Positions 1 through 64,000 of a stretch of 64,000 bases of DNA are shown one piece after another (position 1 is the stretch's first letter; every line of letters starts with the position of its first letter). The notes below the pieces were generated by a model. The model ran no database searches. It was not told the origin of the DNA and was given only the letters and a program-made list of their open reading frames with translations. The stretch lies in contig WHVD01000062.1 in NCBI GenBank assembly GCA_015178975.1, forward strand, positions 372,001 to 436,000, given 5' to 3'. The position numbers and the translations under genes were made by a program. The DNA is from Hysterangium stoloniferum (Eukaryota > Basidiomycota > Agaricomycetes > Hysterangiales > Hysterangiaceae).

Positions 1-115
1 AAGTGTACTCCTCACAGTGCCCCCCAGTTCGAAGGGATGTGCTATACGAAGTTCTGGAAAGCTTCGGGGATGCCCCCCAGGTGTCTTGTGTGAAGCCCCC
101 CAAAACGCAAGGTGC
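1..115 (-). pseudogene. 3' end of a gypsy element: tail of third ORF, polypurine tract and first bases of LTR-H
   Basis: Read on the minus strand, this stretch encodes a peptide resembling the last residues of the third ORF (ORF3) of the gypsy A and B elements: GG..TQDTWG here, against LGGSSQDTWGG near 58300. It is followed by a G-rich tract (about 17-30) and then by the first 16 or so bases of an LTR starting TGTGAGGAGTA, the head of LTR-H. The rest of that LTR lies left of the window. It is therefore the 3' terminus of a minus-strand gypsy element of the LTR-H family. Identification rests on parallel structure with the two better copies further right. Confidence 0.7.
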
Positions 116-613
116 CAAGACCCCAGTATTCGAAGAGAGGTTGGTGGATTTAGGAGCAGTAAGGGAAGATGTCGATGTGGAAAAAGGGAGGGAAGGGAAG
201 GGGAAAAAAATAGATCCATTCTTTTCCTCCAGTCCCTAGTCGAGCACTCCTTCAGTCCTCGAACAGCAAATGGACTACTTGATAGCCTTCTAAACACTGC
301 CACATTGTCTCCTTCCAGGACATGAGGCATTCCTCATAGTAGAGGTCCTGTAGGTGGACAGACTGTCATGTGACTCGTTGGGCAGTGCATCTTGGGGTTA
401 GGAGGGTAAGCTATCATTAGAGTCCATCGGAATCTCCTCCTCCTTAAATGAATACCGGAGGAGGTTTATGATGCTTTGCTGTGGCGAGATAGTGTAAGAC
501 TTGGGATTAGGATCTTTCCATGCTGCTAGTCTATGGGACCTAGCAGCATGCCAGGATGTATACCCTATACCCCCTATACCGCCCCCCACTTTGCGATATT
601 GTGATTCCACCAC
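116..613. other. unassigned DNA, probably interior of the same minus-strand gypsy element
   Basis: No complete gene is visible. There is a purine run at about 179-211. A minus-strand open stretch (398-613) reads through to the insertion point of the downstream solo LTR and contains a Gly-rich start and an acidic EEEIP segment. I do not recognise the protein. It may belong to the ORF3 region of the flanking gypsy element or to a host fragment. Confidence 0.3.
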
Positions 614-618
614 GATCT

Positions 619-926
619 TGTTAAATGTGACCTGTGACTTACTGTGACACGTGACACACACAAGTCTGAGGAAAATTGTTACTATTCAGGTCACTAACTA
701 CAAGCTTATATATGTTATACATCAGTAGGCTTGTCAGCTGTCAAAAGTGACAGCTGGTTGACAGCTGTCAGAAGTGACAGGTGATTGACAGCTTGAATGG
801 AAACTGACAGCTGATTGACAGCTGTCATGGGAAATGAACAGGGAATACTCTGGAATATGCTGGAAGCTTCTAGAAGGTTCTAGAAGGTTCCAGAAGGTCT
901 TGGAGACAGTGGAGGCAGTTTTAACA
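619..926 (-). mobile_element. solo LTR-C (heat-shock-element LTR) with 5-bp TSD GATCT
   Basis: Terminal TGTTAAA/TTTTAACA inverted ends enclose 308 bp flanked by the direct repeat GATCT (614-618 and 927-931). Orientation is set by the composite copies at 29194 and 36905, where the same LTR in this orientation's reverse precedes the primer binding site. In element orientation it holds an array of alternating GAA/TTC units, a cluster of TGACAGCTG motifs and a TATATAAG box in that order, which is the layout of a U3 promoter. The 3' flank is duplicated (see 918-1025). Confidence 0.9.
863..895. promoter_or_regulatory. heat shock element array in LTR-C
   Basis: Seven nGAAn units alternate in orientation with exact 5-bp phasing (GAA-TTC-GAA-TTC-GAA-TTC-GAA). 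This is the consensus site for trimeric heat shock factor HSF1. Two or more further degenerate units in the same phase precede it. The identical array recurs at 26143-26175, 29225-29257 and 37466-37498. Confidence 0.8.
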
Positions 927-1025
927 GATCTCGCAAATTAACCATTATTGTGCACAGTTAGATTGCAGTCTGTTTTAACAGATCTCGCAAATTAACCATT
1001 ATTGTGCACAGTTAGATTGCAGTCT
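918..1025. repeat. 54-bp tandem duplication spanning the LTR-C edge
   Basis: The last 9 bp of LTR-C, the TSD and 40 bp of flank (918-971) are repeated directly at 972-1025. The duplication must postdate the insertion because it contains the LTR end plus target DNA. Confidence 0.85.
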
Positions 1026-1582
1026 GTGTTCCCAAAAGGTCTAGCCCATGGCAGGTCTAGAAAGTGTCCAGTAATGCTTCAAGTAGGTGGGCGAGTCTGA
1101 AGGAAAAAGAAAAAATCATGAAATTGACTGAGTTCAGTACAATTGTGATGATGGACCCAAATACGGCACTGAGGTTGGGTCACATAGTTGTGTCCAGATG
1201 GATTTGATCTAAGTGTTGCCCTGCGAGTTATTGAACCTTTTTTTGTAGCTAGTTGACCACCGACAAAGGTAAAGTGGAGGGGTGGAGAGGAAAGAGTCTG
1301 TGTGTGTCGACATGTGTGGGAAGGATGCTCATGAATTCGACTGGGAGTGACAAGCACATTGATGTGAATCGCAAATTTGACTGCAAGCAATGAGCGTATT
1401 TTGTAGGCATTGAAGATGCTAAGAGTACCAGGTGGAGGTGAAATCGAAGATCTGCTGAATTTCTGGGATAGTGAATTTATCGTCGCAGACTCTCTTCTTC
1501 CAAACCCAAACCTGAACCCATGGAAACTTTGTTGAAAAACATCACACGCTGAATCCAAGCCGAACTGAACCGTTAGTCACAC
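1026..1582. other. no recognised feature
   Basis: A 159-codon open frame exists on the minus strand (1079-1558). Its composition (His/Ser/Thr-rich, poly-Phe end) gives no family signal and it is not repeated elsewhere in the window. I do not call it a gene. Confidence 0.3.
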
Positions 1583-1770
1583 TTGTTGAACAGTGTGCAC
1601 CGAACCTGTAAGTTGCGAAGGTCAGAAAGGCAAAGCTTCGACTATTTCAGTGCGAAGCTTTAACCCTGAGGAAGGACCTTGTTGAACAGTGTGCACCAAA
1701 CCCATAAGTTGCAAAGGTCAGGAAAGCAAATCTTTGACTATTTCAGTGCAAAGCTTCAGCAGAGGGGAAG
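1583..1770. repeat. two tandem copies of a 96-bp unit
   Basis: A unit beginning TTGTTGAACAGTGTGCACC at 1583 is repeated from 1679 with scattered, mainly C/T and G/A differences. The second copy has lost several CpG sites, compatible with cytosine deamination. No coding function is seen. Confidence 0.75.
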
Positions 1771-2004
1771 GCTAAGAGTAGAAGACGGTGTGAAGGCTTC
1801 GTTGTGAGGTGACATGGCCCTGTGTCCACATGTGTCCACAAGTTTTGGAAGTCCGTCCCTTAGTCTGTTTCGTGTTTGACTGTCGGCCTCATATCCTCAT
1901 TGTTTGGAAGGACTGGGTAAGGTATGTCCTAGCACTTCAAACTGCACCCATGCACCGCACTTGTACACTCATGCTGCACGCCCTCGAATTCGTCAGACTC
2001 AAGA

Positions 2005-3075
2005 TTAACAAAAGGTGCCGTTTCGAGGGGGTGGCACAAAGCACAGCGGCACAGTGGCCGAAAAGGAGGACAAGGATGGCTGCGGCTCAGCGGGCGGAGG
2101 GGGCGGAATAGTCAACAGATCAATCTTCTCCGCACCCTGTCTCTCCAGCTCCGCCTCCCACTCCTTATTCTTATCCATCTTCGCGTTGCTTTTCGTAGTC
2201 TCCATCTTCTCCGGCTCCAGCACACTCAGCCACTCCTCACCAGTGTCCCAGATCGAGGGCACCTTCAAGCCCCACAAGGCTCCACACGCCCGACTAAACG
2301 CATCCAGGATTTGAATGCTGATCTTGCTCATCAGAGGCAGCTCTATGCGGGCCAGGTCGACAAGCAGCAGCACCTTGTTGAAGGCACGGTCATAGTCATT
2401 CACGAGCTGATTGCGGATGAAGAATTGGAGGAAGAAGTGGATGAGAATGGGGCCGTCGCGGAGCTTGAGCACAGACCACCAGTGTGAGGAGTATGCTTTT
2501 ACCACAGTTTCATTGTGGTAAAACACTCCTTTTATTTCATTTATATTTTACATATTCTATTCATATTTTACTATCTTTCACATTCTTCGAATATCGCATA
2601 TTTCATTAGTTCAAAGCATTGTGTATACTTGTGGGTGCACTCAGCACCAATTAGAACTCAGACACACTTTAACCCAAGAACCACCACTCGTAAGACACAA
2701 ACTAGGTCTACTACGAGTGGTGATCAGGGTAACGTGTCAGCTACTACATAAGTAGCAGTATCTGAACTACTGAACACTTCTGGCCTCAAACTATAACAGT
2801 CGAGGCCTCCACTCGAACCATCACTCGTTGACTCCTTCGTCATCTCGTGCTCTTTCTCTCACTTTCTCTTATATTGCACCGAATAGGTCAATATCCTCCT
2901 CTTCTACTCATTTCTTCGTATATAGAACGGTCTGAACTTCTACCACTCTTCACAACCAGAGACCCTTATTTTTATAGAAACTCGAGAAGAAGATCTTGAG
3001 GGAAAGCTCAGGGTCATTGAGGAATGCATCCATGTGCAGTTGCTTTTCTTGTTTGGCGGTAAGCACGAGTTCATC
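2005..3075 (-). pseudogene. broken host protein gene of an unnamed fungal family, interrupted by LTR-H
   Basis: The minus strand encodes, from 3075 down, an acidic start (DADEEDELVLTAKQEKQ) and then FLNDPELSLKIFFSS and KNKGLW. LTR-H interrupts there, and the frame resumes with SVLKLRDGPILIHFF, an all-helical hydrophobic block, FSRACGALWG, and a Lys/Glu-rich tail ending at about 2005. The block pattern (FLNDPE.SLKIFF, RDGPIL..FFL, LA..ELP, DAFS.ACG.LWG) resembles, as I remember it, a protein family of unknown function multiplied in Agaricomycete genomes; this is recall, not a search. The 5' side runs straight into the CAC-rich minisatellite. A possible upstream exon with an acidic YDEDDFEQD stretch lies at 3560-3720. 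Insertion plus repeat expansion make it a pseudogene. Confidence 0.55.
2483..2954 (+). mobile_element. solo LTR-H, TSD ACCAG
   Basis: TGTGAGGAGT...CTCTTCACA, 472 bp, flanked by ACCAG at 2478-2482 and 2955-2959. It sits in the open frame of the host gene remnant on the opposite strand. Inside are the CAGACAC motif and two hairpins (2669-2732 and 2740-2756) shared with the other gypsy LTRs of the window. Confidence 0.92.
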
Positions 3076-3089
3076 CTCCTCGTCTGCAT

Positions 3090-4190
3090 CATTCGCACTT
3101 GCGCACCCATGTAGCGCACTTGCGCACCCGTGCAGTGCCCCCACATCCATGCGCCGCATGCACGCACCACATCCATGCGGCACGCCCAAGCACTACGTCC
3201 ATGCCCCGCGCATGCACCACATCCACACCACGCGCGCATGCACTGCATCCACACACCACGCAGGCGCACCTCCATGCGTCACGTGCACACACCTCCATGC
3301 ATCACGCGCACACACCTCCACGCGTCACACACACGCATCTCCACACGTCACGCACACGCACATCCACTCATCGCGTGCACGCATGTCCACTCGTCACGTG
3401 CACGCACGTCCACATGTCATGCACATGCACATCCACACGTCGCGCGCACACACGTCCACACGTCGCGTGCACGCACCACATGCACGCCCCCCGTCCACGC
3501 CCCGTGTATGCGCACCACAATCTACACCCCATGTGCGCGTACCATGTCGAAGCAATCCTTTGTTGGTTGCAGATTCGAATCCTGTTCAAAGTCGTCTTCG
3601 TCATAGGTAATGATGTGTTTTTGGCCTTGGAACCTTCTTCACTTTTTATTGTTGATAATGATGTTGACATTGAAGAATTGACACGATCTGAATCTGGGAT
3701 GCGGTGACAAGGAATCTGTTGGGGGAGCCGTTGTTACTTGCATGGCGCACCTGCATACCTACATGGTGCACACTCGCGCACACGCACTTGCGCAGTCGTG
3801 CACCCGTGCAGCGTACCCACATATACGCGCCACACTCACTCACCACATCCACATGCCGCGTGCACTCACCACATCCACATGCCGCGTGCACTCACCACAT
3901 CCACATGCCGCGTGCACTCACCACATCCACACACCACATCCACGCGCCGTGCACACGCACCATGTCCACATAGTGCACATCCGCACCCGCACCGTGCACT
4001 TGTGCACTTGCAGTTGTGTGCACTCGTGCAGTGCCGTTGCGCGCACTCATGCAGTGCTATTGCGCGTACTCGTGCAGCGCAATTGTGTGCACTTGTGTAG
4101 CGCAGTTGTGCGCAGTTATGCGTACTCTCAAACTGTGCCACCACCATGCATCGTACCTATACGCCGCACACCTAATCCATACACCAGCAC
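3090..4190. repeat. degenerate CAC/GCAC-rich minisatellite in two blocks
   Basis: Blocks at about 3090-3550 and 3740-4190 consist of diverged copies of short units built on GCAC, CCAC and CACG, for example three copies of a 27-28-bp unit at 3838-3920. They read as His/Thr/Ala/Pro-rich peptides in every plus frame and as Cys/Gly/Val/Trp-rich peptides on the minus strand. The overlapping open frames are a consequence of the repeat, not genes. The unique stretch between the blocks (3560-3720) may be a host exon on the minus strand. Confidence 0.85.
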
Positions 4191-4209
4191 CCATACGCCT
4201 GTACCATAC

Positions 4210-4459
4210 TGTTAGAAATGGAAAATACAATATCTATATGTGACAGACTGTTATAAGACCCAGGTTTGCCATCAGTTATATAAGCTGTTATAAGAGCACA
4301 AGTTGGCATCATAAGTCCTTATATATATGTATATATAATCCATCATATAATACTAGACTATAGGTCCAGTAGCTCAGTGGTTAAGAGCACCTGCATATAA
4401 AGCCAGGAGGTCCTTGGTTCAATCCCAGGCTGGGTCAATTCTTTTCTATGCCTTTAACA
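4210..4459 (+). mobile_element. solo LTR-D (tRNA-bearing miniature LTR element), no TSD
   Basis: The 250-bp unit runs TGTTAGAAATGG to CCTTTAACA, matching LTR-D at 26920, 27239, 29579, 36905 and 59781. The flanking pentamers (CATAC and CAATG) do not match. To the right is gypsy gag DNA and to the left the minisatellite, so this copy probably marks a rearrangement junction rather than a simple insertion. Confidence 0.85.
4363..4437 (+). tRNA. tRNA-like Pol III gene inside LTR-D
   Basis: The 75 nt fold as a cloverleaf: acceptor GGTCCAG with CTGGGTC, D stem GCTC/GAGC, T stem CTTGG/CCAGG with loop TTCAATC, A box TAGCTCAGTGG and B box GGTTCAATCCC. A TTTT terminator follows at 4442-4445. The anticodon arm (CCTGC, then ATATAAA, then GCCAGG) has one extra C in its 3' strand. 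If that C is bulged, the anticodon reads AUA, otherwise it is undefined. It is probably not a translating tRNA but keeps promoter and terminator. Confidence 0.75.
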
Positions 4460-4731
4460 CAATGCTCGAGCATAACTTGTTTTGGCGGGAAGACCAGGGT
4501 ATCCTTTATGGAGATGCGAGCATTTTGCCTTTCCAAGGGACTCGACTGCTCAAAGTTCGAGTTACCTTCCATTTGACCAGATTCACAACGCTCAGCGTGC
4601 GAGAAGTTCCAGACAGCCTTTTGCAAAGTTGCGAATGTTGACACTTCGCAGCTGTGTAGTTAGAATTTCGTATTTGAATATAAAAAGAGATTTTCTTCGT
4701 AGGGAAAGTACGGTCCGGCCCAGATCACCAC
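4460..4731 (-). pseudogene. gypsy-H primer binding site, leader and gag N-terminus
   Basis: Directly inside the minus-strand LTR at 4732-5202 lies GTGGTGATCTGGGCCGGACC (4712-4731), nearly the same primer-binding sequence as behind the 5' LTR of element A1 at 41802. About 90 bp further an ATG (about 4644) opens a frame beginning MSTFATLQKAVWNF, which runs to the LTR-D junction at 4459. This is the start of gag of a gypsy element; the remainder has been lost at that junction. The function is inferred from position only, because the N-terminus lacks a diagnostic motif. Confidence 0.65.
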
Positions 4732-5202
4732 TGTGAAGAGTGGTAGAAGTTCAGACCGTTCTATATACGAAGAAATGAGTAGAAAGGAAAGATATTGACC
4801 TATTCAGTGCAATATAAGAGAAAGTGAGAGAAAGAGCACAAGATGACGAAGGAGTCAACGAGTGCGATGCGAGTGGAGGCCTCGACTGTTATAGTTTGAG
4901 GCCAGAAGTATTCAGTAGTTCAGATAATGCTACCTATGTAGTAGCTGACACGTTACCCTGATCACCGCTCGTAGTAGACCTAGTTTGTGTCTTACGAGTG
5001 GTGGTTCTTGGGTTAAAGTGTGTCTGAGTTCTAATTGGTGCTGAGTGCACCCACAAGTATACACAATGCTTTGAACTAATGAAATATGCAATATTCGAAG
5101 AATATGAAAGATAGTAAAATATGAATAGAATATGTAAAATATAAATAAAATAAAAGGAGTGTTTTACCACAATGAAACTGTGGTAAAAGCATACTCCTCA
5201 CA
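4732..5202 (-). mobile_element. LTR-H, 5' LTR of a truncated minus-strand gypsy element
   Basis: 471 bp, TGTGAAGAGTGG to CTCCTCACA as written on the plus strand, the reverse of the copy at 2483. It is followed on its downstream side by a primer binding site and a gag start (4460-4731), so it is a 5' LTR and not a solo. Its outer edge abuts the gag of a different gypsy element at 5203. The far end of the element is missing, so no TSD pair can be shown. Confidence 0.85.
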
Positions 5203-5390
5203 GGTAGGAGCTTGCCATTGGAGCTGAGTTTGCCAGTTAAATCGGGTTTGTCTTTATCTTGAGACTTATTCGACTGTTTGCCCTTGCCTTTTTTGTCATT
5301 AGACCCTTTGTTTTCGGACTTCTTATCGGAGTTCGAGTTGCCACTATTGTTGGTGTTTTGATTACCAGACTTGTTGGCATTCTTATTGTC

Positions 5391-5864
5391 TGTGAAGAGT
5401 GGCAGAAGTTCTGACCGTTCTATATACGAAGAAATGAGTAGAAAGGAAGGATATTGACCTATTCGGTGCAATATAAGAGAAAGTGAGAGAAGGAGCACGA
5501 GATGACGAAGGAGTCAATGAGTGCGATGGTTCGAGTGGAGGCCTCGACTATTACAGTTCGAGGCCAGAAGTGTTCAGTAGTCCAGATACTGCTACTTATG
5601 TAGTAGCTGACACATTACCCTGATCACTGCTCGTAGTAGACCTAGTTTGTGTCTTACGAGTGGTGGTTCTTGGGTTAAAGTGTGTCTGAGTTCTAATTGA
5701 TGCTGAGTGCACCCACAAGTATACACAATGCTTCGAACTAATGAAATATGCAATATTCGAAGAATATGAAAGATAGAAAAATATGAATAGAATATGTAAA
5801 ATATAAATGAAATAAAAGGAGTGTTTTACCACAATGATACTGTGGTAAAAGCATACTCCTCACA
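5391..5864 (-). mobile_element. solo LTR-H in gypsy-I gag, TSD TTGTC
   Basis: 474 bp LTR-H in reverse orientation, flanked by TTGTC at 5386-5390 and 5865-5869. Removing it rejoins the gag tail to the upstream gag reading frame. Confidence 0.92.
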
Positions 5865-6578
5865 TTGTCCGATGATTTTTTGTCCGATGGGTTTTCGCAA
5901 CTGATTTCCAAACGTCATTCCCAGTAATGGGCTTTTAAACGCATGAGGGGGAGAGTCTTTGGTTTGCCAGTCTCTCCTTTGGAAACTTCATCTTTGAGGT
6001 GAGATGGGAAGCTGGAGTAAAACTGGTAGTGGAGGGCCAAATCGCCCCAGTCGCAACGCGTGGTGAGGTTGTTGAACTGGACGATGTAATTGGTGATGTG
6101 CTGGGTGTCTTTCATTTTGAGATTAGAAAGAGCGGTTTCAGCATCGCCGGTTTGGTCGTAGGGACCAAAGTTTGTTTCGAGTTCCTCAACAAAGGCATCC
6201 CAATCGTGAAGCCAATTGGGGTCTTCGGAGGTGAGGCCAGAGAATGCGGGTTCAAACCAGGCTGCTGCAGAGTCCTTAAGGTGCGAGAGTGCAAAATTTA
6301 CCTTTCAGTCATCCGTTGTGAATGCAGCCGGGTGGTCCCAAAAGTTGAATCAACATTGCATGAGAAATGTCGGCAATTTCTTCAGGTTTGAGCCAGTAAA
6401 CAGTTCGGGTTTGTTGACTCGGGTTTGCCCAGGTTCTTTTTCCTTAGTATTGTTTTTAAGGAATTCGTTAAGGGATCCTAGGGTACCTGAGAACAATTCC
6501 CATGTCTCGTCGGGATCGAGAGCCAGTTTTTGTTTTGTGGATTTTTTAGAACCACTGGCCTGAGGTATGGGTTGGTCA

Positions 6579-7629
6579 TGTCAGGAACTGGGAAACCCGC
6601 CGGCCTCCGGGCCCCCGGACCCCATCCTACATGCTCCCGACCCTCTATATTGTATAGTAACAACCGGAGTTCCCACGGGAGCCCGCATGTCAACTTGTTT
6701 ATGCCTGACTCTCTGTACGCACCCCACCTGTCTGCACCTAACCCTCTGTGTCTCATACACCAGTCCTCGGACTCCTCCGGACTCTGGACTCCACCCTACA
6801 TACACCCGACACTCTGTGTCTCATGTACCAGTCACCGACTCCGACCGGACTCCTGGAACCCCTCTAACAGAGCATAGAACCCCGGTCCTGTTATCTGTCT
6901 CTGCGTCTCACACACCAGTCATTGGAAAACCCACCGGACTCCACTGGACCTCCTGCACATCAAGCCTGTCTATACCCGACACTATCTTGTGCACCAAGTC
7001 ACCGGACTCCGACCGGACTTCCGGAACCCCTCTAACTGAGCCCCGCTCCAGTTATGGTTAAATGATCTGTCATGATTCATTCTCCGCTCCCGTTCCGTTC
7101 CGTCCCTAATTCCCAGTTTAGTATTTACTTGTTTCATTTTATGTTTAATAGTTCTGCCTCATTAATACTGGATTTGGTATTATTACATTTCACAGTCTAT
7201 ATAAGTCTGCTATATTCATGTACTTAGAATCCAGTTTCAATCTCGAACTAGTTTTCCCCCGAACAAGTTTGATCCTTGAACAGTCTCTAGTCCTCTTGTC
7301 TGTCTGCACGCTTGATTCCCAGAACTCCCACGGAAACTCCGGAATCTATATCTTCCTGTATGCATTCTGTCAGCTCGAAATATGGACACCCGAATGAGTG
7401 TACGAGGGCGCAGCCTATAAGCTGAAGCCAAGTCCATCTCAGTCGTTCACCATACTTTCTGGTAATTATTCTGATATCACCGTTCCTTGTACTAATAATC
7501 CCCGGAACTTTCCCGGGACCTATTACCTGGGGACTCCATGGGAATATTCCCGGATGCAAGTGTGTGTTCGGAATAGTTACCGGAAACCTCCGCGGGACTA
7601 TCCGTGGAGCTTTGTTCGGGAACTTAACA
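6579..7629 (+). mobile_element. solo LTR-F in gypsy-I gag, TSD GGTCA
   Basis: 1051 bp from TGTCAGGAACTGGG to GGGAACTTAACA, flanked by GGTCA at 6574-6578 and 7630-7634. It is GC-richer than its surroundings and built of many imperfect CCGGACTCC-type repeats. Near the 3' end it carries the motif CTATAAGCTGAAGCCAAGTC shared with LTRs E, I, J and K. No ORF of note; a second copy lies at 57003-58060. Confidence 0.9.
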
Positions 7630-7888
7630 GGTCACCATCCTTGGGTTTGGGTTCTGGAGCTGATTGATTGTTATCCTCCTCAGGTGCTTTGGGGTCGGTT
7701 GCTTCAGTAACTTCTTTAGCATCACCGGTAATTTCCACAAAGTGGGATTCTTCGGAGGTTCCTAGCTTGGGCTGTATACAGAAAAGGAGACTTGAGAGTG
7801 GAAGATTCTGCTTCACCAATTGGCTTGGCATCTTTTTTTCTCGGAGGCATGATTAAATGGAAAATGCGAGTGTGAAATCAGAATATAC

Positions 7889-8632
7889 TGTTAAGAACTG
7901 AAAACTGACTAAAGTCAGTTGGCCAACAGGGACCGATCGGAAGGACTTGGCTTCAGCTTATGTGCTGCGCCCTTGCAGTTATCCGTCGGGTGTCCTTAAA
8001 TTTCGGGTGGGCGAAGACTAGTCCCAACGAACACCTCTCGGTGAAAACTCCCAATCAGAATTGAGGGATAAGTTGAGTGTCGGGCCAAGGGGTCAGGGAC
8101 TGAAAGGGGGCGAGTGCATGTGAAGGTGGATAGTGGAATTCTTAGTATGAGATTACTATAGACATAAGAGGGTGTTCTGAGTCGATATTCTGATTGCCTA
8201 GTAACTACAACTACAGCAGGTTCATATACAAGTATCAGGCATCTAGAAAATACTAACTAGGAGAAGGGCAGAAAACAGTATTAACAATAAGCTTGACTAG
8301 GAACGGGAAGTTTATGATTAGTTCAGAGGCCGTGAGATAACTGAGAGCGGAATTACAGTAAAAGGAAATAGTTCGAGGGTTACAAGTATATATAGACATA
8401 TGTGAAACATAGGATAAAATGGATCATCATAATAAAAAGGGACGTATCAAAGTTTAACCAGATAGTACGAGTATATTTTGACGTGGGCATAAACGGAGTT
8501 TGATCACCACGAAAGCATACGTCAGCTTCGGGAAGCCGATGGTTTCCGATGTGGTGACTTGAACAGTAACTTGAATCATCAATAGGTGGCGATAACCTTG
8601 GGGACCGATAGGGTTGCGACACGGTCGTAATA
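7889..8632 (-). mobile_element. LTR-I, 5' LTR of the gypsy-I element
   Basis: On the minus strand it ends AGTTCTTAACA at 7889, 36 bp before the gag ATG. Its head near 8632 reads TATTACGACCGTG and matches the TGTTATGACCATG head of the solo LTR-I ending at 17336, with the first TG mutated to TA. Length is about 744 bp against about 766 bp for the other copy after removal of its nested LTR. The outer edge is therefore approximate. Confidence 0.75.
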
Positions 8633-10380
8633 TACAAGCACTTAATTAATCCAATACAAATTATTTTCTCTATTAATAAAATATTTAACTCCTTGTTAAA
8701 TATCTATTAATAGTTACAAATAAGTCTCTTTATTCGTTGAAATTTACGCCCGCGGGGCACACGCGCGAGTAAATCCTGGGTCCAACCGCGTAAATGCGGC
8801 AGCAAAAGCCCCAAAGCCCCAGGCCACAGGGCCGCCAGCCGCCGACGCCCTTTTTGCTTCCGACGCGGAACCAAGCCCGGCCGCTGACGGCATTTGCTTC
8901 CGTGTCTGGGATACTTCGGCGGATGCTAAGGTGAGATTATCGTGTGGGGGACAGCAATATAGTGTAGTGTCCCAACGTTGTTTACATTTCCCCAATGCAA
9001 AATTGGAGTTTCCTAATCCTTGTCTCCTTGTCTCTCTCTTCTGTCTGAATAAAATTTATTTCATTCAGTGTCAGCAATATACATATACTGTATACACACA
9101 TTTCATTATTATATGACACGGCTATATGCTCATCATCGTCTCATTTCAGCTCTAGTCGACTCATCCTCGCTGCCAGACAGAGAGTGTGTGTTGTGGGGTT
9201 GTTTTGGGCAGGTTGAAAGGGGGCCCAATCCCACCCACAGAGAGTTATGCTGAAAGCACCGGAATTTCCGGCTACACAATCAGTTGTGGTGGAGTTTAAA
9301 CTGGCCACAGTGATATGCAGCTGGGCAAAATATAGTTGTCCCAGTGTGATTTCTCATCGGAGCACTCATGTAATGCCATGTAAATCATCAATAATAGTGT
9401 TATGACAATGCCAGCGAAAAAAATCCCCTTCCGAGCTTGTCTTTAATCAGAATTTACGTGGTAAATTCTGGCAGTAAATATAAGCCCCACATAGGCTTAT
9501 GGGCTACTTATTTTACTTATTGCGTAAATTCTCGTAAATTCTCATGCTCAAGCCCATTTGATAACTTTTAAATTAGATATAGATTGGGTTGCATATTGTA
9601 GCTGATATGGTGAGTATTTCTGAGACGGGATGAGCAGCCACTAAATTGATGTCATTTCATGTATATTTTTACCGGCCAAAACCGGCCAGTGGTGTGGGGA
9701 CTGACTCATGGTGCAAGTGGAGAATATCGCAATTACTGGTATAATCTTATTAAAGGGATTTTACGGCACATTTGTGCACAATCTTACATTGTATTCTACT
9801 ATTTATTTCGCATAGACAGACACACTGCACTTGCTGGTTGTAAATTATGTAATCTTAGACTTGAAAGAGACTTGTGACATGTTGTTGTGTGATGAAACTG
9901 CATGGCTAACGCGCGCACAATGGCAACTTCAACCTTGACAAGGTCAGACTCATCCTGAACGTCTTATTACAGTACGCTCTCATAGGATCATGATTAAAAT
10001 TTCATTGCTTATCTCACATAGCATTGTCGCAGAGCAGCGCACCGGTCGCACATGCAACACAATGCAGTCGCACACGCAATACAATGCAGTCGCAGTGGCT
10101 TCTCAACCTAGCGCACACCTCATCCCTTTATTACACGAATGTGGACAGACATTGCCGTACTCTTTTAATCCGTTTGTCAAGATGTTCCCTTCTGACGACA
10201 TTCATGAGAACCATACTCTGGAACCGCTTACCTTGAAGCCCCAAGTGCTCTGCTCCCACATAGTTGTCCACCGATTCGATTCCCACTCCCAATCCAATCG
10301 CGAATCCTATCCCGGATATTACAGGCAATAATGTTGGCGCCTTGGTTCAGGTCTCTTGATCAGGAAAGGAGGGTACCCCC
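8633..10380. other. no recognised gene
   Basis: An AT-rich segment (8640-8735), a GC-rich segment (8745-8900) and low-information sequence follow. Short direct repeats based on CACAATGCAGTCGCA occur at 10050-10095. Open frames up to about 110 codons exist but none shows a family signature. Confidence 0.4.
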
Positions 10381-10559
10381 ATATTTAATCCTCAGCAAAA
10401 ACCGTGGAATATTGGATTTTTCACCCTCTTGTTGATCACTAACCTCGGTTGTACCCATCAGTTATCTAATGCTCTACTTATTTTTGTAATACTGAGAATC
10501 CTGTGCTCTAGTTCTCATCTCGTTCAAGATTTGGTACACAGAACATCAAGCTTTTTCAG

Positions 10560-10980
10560 TGTACCGATCTGGAAGACATCTACCGCCTGTTGTTATGATT
10601 GTGATTGAATCCAGGGCCATATATTCATTTTCCCTTGCAGCATTATTTGCTGACTACCCGAGTGGGAGCCCTTCTCAGTACTTTATTATTGATGCTGTAA
10701 GTTGTATCCCCCCTGTCTTCGAGGTGAGCCAAGCTGAATGCAACTTCTACAGTTACCGCAACTCATAGTAAGTTCACCCAACGTGCTCATAAATCTTCTG
10801 CTAAGCTTGGTACAGGGCATTGCCTTTACCCTCATTATCATTCGGACCGGTTTGGGCAGAACAGTGGAGCAGTCGACAACTGGAATTAGTAACGGGACAA
10901 GTGCAAATTCACAGAGCATTGGAGGTTACAGATCAAGCCAATTCGCCATGAAGCCACTTGCCGTACATTTATCAAAGCAA
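10560..10980 (+). pseudogene. 3' exons of a fungal multi-pass membrane protein gene
   Basis: Two frames join across a plausible intron at 10724-10815 (GTGAGC...CAG, 92 nt). Exon one encodes a hydrophobic helix (ESRAIYSFSLAALF) and YFIIDAVSCIPPVFE. Exon two continues with GIAFTLIIIRTGLGRTVEQ and a Ser/Gly-rich cytoplasmic-type tail. The pattern 'Y.I.DA..P...GI.FTLII.R.GLG' followed by a polar tail resembles the last two membrane segments of a seven-helix protein family common in Agaricomycetes. Possible earlier exons lie at 10390-10550 (a hydrophobic PWNIGFFTLLLI stretch) but I could not place the splice sites. The 3' end merges into the minisatellite, so it is likely a truncated host gene. 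Confidence 0.4.
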
Positions 10981-11103
10981 GGAACCACCTCTGCACCCAC
11001 ACCTATGGACCCGCACTACGGACCTACACCTCTGCACGGATTTCTGCACGGATTTAAATATTATTTGTCTTACAGTTTATTTGAGGGTGGATGGCGCACC
11101 TAC
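10981..11103. other. transition from host exon to minisatellite
   Basis: Unique sequence with first scattered CAC units. No independent feature is seen. Confidence 0.3.
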
Positions 11104-12135
11104 GTATGTGCACCTACACACTAGCACCTACACACCGGCACCTACGCACCCATGCACCGGCACCTACGCACCCACGCACCGGCACCTACGCACCTGCACC
11201 TCCGCACCCGCACCCACACACCTACACACCCGCACCCAATGCACCCACACCCAATGCACCCGCACCCAAAGCACCCGCACCCAACGCACCCGCACCCAAC
11301 GCACCCACACCAACGCACCTACGCACCTACCCACCCGCACCTACCCACCAACACACCTACCCACCAACGCACCTACGCACCCCACCTGCACCTCTGCACC
11401 CACACCCACGCACCCGCACCCACGCACCAACGCACCCGCACCCAACGCACCCGCACCCAAAGCACCCGCACCCAACGCACCCGCACCCAACGCACCCGCA
11501 CCCAACGCACCCGCACCCAATGCACCCGCACCCAATGCACCCGCACCCAATGCACCCGCACCCAACGCACCCGCACCCAACGCACCCGCACCCAACGCAC
11601 CCGCACCAACGCACCAACGCACCTACACACCTACACCAATGCACCCGCACCTGCGCACCTGCACCTCTGCCCCCACACCCACGCACCCACACCCATGCAC
11701 CTACACACCCGCACCAATGCACCCGCACCCAACGCACCCACACCCAACGCACCCACACCCAATGCACCCGCACCAACGCACCAATGCACCTCTGCACCCA
11801 CACCTACGCACCTGCACCTCTGCACCCACACCCACGCACCTACGCACCCTCACCAACACACCCACGCACCTGCACCAACACACCCACGTGTCCGCACCTA
11901 CGTATGTACCTACACACCCACACCAATGCACCTATGCACCCGCACCTATGCACCAATGCACCAGCGCACCTACGCACCCGCACCAGCGCACCTATGCACC
12001 AATGCACCCACACCAACGCACCCGCACTAATGCACCCGCACCAACGCACCTACGCACCCGCACCAATGCACCTACTCACCCGCACCAATGCACCCACACC
12101 CACACCAACGCACCCGCACCCACACCAACGCACAT
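11104..12135. repeat. 1-kb minisatellite, consensus 15-bp unit AACGCACCCGCACCC
   Basis: The array is a hierarchy of CACC(T/C/G)-based hexamers. Its core at about 11410-11610 is a nearly perfect run of the 15-bp unit, with T or A replacing C/G at fixed positions in some copies. Strand asymmetry is extreme: the plus strand is almost free of G outside the CG steps. Long open frames (about 290-410 codons) occur in all three plus frames, and open frames of up to about 150 codons on the minus strand, purely because the unit lacks stop codons. Confidence 0.95.
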
Positions 12136-12479
12136 TCGGGCGACCATATGAAAGTACGTCTAACCTATTGTTACGTCTAACCTATTGTGAAGACTTCAGA
12201 GAAGCTGGCTTCACCAATCTTGCGAAAGGGGCGCATTTGAGAGAGAGATTAGGAGATTGCTGTGGTTGTCTCAGGGAGTTCAGGCGGGTGAATTCTTCAA
12301 GGATGTTGTCCTCACGAGTTTGCAGGATCAAATAGTACCATAGAAGAGCAGGTACCTATCAAATGTGGTATTATACATAAATCAAATAATAGAAAATGCC
12401 TGAATGACCAAAATGACCGAGACAATCTCTGAGTATAGTTAGTCTTTAGAAAGGATCCGTCGACTGGCAAATTTTCACC
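12136..12479. other. leader region of the Crypton; no gene
   Basis: A 17-bp unit (ACGTCTAACCTATTGTT) is repeated in tandem at 12154-12186. No other feature is recognised. The left boundary of the Crypton probably lies in this stretch but Cryptons have no inverted repeats to show it. Confidence 0.35.
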
Positions 12480-14857
12480 ATGCCTGCAGCTCATAGAAAC
12501 AAATGCTCTGTAACTTCCAAGAAATCAAGTGACAGAAAAACAGCAACAGAAAAACTCTCATTAAAGACCCTCATATCTACTGCAGAGGCCTCGAAGAACA
12601 AACATGGGTTCGCTCAGAGTACTATCGGCTCCTATGAAAGAGCTCTCCGTCAAGCCCGAAAGTGGCTACAAGGGCAACTCGAAGCTGAGGCATCTTTCGA
12701 GTGTCCACCTGGCTGCCTAGATATAGCTGAACCCTCCGAAAGTTGGACACTGGAAGAATTGCGGAGCGCGTTTGAAAAGACACCAAACGGAGCTTCACCT
12801 GCAGCCTTGACGCTGTTCATAGCTACGAGATGTTTCACAAAGAGTTTCAATGGGAAGGAATCAAAGAAGGGGATTGCAGAACAAACTCATGCAGCTTGGA
12901 AGAAGTTCTGGGATAATTCGTGAGTGCTTTGGGAGTTGTCTTTCTGGGAAATTGGTTGATCACACAGCATTTGAAATAAATTTGCAGGGATCCAAATGGA
13001 TTATATCGTGGGCAATGGCATTGGGACCCAGAAAAGAAAATTGCAAGAGGGAATCCAGCACATGCCCCTGAGGTCAGAGAGATTGTCAATGCTGTAATTG
13101 CTAGAGATGCCGCTCTAGGGGAATGGCAGCATTCTGCAGCAATGTCAAAGGAATATATGGACCGTATAATGGCTTGGTCTGAACAGGAATGCCCACAAGA
13201 AGTGCTTTCTTCAATCATACCCTCCTTAAACCATTTTGTGGAAGTGCGACTCAAAGTGACAAAGCACCTATTGATGCGAGCTTTTGCTTCCAGCGGTTGG
13301 ACACTCTGGACAAGGTAGGTGGCACCACCAATTGTTATATATACACATACATTCTTACTAGTGTGCAGGAACTTTGAACTTGCGAAACTCCGAGCCAAAC
13401 ACTATAAGCAGCGCATGTGATCACAGGATGAGTATCAGTGGGAATACGACGAATGTCACCTTGAGCAGCGAAAAGGCTGGCAACATCAAATGAGTCGAGA
13501 GGGTGATCTTGAGAGTATGTCCTTTTTGATAATTTAATTAATCTAATCAAATTGATACATACATAGTTGTTCTATCCAGGCCATAAATACGAAATTCATC
13601 CGCAACCAGAGATGCCTTCAGTAGACATGCATTTCCACATGAATATTTGGATGAACTTTCTCAAAGCTTTCGTATATGGTCGTGAACTGGAGCCAAATGA
13701 TTTTATATTTCCGAGTGTAACTTCAACGGGCACTGTACAGCCTGAGGTGCCCATATCTCACAATACAATCCAAAAGTGGCTTGACGAGTTTGCGGAAGGT
13801 GCCAATATAGAGTTGGGTACCACCCGATTAATGACTCACTGCTTTCGTCGAGGTGGTGCACAGTATAGATTCATGTATGCACCAATCAGCAAACGCTGGA
13901 GTCTCACAACAATCCGCTGGTGGGGTGGATGGGCTCAGGGCGAACACATAAGTATCTTACAATGTATCCTTTCCTTATCAGTGGTTTATTTATTTATTAA
14001 ATTATACATATATTATATGTGTATAACAACAGCAAGATACGTTGATTCGATACTTACTGGATGAACTTTACCACTACGAGGACGGTCACGGGGATGCATT
14101 ACATCCTATAAAGTCTGAGAGAAGCACATCCCTCCTCAATGAGAGTGGCAGTCTGCAAGTGCCCACCGTTGCATCCATGACACAGATTCTCAAGGCGGGA
14201 CTTGATGAATTTGCCCAAAATTTCCAGGCAACAACATGTCATAGTCATAGATGCCCGAGTGCAACTTGTGACGGGGCAGCGCACCATGGGGAGCGGCACA
14301 CGTGCAGTTCGACAATGCCATCTTCCACTGGCATTCAACCGGCGGTGTCGAGATCACAGTGGGAAGTGAATGGTGGCAGTTCTTCGCAGAGCCCAGATGA
14401 GCCAGATGTGTTTTTGCGCATCCCTAAAATCATAAAGCCGAGAAAGGACTGTCTGGATGTGCCACCCGGATGGAGACAAGTGGTGGATCACTGGTTGAAA
14501 GGTGACCCGAGTGTCAAGAACTCACCTCCACTCAAAGACTGGAATCAAAAATGGATAAAAGGCAGATATAAGAAAATGTACGGACAGGTGTACTATCAGC
14601 GCAAACTTGTCGCGACTGAGTTCCTTGAAAGGTATGTTTCGGAAAAAAAAAAAAGGAAAAGAGGCTCAAATGTTAACAACATGATATTTTCCCCCAAGTT
14701 TAAGGGTGACGAAGCTGCATTTCGTCAGGCCTGGCCTGAAGCCATGGAAGGATTCACGGCATTATTTAATGCAATTCAACGTGACCGGAAGGCTAAGGGT
14801 CTCTCCAAGCCACGAAACAGCAAGTACCGCTCTCTGGAATCAAGCGCAATAGTCTAA
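12480..14857 (+). pseudogene. Crypton-type tyrosine recombinase, five exons, one in-frame stop
   Basis: I propose exons 12480-12919, 12988-13314, 13369-13514, 13580-13951 and 14037-14857, which give one reading frame of about 700 residues. Exon 4 carries the recombinase core motif H-x-x-R in THCFRRGGAQ, then RWWGGWAQGE. Exon 5 opens with LIRYLLDEL, whose Tyr is the expected nucleophile. The C-terminal part (PPGWRQVVDHWLKG to QRKLVATEFLERY) looks like the GCR1_C-type DNA-binding domain known in fungal Cryptons. A Cys/His-rich spacer lies between. Introns are 52-85 nt; the last acceptor is AAG, so that junction is less sure. TGA at 13418-13420 interrupts exon 3. Apart from this one stop the frame is open, suggesting recent inactivation. 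The protein would integrate and excise element DNA by strand exchange. Confidence 0.75.
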
Positions 14858-15957
14858 ACCACATATACACTGTACATACATTATTCAATATCACCTAGCT
14901 AAATCAAAAAGAATGGGCAGCTCGCTCCCCCCCTCACTGCGGAAAAACATGCGCTCGTCCCCTTACGTAGCTTAAGCCTTAGCCCAGCCTTAGATCGATC
15001 GATCAGATTATCCGCAGCTGGGGAGTATCCCGCTCAGCCGCCCCCAAACACCCATACCCATACCCATCCCTTTTTAGGTCGTTCCTTTTCAAATCTCAGC
15101 CGGTTTCGACGTGAAATTTTTACGCTAAGTCCTTTCAGTCTCAGCCTCAAATTCTTTTTTTTTTATAAAGAGACAACGCGCCGCAAGACGCAAGATGGAC
15201 GGGACAGCACCCAAACGCGGCGCCTCGTGCTCGAACGGCGGCCGGCCATGCACCTTACCCCCGGTCCCACACCGCGGCCGCCTAGCCGGTAAATCTGGCG
15301 ACATAAGTATACAAGAAACTGAAGCTCTTATATCAAGTCTCTGCCAAGTTACTGCACATATATTCAGCTTCCAGTCCCTATTCTCAAGGAATAGTTCTTT
15401 TATTTGCTAAAAGAGTCATATATTGTTTTATTGAACCTTTTAATAATCAAAATAAGCATTGATTTTAGTTGTTTAAGCTTAATAGTGCAACTAATTAATC
15501 TATCAGTATTTAAATTACTGGACCTTTGCTTATTTTATTGTTGAAGCTCTGTGACATTATACTGTAGCATATATTGAGCTATCTGAGAGAAACCCTTAAA
15601 TACATTACAGGACAACTGAGGGATACACAAAGAGAGAAGCTAGGTTCCAGTGAAGTGATTGGGCATGAGATGGGTCAGTGTGGAGTCTTAAGGTCTCTAG
15701 GGGGTTCCAGTAAAGATACAGGGTCAGGTAGTGGAGATGGTACATATTAAGGGGTGATCTGATTGCATAGTCAGAGTAATGGTGGAGGGTTCTTGTGTAA
15801 TGAAAGAGATAGGAGCAGGAGGGTATGAGGTTGAGGCAACTGGTGCTGATGCTGTTGATGACTCATTCTGATAGTAAGGGGTATTGGCAGGGGATTCATA
15901 TATGATGAGGGAAATGGGGTTGGAAGGACATGATATATTGAGGTAATTGGTACTGAT
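14858..15957. other. no recognised gene; possible Crypton 3' flank then low-information DNA
   Basis: Includes a GATCGATCGATC run at 14994-15006, a poly-T tract at about 15156, a GC-rich segment at 15175-15290 and AT-rich sequence after 15300. No coding, RNA or repeat feature could be supported. Confidence 0.35.
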
Positions 15958-17336
15958 TGTTAAGAACTGGAATGAGAGGTTCAGGGAACTGATGGGGACC
16001 GAATGGAAGGACTTGGCTTCAGCTTATGTGCTGCACCCTTGCAAAGGTACCATCAAACATCCTTAAATTTCAAATGTATAGGGTAATACTCAGCAATCAG
16101 AAACTGAGCTGTATGTGAACAGTTGGAGACTGAAATGACAAATATTGAAGTTGGGGTCGAAGTCATAAATGTAGGTTGGGTCGTGAAATCAGATGGCATC
16201 AGAATGTGGAGGTCATGAAATTGGATGGCATCAGAATGCGGAGGTTGTGAATGGATAGTGGAGTCAGAGTGTGAGAGGTACTGCAAAATAGACTCTGAAA
16301 TACTGTATAGTCTGGGCGAGCCCATACTATATTTCCATTATTATTTCTATTTTCTCTCTATTTTATTATATGCATATATTTAGTTCCACGACCTATGCAT
16401 TCGGTACATTGACTCTTGTGGGCACATACGCACCAGACCTATGTATTCTAGCACCAGTAGTTAGAACTCAGACACTTTTTACCCCATAACCACGACTTAC
16501 CCAGACACCCACTTAGTGTCCTGTAAGTTGTGATTGGGGTATCGTCTCGACTGTCACAGATGGGCTTTAACTACCAGTGCAATCATAGTTTTGAACTACA
16601 TTAGTCAAAACTCGAACCATTATCTCGATCTGCACAGACTATATCTGCACTACTCTGTTTATTTGACTCTCTTGCTATTTCCTTAAACACTCAAGTAGTC
16701 GCTCATAATCAAACTTCAAAGTAGATTCTCTTTTATTCATCTTAGCTATCTATTCTACTTAGGATAGCTAATCCTCTTAACTGTATTGAACTACATAGTC
16801 AATACATCATTGTGTCATACCTAAACGGTTGATATTCTTTGTATATAGAACAGTTAGAACTTCCACCACTCTTCACACAGAGACTAGAGGTGTATCTAAG
16901 TCAATATTCTGATTGCTTAGTAGCTACATTACAGCGGGTTTATATACAAGTTATCAGCATCCAGAAAATACTAACTAAGGGAAGAGTGGAAATATCAATG
17001 ACAGATAAACTTGACCAAGAACAGGAAGGTTACGATAAAGTCGGAGGCCATGAATAACTGAGGATGATAACTATGAAAAAGGAAACAGTCCACAGTATAT
17101 ACATATGACATAGGTGAAACATAGAATAAACAGATCATCAAAGAATAAAGGGATATATCAGAGTATATATAATGGGATAGTACAAGTATAATTTGACAGG
17201 GGCTGTAGCAGGGTTTGATTGCTGTGAGGGTGTACATCAGTGTCAGGTTTACTGACAGTGGCCGATATGATGATGTGATGATAACTTGAAGTGATAGTGT
17301 TGTTGGGTATCTTCAGGTTGTGACATGGTCATAACA
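15958..17336 (-). mobile_element. solo LTR-I, TSD CTGAT, containing solo LTR-B
   Basis: The outer ends are TGTTAAGAACTGG and GTCATAACA as written, flanked by CTGAT at 15953-15957 and 17337-17341. The 1379 bp include a 608-bp LTR-B plus its 5-bp TSD, leaving about 766 bp of LTR-I. The short motif GGACTTGGCTTCAGCTTATG near the left end is shared with four other LTR families. Confidence 0.9.
16270..16877 (+). mobile_element. solo LTR-B in LTR-I, TSD CAGAG
   Basis: 608 bp, TGTGAGAGGTA to CTCTTCACA, flanked by CAGAG at 16265-16269 and 16878-16882. It holds the CAGACACTTTTTACCCC motif, a long imperfect hairpin (16480-16541) and a short second hairpin (16551-16563). Confidence 0.92.
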
Positions 17337-17341
17337 CTGAT

Positions 17342-17459
17342 GCTGTTGATGGCTCATTTGGGCAGTATCCCCTCTAGACTCAGACTAAAGGTCACAGTTT
17401 CCTTCTTTGATTGGGGCCACTGGTTACAAATAGACCCTTTCAGGGAGTAGGAATCCATT
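17342..17459. other. flank of element L
   Basis: Unassigned sequence between solo LTR-I and the 3' LTR of chromovirus L. It continues the unit at 15849-15957 that LTR-I interrupted. Confidence 0.4.
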
Positions 17460-18542
17460 TGTTAGGGTAACACTAACAAGGCTACCAAAACACAAAAAGA
17501 AACAAGAGAGAGAGGGCAAGATAAGGAATAGGAGAATGGAAGTTCTAATGACTTGAGAATATCACACTTTTATTTAGTGGAAATCCTAAGGGATTGAAAC
17601 TGGGGTCTTACTATGTACATCTTTGAATTTATATATACTAAAGGGAAAACTAAATAAAGTTCTTATTGAAGGTTCAAACCTTGAAGGAAATTAAAATAAA
17701 GTTTACATTTGACACATGTATGTCACATGATTGACATTGTGTGGCCACAAAACAATGTTTCAAGCCATTTCACATTCATGTGATGTCACACGGTATCATG
17801 TGCACACACTGTGACTCATCACATGCACACTTTGTGTGAAGGGTATGCATATATGCATAATTGGACAGTGGATTATTATGCACATTATAGTACTATATTA
17901 TCTAGTTTCTATTTCTTTTCTTTAATTCCCTATATCCTTCGAGCATACCCATATTTCTTAGTTTAAAGTCTTGTGTATACCTATGGGCACTCTCGGCGCC
18001 AAACGACAGACACTTTTTACCCAGCAGACACCACCTTGTAAACGACCCAGACGTCAAATAGCGAGAGGTGTCAAGGGTAATGTCTCAACTACCTATAAAG
18101 GTAGTGTTCTCTCGCATACTAACAGACTTTGGACTCGAACCGCGAAGGTCGAGTTCCACTCTAAGGTCCTTGCGCTCATCGACATTATAGTCGACTCGCG
18201 CTACTATCTCTTTACTTTAGATACTCAGCTTCTCGTTGATTATCTATCTTACTTCTAGCTACGAGTTGTACCGTGAAGGTCAACTCTTTCATCTTTTCAT
18301 TCTAGCCATCAAGAGCAACTGTACAGTTGCTCTTGTGACGCGTTGCGTGTCTCCCTGCTAGTACTGCTAGTCTAGTAATCTACGGTATTGTACTGAATGG
18401 TCAATACCTGCCAATAGTAGTTGAATAAATGCTATACTTCGTATATTGAACGGTCAGAATCTATCAACTCTTCACACTTTGTGACATGTGATACATGACA
18501 AATAAACAAAACAAAATAAAATAAAATGTATGAGCCCTGACA
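17460..18542 (-). mobile_element. 3' LTR of chromovirus L (LTR-L), interrupted by LTR-A
   Basis: On the minus strand a purine-rich tract (18543-18556, AAGGAGAGGGTGA) precedes TGTCAGGGCTCATACA, the LTR head at 18542. The LTR end, CCCTAACA, is at 17460. Removing the nested LTR-A and its TSD leaves about 436 bp. The adjacent chromodomain and integrase on the same strand confirm that this is the 3' LTR. Confidence 0.75.
17835..18476 (+). mobile_element. solo LTR-A in LTR-L, TSD CTTTG
   Basis: 642 bp, TGTGAAGGGTATGCATATAT to CTCTTCACA, flanked by CTTTG at 17830-17834 and 18477-18481. It shows both conserved hairpins: 18017-18080 with stems TTACCC/GGGTAA and GACACC/GGTGTC, and 18089-18104 with CTACC/GGTAG. 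Confidence 0.92.
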
Positions 18543-18553
18543 TCACCCTCTCC

Positions 18554-19245
18554 TTAAGACACATTGCCCTCAATATACTTGCCAGAGCTCCAGGTGGTTC
18601 CAGATGGGAGAATAGTCTCTATGAGGTTTATATAAGGTCTGAAGGAGAGTCTGGTGAATGTCAAAGCAGATATCCTTCTGGGTGCAAAGGGATGTTGGTT
18701 ATGGAAATTATCTACTAATTTTTTAGAACCTTTGAGATTATCAGCAGGTTCCCATGTACTTTCTTCTTGAGGGTATCCCTTCCACTTTACCAAATAATGT
18801 AAATTTCCCCTTATCAATCTACTGTCCTTGATTATTCAACCTTCCATTCAGGTTTTCTCCTTTAATACCTGGAGAGGGCCTAACTGGTGCCTGTCTCCCT
18901 TCAATGGTATCCTCAAGAAAGGGTCTAAGCTTGGCTACATTAAAGACTGGGTGGATTTTCATAGAGGGAGGTAATTTCAATTCATAGGCATTGGGACCAA
19001 CCACTTTAGTGATTTCAAATGGTCCATATCTTTTGTTCTCCAACTTTCTGGATGGCCTATCTGTTTGAATGTCCCTGCCTTCTAGCCACACTTTGTCTCC
19101 TACCCTGTAAGTATCTGCCTCTCTTCTAGATTGGTCATAGTACCTGGCCATGTCATCAGCAGCTCTGTAGAGTGCAGCTTCTGCTTCTTTCCTTGCTTCC
19201 TGTATGTCTTTGACAAACTGCTCTACAGACTTTATTTTGCTGCTC
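18554..19245 (-). pseudogene. pol: chromovirus L integrase C-terminus and chromodomain
   Basis: From 19245 down the minus strand reads a helical YRAADDMARYYDQ segment, then the GPF-type region of Ty3/gypsy integrases (DKVWLEGRDIQT, KRYGPFEITKVV, HPVFNVAKLRPF). After two stops it continues with a chromodomain, [21 protein letters not shown], ending near 18630. Chromodomains direct such elements to methylated-histone chromatin. The frame is broken between GPF and chromodomain. Upstream, at 19245, it abuts a protease fragment in the opposite orientation. Confidence 0.85.
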
Positions 19246-20207
19246 TGAAAGGCTCAGTTCCTAATCTAGGATTCAGCTCACTCGATCCACAACACAAGAA
19301 CAAGCAGCAATTACATACCAAAGTCAATACAGTATCAGCAGCAGTGTTCCATCCAAGCAATGCCAACCTTATTCAACTACAACTCAGATTTGAAAAAAAT
19401 AGTGCTCCCATCATGGCTTTAATCGGTACTGGCTCTCAAATTGATTTAATATCAAAAGAGATAAGTGAAAAATGCCAAATTCCAGTTGACAGGACAGCTA
19501 GGAAAATCATGCATGATGCAGGTGGATGTTAAGTACCGTGTCGGGAACTTATTCCGGAACTATCGGAAAGTCACCGGGAAGTCGGGAACTATTGGATAGG
19601 GTCAGGACATCGGCTTCAGCTTATGTGCTGCACCTCTACGCAAACGCTCAAAGTCCTTAATTTCAGAAGTGAGACTTACGATGGAAGATATGGATATTCA
19701 GAGTTCCGAAGAGTTCCGAATATCGAGGGTACAGAAAGATGGGAGAAGGAATAAAAAACTAAGTCGATATCAGATCTAAGGTAAAGTACAAATTCGCGGA
19801 AACTAATATAAGTCTACTCGTTATTGTACTACAAACTAAGACCATAATAAGACGGAAACAGAAGTGTTCTTAAAACAGAAATACAATAAGACATATTAGG
19901 GAGACAATATTCCGAAACGGGAATTTAACAAACAAACGAGTGAATACTTGTCAACGGACAAATTACCAAATGTGGAACAAGGGAAGAATGTGGATGATAT
20001 GGCAACTATGATGTTCCATAGTCGGAGATCGGAAGTCAGATATTGAAACATCCAGGAACGGGTCGTAACAGTGGACATGACAATATGTTGGATGGATTAT
20101 GTCGAGTGACATGTCGAGATGTCACTCTGATTACAGGAAGCCTCAATACAAAAGCTGATCTTTGGTTAAGTGGTAAAGAATTCCCTTTCGAAGTTCTGTT
20201 AGGATAG
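19246..20207 (+). pseudogene. retropepsin-like fragment inserted in chromovirus L, split by LTR-J
   Basis: The plus strand reads MALIGTGSQIDLISKEIS, with an aspartic-protease-like GTGS motif where D/T-G is usual. After LTR-J it continues through TKADLWLSGKEFPFEVLLG. The order 'A.IDTGS...LIS...W....PF..LLG' fits the retropepsin region of a gypsy-like polyprotein from another element. Both ends join minus-strand integrase sequence without a visible LTR or TSD, and integrase residues are missing at the join. It is therefore a captured fragment that arrived by rearrangement or repair, not by ordinary integration. Confidence 0.6.
19527..20070 (-). mobile_element. solo LTR-J, TSD GTGGA
   Basis: 544 bp, TGTTAAGTACCG to GGTCGTAACA as written, flanked by GTGGA at 19522-19526 and 20071-20075. 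It contains the shared CATCGGCTTCAGCTTATGTG motif near its left end. Confidence 0.9.
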
Positions 20208-20679
20208 CCATGGCAGTGACAAAATCTTATTTCAGTTGTAGGATGTTTGCCACTATTCAGGATAAATGGTGTCTGCCTGGTGGATACTTGAATCCTATTA
20301 TTATGATAGAATTCTGCCAGAGACAACCATTCTGCCCAATTATCCTGTCTGTGGTTGACAAAGAGCCTGAGATATTGTTCTACCTCCTGATTTACTCTTT
20401 CAGTCTGATCATCTGTTTGAGGGTGGTAGGCTGTGGAGGCCACCACTTTGATCCCTAAGATAGAATTCAGCTCTTGTGTGAATTTTGAGACAAATTGGGG
20501 TCCTCTATCACTAATGATATGTAAGGGGAGACCATGGAGTTTCCATACATTATCTCTATAAAGCCTGGCCATGCCTTCTGAAGTGATTTGGTCTGTAGTG
20601 GGTAGCACATGAATCATTTTGCTAAGTCTGTCCACTACTACCATAATGGCATTGTATCCTTGGCTTTCTGGAAGTCCAG
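20208..20679 (-). pseudogene. pol: chromovirus L integrase catalytic core
   Basis: Minus-strand frame GLPESQGYNAIMVVVDRLSK, HGLPLHIISDRGPQFVS, AYHPQTDDQTERVNQ and EWLSLAEFYHNN. These are the second Asp (ISDRG) and the Glu (TERVNQE) of the DDE triad. The first Asp (ITVDLI) lies beyond the Tc1 insertion at about 22290. The frame is open over this segment. The core fuses to the captured protease fragment at 20207, where the HP-rich linker should continue. Confidence 0.85.
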
Positions 20680-20681
20680 TA

Positions 20682-22281
20682 CAGTGACTCAAAAAACCCT
20701 TCCAATGTTTGGTACTTCAGATGTATATCCTCAATAACTCAGAGGATAAAATTGCAAAAATATCAAAATTATTTGTGAATATACTCTATCATATCTAGAT
20801 TGTTGAAATACAATTCCATTACATAAGCTCCAAATATGGAAATACTACAAATATATATATACAGGAGACTCATTGGAAGGGTTTTTTGGCTGACAACTCT
20901 GACCCACAAAACTACTTATATTCAGTACTTAGTATGGCCATCCTTTGCCTTCAACACACCTCCAACCCTCCTAGGCATACTCTCAATCAAATTCTGACAC
21001 ACCTCGGCATCAATCTTGTTCCACTCCTCCTTTACCCTCTCTCACAACTCCAGTATTCCTTAGCCTCCTCTTTTTATGATCCCACAAGTGTTCAATGGGG
21101 TTGAGGTCTGGAGACTGTGCTGGCCATGGGAGGACATTAAAATCATTATCTTGAAACCAAGTCTGGGCCTTCTTGCAAGTGTGTTCAGAGTCATGATCTT
21201 GCTAAAAGATGACATCAACCACATATTTTCCATAATAGCTGAGGCTGGCTTGAAGGTTCTCCTCCATAATCTTGAGATAAAGGTCCCCATCCAACCTCTC
21301 ATCTATCTTGAAAGAATACCCAGGTCCTTCCCACAGCATGTAGCCCCATAACATCACAAATCCTTCTCCAAACCTCACAAAAAATCCCTTCCAATGAGTC
21401 TCCTATATATAGATATTTGTAGTATTTCCATATTTGGATCTTGTGTAATGGCACTGTACTTCCATAATATAGATATAATAGAGCATATTCACAAATATTT
21501 TTGATATTTTTGCATTTTTATTCTCTGAGTTATCAGGGATGTAAATCTGAAGTACCAAACATTGGAAGGGTTATTGAGGCACTCCCAACCATATTGAGAC
21601 TATTTCACACAGTTTGGGTACAGATGGACTGATTGGTGACATTCCTAAGGGCTTTGGCCACATCAAAAGCAGTGTCAGCCTTCCCAGAGCTGATGAGATG
21701 CTGTGCATAGTGAATATTGGTAGGGGAAAGCTTGGAGGGGTGACTATCAATGGACTTAGAGAGATGACAATGATGCTTGGAGTGAAGTCTAGAGACTGTG
21801 CCAATGCCATGGCCAGTAGGAGCCACAATGTGGCTAGCTGTATGGACAGCATTGAGCAGTGAGAGAATATGATTCACGCTGGCAAGAGACAAAGTGCACA
21901 TTTTGGGAATTGGGACATTGCTAGTTGCTAAAGGCGATGTATTTATACTCCAGCACAATGTGGTCATGTGACATCACATGACATCATGTGATTTTGTTGA
22001 TAGGATCCAGTTGGAGGTGAACAATCAACAAGGTCACATGACTATAAGCATTTATAGTCATCAAAGCAGCCAGCCAAAAAACCCTTCCAATGAGTCTCCT
22101 GCATATAAATATTTGTAGTATTTCCATATTTGGAGCTTATGTAATGAAATTGTATTTCCACAATCTATATATGATAGAGCATGCTCACAAATAATTTTGA
22201 TATTTCTGCATTTTTACCCTCTGAGTTATCAAGGATATACATCTGAAGTACCAAACATTGGAAGGGTTTTTTGAGTCACTG
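20682..22281 (-). mobile_element. Tc1-type DNA transposon in integrase, TA target duplication, ~200-bp TIRs
   Basis: The ends CAGTGACTCAAAAAACCC and its reverse complement are flanked by TA at 20680-20681 and 22282-22283, and the integrase frame reads across when the element is removed. Each terminal inverted repeat is about 200 bp (20682-20890 and 22077-22281). Each starts and ends with an 18-bp block CAAAAAACCCTTCCAATG in opposite orientation. A third copy of this unit (21376-21575) sits inside the element in place of the middle of the transposase. Confidence 0.88.
20925..21967 (-). pseudogene. Tc1-type transposase, central part replaced by a TIR copy
   Basis: N-terminal part (21967 to about 21590): helix-turn-helix region with APTGHGIGTVSRLHSKH, KLSPTNIHYAQHLISSGKADT and NQSICTQTV, typical of fungal Tc1 transposases. 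C-terminal part (21375 to 20925): VMLWG.MLWEGPG, QDHDSEHTCKKAQTWF, PWPAQSPDLNPIEHLWDHKK and MPRRVGG.LKAKDGHTKY. The second Asp (DHDSEH) and the Glu (NPIEHLW) give the DD34E signature. The segment that should hold the first Asp is absent, replaced by the inner TIR copy, and a stop precedes QDHDSEH. The protein cannot be active; the copy could only move in trans. Confidence 0.85.
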
Positions 22282-22283
22282 TA

Positions 22284-23007
22284 ATTAGATCAACAGTGAT
22301 GATTTCCCAAATATCTTTAGGGATCTGGGTTGGTACAAGCTTTCCTATAAGACTGGCAGGATATGTCTTGGTCCTGTTGCATCTATCACACCCTTTGGTA
22401 TATGATGCAATATACCTGGACATTCCTGGCTACCAATAGTTCCTTGATACCAACTCTAAGGTTTTCCACCTGCCTGGATGGCTACTGGTGTAGGCATCAT
22501 GATGGAGTTCAACAATTTGCCTTCTGAGCTCCATATCTTTTGGCACATAGACATTCCCTCTAAAGAGAATAAGACCTTGTTCCTCTTCCCATTTATTTCC
22601 TTCAATCCTCTTATTTCCTAACTTCTTTAATTCCTCTACTGCCTTAACCACAACCTCTTCCATATCCTTTGCTTGTCTGATCTTCTTAAGCAGATCTGTC
22701 TCTTGACCTATCAAGACAGCATGACCCTGCTTAAGAGCCTGGATTTTGAAGTAAGATGGTTTGAGAAGGACAATATCTTCATTATCCCTATCTTCCTTCC
22801 CATGATCTGGTCTTCTAGATAAGGCATCTGGTTTCAGAGAGCTTTTTCCAGGCCTATGATGTAGGAAAAAGTCAAACCTGGACAAAAACAAGGACCACTA
22901 GCCTGCCTCCTATTAAGTTTTTTGGCAGACATAAAATACTAGGTTCTTGTGGTCTGTCCAGATCTGAAAAGAGTGACTAGTTCCTTCTAGATAGTGCCTC
23001 CACTTAT
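22284..23007 (-). pseudogene. pol: chromovirus L: end of RNase H, zinc-binding domain, integrase start
   Basis: Minus-strand frame from 23007: WRHYLEGTSHSFQIWTDHKN (RNase H end), then after stops DFFLHHRPGKSSLKPDALSR, a charged linker, IVELHHDAYTSSHPGRWKT and GCDRCNRTKTYPA. Together these form the HHCC zinc-binding module. IWEIITVDLI follows with the first catalytic Asp, where the Tc1 is inserted. Stops at about 22430 and 22915 interrupt the frame. Confidence 0.85.
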
Positions 23008-23402
23008 TGTTACAACCTGTGTTCTCGGCACACCGTTGGACCCAATTGGACCTCACGCAAAACTCCAATCGCTCACAAACTGTCAGTATCCTGAATAACC
23101 CCATTAAGCACCTTCATTGTTCCTGATTGGTATTTCCATCTGCCCCTTATCCTATACAACCAGTTTATGCCTTTTCTGCCCCCATAGTAGTCTACATCCA
23201 GATTTATAATGTTCCATCTATCGGTCTCTGTTTTTGTGTCACTCTATATGTAGTTCCATCTTCTCCATTAGTACTTTCCTTTGTTCTGTTTTTGTTCAGA
23301 TAAGTACCAGATTTCCATATATATGCCACTCATGTATCATAGTATTAGGACAATCAGAATATCAATTAAGTTACTCCTATTAGTTCTTCGCTCTTCTCTC
23401 AG

Positions 23403-24899
23403 TGCGAAAAGTGGTGGAAGTTCTAACCATTCTATATATGAAGAATATTGACTGTTTAGGTATGACATGACGATGTATTGACTGTCTAGTTCAATATGGC
23501 TGAAAGGATTAGCTATCTTAAGTAGAATAGATAGCTAAGATGACTGAAAGAGAATCGACTTTGAAGTACAATTCTGACCGACTGCTCTAATGATTAAGGA
23601 AATAATAAGAGAGTCAAGCAAAGCAGAGTAGCATGGATGTAGTCCAGGCAGATTGAGATAACAGTTTGAGTTTTGACTAGTATAGTTCAAAATGGTGATT
23701 GCACTGATAGTTAAAGCCTGTCTGTGATGGTCGAGATGATACCCCAATCACAACTTGCAGGACACTAAGTGGGTGTCTGGGCAAGTTGTGGTTACAGGGT
23801 GAAAAGTGTCTGAGTGTTAGGGTATGTACACGGTGGGTTTCCAGAGAAACCTGTGGGATATCCAGTAGGACTTGGCTTCAGCTTATAGGCTGCACCCTCG
23901 TGAGATCGTGTTGTCCAATTTCAGACAGGCAGACAGGAATCCTGGGGAGTCCAGGTGGGGTTCGTGGGTCAAGGGGTCGTGGGTCGAGAGGTTGTGAGTT
24001 GAGATAGATAAGAGAGATAGATGCACTGGACACTGGAGGCACCCCAAGGTTTTTGGAGTCTGAAAACCTTCTGAAAATCCTAATATTTGGCCAAATTTTC
24101 AAAGAATTCTTTGAAATGATAAATTGTTTGAATTTTTTAAGTTTTAATAAGATTTTTCAAAGTGGAAAATCATATCTGAAAACTTTAAATTTTTGTCTTA
24201 GGAAATCTAAGGAAACATCAATTAGTCAGAGTTTCTTGATACAAAAATTTAAAGTTTTCAGATATGATTTTCCACTTTGAAAAATCTTATTAAAACTTAA
24301 AAAATTCAAACAATTTATCATTTCAAAGAATTCTTTGAAAATTTGGCCAAATATTAGGATTTTCAGAAGGTTTTCAGACTCCAAAAACCTTGGGGTGCCT
24401 CCAGTGTCCAGTGCATCTATCTCTCTTATCTATCTCGACTCACAACCTCTCGACCCACGACCTCCGACCCACGACCCCTTGACCCACGAACCCCACCTGG
24501 ACTCCCCAGGATTCCTGTCTGCCTGTCTGAAATTGGACAACACGATCTCACGAGGGTGCAGCCTATAAGCTGAAGCCAAGTCCATCTCAGTCGTACCTAT
24601 TCTCTGGTAACTATTCTGATACGACACTCCCTTGTACTACTAATATTCCCAGAAACTCCCCGGACCTATTACCTGGAAAGTGTGTGTTCGGAATATAGTT
24701 ACCGGAGAAACCTCCGCAGGACTATCCGTGGAGCTTTGTTCGGGAACTTAACAACAAGAGTCTATGTACTGAATGCATAGGTTGTTGAACTAAATATATG
24801 TGTATAATAAGATAGAGAGAAAAATAGAAATGATAATGGAAATATAGTGTGGGCTCGTCCAGACGATATTTCAGAGTATATTTCACAGTACCTCTCACA
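23403..24899 (-). mobile_element. solo LTR-B in LTR-K, TSD CTCAG, enclosing a palindromic LTR cluster
   Basis: The head on the plus strand is TGCGAAAAGTGG (a mutated TGTGAAGAGTGG) and the end is ACCTCTCACA, flanked by CTCAG at 23398-23402 and 24900-24904. At 23815-24753 the LTR-B sequence is replaced by an inverted pair of E/F-type LTR pieces. About 45 bp of LTR-B expected at that point are missing. Confidence 0.82.
23815..24753. repeat. large near-perfect inverted repeat from two E/F-type LTRs head-on
   Basis: The left arm (23868-24196) and right arm (24241-24583) are reverse complements apart from a 14-bp gain in the right arm and a few changes, around a 44-bp spacer. The left outer part (TGTTAGGGTATG) matches the end of LTR-E in reverse. 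The right outer part (to GGGAACTTAACA) matches the end of LTR-F. The outer flanks CTGAG and ACAAG do not match, so this is not a simple insertion. It most likely arose by deletion or inverted repair between two nested LTRs. Confidence 0.85.
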
Positions 24900-24904
24900 C
24901 TCAG

Positions 24905-25023
24905 ACTTCCGATCTTCTCTCTCTCTCCCTCTCTCTCTGCCCTCAACCAATCTGGGAATTCGACAGTTCAACCACTGTTCGGATTCCTGATAGTTAAGTT
25001 CTCACATATTCGAAATTTAAGGA
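24905..25023. other. remainder of LTR-K
   Basis: CT-rich tract (TCTCTC run at 24917-24937) and LTR-K body. No gene. Confidence 0.6.
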
Positions 25024-25124
25024 CAACTGATGGTAACTTTGTGAGGGTGCAGCACACAAGCTGAAGCCACATCCTTCTGTTTGGACCCCATCGGGCTTCT
25101 GACCTTGTGATCCAGAACTTAACA

Positions 25125-25280
25125 CTCATCCAGAGCTCTAATAATAGCCAGCATTTCTTTATCATGGATTTTATAATTCCCTTCTACTTGACTCAGGCTT
25201 TTGGAGAGCCACAGAATGCCATGTTCCATCTGACCCTTCCTGAGACAAAACAGCACCAGTTGCAAAGTCAGAACTATCTG
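25125..25280 (-). pseudogene. pol: chromovirus L RNase H segment
   Basis: Minus strand: SDFATGAVLSQEG, then a one-base shift, then SKSLSQVEGNYKIHDKEMLA and IIRALDE. These are the standard RNase H signatures of Ty3/gypsy pol. It continues from the reverse transcriptase at 39799 (gap = element A2) and into 23007 (gap = LTR-K). Confidence 0.85.
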
Positions 25281-25887
25281 TGTGAAGGGTATGCATATAT
25301 GCATGATTGGACTGTGGAATAATATACATATTATAGTACTTTATTATCTAGTTTCTATTCCTTTTCCTTAATTCTCTATATCTTTCGAGTATACCCGTAT
25401 TTCTTAGTTCGAAGTCTTGTGTATACCTATGGGTGCTCTCGGCGCCAAAAGACAGACACCTTTTTACCCAGCAGACACCACCTCGTAACGACCCCGACGT
25501 CGAATAGCGAGAAGTGTCAAGGGTAACGTCTCAGCTACTTATAGAGGTAGTAACTTCTTGCGTACTAATAATCCTTGGACTCGAACCGCAAAGGTCAAGT
25601 TCCACTCTCAAGTCTTTGCGCTCATCGACACTCTAGTCGATTCGCGCTGCTACATCTCTACCTCTGAAATTCAGTCTTTCGCTGACTATCTTTCTTACTT
25701 CTAGCTACAAGTTGTACTGTAAAGGTCAACTCTTCTTTTCTCCTGTCCTCATCGTCATGAGCAACTGTACAGTTGCTCTTGTGACGTGTAGTGTGTCTCT
25801 TTACTAGTACTATCAGTCTAGTAATCTACAGTATTGTACAGGACGGTCAATACTTAATCATAGTAGTTGAATTAATACTATTCTTTG
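25281..25887 (+). mobile_element. 5' LTR of A2, 3' end missing
   Basis: Matches LTR-A from its first base TGTGAAGGGTATGCATATAT to TACTATTCTTTG, about 35 bp short of the normal end, where LTR-C begins. It retains both conserved hairpins. Confidence 0.88.
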
Positions 25888-26206
25888 TGTTAAAAGTGAC
25901 CTGTGACTTACTGTGACACGTGACACACACAAGTCTGAGGAAAGTTGTTACTATTCAGGTCACTAACTACAAGCTTATATATGTTATACATCAGTAGGCT
26001 TGTCAGCTGTCATAAGTGACAGCTGGTTGACAGCTGGTTGACAGCTGTCATAAGTGACAGCTGATTGACAGCTTGAATGGAAACTGACAGCTGATTGACA
26101 GCTGTCATGGGAAATGAACTGGGAATACCCTGGAACATGCTGGAAGCTTCTAGAAGGTTCTAGAAGGTTCCAGAAGGTTTTGGAGACAGTGGAGGCAGTT
26201 TTAACA
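25888..26206 (-). mobile_element. LTR-C at a recombination junction, no TSD
   Basis: 319 bp LTR-C with the heat shock array at 26143-26175. The left neighbour is LTR-A and the right neighbour the tail of LTR-B; the flanking pentamers CTTTG and ATTCA differ. Two LTR-C copies, one in the A2 5' LTR and one in a solo LTR-B inserted in gag, recombined and deleted what lay between. That is the simplest reading. Confidence 0.85.
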
Positions 26207-26383
26207 ATTCATTCTAGCTATCTACTTACTTTAGATAGCCACTTCTCTCTACCGTATTGAACTAAGCAGTCAATACGCGTTCAGCCTGTATTAGATTTAG
26301 ACAGTCAATACATCATGGTATCGTACCTAAATGGTCGATATTCTTCGTATATAGAACGGTTAGAACTTCTACCACTCTTCACA
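26207..26383 (+). mobile_element. 3' fragment of LTR-B
   Basis: Sequence from the GCTATCTACTTACTTTAGAT region to ACCACTCTTCACA matches the last ~177 bp of LTR-B (compare the reverse of 63036-63210). It joins A2 gag at CCGTGAGC. Its 5' two thirds are missing. Confidence 0.85.
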
Positions 26384-27074
26384 CCGTGAGCATCATACTG
26401 AATTCAGTCAATCTCATGGGTCGTTTCTTTGGGGCATTGTGGAAGGATTGCTTGGAACTCGCTGGCGTGAATCCTTGGCCTTAGAATGGGAAGCCATGAA
26501 ATTTCGACAAGCTGGTCACAATCGTGAGACACCCGTTCACTATATACAGCGGAGAGTTAAACTCTATCGTTTTCTGTATGGGTTCCACCAAGACAGAGGG
26601 GATGAAACACGCAGACTCATCCTCACGTTGCCTACGGAATGGCTCTACCTTCTTCAAGGACAACCCATCGATGACATCATGAGTTTGCAGACTTATGCTA
26701 ATAACCTGCAAGAAGCTCTGATTAACACTTGGGTCCAAACACACCGGGAACGTTACAGGTTCCAGAAACCACACGTAATGTTATCAGAGGGTCAGGGATT
26801 GGATTTTAGGGCCACCGATGACCTCTCTTCACCTAACCATACTCTCATCAGTGAGACTAACGAGAGAGGCTTGACGAGAAGGATCGTCCCTGACACCGCT
26901 AACCCAACGCAGGGAAAGCTGTTAGAAATGGGAAAAATACAATATCTATATGTGACAGACTGTTATAAGACCCAGGTTTGCCATCAGTTATATAAACTGT
27001 TATAAGAGCACAAGTTGGCAACATAAGTCCTTATATATATGTATATATAATCCATCATATAATACTAGACTATA

Positions 27075-27149
27075 GGTCCAGTAGCTCAGTGGTTAAGAGC
27101 ACCTGCATATAAAGCCAGGAGGTCATTGGTTCAATCCCAGGCTGGATCA
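27075..27149 (+). tRNA. tRNA-like Pol III gene in 5' LTR-D of the D-D element
   Basis: Same cloverleaf, A box and B box as at 4363. The acceptor 3' strand is CTGGATC, which turns a T-G wobble into a T-A pair. The first T-stem pair is lost (ATTGG). TTTT follows within 8 nt. Confidence 0.7.
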
Positions 27150-27392
27150 ATTCTTTTCTATGCCTTTAACAGGTTATGGCCCCCATTCAGCTTCATCTGC
27201 TGCGTAGGGTATAGACTAGATATTGATTTCAGGGGAAGTGTTAGAAATGGGAAAATACAATATCTATATGTGACAGACTGTTATAAGACCCAGGTTTGCC
27301 ATCAGTTATATAAACTGTTATAAGAGCACAAGTTGGCATCATAAGTCCTTATATATATGTATATATAATCCATCATATAATACTAGACTATA

Positions 27393-27467
27393 GGTCCAGT
27401 AGCTCAGTGGTTAAGAGCACCTGCATATAAAGCCAGGAAGTCCTTGGTTCAATCCCAGGCTGGGTCA
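27393..27467 (+). tRNA. tRNA-like Pol III gene in 3' LTR-D of the D-D element
   Basis: 75 nt identical in plan to the copy at 4363 with one change in the variable arm (GAAGTC). Acceptor, D and T stems are intact. The extra C in the anticodon arm is retained, and a TTTT terminator follows. Confidence 0.75.
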
Positions 27468-29224
27468 ATTCTTTTCTATGCCTTTAACAAAAGCGTCACG
27501 GAAAAATGTTCTTTGAGAGGAGTAACAAGAAGAGCTCAGTCAAACCCACCAAGGAATGTTGGATATGTGGAAGTCTGGAGCATTTCAAGATAGATTGCCC
27601 TCATGCTGGCAAGATGTCTCATTATGTCTCTATCAACAAATGCTCTGCACAGGATATGTCAGAGGAAACTGAGGAGCACAGGTTATATGAGGCAGTTCAT
27701 GGACTATCTATACAAGGACAAGTAAATAGCTCTGATGATGAATTGACTATTGTTCCCATTTATGCACCCCGAGTCAGAGACGATTTAGTAAGGGAGGAAA
27801 ATCGAATGACTGGCGAAACTCTTCTGTCTGAGATCTACGTATCCATACTCGCTACAGATCCCTTTGAAAAGGGAGATTGGTTGAGTGCACACCGGCAGGA
27901 CCTTGAGGGCCTGACCAAGAACCACTGTCAGACTCAGGGTTATCACGAGCAAATCGGCTCGGACTCGCTCTGTTCACCTGGAGCTGACATTGACACATTC
28001 CCGTTCGATCCTGGAAACCCCCCCGACTTACTACCGTACAATGACTCAGATTCAGAGGACAGTAACAGCGATTTGGCATTGGATTCCCCTTTGAAACATA
28101 TTCCTTGTCGAAGTGAGCGCAGGAACGTAAGCTTGTCCCTGCACAAGGAAAGCAGGAGACCTAGAATTCAATACCCTCGCCCCAGTCGACTGATGAAGGA
28201 GGATACTACGATCCTTTATTGAAAACGGGACCCCCCCAGTGGTTACTCTAGCATAGGAGTTGCAGCGCTCCACGTTTTCGGTCATGTAGGAACTCCCAAT
28301 TCGCCCAAACACGTTAAAGTCAGAATGGACATGGGAGCGGATCTTTCCCTCATATCGGAGGAATTCTACAAAGGGCTGCAGGGCCAGTATAAGTTGAAGC
28401 AGGGACTCAAGTTATGTCTAATCCAGCTCACGGGTAACGCTAAGGTCATAGGATATGTTAATATTCCTATTTACCTGGAGGACGACAGTGGCATTTTATT
28501 GAAGTTCGCGGCGGAAACTTATGTTGTTAGAGGAATGATGGTGCCAATTCTCTTAGGAGAAGATTTCCACGTTAACTACAAAATTGGTACCCTAAGAGAT
28601 CAGCTGTTGGGATCTAGACTTATTCTCCCGGGATGACAGGGTTTTATTCCAGCCAGTTCTTCCAAGGAACCCCAACATCTGACTTTCACCGTCAACAAGG
28701 CCCCTTTCGGGAAACATCTGAAGGAGCAACCCAAGCTTACCTCTCTTCCTGATAAAGGTGTGCATACTGAAAGAGTCACGCGAGTCTTGGAAGACTGCAC
28801 TATTGATCCGGAGTCAGCCAGACTAGTGCCTATTTTTGTCGAGGACCTAATGGGCGAGGAGTGGATCGTCGAAGGAATCATATTACAAAATGAGGACGGT
28901 TCCATATTAGCCACCCCGATCATGGCAATTTCGAGGAATAGCGCGTCTGTACCCTTGGCCAATCCGTTGTTAACCCCTAAGATTATCCGACAGGGGGAGA
29001 CAATTGGGATAATTTACGACCCTGCTCATTGGGCTCACAAGCCCAGGTCACTTAAGGAGAAGGATTTAATGGCAGCCGGTGCGACCAAGATTGCACACCT
29101 TATCGAAAGTCTCTCTCAACTGGAGGAGGACCGTCAATCCACCTCAGAAAGGAGGCCTAAGCCACCTGTCGAACCAGAGATTGCAGATGATTTTGTTAAA
29201 ACTGCCTCCACTGTCTCCAAAACC

Positions 29225-29257
29225 TTCTGGAACCTTCTAGAACCTTCTAGAAGCTTC
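29225..29257. promoter_or_regulatory. heat shock element array in LTR-C of the composite element
   Basis: Seven phased units TTC-GAA-TTC-GAA-TTC-GAA-TTC, about 30 bp into the LTR in element orientation and about 150 bp upstream of the TATATAAGC box at 29420. Confidence 0.8.
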
Positions 29258-29732
29258 CAGCATGTTCCAGGGTATTCCCAGTTCATTTCCCATGACAGCT
29301 GTCAATCAGCTGTCAGTTTCCATTCAAGCTGTCAATCAGCTGTCACTTATGACAGCTGTCAACCAGCTGTCAACCAGCTGTCACTTACGACAGCTGACAA
29401 GCCTACTGATGTATAACATATATAAGCTTGTAGTTAGTGACCTGAATAGTAACAACTTTCCTCAGACTTGTGTGTGTCACGTGTCACAGTAAGTCACAGG
29501 TCACATTTAACAGGTTATGGGCCCCGTGAGCTTGGTGCGCTGCATAGGGTATAGATTAGATATTGATTTCAGGGGAAGTGTTAGAAATGGGAAAATACAA
29601 TATCTATATATGACAAACTGTTATAAGACCCAGGTTTGCCATCAGTTATATAAACTGTTATAAGAGCACAAGTTGGCATCACAAGTCCATATATATATGT
29701 ATATATAATCCATCATATAATACTAGACTATA

Positions 29733-29807
29733 GGTCCAGTAGCTCAGTGGTTAAGAGCACCTGCATATAAAGCCAGGAGGTCCTTGGTTCAATCCCAGGC
29801 TGGGTCA
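29733..29807 (+). tRNA. tRNA-like Pol III gene in LTR-D of the composite element
   Basis: Identical to the 4363 copy over the 75 nt as far as read by eye. All three stems outside the anticodon arm are intact, and TTTT lies 4 nt downstream. Confidence 0.75.
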
Positions 29808-30440
29808 ATTCTTTTCTATGCCTTTAACAGATTTCGAACCGCCTGGTCCTAAGATGGCCGCGGTGGCTGATAATGAGAAGCTGGCCTCAGAGGATCTCCA
29901 CAAGCTGGTCAATTTGGGACCAGATATACCAATGGAAATTCTGCCACGTCTCAGATCAGTTTTGACTGAGAACGTTAAGGCTTTCGGAGTCGACAGACGG
30001 TTAGGGCAAGTGGAATGCAGAGTCCCTATCCCCTTGAAAGAAGGTGCCCAGCCCACCTCCATGCCTATGTTCCCCTCTTCCCCTGCCAATAGAAGAGTTA
30101 TAGATGAGCAAATGGATACCTGGTTCAAGCAGGGTGTCATCGAGCCATCTAAAAGCCCCTGGGGGGCACCAGCCTTCGTAGTTTATCGCAATGGTAAACC
30201 ACGGGTGGTCATTAACTATCGGAAACTCAATCATCTCACGGTTCCAGATGAATTCCCTTTACCACGTCAATCAGAGATCATGCAAGTGCTATCGGGGTCA
30301 AACATCCTCTCTTCTTTTGACGCGTTAGCTGGATTTACCCAATTAGAAATGTTAGAGGACGATAAGCCCAAAACAGCCTTCAGATCTCACAGAGGGCTGT
30401 GGCGATTTAAAAGGATGCCATTCGGGCTTAGAAATGGTCC

Positions 30441-31084
30441 TGTGAAGAGTCGATAGATTCTGACCGTTCAATATACGAAGTGTAGTGTTTATTCAACTAC
30501 TATTAGCGGGTATTGACTGTTCAGTGCAATACCGTAGATTACTAGACTGACAGTACTAGCAAGGAGACACGCTACATGTCACAAGAGCAACTGTATATTG
30601 ATGGCTAGAATGAGAGAATGAAAGAGTTGACCTTTACGGTACAACTCGTAGCTAGACGTAAAATAGATAATCACGAGAGGCTGAATATCTAAAGTAAAGA
30701 GATGGTAGTGCAAGTCGACTATAGTGTCGACGAGCGCAAAGACCTTAGAGTGGAACTCGACCTTCACGGTTCGAGTCTAAAGTCTGTTAGTATGCGAGAA
30801 AACACTACCTTTATAGGTAGTTGAGACGTTACCCTTGACACCTCTCGCTATTCAACGTCTGGGTCGTTTACGAGGTGGTGTCTGCTGGGTAAAAAGATGT
30901 CTGTCTTTTGGCACCGAGAGCACCCATAGGTATACACAAGACTTCGAACTAAGAAATACGGGGAAATACGGGTATGCTCAAAGGATATAGGGAATTAAAG
31001 AAAAGGAATAGAAACTAGATAATAAAGTACTATATATGCATATTAATCCACTGTCCAATTATGCATATATGCATACCCTTCACA
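30441..31084 (-). mobile_element. solo LTR-A in A2 RT, TSD GGTCC
   Basis: 644 bp LTR-A in antisense to A2, flanked by GGTCC at 30436-30440 and 31085-31089. It interrupts RT just after the MPFGLRNGP motif. Confidence 0.93.
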
Positions 31085-31136
31085 GGTCCCTCCATGTTCC
31101 ATTGTGTTATACAAACGGTTTTAGCACCCTACCTAT

Positions 31137-31780
31137 TGTGAAGAGTCGATAGATTCTGACCGTTCGATATATGAAGAATAGTGTTTATTCAACTACTATT
31201 AGCAGGTATTGACCGTACAGTACAATACTGTAGATTACTAGACAAGCAGTACTAGTAAGAAGACACACTATGCGTCACAAGGGCAACTGTACAGTTGCTC
31301 TTGACGGCTAGAATGAAAGAATGAAAGAGTTGACCTTCACGGTACAACTCGTAGCTAGATGTAAAATAGATAATCAATGTGAAGCTGAATATCTAGAGTA
31401 AAGAGATAATAGTGCGAGTCGACTATAATGTCGACTAGCACAAAGACCTTAGAGTGGAACTCGACCTTCACGGTTCGAGTCCAAAGTACGTTAGTATGCG
31501 AGAGAATACTACCTTTGTAGGTAGTTGAGACATTACCCTTGGCACCTCTCGCTATTCGACGTCTGGGTTGTTTACGAGGTGGTGTCTGCTGGGTAAAAAG
31601 TGTCTGTCGTTTTGGCGCCGAGAGCACCCATACGTATACACAAAGCTTCGAACTACAAAATAAAGGTATGCTCGAAATATAGAAAGAATGTAAAGATAGA
31701 AAATAAAAGATAAATAATAAAGTACTATAATCCAACTATTATTCCTTAGTCCAATTATGCATATATGCATACCCTTTACA
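31137..31780 (-). mobile_element. solo LTR-A in A2 RT, TSD CCTAT
   Basis: 644 bp LTR-A in antisense, flanked by CCTAT at 31132-31136 and 31781-31785, only 47 bp of RT away from the previous insertion (31090-31136). Its end reads CCCTTTACA in place of CCCTTCACA. Confidence 0.93.
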
Positions 31781-34396
31781 CCTATAGATCTTTTTTTTGG
31801 TCTACATCGACGACATAGTAATATTCTCTAAGAATTGGGATGATCATTTGCTTCACCTAAATCAGGTGCTTGGCACTATCGCTTCGGCCGGCATCACTCT
31901 CTCTCCCAAGAAATGTTTTATCGGATATAATTTGATCTTGTTGTTGGGTCATAAAGTATCCAGGTTGGGTTTTTCGACCCATCAAGAGAAAGTTCGTGCT
32001 ATATTGGAACTGGCCCCACCCACTAAGGTTTCTGAACTGCAACAATTCCTTGGAATGGTCCTTTACTTTTCAGCGTATATACCATTCTATTCATGGATGG
32101 TGTCCCCTTTATTCTCGCTCCTAAAGAAGGGAACACCCTGGATGTGGCCCGCTGAACATGTCAGAGCTTATGAGGATGTTAAAGCCGCACTAGGATCAGC
32201 ACCAGTGCTGGGACATCCAGTTAGCAGGATGGCCTATCGATTGTATACGGACGCTTCAGATTTTGCCTTAGGTTGTTGTCTCCAACAAGTCCAGAAGATG
32301 GCTTTAGGAGACTTGATGGACACTAAAATCTATGCCCAAGCCAAGTTAGCTTTTGACCGTGCGCAGGATGTGCCATCCTTTGTTCATCAGTATAAAACCA
32401 AACAGCCCGAGATCGAATGGTCAGATTCATGGGGACCCACTTTCAAGGCGACCAAAGTTACCATTGAACGAGTCATTGCATATTGGAGTCGCATGCTGAA
32501 AAGCGCTGTAACTATTCTGCCACTGAACGGGAAGCGTTAGCAGCAAAGGAGGGACTAGTCCACTTCCAACCCTTCATTGAAGGTGAACATGTTCTACTCA
32601 TTACGGACCATGCAGCTCTGCAATGGGATAGATCGTATGAGAACACTAATCGTCGACTAGCCGCATGGGGGGCAATATACACTGCATTTCCAGGTCTCGA
32701 GATTTTACACCGAGCAGGAAGAGTTCACAGCAACATGGACCCACTGTCCAGACTCCCTCGGGTACCAGCCTTCGTGAGCCCTATTAGAGATGATTTGCAA
32801 GCTATCACCTCGACCTCTCTGGACAAGAGTACTGAGGAAAATCTATGGAAGGATGAACCTGCTAAGAAGGTGGTCTTCTCGATCATACACGATTCTATGG
32901 AACCTTTTGGAGTAACTCAAAAGGTCCGACAGTCGGAATGGGATTCTCATAATGCAATAAGGGATGATCAGGAGGATGAGTCTGACTTTGCATTGTGTCA
33001 TCCTCAGCTGCTAATCAGTATGGAGGAGGGATACATAAAGAAATTTCTAGAGGGATACTCGAAAGACCCAGTTTTCAGAAATCTCTACGCTCTAGATACC
33101 CCTTCACCCAATGCAGTTGTTACTCCTTCTCACTACTTTGTGGGAACAAACAGACTCCTGTACTTTCGTGACTCGGACTGGAAAAGTTGAGTCTGTGTGC
33201 CCAGTACCATGACTAACTCTATCTTAAGGTTGGTACATGATAACCCTTTTGAGGGGAGCACACACCGGAGTTCAGCGGTTGTTCAACCTGATGAAAGACC
33301 GGTTCTTTTGGCCAGAAATGCTGCAAGATTGCATGTCATATGCACGTACCCACAATATCTGCCAAAAGACCAAAATCGATCCCACCGCTCGTCAAGGAGC
33401 CCTCAGACCTGCCGACATACCCTTTAGGCCCTTTGAAGTAGTTTCTATGGACCTGATCACTGGACTACCCGACTCGGGAAAGGATTTGTATTCAGCAGTC
33501 TTCGTCGCCGTTAATAAATTGACGTGTTTCGCTATTACAATACCTACTTTCTCGAACCTTACGGTTGAAGGATTTGCATGAATATTTGTCAAACAGGTGG
33601 CCAGCCCCTTTGGACTGCCCTCTCGAATAATCTGCGATCGGGACAAGAGATGGACCTGCAGGTTCTGGTGGGAAGTCTGTAAGATTTATGGTACAACCCT
33701 TGCGGTATCTTCTGCTCATCATCCCCAGATGGATGGACAGACAGAGAATATGAACACGACCATAGAACAAATGCTTCGAGCCTATTGTGCTTCTGCTAAG
33801 GAGAGCTGGTCCCAATGGATTGAGGTGGTAGTCCACACGTACAACTCAACCATTCCACGAACTACGCTCTGGCCTTCTTATTAATGGGATACCTCCCGAG
33901 AGGGATGTCTTGAGTTCTAGGAGGTGACGAACCCCTAGTTCCTAGAGAACTATCAGACAGCCCTATGGCCGACCAATGGATTCTCGAACTAGAAAATCAT
34001 CGGCAGATGGCGCGGGATTCAATCGCTCGAGCCCAAGAGATTCAAGCAAGAGCATATAACAAGAAGCAAAGACCTGTAGAAGATATCTCCGAGGGAGACT
34101 TTGTATTGGTGAACGCCCACTCCCTCGAACTGGTGGAAGTCAAGGGAATGGGGAAGAAACTAATACAAAGACGGATTGGACCATTCGAGGTCCTTGAGAA
34201 ATTGAACCCTCAAGTATTTAGGCTTAAGATTCCCCTGGAGTATCCGATGCATCTAGTCATTAATCGGGACCATCTACGGAAATATCAACCCTCTCCTCCC
34301 AACCTCGGTCCAAGACCCCAACTTGAGAACCTAAGAGAGTTGAAATTAGATCACGAAGAATATGAAGTCGAAGCTATTGTTGGACATAGAAAACAG

Positions 34397-34399
34397 TGA
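34397..34399 (+). other. in-frame TGA inside the A2 chromodomain
   Basis: TGA follows GHRKQ; the frame then stays open for 41 codons (NRLLFRVRWKGYGPKED...) to the TAA at 34523. The same TGA position is found at 49725 (A1) and 61294-61296 (B). Confidence 0.85.
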
Positions 34400-34743
34400 A
34401 ATCGTCTGCTATTTAGGGTGCGCTGGAAAGGTTATGGACCTAAAGAGGATTTGTGGTTAAACAGTACTAACCTCAGAAATGCTCCGGCACTTCTGAGGGC
34501 ATACAAGGTGCTGTTCAAAATCTAACGGGATATATGCACTCGAGGAATCATCTATTCTATCATTTATTCCATTTCTTTCATAACTTCCTTTCAGAAACAT
34601 CTCAGTCGTTCAGTGAGCCATCTCATTGGCTTTTATTCTCTTTCATTTTTCTATCCCTCCAGTCAATTGGGACAACCACTAATTGGTGGCGGACACATTT
34701 ACCCAAAACCCAGCCACAATTAATCAATCTCGTTTAACGACCA

Positions 34744-34782
34744 ACCGAGCGGAGTTTCAATTCAATATATATATATATAAAA
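34744..34782 (+). promoter_or_regulatory. putative internal promoter for ORF3 in A2
   Basis: ACCGAGCGGAGTTT, then a TATATAAAAG box and ACACGTAAATTC, followed by a pyrimidine-rich leader, about 105 bp before the ORF3 ATG at 34887. The same order is present in A1 (50072-50108) and B (61040-61074 on the minus strand). Confidence 0.6.
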
Positions 34783-36904
34783 GTACACGTAAATTCACAT
34801 AAATTTTCTTTATCTTTCATACCACGTCCTTCACCTATCTACAGCCCTTCCCTCTACCTTCAACTTCACCACTTTATTGTGCTACAATGCTCCCATTCCA
34901 ACAAAACAAGCAAGTCCTCCCTAAGTTCAAAAAGGTCCCGTGGGCCCTGACAGCCAGTATATCCACGACCGGCGGGGGATTCATCACCCGCATGCCTCGT
35001 ACAGACAATGTCAAGAGCAATCGGAGTACCCAAGAACCAACCCCCCTGTCAACTTTCTCCTTTGGTGCTGAGCTGAGGGGGAATACCGGTATGGATTGGA
35101 GTAAGCCGTTAGGGCCCTCCTTCAGACTGTCATCAGAGGAAGGCGCTGCTACTATGCGGAGGCAGGAAACGTTTATGGAAGAACACAACGCAAGGAGGCA
35201 TACCTGCAAAAGAGAAAGGCGCACTGAGTATAGAAGTCAACAGGAGGCGAGGGGAGCAAGAGAAGGAGTCCCCTCCAAGCGACAGCGGCATGAGGACAGA
35301 GCACGATTCGGAAGCAGAGCTTCCGCGCCGATCCTTCCCCCCCCGGAGAGAAATGGGCCGACTTCACGGAGACTGATGATAGCGAGGGTGGGACGCCTTG
35401 CATTAGGACAACAGGAACCAAGAGCTGGAAGGAAAAGGAGGGTACCATCTTTTGAGACTGGGAACTACTCCGACGTATTAAGTTGCGATGAATAATCCTT
35501 ACCCGGGGGGATGGTCAAGTGCTGCCCCCACAAGAAAAGGGATATTGTAGGGGACCAATCGATTTTTCCTCAGATGAGGATGAGGAGGAAGACGAGAATA
35601 GGAATGATGCGTACAGCATCTGATATCTGGGAGAGGATTGCCACGAAAGGTTCCTCCTCCCATCGAAAGTTCGCTTCGTAACCAGCGACCCCAACCAACG
35701 ACAAATGTGGAAACCATCATCCAAAGTATGGAGGGGTCATCGCCCTAGTCAACCGTCACAGGAACGTGAACCTTCCACGATTCCAGTCCCACACCTTTCG
35801 CCAACGTCGAGGCCCCCTCCCATCCTCCACCCAGCACACACTCCCTCAGCCCCGATTCTAACGCCTCGTCTACCTCCCTCCCAAAAAGCTGTACCGGTCC
35901 CTATCCCACTTAGGACGTCAAGGCCCCCTCCCATCCTCCACCCGGCACACACTCCCTCAGCCCAACGTGAACCTTCCCCGATTCCAGTCCCATGCCTTTC
36001 GCCAACATTGAAGCCCCCTCCCATCCTCCACCCGGCACACACTCCCTCAGCCCCGATTCTGGCACCTCGTCTCCCTCCCTCCCCAAAAGCTGTACTGGTC
36101 CCGACCCCACTTCCACCATCACTGGGTATCCCTCCCAACTCTCTGTATTCATATTGCGTGTCCTTAGGTAGCCCTATCCACGACCTTCCACTAGAGCGAA
36201 TGGATGTCGATTTGGACCCTTTTACACTGGACGTCATTGTTCCCATGACAAGTGGAAAGGCGAAGGAGATACAGAAGGCCACCACTCCTCTCCGAGAACG
36301 ATCCCCTATTCCCGTCCCTGACAGCCCACTTCCCCCCACTGAGCTCATCTCCACCACTTTCTGGATGCGAGTAGCTGTCAACTACCTTTCCGAACAGTTT
36401 CCTGTCAGAAGGGTACTATCACAGCTAGTGCCGGTACTTCAGCAACCGGTCCTTCAAGGGAGCCTTAATGTTATGACCGGACAATCCCGCCGGACTCCGG
36501 GCACTAACCCATATGCCACCATGCGCTACAAGCACCAATCATCTGTTTATAGGATTTCCTGCCCCGACTCCGTTACGTCAAGACTAGTTATGTTCAACCT
36601 CATTACGACACATATCAGTCACCAGACTTCCCCCAGACTCCATCTCTGTCTATGTCCGTCTTCATCCCACACATCAGTCACCGGACCCCACTTAGAATCC
36701 CGTCACTGCTCTAATCGAGCCCCATTCCCGTTTTAGTCAAATGCCCTGTCATGATTTAGGACTCCGCTCCTGCTCCGTTTCCCGTTATGGGTTATGCTTT
36801 GTCACAATTCGGACTCCACTCCGTTCCGTTCTGTTCCTAACACCAATTTGGTGTTTACTATTCCCGTTTTATGTTTTGTTAGTTTCGTTTTGTTATTACT
36901 GGAT

Positions 36905-37529
36905 TGTTAAAGGCATAGAAAAGAATTGACCCAGCCTGGGATTGAACCAAGGACCTCCTGGCTTTATATGCAGGTGCTCTTAACCACTGAGCTACTGGAC
37001 CTATAGTCTAGTATTATATGATGGATTATATATACATATATATAAGGACTTATGTTGCCAACTTGTGCTCTTGTAACAGTTTATATAACTGATGGCAAAC
37101 CTGGGTCTTATAACAGTCTGTCACATATAGATATTGTATTTTCCCATTTCTAACACTTCCCCTGAAATCAATATCTAGTCTATACCCTATGCAGCGCACC
37201 AAGCTCATGGGGCCCATAACCTATTAAATGTGACCTGTGACTTACTGTGACACGTGACACACACAAGTCTGAGGAAATTTGTTACTATTCAGGTCACTAA
37301 CTACAAGCTTATATATGTTATACATCAGTAGGCTTGTCAGCTGTCAAAAGTGACAGCTGGTTGACAGCTGTCAGAAGTGACAGCTGATTGACAGCTTGAA
37401 TGGAAACTGACAGCTGATTGACAGCTGTCATGGGAAATGAACTGGAAATACTCTGGAACATGCTGGAAGCTTCTAGAAGGTTCTAGAAGGTTCCAGAAGG
37501 TCTTGGAGACAGTGGAGGCAGTTTTAACA
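36905..37529 (-). mobile_element. second composite miniature element C-int-D, TSD TGGAT
   Basis: Minus orientation: LTR-C 37529-37222 (first TG mutated to TA at the inner edge), internal 37221-37156 with the same primer site and purine tract, LTR-D 37155-36905. TGGAT flanks it at 36900-36904 and 37530-37534. The target differs from that of the copy at 29194, so it is an independent integration of the same unlike-ended element. Confidence 0.92.
36927..37001 (-). tRNA. tRNA-like Pol III gene in LTR-D (minus strand)
   Basis: 75 nt with intact acceptor, D and T stems, A and B boxes, and the extra C in the anticodon arm. The TTTT terminator is at the 36919-36924 side. Confidence 0.75.
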
Positions 37530-38507
37530 TGGATTTGGTATGTCATTCACTCCATGGTCTATATAAACTGGCAGATGTTGTACATACAATCCAGTCAGAA
37601 AATTAGCTTAGATTCCCCCCAGTAATCTAATAACATTTTCCACTCTAAAACCTTACTTGATTCACATCGCTCACACTAGTCGGAGCCCATGGGCTCCGGC
37701 GGATCTATCTCTCTCAACTATCTCGACTCACGACCCACGACCTCCGACTTACGACCCACGACCCCCGACTTATGACCTACGACCCATGAACCCTGCCCGG
37801 ATTCCCTGGGATCCCTGTCCATCTGTTTGAAATTGGACAACACGATCTAGCGAGGGCGCAGCCTATAAACTGAAGCCAAGTCCTACCGGATATCCCGCAG
37901 GTTTCTCCGGAAACCCGGCCTGTGTGTGTATCCTAACACTTAAGGGTTGTCGCGGTCTTGCTCTGTTGTCGGAGATAATGGAGGATTTCTATCTCTCCTT
38001 CGAGGATCCCACAGAGGGGAAGAACTTTGTGTGAGCAGCTCGGGAGATTAAACTCTCTATGTTCCGGCACATCATAGTGGAACCCCACCGTCTGCCCCCA
38101 GACTCAGCGAGTGCCCTCTCTATTGCTGGCTTCATAGATTTACTCGAGGCCCTCATCCTGACACCTCCCACAGAGACCACTACACAGCCACATGTTCCTG
38201 CCCCGCTACCCACGTCTTCATTTCCCCTCCCCAATGCTCCTCTTCTCATGCGGATTTCTGCTCTGCCGGTTAGTGTCTGTGCAGTCATTCATTGCAGAGA
38301 GAAAAGCCTACAGACAATGGGCCGACTCCTTGTACAGGGATTCTAGTGATTTGGCTCAGGCAAGAATAGCCGAGTCCTTCAGAGTAAAAAGGGAACGATG
38401 GGGAAACATCATTTTGGACCTTGGGGGATCCTCACAGGAAGCTTGGGGTGGCATCCCAGATGCTCTTCGACACCTTGTATAGCACATCCCTTCGAACTGG
38501 GGGGCAC

Positions 38508-39798
38508 TGTGAAGGGTATGCATATATGCATGATTGGACTGTGGAATAATATACATATTATAGTACTTTATTATCTAGTTTCTATTCCTTTTCCTTAATT
38601 CTCTATATCTTTCGAGCATACCCGTATTTCTTAGTTTGAAGTCTTGTGTATACCAATGGGTGCTCTCGGTGCCAAAAGACAGACACCTTTTTACCCAGCA
38701 GACACCACCTCGTAACGACCCCGACGTCGAATAGCGAGAAGTGTCAAGGGTAACATCTCAGCTACTTATAGAGGTAGTAACTTCTTGCATACTAATAATC
38801 CTTGGACTCGAACTGCAAAGGTCAAGTTCCACTCTCAAGTCTTTGTGCTCATCAACACTCTAGTCGATTCGTGCTGCTACATCTCTACCTCTGAAATTCA
38901 GTCTTTTGCTGACTATCTTTCTTACTTCTAGCTACAAGTTGTACTGTAAAGGTCAACTCTTCTTTTCTCCTGTCCTCATTGTCATGAGCAACTGTACAGT
39001 TGCTCTTGTGACGTGTAGTGCGTCTCTTTACTAGTACTGTGAAGAGTCGATAGATTCTGACCGTTCTATATACGAAGAATAGTGTTTATTCAACTACTAT
39101 TAGTAGGTATTGACCGTACAGTACAATACCATAGATTACTAGACTGGCAGTACTAGTAAGGAGACACGCTATGTATCACAAGAGCAACTGTACAGTTGCT
39201 CTTGACGGCTAGAATAAGAGAAGGAAAGAGTTGACCTTCACGGTACAACTCGTAGTTAGAAGTAAGATAGATAATCAACGAGAAGCTGAATATCTAAAGT
39301 AAAGATATAGTAGCGCGAGTCAACTATAGTGTCGACAAGCGCAAAGACCTTAGAGGGGAACTCGACCTTCGCGGTTCAAGTTCAAAGTACTTTAGTATGC
39401 GAGAGAATACTACCTTTATAGGTAGTTGAGACTTTACCATTGACACCTCTCGCTATTCGACGTCTGGGTCGTTTACGAGGTGGTGTCTGCTGGGTGAAAA
39501 AGTGTCTGTTGTTTGGCGCCGAGAGCACCCATACGTATACACAAAGCTTCGAACTACAAAATAAGGGTATGCTCGAAATATAGAAAGAATGTAAATAAAG
39601 AAAATAAAAAGTAAATAATAAAATACTATAATCCAACTATTATTCCTTAGTCCAATTATGCATATATGCATACCCTTCACAAGTACTATCAGTCTAGTAA
39701 TCTACAGTATTGTACAGGATGGTCAATACTTAATAATAGTAGTTGAATTAATACTATTCTTCGTACATCGAGTGGTCAGAATCTATCGACTCTTCACA
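38508..39798 (+). mobile_element. 3' LTR of A2, interrupted by a solo LTR-A
   Basis: The polypurine tract ACTGGGGGGCAC (38496-38507) directly precedes TGTGAAGGGTATGC. The LTR runs to 39037, is interrupted by an antisense LTR-A plus TSD, and resumes to CTCTTCACA at 39798. Outside it is the TSD ATCTG that pairs with 25276-25280. Confidence 0.92.
39038..39681 (-). mobile_element. solo LTR-A inside the A2 3' LTR, TSD AGTAC
   Basis: 644 bp in antisense, flanked by AGTAC at 39033-39037 and 39682-39686: an LTR-A inserted into an LTR-A. Confidence 0.93.
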
Positions 39799-40990
39799 AT
39801 CTGCTTCTAGTCTGTAAGGTTTGTTGTCATCAGGGAAGATAAGAATTGGGGATGAAGTGACTCTGTATTTCAAGGCAGTTTTCTCTTCCAAAGTCCATTT
39901 CCAGGATGTGTCTTTCCTTGGTAAGTTATGAAGGGGTCTGGCAAGGCTTTCAAAGTCCTGGATAAACCTTCTATAAAAGTTGACAAAGCCAAGGAAAGAC
40001 TGTGTCTCTTTTACAGTAGTAGGTTCAGGCCATTTGGAAACACCCTCTATCTTTACTGGATCCACGGAGATGCAGCCATGTAAAATGATCAGTCCAAGAT
40101 ATTCAATCTTTTCTTTTTCAAATTCACATTTTTCTGCCTTTAAGTATAACTTATTTTTCTCCAAAATTTCCAGAACACTTTTGACTGCTTCCCTGTGTTT
40201 TTCAAGGGTCTCTGTAAAGATAGGGATATCATCCATGTAGACAATGACAACCTGTCCATCAATCAGTTCTATGAACAGATCATTTATAATGGTCTGAAAG
40301 GTAGCAGGACTGTTAGTAAGACCAAAGAACATGACCAGTGGTTCAAATAGTCCTTTATTGGTCCTAAATGCTGCCTTCCATTCATCTCCCTTCTTTATCC
40401 TGACATTGTTATAACACCATCTGACATCCAGTTTGGTGAAGTATTTGGCTTTCTTCAACTTGCTGATAATGTCAGATATAAGTGGCAGGGGATAGGAATT
40501 TTTGATTGTTATGTCATTTAGTTTCCTATAATCCTGAACCAGCCTCAGGGATCCATTCTTCTTTTTGACAAAAAACACTGGAGATGCCATAGGGGATTTG
40601 GAGAGTTGGATCCTGCCACTTTTGAGGTTCTCCTCTAGAAAAGCATCTAACTCCTTTTGTTCATTTGGTGCTAAGGGGTAAAGCTTGGTTCTAAAAGGTT
40701 CTGACCTAGGTTTTAGTTCAATAGCATGATCCCAGGGTTTCTTGTCAGGTAATCTGTCAAAGGAATCTTTGGAGAATACCTCCTTAAATTAGTGGTAACA
40801 ACTGGGTACTAAATCCTCAAAGGCTTTCTTCTGGTCCTGTTTATGAGATTCTTCTGCCAAATTCTGAGCTATAGTACAAGTAGCATTGACATGAGTTTGA
40901 GAATAGATAGTTGTAGCCCAGATCCTATCACTGTCTTCAATCTCTGACTGGTCATCTTCCTCCTCCTCCTCATCATCTTCAGTCTCAATG
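39799..40990 (-). pseudogene. pol: chromovirus L reverse transcriptase
   Basis: Read from 40990 downward: an acidic linker (DDEEEEEDDQSEIED), then after stops KSGRIQLSKSPMASPVFFVK, LRLVQDYRKLNDITIKNSYP, LDVRWCYNNVRIKKGDEWKA, VMFFGLTNSPATFQ, VYMDDIPIF (YMDD at 40228-40239), FEKEKIEYLG and FLGFVNFYRRFI. This is the full palm and thumb of a Ty3/gypsy RT with YMDD, unlike the YIDD of A1/A2, consistent with a marY1-like chromovirus. A TAA stop at 40789 separates the linker from RT. The frame is open across the RT core, so decay is moderate. It continues into RNase H at 25280. Confidence 0.88.
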
Positions 40991-41168
40991 TGTAAAGGGT
41001 CGAGTAGTTTACCACTCAATGTACGATTGTTATCGACTAGCGATAGTATGAAATACAATCGACTAGTAGTTAAGATGTAGATTACGATCAACCTTTAAGG
41101 TACAATCGGTAGATAATTACAAGGGCGGATCGACCTTACAGTACAATTTGATTGTGTAGCTAGCTGGG

Positions 41169-41801
41169 TGTGAAGGGTATGCATATATGCATAATTGGAC
41201 TAAGGAATAATAGTTGGATTATAGTATTTTAGTATTTACTTTTTATTTTCTTTATTTACATTCTTTCTATATTTCGAGCATACCCTTATTTTGTAGTTCG
41301 AAGCTTTGTGTATACGTATGGGTGCTCTCGGCGCCAAACAACAGACACTTTTTCACCCAGCAGACACCACCTCGTAAACGACCCAGACGTCGAATAGCGA
41401 GAGGTGTCAAGGGTAAAGTCTCAACTACCTATAAAGGTAGTATTCTCTCGCATACTAAAGTACTTTGAACTTGAACCGCGAAGGTCGAGTTCCCCTCTAA
41501 GGTCTTTGCGCTTGTTGACATTATAGTCGACTCGCGCTACTATATCTTTACTTTAGATATTCAGCTTCTCGTTGATTATCTATCTTACTTCTAGCTACGA
41601 GTTGTACCGTGAAGGTCAACTCTTTCCTTCTCTTATTCTAGCCGTCAAGAGCAACTGTACAGACGCATAGCGTGTCTCCTTACTAGTACTGCCAGTCTAG
41701 TAATCTACGGTATTGTACTGTACGGTCAATACCTACTAATAGTAGTTGAATAAACACTATTCTTCGTATATAGAACGGTCAGAATCTATTGACTCTTCAC
41801 A
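41169..41801 (+). mobile_element. 5' LTR of A1
   Basis: 633 bp, TGTGAAGGGTATGC to CTCTTCACA. It lacks about 11 bp at 41660 (GTTGCTCTTGTG in the 3' LTR), which removes one arm of the inverted repeat GAGCAACTGTACAGTTGCTC. Confidence 0.95.
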
Positions 41802-41822
41802 GTGGTGATCCGGGCCGGACCG
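41802..41822 (+). other. primer binding site of A1
   Basis: GTGGTGATCCGGGCCGGACC directly follows the LTR. The TGG one base in would pair with a tRNA CCA end. The tRNA species was not identified. Nearly the same sequence is found in the gypsy-H remnant at 4712-4731. Confidence 0.7.
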
Positions 41823-41878
41823 TTCTTTTCCTACGAAGAAAAATCTTATTATTGGACTACTAAAACTCGAACACGCGA

Positions 41879-44794
41879 ATGACTACGGGCAAGAACCAAA
41901 CACCTAGGTCTTCATCAGCTCCGAGTAGCTCCATGCCTCGTCAAAAATCCGCTAATTTGGAACCACCCCGTAACGTCACTTTGAGGAAGTCTTCGTCGAC
42001 TTTCCAAGGATCAACTCCTCTGGAGGATCCTTCCGGAGTAGTAGCGGAATCGTCAATGAACATTCCACCCGACCCACCTGAAGAATGCAGTCGAACGCCT
42101 CTGGAGCCAACGTTGAGGCTGGTCGAGCACCCTCGCCTGTTCTCAGGTTCCCTCCGAGACAAGTTATTCTCAAGCAGTTCCTTGGAGGTCATATGATTTA
42201 TGCTCAGCCCATCGACTTACAATGGGATATGTACTACACCGATTGAATCTCCGAGGATCTGGTTACCCCCTTTGTAGAGGAGTACAATACGGATTACCCC
42301 ATTTTACCAGTGACTGTAGCAGTGTGGTTAGGTCGTTACCAGGCGATCTTATCGGCACGAGATTTATTCACGCGACCAGGGAACCTTGAGGACTTGACCC
42401 GATCGATTCCTGAATGGTCGAATGAGGTGACTACCACTACAGAAGGTGGAAGAAGGATTCTCAAGCAGGAGGTGTTTTCTCTATTCCTTGAAGCACTTCG
42501 TACGCATGATGATGCATTACAGATCCTGCACGTCCTGCTCGGTGGAGATCATGTCGTGCCTAAGGTCGACTACCAGTACATGTACATCCGCATGTTGGAG
42601 GAGTCTCTCAATGGAGTCACGCCAAATCTGCCGTTTGCATACTTCACTCTAAGGGGTCAGCTGAAACGAAATCAAAGAAGACTCGATAAGATGGTTTTAG
42701 AGGTACTCCTCCCCTATAATGACTCGATTCAGGTCCCCAATTCGCCTATCTCCACGACTGATTCGTTTGTTCACAACCTAAATTGGTCTCCAGATACTCG
42801 TTTCCTATCTTCTCTCAACCGTCCTGTGATAATGGAGGACTTTCCGCTGGACTTGAGGATGCAGGTGATAGAACGCCTTCAAGAAAAGAGGATTGAGGTC
42901 TGTGCTCCCTTTCATCAACCTCAGCCGCGTCGACTCCTGAACACGATGGAGATGGAGAGATGAATCGCGATGGAATCTGGTCCCACGCCTTTTCAGGGAG
43001 ATCCTCGCTCTCGCGTCGCGTTTGAGGGAGTTCCCAACAGCCCTAAGGTCGGGAACGAAGTGACCACTGTCAGAAATCGATCAGTCGCCAGCAAGGGTCC
43101 ACCGTCCTTCTCTACAGCGTTCACTGAGGGTATAGCTGGCCTAGTTGCTGGTCGAGGATCGCTGAATCCAGATGGTCCCCGCCATTCTCTGCCGATCACT
43201 TTGAATCCCTTCTTGCCATCAGGAGGACCCCCTAGCGATTCATCTGGGAGTTCGAATACTTCAGACCGAGGAGGGAACTCGGGACATGGGGAGTGCCACA
43301 ATGGAGTGCCTAATACCACTTTTCGAACTCCGATGCGGTCTCAAGCTAGCACGCTTATTGATGACTTACCTAAGGACAAGAAGATCACTCTTAACACCAG
43401 CGACCTCAAGATCAAATGGTCTGACCTCCCCGAATACGATGGAGCCCAATCCAAGGCCTTGGACTATATCATGGACATCGTGAGTCTTGCGGAGATATCA
43501 GACTCTTTTGAGTGTGATGTTAGGACTCGCTCTGCCAAGACGACTTACAGGAAACGCTAAGGTCTGGTGGAGCACCCTAGACCGTGAGCATCGTACTGAA
43601 TTCAGTCAATCTCATGGGTCATTTCTTTGGGGCATTGTGGAAGGATTGCTTGGAACTCACTGGCGTGAATCCTTGGCCTTAGAATGGGAAGCCATGAAAT
43701 TTCGACAAGTTGGTCACGATCGCGAGACACCCGTCCACTATATCCAATGGAGAGTTAAACTCTATCATTTTTTGTATGGGTTCCACCAGGACAGAGGAGA
43801 TGAGACACGCAGACTCATTCTCACGCAGCCTACGGAATGGCTCTACCTTCTTCAAGGACAACCCATCGACGATATCATGAGTTTGCAGACTTATGCTAAT
43901 AACCTGCAAGAAGCTCTGATTAACGCTTGGGTCCAAACACACTGGGAATGTTACAGGTTCCAGAAACCGCGCGTAATGTTAGCAGAGGGTCAGGAAGTAG
44001 ATTTTAGAATCACCGACGACTTCTCTTCACCTAACCAGGTTCTCGTTAGTGAGACTAACGAGAGAGGCTCGACGAGAAAGACCGTCCCTGACGTCGCTAA
44101 TCCAATGCAGGGAAAGCGTCACGGAAAAATGTTCTTCGAGAGGAGTAACAAGAAGAGTGCGGTCAAACCCACCAAGGAATGTTGGATATGTGGAAGTCCG
44201 GAGCATTTCAAGATAGACTGTCCTCAAGCTGGCAAAATGTCTCATTATGTCTCTATCAACAAATGCTCCGCACAGGATATGTCGGAGGAAGCTGAGGAGC
44301 AAAGGTTATATGAAGCGGTTCATGGACTATCTATACAAGGACAAGTAAATAGCTCTGATGACGAATTGACTTTTGTTTCCATTTATGCGCCCCGAGTCGG
44401 AGACACATTAGTAAGGGAGGACAATCGAACGACTAGTGAAGCTCTTCTGTCTGAAGTTTACGTATCCATACTCGCCGCAGATTTCTTCGAAAAGGGAGAC
44501 CGATTGAGTGCTCATCGGCAGGACCTTGAAGGCCTGACCGAGAAGCACGAGCAGACCGGAGATTCTCACGAACAAATCAGCTCAAACTCGCTCTGTTCGC
44601 CTGGAACTGACGTTGACACATTCCCGTTTGATCCTGGAAACCCCCCCGACTTACTACCGTACGAGGACTCGGATTCGGAGGACAGCGACAATGACACGGT
44701 ATTGGATTCCCCTTCGAAGCATATTCCTTGTCAAAGTGAGTGCAGGAATGTAATCTTGTCCCTGCGCAAGGAAAGTAAGAGGCCTAGAATCTAG
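41879..44794 (+). pseudogene. gag: A1 gag
   Basis: ATG 41879 opens a Ser/Pro-rich N-terminus (MTTGKNQTPRSSSAPSSS). A shift near 42100 leads to PIDLQWDMYYTD, a stop at 42244-42246 (TGA, where A-family reading would continue ISEDLVTPF), a second TGA at 42961, and then a Pro/Gly-rich linker. A further shift near 43530 joins the capsid block YDGAQSKALDYI..., GNAKVWWSTLD and the CCHC zinc knuckle CWICGSPEHFKIDC (about 44176-44222). The gag/pol boundary is a TAG at 44792, but A2 has CAA there, so it is a mutation and gag-pol is one continuous frame. The product would assemble the particle and package RNA. Confidence 0.85.
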
Positions 44795-46342
44795 TACCCT
44801 CGTCCCAGTCGACTGATGAAGGAGGATACTACGATCCTTTATCGAAAATGGGATCCTCCCAGTGGTTACTCTAGCATAGGAGTTGTAGTGCTCCATGTTT
44901 TCGGTCATGTAGGAACTCCCGATTCACCTGAACACGTTAAAGTTCGAATGGACACGGGAGCGGATCTTTCCCTTATATCAGAGGAATTCTACAAGGGGCT
45001 GCAGGGCATATATAAGTTGAAACAAGGACTCAAGTTGCGTCTAATCCAGCTCACGGGTAACGCTAAGGTTATCGGATATGTTAATATTCCTATTTACCTG
45101 GAGGACGACAGTGGAACGTTACTGAAGTTCACGACGGAAACTTATGTCGTTAGAGGAATGACGGTGCCAATTCTTTTAGGAGAGGATTTCCATATTAATT
45201 ACGAAATCGGTACTCTAAGAGATCAGCCGTTGGGATCTAGACTTATTCTCCCGGGACGGCAGGGTTTTATTCCAGCCAGTTCTTCTAAGGAACCCCAACC
45301 TTTGACCTTCAACGTCAATAAGGCCCCTTTCGGGAAGCACGAGAAGGAGCAACCCAAGCTCACCTCTCTCCCCGATAAAGGCGTGTGTACTGAAAGAGTC
45401 GCGCGAGCCTTGGAGGATTGCACTATCGATCCAGAGTCAGCCAGACTAGTGCCTATTTTTGTTGAAGATCTAAAGGGTGAGGAATGGATTGTTGAAGGAA
45501 TTGTATTGCAAAATGAGAACGGTTTGATATTAGCCACACCAATCACGGCAATTTCAAGGAATAGTGCGGCAGTACCCTTAGCCAATCCATCGCTAACTCC
45601 TAAGACTATCCGACGAGGGGAGACAATAGGGATAATTCATGACCCCGCTCGTTGGGCTCACAAGCCCAGGTCACTTGAGGAGAAAGGTTTAATGGCAGCA
45701 GGCGTGACCAAGATCGCACACCTTATCGAAAGTCTCTCTCAACTTGAGGAGGACCGTCAAGTCGCCTCAGAGAGGCCTAAGCCACCTGTTGAACCAGAGA
45801 TTGCGGACGATTTCGAACCGCCTGGTCCTAAGACGGCTGCAGTGACTGATAATGAGACATTTGCCTCAGAGGATCTTCACAAGCTAGTCAACTTGGGACC
45901 AGATATACCAATGGAGGTCCTGCCACGTCTCAGGTCAGTTTTGACTGAGAACGTTAAGGCTTTCGGAGTCGACGGACAGTTAGGGCAAGTGGAATGTAGA
46001 GTCCCTGTCCCCTTGAAAGAGGGTGCCCAGCCCATATCCATGCCTATGTTCCCTTCGTCCCCTGCCAATAGGAGAGTTATAGACGAGCAAATGGATACCT
46101 GGTTCGAACAGGGTGTCATTGAGCCATCTAAAAGTCCCTGGGGGGCGCCAGCCTTTGTAGTATATCACAATGGTAAACCACGGGTGGTCATCGACTATCA
46201 GAAACTTAATCATCTCACTGTTCCAGATGAATTCCCTTTACCACATCAATCAGAGATCATGCAAGTGCTGTCGGGATCAAATGTCCTTTCTTCTTTCGAC
46301 GTGCTAGCTGGGTTTACTCAATTAGAAATGTTGGAGGACGAT

Positions 46343-46985
46343 TGTGAAGAGTCGATAGATTCTGACCGTTCAATATACGAAGAATAGTGTTTATTCAACT
46401 ACTATTAGCAGGTATTGACCGTACAGTACAATACCGTAGATTACTAGACAAGCAGTACTAGTAAGAAGACACGCTATGCGTCACAAGAGCAACTGTACAG
46501 TTGCTCTTGACGGCTAGAATGAAAGAATGAAAGAGTTGACCTTCACGGTACAACTCGTAGCTAGATGTAAATAGATAATCAACGCGAAGCTGAATATCTA
46601 GAGTAAAGAGATGATAGCGTGAGTCGACTATAATGTCGACTAGCGCAAAGACCTTAGAGTGGAACTCAACCTTTGCGGTTCGAGTCCAAAGTATGTTAGT
46701 ATGCGAGAGAATACTACCTTTATAGGTAGTTGAGATGTTACCCTTGACACCTCTCGCTATTCGACGTCTGGGTCGTTTACGAGGTGGTGTCTGCTGGGTA
46801 AAAAGTGTCTCTCGTTTTGGCGCTGAGAGCGCCCATACGTATACACAAAGCTTCGAACTACAAAATAAAGGTATGCTCGAAATATAGAAAGAATGTAAAG
46901 AAAGAAAATAAAAGATAAATAATAAAGTACTATAATCCAACTATTATTCCTTAGTCCAATTATGCATATATGCATACCCTTTACA
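46343..46985 (-). mobile_element. solo LTR-A in A1 RT, TSD ACGAT
   Basis: 643 bp in antisense, flanked by ACGAT at 46338-46342 and 46986-46990. Confidence 0.93.
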
Positions 46986-49724
46986 ACGATAAGCCCAAAA
47001 CAGCCTTCAGGTCTCATAGAGGGCTGTGGCAATTTAAAAGGATGCCGTTCGGGCTCAGAAACGGCCCCTCCACATTTCAGCGTGTCATGCAAACAGTCTT
47101 AGCACCCTACTTGTGGATTTTTTGTCTAGTCTACATCGATGACATAGTCATATTCTCTAAGAACTGGGATGACCATTTGCTCCACCTGAATCAGGTGCTT
47201 GGTGCCATCGCTTTGGCCGATATCACTCTCTCTCCCAAGAAATGTTTTATCGGATATAATTCGATCTTGTTGTTGGGTCATAAAGTATCCAGGTTGGGTT
47301 TTTCGACCCATCAAGAGAAATTTCGCGCTATATTGGAACTGGCCCCACCGACTAAGGTCTCTGAACTACAACGGTTTCTTGGAATGGTCCTTTACTTTTC
47401 GGCGTATATACCATTCTATTCATGGATGGTGTCCCCTTTATTTTCGCTCCTAAAAAAGGGAACACCCTGGACGTGGACCGCTGAACACGTCCAAGCTTAT
47501 GAGGATGTTAAAACCGCACTAGGATCAGCACCAGTGCTGGGACATCCAGTTAGTGGGATGCCCTATTGATTGTATACGGACGCTTCGGACTTTGCCTTAG
47601 GTTGTTGTCTCCAACAAGTCCAGAAGATGGCTTTAGGAGACTTGATGGACACTAAAATCTATGCCCAAGCCAAGTTAGCCTTTGACTGTGCGCAGGATGT
47701 GCCATCCTTTGTTCATCGGTACAAAACTAAACAGCCCGAGATTGAGTGGTTGGATTCATGGGGACCCACTTTTGAGGCGACCGAGGTTACCGTTGAACGA
47801 GTCATTGCATACTGAAGTCACACGCTGACAAGCACTGAACATAACTATTCTGCCACTGAACGAGAAGTGTTAGCAGCAAAGGAGGGACTAGTCCACTTCC
47901 AACCCTTTATTGAAGGTGAACACGTTCTACTCATTATGGACCATGCAGCTCTGCAATGGGCTAGATCGTACGAGAACACTAATCGTCGACTAGCTGCATG
48001 GGGGCAATATACGCTGCATTTCCAGGTCTTGAAATTTTACATCGAGCAGGAAGAGTTCACAGTAATGTGGACCCATTGTCCAGACTCCCTCGGGTACCAG
48101 CCTTCGTGAGCCCTATTAGAGATGATTTACAAGCTATCACCTCGACCTCTATGGACAAAAGCACTGAGGAAAAACTATGGAAGGACGAACCTGCTAAGAA
48201 GGCGGTCTTCTCGATCATAAACAATTCCACAGAACCTTTTGGAGTAACTCAGAAGGTTCGACAGTCGGAATGGGATTTTCATAATGCAGTGAGGGACGAT
48301 CAGGAGGACGAGTCTGACTTTGCACTGCGTCATCCTCAGCTGCTAATCAGTATCGAGGAGGGATATATAAAGAAATTTCTAGAAGGATACTCGAAGGACC
48401 CAGTCTTCAGAAACCTCTACGCTCTAGATACCCCCTCACCCAATGTGGTTGTTACTCCTTCTCACTACTTTGTAAGAGTAAACAAACTCCTGTACTTTCG
48501 TGACTCGGACTGGAAAAGTCGAGTTTGCGTGCCCAGAACCATGACTAGCTCTATTTTAAGATTGGTACATGATAATCCTTTTGAGGGAGCACACGCCGGA
48601 GGTCAGCGGTTGTTCAACCTAATGAAAGACCAGTTCTTTTGGCCAAAAATGCTGCAAGATTGCGTGTTGTACGTGCGTACCTGTGACATCTGCCAAAAGA
48701 CCAAAATTGATCGCACCGCTCGTCAAGGAGCTCTCAGACCTGCCAATGTACCTTTTAGGCCTTTCAAAGTAGTGTCTATGGACCTGATCACTGGACTACC
48801 TGACTCGGGAAAGGATATGTATTCAGCAGTTTTCGTCGCCATTGATAAATTAATGCATTTCGCTATTACAATACCTACTTTCTCGAACCTCACGGCTGAA
48901 GGATTTGCACGAATGTTTGTTAAACAGGTAGCCAGCCCCTTCGGACTACCCTCTCGAATAATCTGCGATCGGGACAAGAGATGGACCTGCAGGTTCTGGC
49001 AGGAAGTCTGTAAGATTTACGGCACCACCCTTGCGGTATCTTCTGCCCATCATCCCCAAACGGATGGACAGACGGAGAATATGAATGCAACCATAGAAAA
49101 AATGCTTTGAGCCTATTGTGCTTCTACTAAGGAGAGCTGGTCCCAATGGATTGAGGTGGTAGTCCACGCGTACAACTCAACCGTTCACAGTTCAACGAAT
49201 TACGCTCCGGCCTTCTTATTAATGGGATACCTCCCGAGAGGGATGTCTCTAGTTCTAGGAGGTGACGAACCCCTAGTTCCTAGAGAACTATCAGACAGCC
49301 CTATGGCCGACCAATGGATTCTCGAACTAGAGAATCACCAACAGATGGCTTGGGATTCCATTGCTCGAGCCCAAGAGATTCAAGCACGAGCGTATAACAA
49401 GAAGCAAAGACCATCTCCGAGGGAGACTTCGTATTGGTGTACCCTCACTCCCTCGAACTGGTGGAAGTCAAGGGAATGGGGAAGAAACTAATACAAAGAA
49501 GGATTGGACCATTCGAGGTCCTTGAGAAATTGAACTCTCAAGTATTTAGGCTTAAGATTCCCCCAGAGTATCCGATGCATCCAGTCATTAATCAGGATCA
49601 TCTGCAGAAATATCAACCTTCTCCTCCCAACCTAGGTCCAAGACCCCAACTTGAGAACCTAAGAGAGTTGAAATCAGATCACGAAGAATATGAAGTCGAA
49701 GCTATTGTTGGACATAGAAAACAG

Positions 49725-49727
49725 TGA
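49725..49727 (+). other. in-frame TGA inside the A1 chromodomain
   Basis: Same codon position as in A2 and B (GHRKQ, stop, NRLLF). The open frame continues to TAA at 49851-49853. Confidence 0.85.
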
Positions 49728-50071
49728 AATCGTCTGCTATTTAGGGTGCGCTGGAAAGATTATGGACCCAAGGAGGATTTGTGGTTAAGCAGCACTAACC
49801 TCAGAAATGCTCCGGCACTTCTGAGGGCATACAAGGTGCTGTTCAAAATTTAACGGGATATATGCGCTCAAGGAATCATCTATTCTATCATTTATTCCAT
49901 TTCTTTCGTAACTTCCTTTCAGAAATATCTCAGTCATTCAACGAGCCATCTCATTGGCTTTTATTCTCTTTCATTTTTCTATCCCTCTGGTCGATTGGGA
50001 CAACCACTAATTGGCGGCAGACACATTTACCCAAAACCCAGCCACAATTAATGAATTTTATTTAATGACCA

Positions 50072-50108
50072 ACCGAGCGGAGTTTCAATTCAATATATAT
50101 ATAAAAAA
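50072..50108 (+). promoter_or_regulatory. putative internal promoter for ORF3 in A1
   Basis: ACCGAGCGGAGTTT box, TATATATATAAAAAAG, then ACACGTAAATTCGC and a CT-rich leader. The ORF3 ATG is at 50213. Confidence 0.6.
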
Positions 50109-50212
50109 GTACACGTAAATTCGCATAAATTTTCTTTATCTTTCATACCACGTCCTTCACCTATCTACAGCCCTTCTCTCTACCTTCAACTTCACCACTT
50201 TATCGTGCTACA

Positions 50213-53200
50213 ATGCTCCCATTCCAACAAAACAAGCAAGTCCTCCCTAAGTTCAAAAAGGTCCCGCGGGCCCCGACAGCCAGTACATCCACGACCGGCA
50301 GGGGATTCATCACCTGTATACCTCGTACAGACAATGTCGAGAGCAATCGGGGTACCCAGGAATCAACCCCCCTGTTGACTTTCTCCTTTGGTGATGAGCC
50401 GGGGGGAAATACTGGTATGGATTGGAGCAAGCCATTAAGGCCCTCCATCAGACCGTCATCAGAGGAAGTCGCTGCTACTATGCGGAGGCAGGAAGCGTTT
50501 ATGGAAGAACACAACACAAGGAGGCTCACCCGCAAAAGAGAAAGGCGCACTGAGTACAGAAGTCAACAGGAGGCGAGGGGAGCAAGAGAAGGAGTCCCCT
50601 CCAAGCGACAGCGGCGTGAGTACAGAGCGTAATTCGGAAACAGAGCTTCCATGCCAATCCTTCCCCCCCGGGAGAGAAATGGGCCGACTTCGCGGAGACC
50701 GATGATAGTGAGGGTGGGACGCCTTGCATTAGGACGACGGGAACCAAGAGCTGGAAGGAGAAGGAGGGTACCATCTTTTATGACTGGGAACTACTTCGAC
50801 GCATTAAGTTGCAACGAATAGTTCTTACTCGAGGGGACGGTCAAACGTTGCCCCAGTGAGAAAAGGGATACCGTAGGGGACCAATTGATTTTTCCTCGGA
50901 TGAGGATGAGGAGGAAGACGAGAGCAGGGATGGCACGTATAGCATTCGATATCTGGGAGAGGATTGCCATGAAGGGTTCCTTCTCCCATCGAAAGTTCGC
51001 TTTGTAACCAGCAACCCCAACCAAAGACAAACACGGAGACCGTCATCCAGAGTATGGAGGGGTCACCGCCTTAGTCAACAGTCACTGGAACGCGAACCTT
51101 CCACGATTCCGGTCCCACGTCTTTCGCCAACGTCGAGGCCCCTTCCCTGTTGGAATATGTGGTTTGGAACCCTAAGTACCCACATGTATCCATAGTAGTC
51201 CTTATCCATGGCTTTGGTTCTGTCCACCATGTGGTCAATCTGAGTCTGAGTTTGAGTATGAGTGGTGGTCTATTTATTTGTCCACTAGGGTCACTATTCT
51301 GTGCCCTGATCCCCCTTCCCTTCTTTCATTCTAACAGGTTATGGGCCCCAGCATTGCCCTGGCAACATCCTCCATTATTCTTTGATCTCTGTGGGATCCA
51401 CTTCACCAATTTCTTTCTTCTGCTCACAGCACCATCTTGCAACATCCATCCACAACTCATTCATGTTTTATATCACCATGCACTGTTGTTGCCTCTGTGC
51501 AGCCCCCAACATCTGCCAGCAGACACCTGTGACACTGATGTTGCACTGTGTCACACCATTGTGACAGTCGTCATCCGGAGTTTTGTAGACATTGTGGAGA
51601 GAGCCACAACTAGTTTCTGATGGAATTTTTGATGAGCATGACCACTTTTCATCTCCATCCACCTTTCTGACCAATTAAATAATCCCTTTTTGGATCATTT
51701 TTGGTCATGGTCCTGTCAATGTGTCATCCCATGCATTTCCGGCATCTTCTTTCCATCATCCTCCACAATATATTATATTCAACAAGTCTAACAACATTCC
51801 TTTCCCTTATGGTCCTCCCATGAGCACTACCAGTGTCTCCTTTGATGGATTTTGGATTTCCTGGATGTGTTTAATCTGGATTTGCTAGTATTTTGGTTTT
51901 ATTTTTCATCTGCCCCCACTTCCTTTCACAATGGAACTCCAACCTTTATTAAAACTTTCTCTTCATGTGGAGACTTCTCTTGTCATCTTTTATTTGGTTA
52001 TTACTGGCAAGATTTGGTGGGAGCATTTTAATTTGGACTATTGGTGGATTATTCAATCTGGTGGGAGTTTTGTTCTTTTGGTTGTCTCACCAGGTGGGAG
52101 TGTTGGAATATGTGGTTCGGAACCCTAAGTACCCACATGTATCCATAGTAGTCCTTATCCATGGCTTTGGTTCTGTCCACCATGCGGTCAATCTGAGTCT
52201 GAGTTTGAGTAGGAGTGGTGGTCTATTTGTCCACTAGGGTCACTATTCTGTGCCCCGATCCCCCTTCCCTTCTTTCATTCTAACATTCCCATCATTCACT
52301 CAACACATACTCCCTCAGCCCTGATTCTAACGTCTCATCTACCTCCCTCCCCAAAAGCCGTACCGGTCCCAACCTCACCTAGGATGTCGAGGCCCCCTCC
52401 CATCCTTCATCCGGCACACACTCTCTCAGCCCAACGTGAACCTTCCCCGATTCCAGTCCCACGCCTTTCACCAACGTCGAGGCCTCTTCCCATCCTCCTT
52501 CCGGCACACATTCCCTCAGCCCCGATTCTGGTGCCTCATCTCTCTCCCTCCCTGAAAGCTATACCGGTCCCGACCCCACTTCCGCCGTCACCGGGTATCC
52601 CTCCCGACTCTCCGTATTCATATTGTGTGTCCTTAGGTAGCCCTATCCAGGATCTTCCACCAGAGCGAATGGATGTCGATTTGGACCCTCCTACACCGGA
52701 CGTCATCATTCCCATGGCGAGCAGAAAGGCGAAGGAGATGCAGAAAGCCACCACTCCTCTCCGAGAGCGATCCCCTATTCCCGTCGTCGACTGCCCGCTT
52801 CCCCCCACTGAGCCCGTATCCACAACTCTCTGGATGCGAGTAGCTGTCAACTACCCTTCCAAACAGTTTCCTGTCAGAAGGGTGCTATCACAGCTCGTGC
52901 TGGTACTTCAGCAACCGGTCCTTCAAGGGAGCCTTAAGGGTTGTCGCGGTCTGGCTCCATTGTCGGAGATAATGGAGGATTTCTATCTCTCATTCGAGGA
53001 TCTTGCAGAGGGGAAGAACTTTGCGCGAGCAGCACAGGAGATTAAACTCTCTATGTTCCGGCACATCATAGTGGAGCTTCACCATCTGCCCCCAGACTCA
53101 GTGAGCGTCCTCTCTATTGCTGGCTTAGTAGATTTACTCGAGGCCCTCGTCCTGACGCCTCCCACAGAGACCACCACGCAGCCACATGTTCCTGCCCCAC

Positions 53201-53475
53201 TACCCATGTCTTCGTCTCCCCTCCCCAACGCTCCTCTTCTTGCGTGGATTTCTGCTCCGCCGGTTAGTGTCCGCGCAGTCATTCATTGCAGAGAGAAAGC
53301 CTACAGATGATGGGTTGACTCCTTGTGCAGGAATTCTAGTGATTTGGCTCGGGTGAGAATAGCCGAATCCTTCAGAATAAAAAGGGAATGATGGGGAAAC
53401 ATCATTTTGGACCTTGGGGGATCCTCACAGGAAGCTTGGGGCGGCGTCCCAGATGCTCTTCGGCACCTTGTATAG
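50213..53475 (+). pseudogene. A1 ORF3, third gene, function unknown
   Basis: MLPFQQNKQVLPKFKKVP start, basic helix with Arg/Glu repeats (50470-50630), a stop at about 50630, then ADFAETDDSEGGTPC-like, YDWELLRRIKLQR and DFSSDEDEEEDESRD, and GEDCHEGFLLPSKVRFVT-like sequence. Next come the Pro/Ser-rich middle (interrupted by the miniature element 51148-52285) and the C-terminal domain: LWMRVAVNYPSKQFPVRRVL, MEDFYLSFEDLAEGKNF, IKLSMFRHIIVELHHLPP, LGGSSQEAWGGVPDALRHL, TAG 53473. Full-length coding would be roughly 700 residues. The alignment with the B element (60971 downward) shows conservation at both termini, with a freely varying Pro-rich middle. Confidence 0.7.
51148..52285 (+). mobile_element. 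non-autonomous copia-primed LTR element in ORF3, TSD TTCCC
   Basis: LTRs 51148-51336 (189 bp) and 52101-52285 (185 bp), TGTTGGAATATG to CATTCTAACA, flanked by TTCCC at 51143-51147 and 52286-52290. The internal 764 bp begin GGTTATGGGCCCCAGC, the initiator tRNA-Met half-molecule primer site typical of copia elements, and end with CCAGGTGGGAG. The largest open frames inside (156 codons or fewer) show no gag or pol motif. It depends on proteins supplied in trans and shares its primer type with the LTR-C/D elements but has a different LTR. Confidence 0.92.
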
Positions 53476-53500
53476 CACATCCCTTCGAACTGGGGGGCAC

Positions 53501-54144
53501 TGTGAAGGGTATGCATATATGCATAATTGGACTAAGGAATAATAGTTGGATTATAGTATTTTATTATTTTCTTTTTATTTTCTTTATTTACATTCTTTCT
53601 ATATTTCGAGCATACCCTTATTTTGTAGTTCGAAGCTTTGTGTATACACATGGGCACTCTCGGCGCCAAACGACAGACACTTTTTCACCCAGCAGACACC
53701 ACCTCGTAAACGACCCAGACGTCGAATAGCGAGAGGTGTCAAGGGTAAAGTTTCAACTACCTATAAAGGTAGTATTCTCTCGCATACTAAAGTACTTTGA
53801 ACTTGAACCGCGAAGGTCGAGTTCCCCTCTAAGGTCTTTGCACTCGTCGACACTATAGTTGACTCGCGCTACTATATCTTTACTTTAGATATTCAGCTTC
53901 TCGTTGATTATCTATCTTACTTCTAGCTACGAGTTGTACCGTGAAGGTCAACTCTTTCCTTCTCTTATTCTAGCCGTCAAGAGCAACTGTACAGTTGCTC
54001 TTGTGACACATAGTGTGTCTCCTTACTAGTACTGCCAGTCTAGTAATCTACGGTATTGTACTGTACGGTCAATACCTACTAATAGTAGTTGAATAAACAC
54101 TATTCTTTGTATATAGAACAGTCAGAATCTATTGACTCTTCACA
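53501..54144 (+). mobile_element. 3' LTR of A1
   Basis: 644 bp preceded by the polypurine tract ACTGGGGGGCAC (53489-53500). Ends CTCTTCACA. Conserved hairpins are at about 53685-53770. Confidence 0.95.
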
Positions 54145-54637
54145 CTGGGCTGATGACTGAGTAGATAAGAGAAAGTATATATTGCGTGAAAGAGATAGAA
54201 TTTCCTAAGAAAGTGAGTTACAATGGATATTCTTACCGCGCTAGGCAAGAGCTTGAAGTCGAGTCGAATAATAGTAACTGACTTCAACTGTTTCAGTGCG
54301 AAGTGTAGTTACTGTAATTCTCTGAAGAGAGATAGAGTAGAGGTTTGTTTTAGACAAGACCCTGAACCAGTACTTGCATGTGCTGGTGATGGTTGTCGAG
54401 GTTGAAAAGTGTCTGAGTTTGTATCGTGTGACTACTACTGTGACATACGCGTACTTCTTGTGGGCGAGAACGCCCACAAGCATACATGGACTCTCAAACT
54501 AATAAAAAGTATATTTATGAGTGATAAAGAGAGAATAAAAAATATAAAACAAAAAGGAAATAATGGCATTATAAAGCGGCTTAAGGTCTAAGGCTTAGAG
54601 CCTTTAGTCACACCTCCTATGTGACCTATCCTTCACA

Positions 54638-55495
54638 CAATGAGACTAGGGAGTTTCCTCTTACATAGATTCTGCTGCCTTCTTCTGCCTCTTTCTTCTA
54701 ATTCTCCTAACTTCTACAGGACATTGAGATGGACACCTGGTAAAGTGAACTTCTCCAGTTCTCCAATTTATTTCTGGGTTGTATTGGTATAACCAAGTGT
54801 GTCCAATGATAGCAGACTTATTCCCTAGATCACATACAGCAAAGGTGGCTTTTTCTGTATGATTTTAGAATATCATTGTTAAATGTACCTTCTCTTGGAT
54901 AGATCCTGTTGAGTAGAAAACAAGATTTCGGAAGGGTAGAGTCTGTTTGCGAAGCTCAGTGAGTGAGTGAGTAAACTTCACTATATATTATAGTACCTGT
55001 TTGCAAAGCTACAATATGTTTAATAAGTAATAGAATGATAATGAATGATTGTGCATATACCTCAGTGAGTGAGTGAGTAAACTTCACTGAGGTATATGGC
55101 AAAATATCGCGACTTTTTATCTACTTTCTAATTATTTTAGGAGAGTTATTAGGGGAGTAAATAGGGGAAATCTTTGATGCTCGAAGTTTCTAGTCAATTG
55201 CATCATAAAGGAGAAATTCGTAATTAGGAGTGATTCCCTCCTTAATGGCACTTCAATATATGTGCATATATGCACATATACTCGTCATTGTAGGTTTGAT
55301 TCCAATTTTGGTTTATGCGAAGACTTGATTACTAACAGATCCTCCATGATTCAGTGTTCCATCAATATTGTAGACTGGAACAGCTCTAGGGAGCTTGACA
55401 GTGTTAAGGTTATGATACTCCACAAATTTCTTATCCAGAAAAAGACATGTGGTGAATAACTCAGAGCCACATTTACCAGAGTAATGCAACTTGTA
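54638..55495 (-). pseudogene. pol: chromovirus L protease region
   Basis: Upstream of RT on the minus strand, separated by LTR-M. From 55495 downward: GTLEYKLHYSGKCGSELF, KFVEYHNLNTVKLPRAVPVY, NIDGTLN; then about 330 bp of foreign or decayed sequence (54956-55295); then LGNKSAIIGHTWLYQYNPEI with RCPSQCP and a basic tail. The blocks 'LPRA.PVYN.DGT' and 'IIG..WL...NPEI.W..G.V...RCP..C' are standard for protease regions of marY1-like chromoviruses. The catalytic Asp motif is not readable because of shifts. A stop precedes the basic tail. Confidence 0.75.
54956..55295. repeat. short repeats and hairpins within the protease remnant
   Basis: CAGTGAGTGAGTGAGTAAAC occurs at 54958-54977 and 55062-55081. 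The second copy lies in a hairpin with arms ATATACCTCAGTGA and TTCACTGAGGTATAT (55049-55098). CTGTTTGC(G/A)AAGCT flanks the first at 54947 and 55007. A perfect 24-bp palindrome centred on GCATATATGC is at 55257-55280. They resemble a decayed miniature inverted-repeat element, but no target duplication could be assigned. Confidence 0.5.
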
Positions 55496-56118
55496 TTCCA
55501 GTGTACCTTTATATTTTTTCCTTCACTTATGAAGGTCTATGTATGCTTGTGGGAACCTGAGTGCCCACAAGTCCACAGCCATGACATATATGTAATTGTA
55601 GTAGTCACATGATAGATCAAGATACTTTTTAACCCTGACAACCACCACCTACACAATACAAGTATTGGTTTGGGGCTGTCTCAATAACAACTGCATCACC
55701 ACTCTTTATATTTCAACAGTAAGCAAGACTTTGCACTGAAACAGTCAAAGCCTGCTTGCTACTATTCAACTCGCTAAGACTTCACATAATAGACTATACC
55801 TATCAAGGTCATTCCATTCCTTTCTCATAGTAGCAACACTACCTTTACTCTTTCTTTAACTCCACAAGTAACCTCTAATTGCACCTCTGGATTGATCCAT
55901 TCTGACTACTGTCAGCTTGATCACACCATAAGGTTGATCCCCTTTCTTAAGTATTTGTCCCCTCAATCACACCTTGAGGGTCAATCTTACTTCTATCAGT
56001 AGGATACCCGATTATTATACTATTTAGCTATTACTATTCTAGTAGTCAATACTCTTATTGCACTGTTACAAGTCAGTATTGCTTGCACATTGAGTGGTAA
56101 ATTACTTGACTCTTCACA
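55496..56118 (+). mobile_element. LTR-M relative, 5' end uncertain
   Basis: Ends ACTTGACTCTTCACA at 56118. The middle (CAAGTATTGGTTTGGGG, hairpin region at 55634-55685) matches the reverse of LTR-M at 54360-54420. The head is not a clean TGTGAAG, and the flanking pentamers do not match, so it is truncated or rearranged. It is inserted in, or adjoins, the protease region of element L. Confidence 0.6.
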
Positions 56119-56514
56119 ATAAGCAACTGTAAGGGAGCTGGAGGTGATTAAGGAGGTGATTAAGACAATAAGTTGAATTGACCTTTATGGTACAATTCAG
56201 ATGAAAGACTCCAATGAAATGGAGTCAAGTAAAAGTGATTTGCAAGAAAGAAATAAGAAGGCATGAAGAGGTGTAGGCACAATGAGTGAGTTTGAGTAGA
56301 CAATTCTGGGCTTTGACAGTAAGTATGAAGCTCAGAGCAGATGTAGCTAATAGCTGTTAAAGACAGCTGGGATGATACCCCAATCACAACTTGCAGGACA
56401 CTTTAGATAATGTCTTGGGCAAGTTGTGGTTATGGGGTAAAAGTGTCTGATCTATTCACTATGCCCACTAGCATACATAAGACAATAGTAAGTGTGCACT
56501 CACAAGAGTCTATG
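56119..56514 (-). mobile_element. degenerate LTR-B-like fragment
   Basis: The reverse strand shows the CAGACACTTTTACCCC motif and the long hairpin at 56371-56437 with stems TACCCCA/TGGGGTA and CACAACTTGC/GCAAGTTGTG, both perfect here. It is cut on the right by gypsy B at 56515. No complete ends. Confidence 0.6.
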
Positions 56515-58207
56515 TGTGAAGAGTAGTGGAAGTTCTAACCATTCTATATACGAAGAATATCGACCATTTAGGTACAACACTAAGATGTATTGACTGTCTA
56601 AGTCTAATACAGAATGAACGTGTATTGACTACTTAGTTCAATACGGTAGAGGGAAGTAGCTATCTAGAATAAGATAGAGAGCTAAAACGAATAAGTAGAA
56701 TCAACTGTCAAGTGCGATTCTGAATGACTGCTCGAGAGTAAAGTAGAGTACTAGAGAGTTGAATAATAGAGTAACATGGATATGGTCCACGCGAGTTGAG
56801 ATAAGGATTGAGTTGCGACTGATACAGTTCGAAACTCAGATTGAGTAGATAGCTAAAGCCCATCTGTGATGGTCGAGACGATACACCAATCACAACTTAC
56901 AGGACACTAACAGGTGTCTGGGTAAGTCGTGGTTGCGGTGTAAAAAGTGTCTGAGTTCTAAACTACGGGTGCTAGAATACATAAGTCTGGCGTGTGTGCG
57001 CCTGTTAAGTTCCCGAACAAAGCTCCACGGATAGTCCCGCGGAGGTTTCCGGTAACTATTCCGAACACACACTTGCTTCTGGGAAATAGTCCCACGGAGT
57101 CCCCGGGCAATAGGTCCCAGGAAAGTTCCGGGGATTATTAGTACAAGGAATGGTGATATCAGAATAATTACCAGAAAGATATGGTGATACGACTGAGATG
57201 GACTTGGCTTCAGCTTATAGGCTGCGCTCTCATACACTCATTCGGGTGTCCATATTTCGAGCTGACAGAATGCATACAGGAAGATATAGATTCCGGAGTT
57301 CCCGTGGGAGTTCCGGGAATCGAGTGTGCAGACAGACAAGAGGACTAGAGACTGTTCAAGGATCAAACTTGTTCGGGGGAAAACTAGTTCGAGATTGAAA
57401 CTGGATTCTAAGTACATGAACATAGCAGACTTATATAGACTGTGAAATGTAATAATACCAAATCCGGTATTAATGAGAGGCAGAACTATTAAACATAAAA
57501 CAAAACAGGTAAATACTAAACTGGGAATTAGGGACGGAACGGAACGGGAGCGGAGAATGAATCATGACAGATCATTTAACCATAACTGGAGCGGGGCTCA
57601 GTTAGAGGGGTTCCGGAAGTCCGGTCGGAGTCCGGTGACTTGGTGCACAAGATAGTGTCGGGTATAGACAGGCTTGATGTGCAGGAGGTCCGGTGGAGTC
57701 CGGTGGGTTTTCCAATGACTGGTGTGTGAGACGCAGAGACAGATAACAGGAGCGGGGTTCTATGCTCTGTTAGAGGGGGTTCCAGGAGTCCAGTCGGAGT
57801 CCGGTGACTGGTACATAAGACACAGAGTGTTGGGTGTACATAGAGTGGAGTCCAGAGTCCGGAGGAGTCCGAGGACTGGTGTATGAGACACAGAGGGTTA
57901 GGTGCAGACAGGTGGGGTGCGTACAGAGAGTCAGGCATAAACAAGTTGACATGCGGGCTCCCGTGGGAACTCCGGTTGTTACTATACAATATAGAGGGTC
58001 GGGAGCATGTAGGACGGGGTCCGGGGGCCCGGAGGCCGGCGGGTTTCCCGGTTCCTGACAGTGCCCACAAGAGTCGATGTACCGCATACATAGGTCGTCG
58101 AACTAATTATAGATATAATAAAAGAGAGAAAACAGAAATAATAAAGGAAATATAGTAAGAGCTCATCCGACTATATTTCCTGAGTGTATTTCGCCATACC
58201 TCTCACA
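56515..58207 (-). mobile_element. 3' LTR of gypsy B (LTR-B), interrupted by LTR-F
   Basis: TGTGAAGAGTAGTGG at 56515 to ACCTCTCACA at 58207 as written. The polypurine tract CCGGGGGGGGCAC on the minus strand (58208-58220) precedes it, followed by the ORF3 stop. So this is the 3' LTR of the minus-strand element that continues to the window end. Subtracting LTR-F leaves about 630 bp. Confidence 0.9.
57003..58060 (-). mobile_element. solo LTR-F in LTR-B, TSD GCGCC/GTGCC
   Basis: 1058 bp, reverse of the LTR at 6579-7629. The flanks GCGCC (56998-57002) and GTGCC (58061-58065) differ by one C-to-T change. The uninterrupted LTR-B at 63510 shows GCGCC once. Confidence 0.9.
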
Positions 58208-59780
58208 GTGCCCCCCCCGGTCAAAGAGCTATATCAAAGAAGATGTCGAAGGACGCTTGGAACTCCTCCCCATGTGTCCTGTGATGAACCCCCAAGGTGT
58301 AGGATAGCGTTGCCCCAGGCGAGACGCTTGGCATGAAAGGAAAGAGCAATGTCCTCCCGCCTCAAAGCGTCATTGGCGGATGTCAACCCTTCCAGTTTTT
58401 GGATCGACGAGACCCAACGACCGTAGGCCTTCTGGTGCATTCAAATTATGGCGTGAACGCGATCAGCGGAAGCGTTAGTAATACAGGCAATGAGAGGGGG
58501 TCGAGGGTGTAGTGATGGCGGGGTAGGAGTGATGAGTGGTGTGGAGCTCATGTCTCCCCCAGGGGGGATTCCTCTCGAGGTGTCCGAATCCGGCAACAGT
58601 TGCTCCAACAAGTCAACGAGGTCCACTGCAGAGTGGGTTGGTGTGTGGTCAGGAAGAACACAAGAAGAGTTGACAAGTAAGGACCGAAACATGGAGAGTT
58701 CCACCCATTCGATATCCTCTGCTAAACGCAGCTGTTCCTTAGGGTCGTTGACGCATAAATAAAATGCACTCATGCGGTCCGACAACATGAGAGACCTGCT
58801 ATACCCCTGGATATGCCCTTTAAGAAGGGGGTGCCGCAGGGTTGGTCCCAGTACGTTAATGTGCGTCCCACAGTGAAGATGTCGGAGGGGTAATTAATGG
58901 ACACGTGCATCCAACTTGACTGGAAGGGACGGGAGGGGCCAGCTGTATCCTCAGAGTGGAGGGGAGAGGACGGCTGCGGTGGGGGGCTGCGAATGGGGTG
59001 GGCTGGGGGGGGGGGTCCATGACAAGGGGCTCATCGGCCTGAGTATCGGCTCTTCATTTCCCTTTTGCTTTTTCGCTTAAGGGGGGAGGCTCCTCGAAGG
59101 CTTCCATTGCCGAGGGGGGTTCCTTGGAGACGTCTGTGGCTGAGAGAGGTGCCTCGAGGACTTCCTCCATAGGCATTGCGAGAACTTCCGGGATAGGGTG
59201 ATCAATATCCATTAATGTATCGTTAGGATGCTGAATGGGGCTTCCCAGAGAAATGCAAGGGGAGTAGGGAGAGGTGGGTGGTGGACTCCACGTTGTCAAG
59301 GAAGTGAGGGGAATGTTAGACACCGCAGGGACCAAAGGTGTCGGGATAGAGTGGGAGGTGACGAGAGGGTCAGGTGATGTGCGGAGGGGTGAGATTGGCT
59401 GTGGTGCTGGAGAAGGCTTGGGTATGGATGAGGACGGTGATATAAGGGAATGTCCTGCAAAGGGGAGGGGTAGTGGTATAGGGGGAAGAGAAGGCAGCTC
59501 GGCGGATGGTACAAGACTTCCTGGTAACTCTAAAAAGGGTGTAAAGTGCTGTAATGTGGGTATGGAAGAGACCGGCGGAGGTGGAGGGAGATGAGAGGAA
59601 CTGGATGGGGTCGCAGAGTCTGCTGGACGATACCCTCTCCAAACTCTGACAGAAGTTGGTAGCTTTTGTTGTTGGTTAGGATCACTCGTGAAGAAGTGAA
59701 TGTTGTCAGGGAGTAGGAAACCTTCATGGCAGTCAGCACCGAGGTACTTGCTGTCGTAGGTGGGGTAGCGAGATTGGTCA

Positions 59781-60031
59781 TGTTAGAAATGGGAAAATAC
59801 AATATCTATATGTGACAGACTGTTATAAGACCCAGGTTTGCCATCAGTTATATAAACTGTTATAAGAGCACAAGTTGGCAACATAAGTCCTTATATATAT
59901 GTATATATAATCCATCATATAATACTAGACTATAGGTCCAGTAGCTCAGTGGTTAAGAGCACCTGCATATAAAGCCAGGAGGTCCTTGGTTCAACCCCAG
60001 GCTGGGTCAATTCTTTTCTATGCCTTTAACA
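59781..60031 (+). mobile_element. solo LTR-D in B ORF3, TSD GGTC(A/G)
   Basis: 251 bp TGTTAGAAATGGG to CCTTTAACA, flanked by GGTCA (59776-59780) and GGTCG (60032-60036), a TSD with one change. Removing it restores the ORF3 frame across the acidic block. Confidence 0.92.
59935..60009 (+). tRNA. tRNA-like Pol III gene in LTR-D
   Basis: 75 nt, same plan as at 4363; the T-loop reads TTCAACC instead of TTCAATC. All stems outside the anticodon arm pair. TTTT follows 4 nt later. Confidence 0.72.
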
Positions 60032-61039
60032 GGTCGTCCTCCGAGTCAGATGAAAGATCACTGGGCCCCATCCAGTAGGTCCGTTCCTGAGGTCCATGTT
60101 GTGAAGGGGGTCTGGGAGGTAGTGCAACTCCATCTCCACGTCGCAATGCAATGCTTTGTAATTTGATCCTTCGTACTTTGTCCCAATCGTAGAAGGTGAC
60201 CCCATCTTTTCCTTTCCTACTTTTTTGTCCTACACTCCAAACACATGGCGTGCCCCCATCGCTGCAATCCGTTTCAGCGAAATCCGTCCATTTATGACCC
60301 AAAGGGGGAGCGATGATTGAAGGATTATTGTGCCCTTCCATTCTCCTCCATTCCTGCCGTGTCCGCCTTGAAGGGACATTATCCCTAGCCCCCATCCTCC
60401 ACTGTCCTTCCAAGTACTCCTCTCTCCTCTTCCGTTTAAGCATTTTCAATTCCTCCTGAACCTGCACGGAGAAAGCCTCAGACTGCTGTTTCTTTTTGAT
60501 CTCCTCTTCAGTAGAAGGGAAAATACTATGAGAAGGTGGTGGGGCTTCGCTCCATGTTCCCGAGGGAGCCCCCCAAGTATTAGAGGACCATGGTGCAGCT
60601 TTTGAAACGGAGTCCGTCCGCGTAGGATTCGTGGACGATGAGGTCTCCTCCACACGCTCAACAGTTTCTGTTCGAGGTGATGGGGCAGAAGGAACTGTAG
60701 TTTGAGGTCGAGGTATTCTTTTAAAATTGGGAAATCGGGGTCTGGGAAGAGAAGCGTATGGAGTAAAGGCGGTTCCATTCCCCGAGTTGGTGGACATTCC
60801 CACAATGTTGCCCTGCACAGTGGAGGGTATTGGCAAAGGCATTCCAGAATTACTCATGGAGTGCTTGACTTGTTCAGTACGAGACGACGTGGTAGAGGTA
60901 TTAATAGGTTGAGGTCGCGGTATTCTTTTGAAGTTGGGGAACTTGGGTTTGGGTTGTTGCTCCTGCGACATAGTGTACTGATTAGAGAGGTTGATGTGGA
61001 GGGAAGAGATAGGGGGAATAAAATTTTCTTTAGCGAATT

Positions 61040-61074
61040 TACGTATTTTATATTAATTTCAAGCTCCGCTCGGT
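61040..61074 (-). promoter_or_regulatory. putative internal promoter for ORF3 in B
   Basis: On the minus strand: ACCGAGCGGAGCTT box, then AATTAATATAAAATACG and TAAATTCGC, about 75 bp before the ORF3 ATG at 60971. It aligns with the boxes in A1 and A2. Confidence 0.55.
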
Positions 61075-61167
61075 TATTGAAGTGAAAGGCCGAGGGGGAA
61101 GAAAGTGGGGGGGGTAGAGCTAGAAGTAGATAAACAGTGTTGTCGTAGTAAGGATGTGAAATGATCA

Positions 61168-61660
61168 TTAAATTCGATAAATAGTCTTGTAAGCTCTAAG
61201 AAGAGCGGGAGCGTTATGAAGGTCATTGCCATTTAACCAAGTGTCCTCCTCTGGTCCATATCCTTTCCATCGAACCTGGAAAAGGAGTCGATTTCAATGC
61301 TTTTTGTGCCCTACTATAGCTTCTACTTTGTACTCCTCGTCGTTACGATTGAGTTCTCGAGGGTTCTCGAGTAGCTCCCTGGATCCGAATTCCTTAGGGG
61401 AGAGGTGGTACCTTTTAAGATGGTCTTGATTAATCACTGGATGTAATTGATATTCTGAGGGAATGCGGAGTCGGAAGACTTGAGGATTGATCTTTTCCAA
61501 GACCTCAAATGGCCCTCTCTGTCTTTGTATAAGTTTTCGTCCGGGTCCCTTGGCTTCGACGAGCTCGAGAGAATGGGATTAATCAGAACATAATCTCCCT
61601 CTGAGATATCTTCCACCAATCTCCATCTCTTGTTGTAACTGCGAGCTTGGGTTTCTTGTG
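61168..61660 (-). pseudogene. pol: B integrase C-terminus and chromodomain
   Basis: Frame with SEGDYVLINPI, RPFEVLEKINPQVFRLRIPS-type GPF region, HPVINQDHLKRYHLS, then NDEEYKVEAIVGHKKH, an in-frame TGA (complement of 61294-61296), and NRLLFQVRWKGYGPEEDTWL to a TAA at 61168. Shifts near 61500 and 61620 break the frame. The stop sits at the same place as in A1/A2. Confidence 0.85.
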
Positions 61661-62489
61661 CTCATGCAATCGAATCCCGTGCCGCTTGTCGGTGATTTTC
61701 CAATTCTAAGATCCATTGGTCGGCTACAGGGCTATCCGATAATTCTCTGGGAACCACAGGGTCGTCCCCTCCCAGACAGCTAGACATTCCTCTTGGTAAG
61801 TAGCCCATCAGCAAAAAGGCCAGCGCATAGCTTGTTGAGCTTTGAACCGTCGAATTGTAGGTATGAGCCACTACTTGAGTCCATTTAGACCATTCCTCCT
61901 TCGAAGAGGTGCAGTACGCTCTGAGCATTTGCTCCACAATAGCATTAGTGTTCTCCGTTTGACCATCGGTCTGAGGATGGTGGGACGAGGATACTGCAAG
62001 GGCACTTCCGTATACTTTGCAGACTTCTCTCCAGAACCTACAGGTCCACCTCTTCTCTCGATCACAGATTATCCTTGAAGGCAGGCCGAAAGGAGCGGCT
62101 ACTTTATTCATGAAGATTCGCGCGAATCCTTCTGCGGATAGATCTGAAGTGGTGGGTTCACAGATTAAGAAATGCGTGAGTTTATCCACGGCGACGAAGA
62201 TGGCGGAATAAACACCCTCTGTAGAAGGAGGCAATCCGGTAATCAGGTCCATCGAGACAACCTCAAATGGCCTTAGGGGTACATCTGCGGGTTGAAGAGC
62301 TCCTTGTCGAGTGGAATGATCAATTTTAGTTTTCTGGCATATGTCGCAGCTGCAAGCATACACCACGCAGTCATGCAACATCCTTGGCCAGAAGAAACGG
62401 TCTTTCATCAGATTAAAGAGCCTGTGGCCACCTGCATGAGCTCCTTCAAAAGGATTATCATCTATCAGCTTGAGTATGGTTGTTGTCAT
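61661..62489 (-). pseudogene. pol: B integrase zinc module and catalytic core
   Basis: An open frame of 275 codons: EGAHAGGHRLFNLMKDRFFW, CSCDICQKTKID (HHCC), VVSMDLITGLPPS (first Asp), IICDREKRWTC (second Asp), SSHHPQTDGQTENTNAIVEQ (Glu) and AFLLMGYLPRGMS. All three catalytic residues are present and the segment has no stop, making this the best-preserved integrase in the window. It catalyses strand transfer of the LTR cDNA into chromosomal DNA. It is cut from the RNase H part by a stop at about 62508. Confidence 0.88.
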
Positions 62490-64000
62490 GCTGCTAGGAA
62501 CACAGATTCAACTTTTCCAGTCCGAATCTCGAAAGAACAATAACTTATTCTTGCCGATGAAATAATGTGAAGGAGTAGTTACCATGTTTGGAGAAATGGG
62601 ATCGGTGGCGTAATGATTTCTGCAGGCGGGATCCTTCTGGTATCCATCGCGAAGTTCCTTAGTGTAATTTTCGTCGATCTCTATAAGCAATTGTGGATTC
62701 AAGAGAGTAAAATTCACTTCATCAGTTTCATCGTTTCTGGGGAGATTGTGCAAGTCCCATTTCGTTTGGGGGACCTCTTCCATGGTTCTGACTGGTTCGA
62801 CTAACTCGTGATGAGTGAGAAAGACGGCTTTTTCCACTGGTTTGTTCTCCCATAATGTCTCATCGTCATTCTGGTTATAAGAATCCGCTACGATCGGTAA
62901 AAGGTCGTCTCTCGTGGGGCTAGCATAGTCCGGTACTCAAGGAAGTCTGGACAGTGGGTCAACATTGCTATGTATTCGTCCTGCTCTATGTAGGATTTCC
63001 AGACCGGGGTATGCAGCGTATACCGCCCCCCATGCTGTGAAGAGTGGTAGAAGTTCTAACTGTTCTATATACAAAGAATATCGACCGTTGAAGTACAATA
63101 CCACGATGTATTGACTGTCTAAGTCTAATACGGACCGAACACGTATTGACTACTTAGTTCAATATGGTAGAGAGAAGTAGCTATCTAAAGTAAGGTAGAT
63201 AGCTAGAACGAATAAGCAGAATCGACTGGTTAAGTGTGATTCAGGACAACTGCTCGAGTGCAAGTAGAGTAGTTAGAGAGTCGAATAATAGAGTAGCGTG
63301 GATGTAGTCCACACAAGTTGAGATAGGGATTGAGTTTCGACTGATACAGTTCGAAACTCAGTTTAAATGAGTAGCTAAAGCCCGTCTGTGACGGTTGAGA
63401 CGATACACCAATCACAACTTACAGGACACTAACGGGTGTCTGGGTAAGTCGTGGTTGCGGTGTAAAAAGTGTCTGAGTTCTAAACTACGGGTGCTAGAAT
63501 ACATAAGTCTGCGTGTGCGCCCACAAGAGTCGATGTACTGCATACATAGGTCGTCGAACTAATTATAGATATAATAGAAGAGAGAAAATAGAAATAATAA
63601 AGGAGATATAGTAAGAGCTCATCCGACTATATTTCCTGAGTGTATTTTGCCATACCTCTCACACATGCGGCCAGTCGACGATTAGTATTCTCGTAAGATC
63701 TGGCCCATTGTAATGCCGCATGGTCAGTGATCAGAAGGATATGTTCACCTTCGATAAAGGGCTGGAAATGGACTAATCCTTCTTTAGCGGCTAACACTTC
63801 TCGCTCTGTGGCTGAATAGTTACATTCTGCTTTCTTGAGCGTACGGCTCCAATAGGCGATAACGCATTCGACCGTGACACTGGTGTCATCAAAATCTGTG
63901 GCCCAGGAATCCGTCCAGGTGAATTCCGGCTCCTTGGTTTTATAACGAGTAACGAAGATGGGCACGTCTCGTGATTGATCGAAGGCTGCTCGTGCTTGGG
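62490..64000 (-). pseudogene. pol: B RNase H and linker, split by solo LTR-B
   Basis: Right part (63669-64000): FVTRYKTKEPEFTWTDSW, NYSATEREVLAAKEGL, LITDHAALQWARSYENTNRR, continuing after the insertion at 63030 with GAVYAA-type and PGLEIL-type sequence. The linker (62508-62837) has FTLLNPQLLIEIDENYTKEL. The first RNase H and RT parts lie outside the window. A stop near 62936 and shifts are present. Confidence 0.82.
63036..63663 (-). mobile_element. solo LTR-B in B RNase H, TSD CATGC
   Basis: 628 bp, TGTGAAGAGTGG to ACCTCTCACA as written, flanked by CATGC at 63031-63035 and 63664-63668. The hairpin at 63404-63465 has outer stem TACACC/GGTGTA. Confidence 0.93.

Follow-up and report, generated by a model that had tools for sequence, protein, structure and literature searches.

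The two ends of an LTR element are expected to be identical at birth, a property that is used to find and to date such elements. Du is said to have described LTR swapping in soybean in 2010. For Helenus TRIMs, the excerpted account infers the autonomous partner from similarity in primer site, duplication length and interior (TRIMp3; Kojima 2024, PMC10886601). Template-switching complexes in wheat, rice and maize have been attributed to abnormal reverse transcription (Sabot and Schulman 2007, PMC1950507). A general scheme of strand transfer is available for retroviruses (in excerpt, PMC3187697), and the excerpted work on HIV-1 describes a second transfer that in cell culture generally stays within one molecule, while recombinants led its authors to infer an intermolecular alternative (Cappy 2017, PMC5651808). 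The sections drawn on from a review of Ty3 (PMC5371799) give a different route for Ty1 and Ty3, wherein plus-strand transfer proceeds via R and U5 and the primer site copied from the tRNA is lost. Finally, LTR recombinants of Onsen in Arabidopsis are mostly ascribed, in the part of that report used here, to the first transfer, occurring in R and within one family (Sanchez 2017, PMC5668417).

A 64,000-nucleotide stretch of the Hysterangium stoloniferum genome (the window; contig WHVD01000062.1, positions 372,001 to 436,000) carries two insertions with unlike ends, LTR C on the left and LTR D on the right. A first-pass annotation had proposed that the copies at 29194-29829 (target duplication GATTT) and 36905-37529 (TGGAT) both consist of C, a 66-bp interior and D in the same order, and this is confirmed. 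Likewise, the empty site that it had proposed for the first copy is present, as a single-GATTT counterpart at 45803-45822. No insertion-free counterpart of the second copy was found within the window. The features are as follows, with coordinates given for the window.

29189..29193, + strand: target duplication GATTT, left of hybrid copy 1
29194..29512, + strand: LTR C (319 bp), left end of hybrid copy 1, autonomous-copia LTR type
29513..29526, + strand: primer-binding site GGTTATGGGCCCC together with G, 14 bases that the TRIM and copia interiors share; exchange point
29513..29578, + strand: TRIM interior of hybrid copy 1, type A, 66 bp, from primer site to purine tract
29570-29578, + strand: purine tract CAGGGGAAG, end of the interior of hybrid copy 1
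29579..29829, + strand: LTR D (251 bp), right end of hybrid copy 1, TRIM LTR
29733..29807, + strand: tRNA-like sequence within LTR D of hybrid copy 1 (Rfam tRNA, 48.6 bits; gathering score 29)
29830..29834, + strand: target duplication GATTT, right of hybrid copy 1
36900..36904, + strand: target duplication TGGAT, hybrid copy 2, first repeat
36905..37155, − strand: LTR D, right end of hybrid copy 2
37156..37221, − strand: TRIM interior of hybrid copy 2, type A
37222..37529, − strand: LTR C, 308-bp variant, left end of hybrid copy 2
37530..37534, + strand: target duplication TGGAT, hybrid copy 2, second repeat
45803..45822, + strand: insertion-free counterpart of the copy 1 site, with a single GATTT, in another copy of the surrounding repeat (3 mismatches to the query)
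26920..27489, + strand: ordinary TRIM, D-int-D, target duplication AAAGC, its two D not identical
619..926, − strand: solo LTR C, 308 bp, with a 5-bp duplication
25888..26206, − strand: solo LTR C, 319 bp, without a 5-bp duplication
4210..4459, + strand: solo LTR D, without a 5-bp duplication (3 mismatches)
59781..60031, + strand: solo LTR D, 5-bp duplication with 1 mismatch

The window also contains a perfect 54-bp tandem duplication at 918-1027, which overlaps the solo C (619-926) at its end, and a G+C-rich minisatellite of about 1 kb with GCACC-type units at 11110-12133. Open frames at 12450-14857 hold what we take to be a tyrosine recombinase-like motif. A Pfam search of the frames at 12450-12923, 13567-14064, 14027-14857 and 44795-46387 gave no matches.

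Judged by sequence, the element to which LTR C belongs is an autonomous Ty1/copia. A C-bounded copy (L061, target duplication ATCTT) carries an open stop-to-stop frame of 1417 codons in which Pfam places a copia-type gag, an integrase core and then RVT_2, which is the copia order. The integrase core (PF00665, at 539-638) is a weak match (32.3 bits, 0.3 below the cut-off) and RVT_2 lies at 929-1173. A second C-bounded copia copy, L062, is shorter and is flanked by ACACC. In a further variant, seen in L066-L069, about 615 bp are missing from the copia interior after position 281.

On the same basis, D belongs to a Helenus-like TRIM, whose LTR contains a tRNA-like sequence. The D-bounded element is short, roughly 570 bp, with two LTRs, a primer site, a purine tract and an interior of 66-67 bp that occurs as two main types, A and B. 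Its 5-bp target duplication is perfect in most single TRIMs tested and absent in several. All six ARAGORN matches in the window lie within a D, as predicted tRNA-Tyr(ATA) genes at 4363-4437, 27075-27149, 27393-27467, 29733-29807, 36927-37001 and 59935-60009, and thus the TRIM may inflate the number of tRNA genes annotated in this genome. An older D-int-D family of equal layout, about 82% identical, was also seen (L058, L143-L146); of its members, L058, L144 and L145 were tested and all three have duplications, with two of the three differing in their flanks.

The two LTRs have only TGTTA and TTTAACA in common, at their ends. Their best local alignment score is 9, compared with a mean of 10.1 and a maximum of 14 among 200 shuffles, so that C and D do not align, as the first-pass annotation had assumed, and divergence of one from the other is rejected. 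The possibility it raised, that a single element naturally has C on its left and D on its right, is likewise abandoned, because each bounds its own homotypic element: C bounds copia, and D bounds the TRIM, with 60 D|int versus 18 C|int heads. What the two elements do share is the first 14 interior bases, GGTTATGGGCCCCG. These contain the primer site, which we take to be complementary to initiator tRNA-Met, and within it GGTTATGGGCCC presumably matches the tRNA region that primes Helenus.

We counted junctions genome-wide in the 111-Mb assembly of this single genome (554 contigs) by pattern searches with up to 3 mismatches, which miss altered junctions on both sides. At left ends, where int and intC denote the TRIM and copia interiors, the counts are C|int 18 (17 by junction pattern, plus L016), D|int 60, C|intC 61 and D|intC 6. 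The D|int count includes four copies of the older family, one without an interior match and three from one triplicated segment. Right ends comprise 81 int|D and 73 intC|C junctions, and the same genome-wide searches (≤3 mismatches) found 0 int|C and 0 intC|D. Hybrid junctions are therefore 24 of 145 on the left versus 0 of 154 on the right, with a Fisher p value of ~1e-8, or 9e-9 without the older-family and duplicated copies and with the triplicated unit reduced to one, where both tests treat copies as independent. The reverse class, D-copia-C, was predicted first and then found; four of the six D|intC copies belong to the variant lacking ~615 bp. C-int-D is thus not confined to the two sites in the window, with 18 C|int heads and 16 whole-length matches across the genome. 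This count of arrangements, made with their target duplications as the first-pass annotation had advised, finds C-int-D and D-int-D present and int|C at 0.

The triplicated segment lies on contig C543, where one TRIM insertion recurs near 266.7, 272.1 and 277.5 kb at a spacing of 5,414 bp, each time in a C LTR; this is a segmental triplication of one 5.4-kb unit. The sole mismatch seen between a body and its right LTR is a stub (L070, on C88) in which C, the primer site and 10 bases of copia interior are joined to D, with an apparent 5-base match at the joint. Its structure suggests either a deletion or a jump at microhomology. No left ends from other LTR families with an equal primer site were found on TRIM or copia bodies: all 68 copia heads searched are C or D, and rows with other LTRs lead into other interiors, in a search that misses heads beyond the allowed mismatches. 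That these families supply no left ends argues for co-copied partners and against free recombination at the primer site.

Fourteen of the 18 C|int units stand alone and four are in arrays. Perfect 5-bp target duplications flank 10 of the 14 standalone C-int-D copies, with ten different sequences: L001 GATTT, L002 AAAGA, L003 TTACA, L004 ACGCG, L005 ATCCA, L007 CCTGG, L011 CTGTC, L015 TTTAT, L016 CAATC and L017 GGTTG. Those of L015 and L017 were read by eye, and in L015 the duplication lies directly beyond terminal LTR bases TTTAATA. Of the 13 standalone copies checked, the other three (L006, L009 and L013) show no duplication; the fourteenth is an old copy (C441:338594) that seems to have received the insertion of L011. 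In L017 and L033 (C543:297034-297095), the left C has shrunk to about 50 bp and GGTTG repeats flank the hybrid. Because the target duplications differ from copy to copy, segmental duplication is rejected for the hybrids that bear them, contrary to the first-pass annotation's refuting case of flanking DNA shared by all copies.

Among the standalone D-copia-C copies, one of three has a duplication (L065, AGAGA), and L064 and L067 have none. Mixed arrays take the forms C-int-D-copia-C (L068 and L069), D-copia-C-int-D (L066) and copia-C-int-D (L010). A single duplication encloses the whole array in two of these four (L066, TTTTT; L068, ATCAC); L069 has none, and the far end of L010 falls outside the check. 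Arrays built of D only also occur with perfect outer duplications, containing three (L126), four (L055), five (L137) or seven (L132) D, and the interiors of L055 run A-B-A, with both types within one array. The D-only array L140 and the truncated L134 are without a perfect outer duplication.

The hybrids are not one lineage. A tree of 79 C LTRs was built with 16 of the 18 hybrid C (leaving out the shrunken L017 and the truncated C441:338594) and 63 non-hybrids, namely 50 of the 61 copia left LTRs, five D-copia-C right LTRs and eight further C. The 16 hybrids require 15 label changes in this tree, compared with a shuffled mean of 13.9, and 447 of 500 shuffles were as low. Similarly, in an int-D tree of 64 units (17 of the 18 hybrids and 47 TRIM units), the 17 hybrids require 16 label changes, with a shuffled mean of 14.7, and four sets of identical rows contain both hybrid and ordinary units. 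Both trees are poorly resolved, and therefore our claim is limited to the lack of hybrid clustering and does not extend to exact parentage. Moreover, C lengths of 308, 319, 338 and 349 among the hybrids are each paired with both interior types, and L006 carries a C identical to the one on the right of L067, a reverse hybrid. The lack of clustering in the LTR trees points to repeated origin. The first-pass annotation had held that the hybrid either reproduces itself or arises repeatedly; the scatter supports the latter, and C-int-D probably does not reproduce as a unit and arises anew each time.

These structures are best explained, with a probability of roughly 0.78, as the recurrent product of an intermolecular plus-strand (second) transfer via the shared primer site, followed by normal integration. 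The idea that integrase accepts a product of template switching between two families had already been suggested, and remains the best reading in a refined form, in which only the left LTR switches and does so at the primer site. Each module of primer site, body and own right LTR corresponds to one minus-strand DNA, and each left LTR corresponds to one plus-strand strong-stop DNA; left caps exchange and modules do not. It is this left-only exchange at the primer-binding site, in both directions, that points to intermolecular transfer of plus-strand strong-stop DNA. Specifically, copia RNA (C-gag-pol-C) and TRIM RNA (D-int-D) would be copied together, presumably after co-packaging, with the TRIM using the copia enzymes. 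The TRIM minus-strand DNA would have the form PBS-int-PPT-D, ending at the primer site and including its own right LTR. A plus-strand strong-stop DNA templated by copia, consisting of a complete C and a copy of the primer site, would then anneal to this minus strand at the shared site, and extension would yield C-PBS-int-D. If integrase accepts the outer ends of this molecule as usual, a 5-bp target duplication would result. The opposite direction of the same transfer would generate D-copia-C, and its repetition on the growing plus strand could build arrays such as C-int-D-copia-C.

Several features bear on this reading. The left C of hybrids is normally a complete LTR, U3 included. Genomic RNA of retrotransposons has no U3 at its 5′ end, and thus a complete left C is hard to derive from RNA. 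The right LTR should not be exchangeable at the second transfer because it is part of the minus strand, and with no R in common, C and D would not be expected to undergo a first, R-mediated transfer. On the other side, the transfer route that the Ty3 review gives for Ty1 and Ty3 conflicts with the primer-site route needed here. The copies without target duplications and the L070 stub also make us slightly less confident of the explanation by plus-strand transfer.

Other origins fare less well. If arrays such as copia-C-int-D and D-copia-C-int-D formed first, by serial plus-strand joining, recombination between C LTRs could then leave C-int-D; copia-C-int-D is indeed present in L010 and L066, and solo LTRs attest to LTR recombination. 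However, the arrays require the same C|int joint, so that this route merely adds one step, and with standalone copies outnumbering array copies by 14 to 4 we consider it improbable. At least ten clean insertions might instead be taken to mean that C-int-D replicates itself, one ancestral hybrid having been transcribed from C, packaged and reinserted with its unlike ends kept. We find this quite improbable, as R of C and R of D offer no common sequence for the first transfer, standard reverse transcription yields the same LTR at both ends, the hybrids are scattered over parental C and D lineages, and D-copia-C would require a second such ancestor.

An exchange at the RNA level, in which the minus strand being made on TRIM RNA switches at the primer site to a read-through copia RNA holding a whole C, would account for both the full-length left C and the primer-site joint. 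Synthesis would nevertheless continue into flanking DNA, and there would be no reason for the left terminus to be exactly TGTT next to a clean target duplication, which makes such a switch very improbable. Recombination or gene conversion in the chromosome, between a resident copia and a TRIM at the 13-14-bp primer site common to both, is the least credible origin for the class, because crossing over would bring together two different flanks and lose the duplication, yet 10 of 14 standalone C-int-D copies keep it, and because further LTR families that have this primer site take no part. It could explain some of the copies that lack duplications; those that bear them contradict it.

Ordinary TRIM copies also carry signs of mixed parentage. 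In 17 of 30 single TRIMs (a set that left out arrays and older-family, truncated and duplicate copies), the left and right D differ at common family polymorphisms, and they do so in 11 of the 21 with perfect duplications. Nine of the 18 TRIMs without a private difference differ at shared sites, and all nine have duplications. In L133 and L139, each LTR is an exact match to a different other copy. With a chance identity of 0.093 allowed for, the estimated share of left D from another parent is ~62% (bootstrap 44-81%), or 58% (37-84%) among the 21 TRIMs with perfect duplications. From such sequence comparisons, the two LTRs may stem from different parents in about 60% of ordinary TRIM copies, and gene conversion after insertion could add to the differences. 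Interior type shows no clear linkage to D haplotype on either the left or the right side.

The copia elements give a mixed picture in a small sample, with clear mixed parentage in one of eight left/right LTR pairs. Two pairs are identical and two differ by one gap alone. The L062 pair has two private changes, and that of L099 has four shared polymorphisms and none private. The pairs of L076 and L063 are not cleanly readable (an untrimmed end and a complex locus). We tentatively propose, at somewhat less than even odds, that plus-strand transfer is mainly intermolecular in this copia/Helenus pair and that strong-stop DNAs form a shared pool of interchangeable left caps, such that most TRIM insertions, even those that look ordinary, would have LTRs from two parents and a C cap would give the TRIM body a copia promoter. 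If so, transfer would run via the primer site, unlike in the Ty1/Ty3 model as reviewed.

The hybrid insertions break the rule of identical ends, and about half of the ordinary TRIMs examined seem to do so as well. Thus, LTR divergence is a poor clock in this TRIM family. In the hybrids there is physical evidence for the joint copying of one TRIM and one copia element, and they so point to the autonomous partner of a Helenus-type TRIM. Unrelated LTRs on a common primer site also provide an unambiguous read-out, by which second strand transfer within versus between molecules, and the primer-site route, can be read from genome sequence alone.

Searches of a limited body of literature, at the level of titles and abstract openings, found no report of unlike-ended LTR elements as a recurrent class or of a two-directional, left-only class. 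In the excerpted description of tandem LTR elements in plants (2025, PMC11899658), LTRs and interiors alternate within one target duplication, as they do here; each of those arrays has one element type, and the mechanism is left between recombination and array insertion. On our reading, copies of an LTR family would recombine during reverse transcription here as they do in the Onsen account as excerpted (PMC5668417). The complexes of Sabot and Schulman also resemble those described here, in being LTR-sharing arrays with a single target duplication enclosing all, but their outer LTRs are highly similar and the switch is placed between R regions (PMC1950507), whereas here the joint falls at the primer site and an insertion can have unrelated LTRs at its two ends. 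L066 has D at both ends, but L001-L005 and others have unrelated outer LTRs.

D-int-D is like Helenus in being short and non-coding, with a tRNA-like sequence in its LTR, 5-bp duplications and a probable copia partner, and its primer site is of the kind reported for fungal Helenus (PMC10886601, in the sections drawn on). Those sections (PMC10886601) report no left-LTR exchange with the partner, which is inferred here from physical hybrids. What would be expected of plus-strand transfer is found in the hybrids, with the exception of L070: a foreign left LTR, a body and right LTR from one parent, and a joint at the primer site, in both directions. A transfer mediated by the primer site follows the retroviral scheme, unlike the Ty1/Ty3 model in the reviewed sections (PMC5371799). 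The step proposed here, in which a plus strand moves from one molecule to another at the primer site, is also the one considered for HIV-1 (PMC5651808, as excerpted). For HIV-1 it is inferred indirectly from breakpoints among related genomes (PMC5651808), whereas in this fungus unrelated LTRs mark the transfer directly, and it is apparently common.
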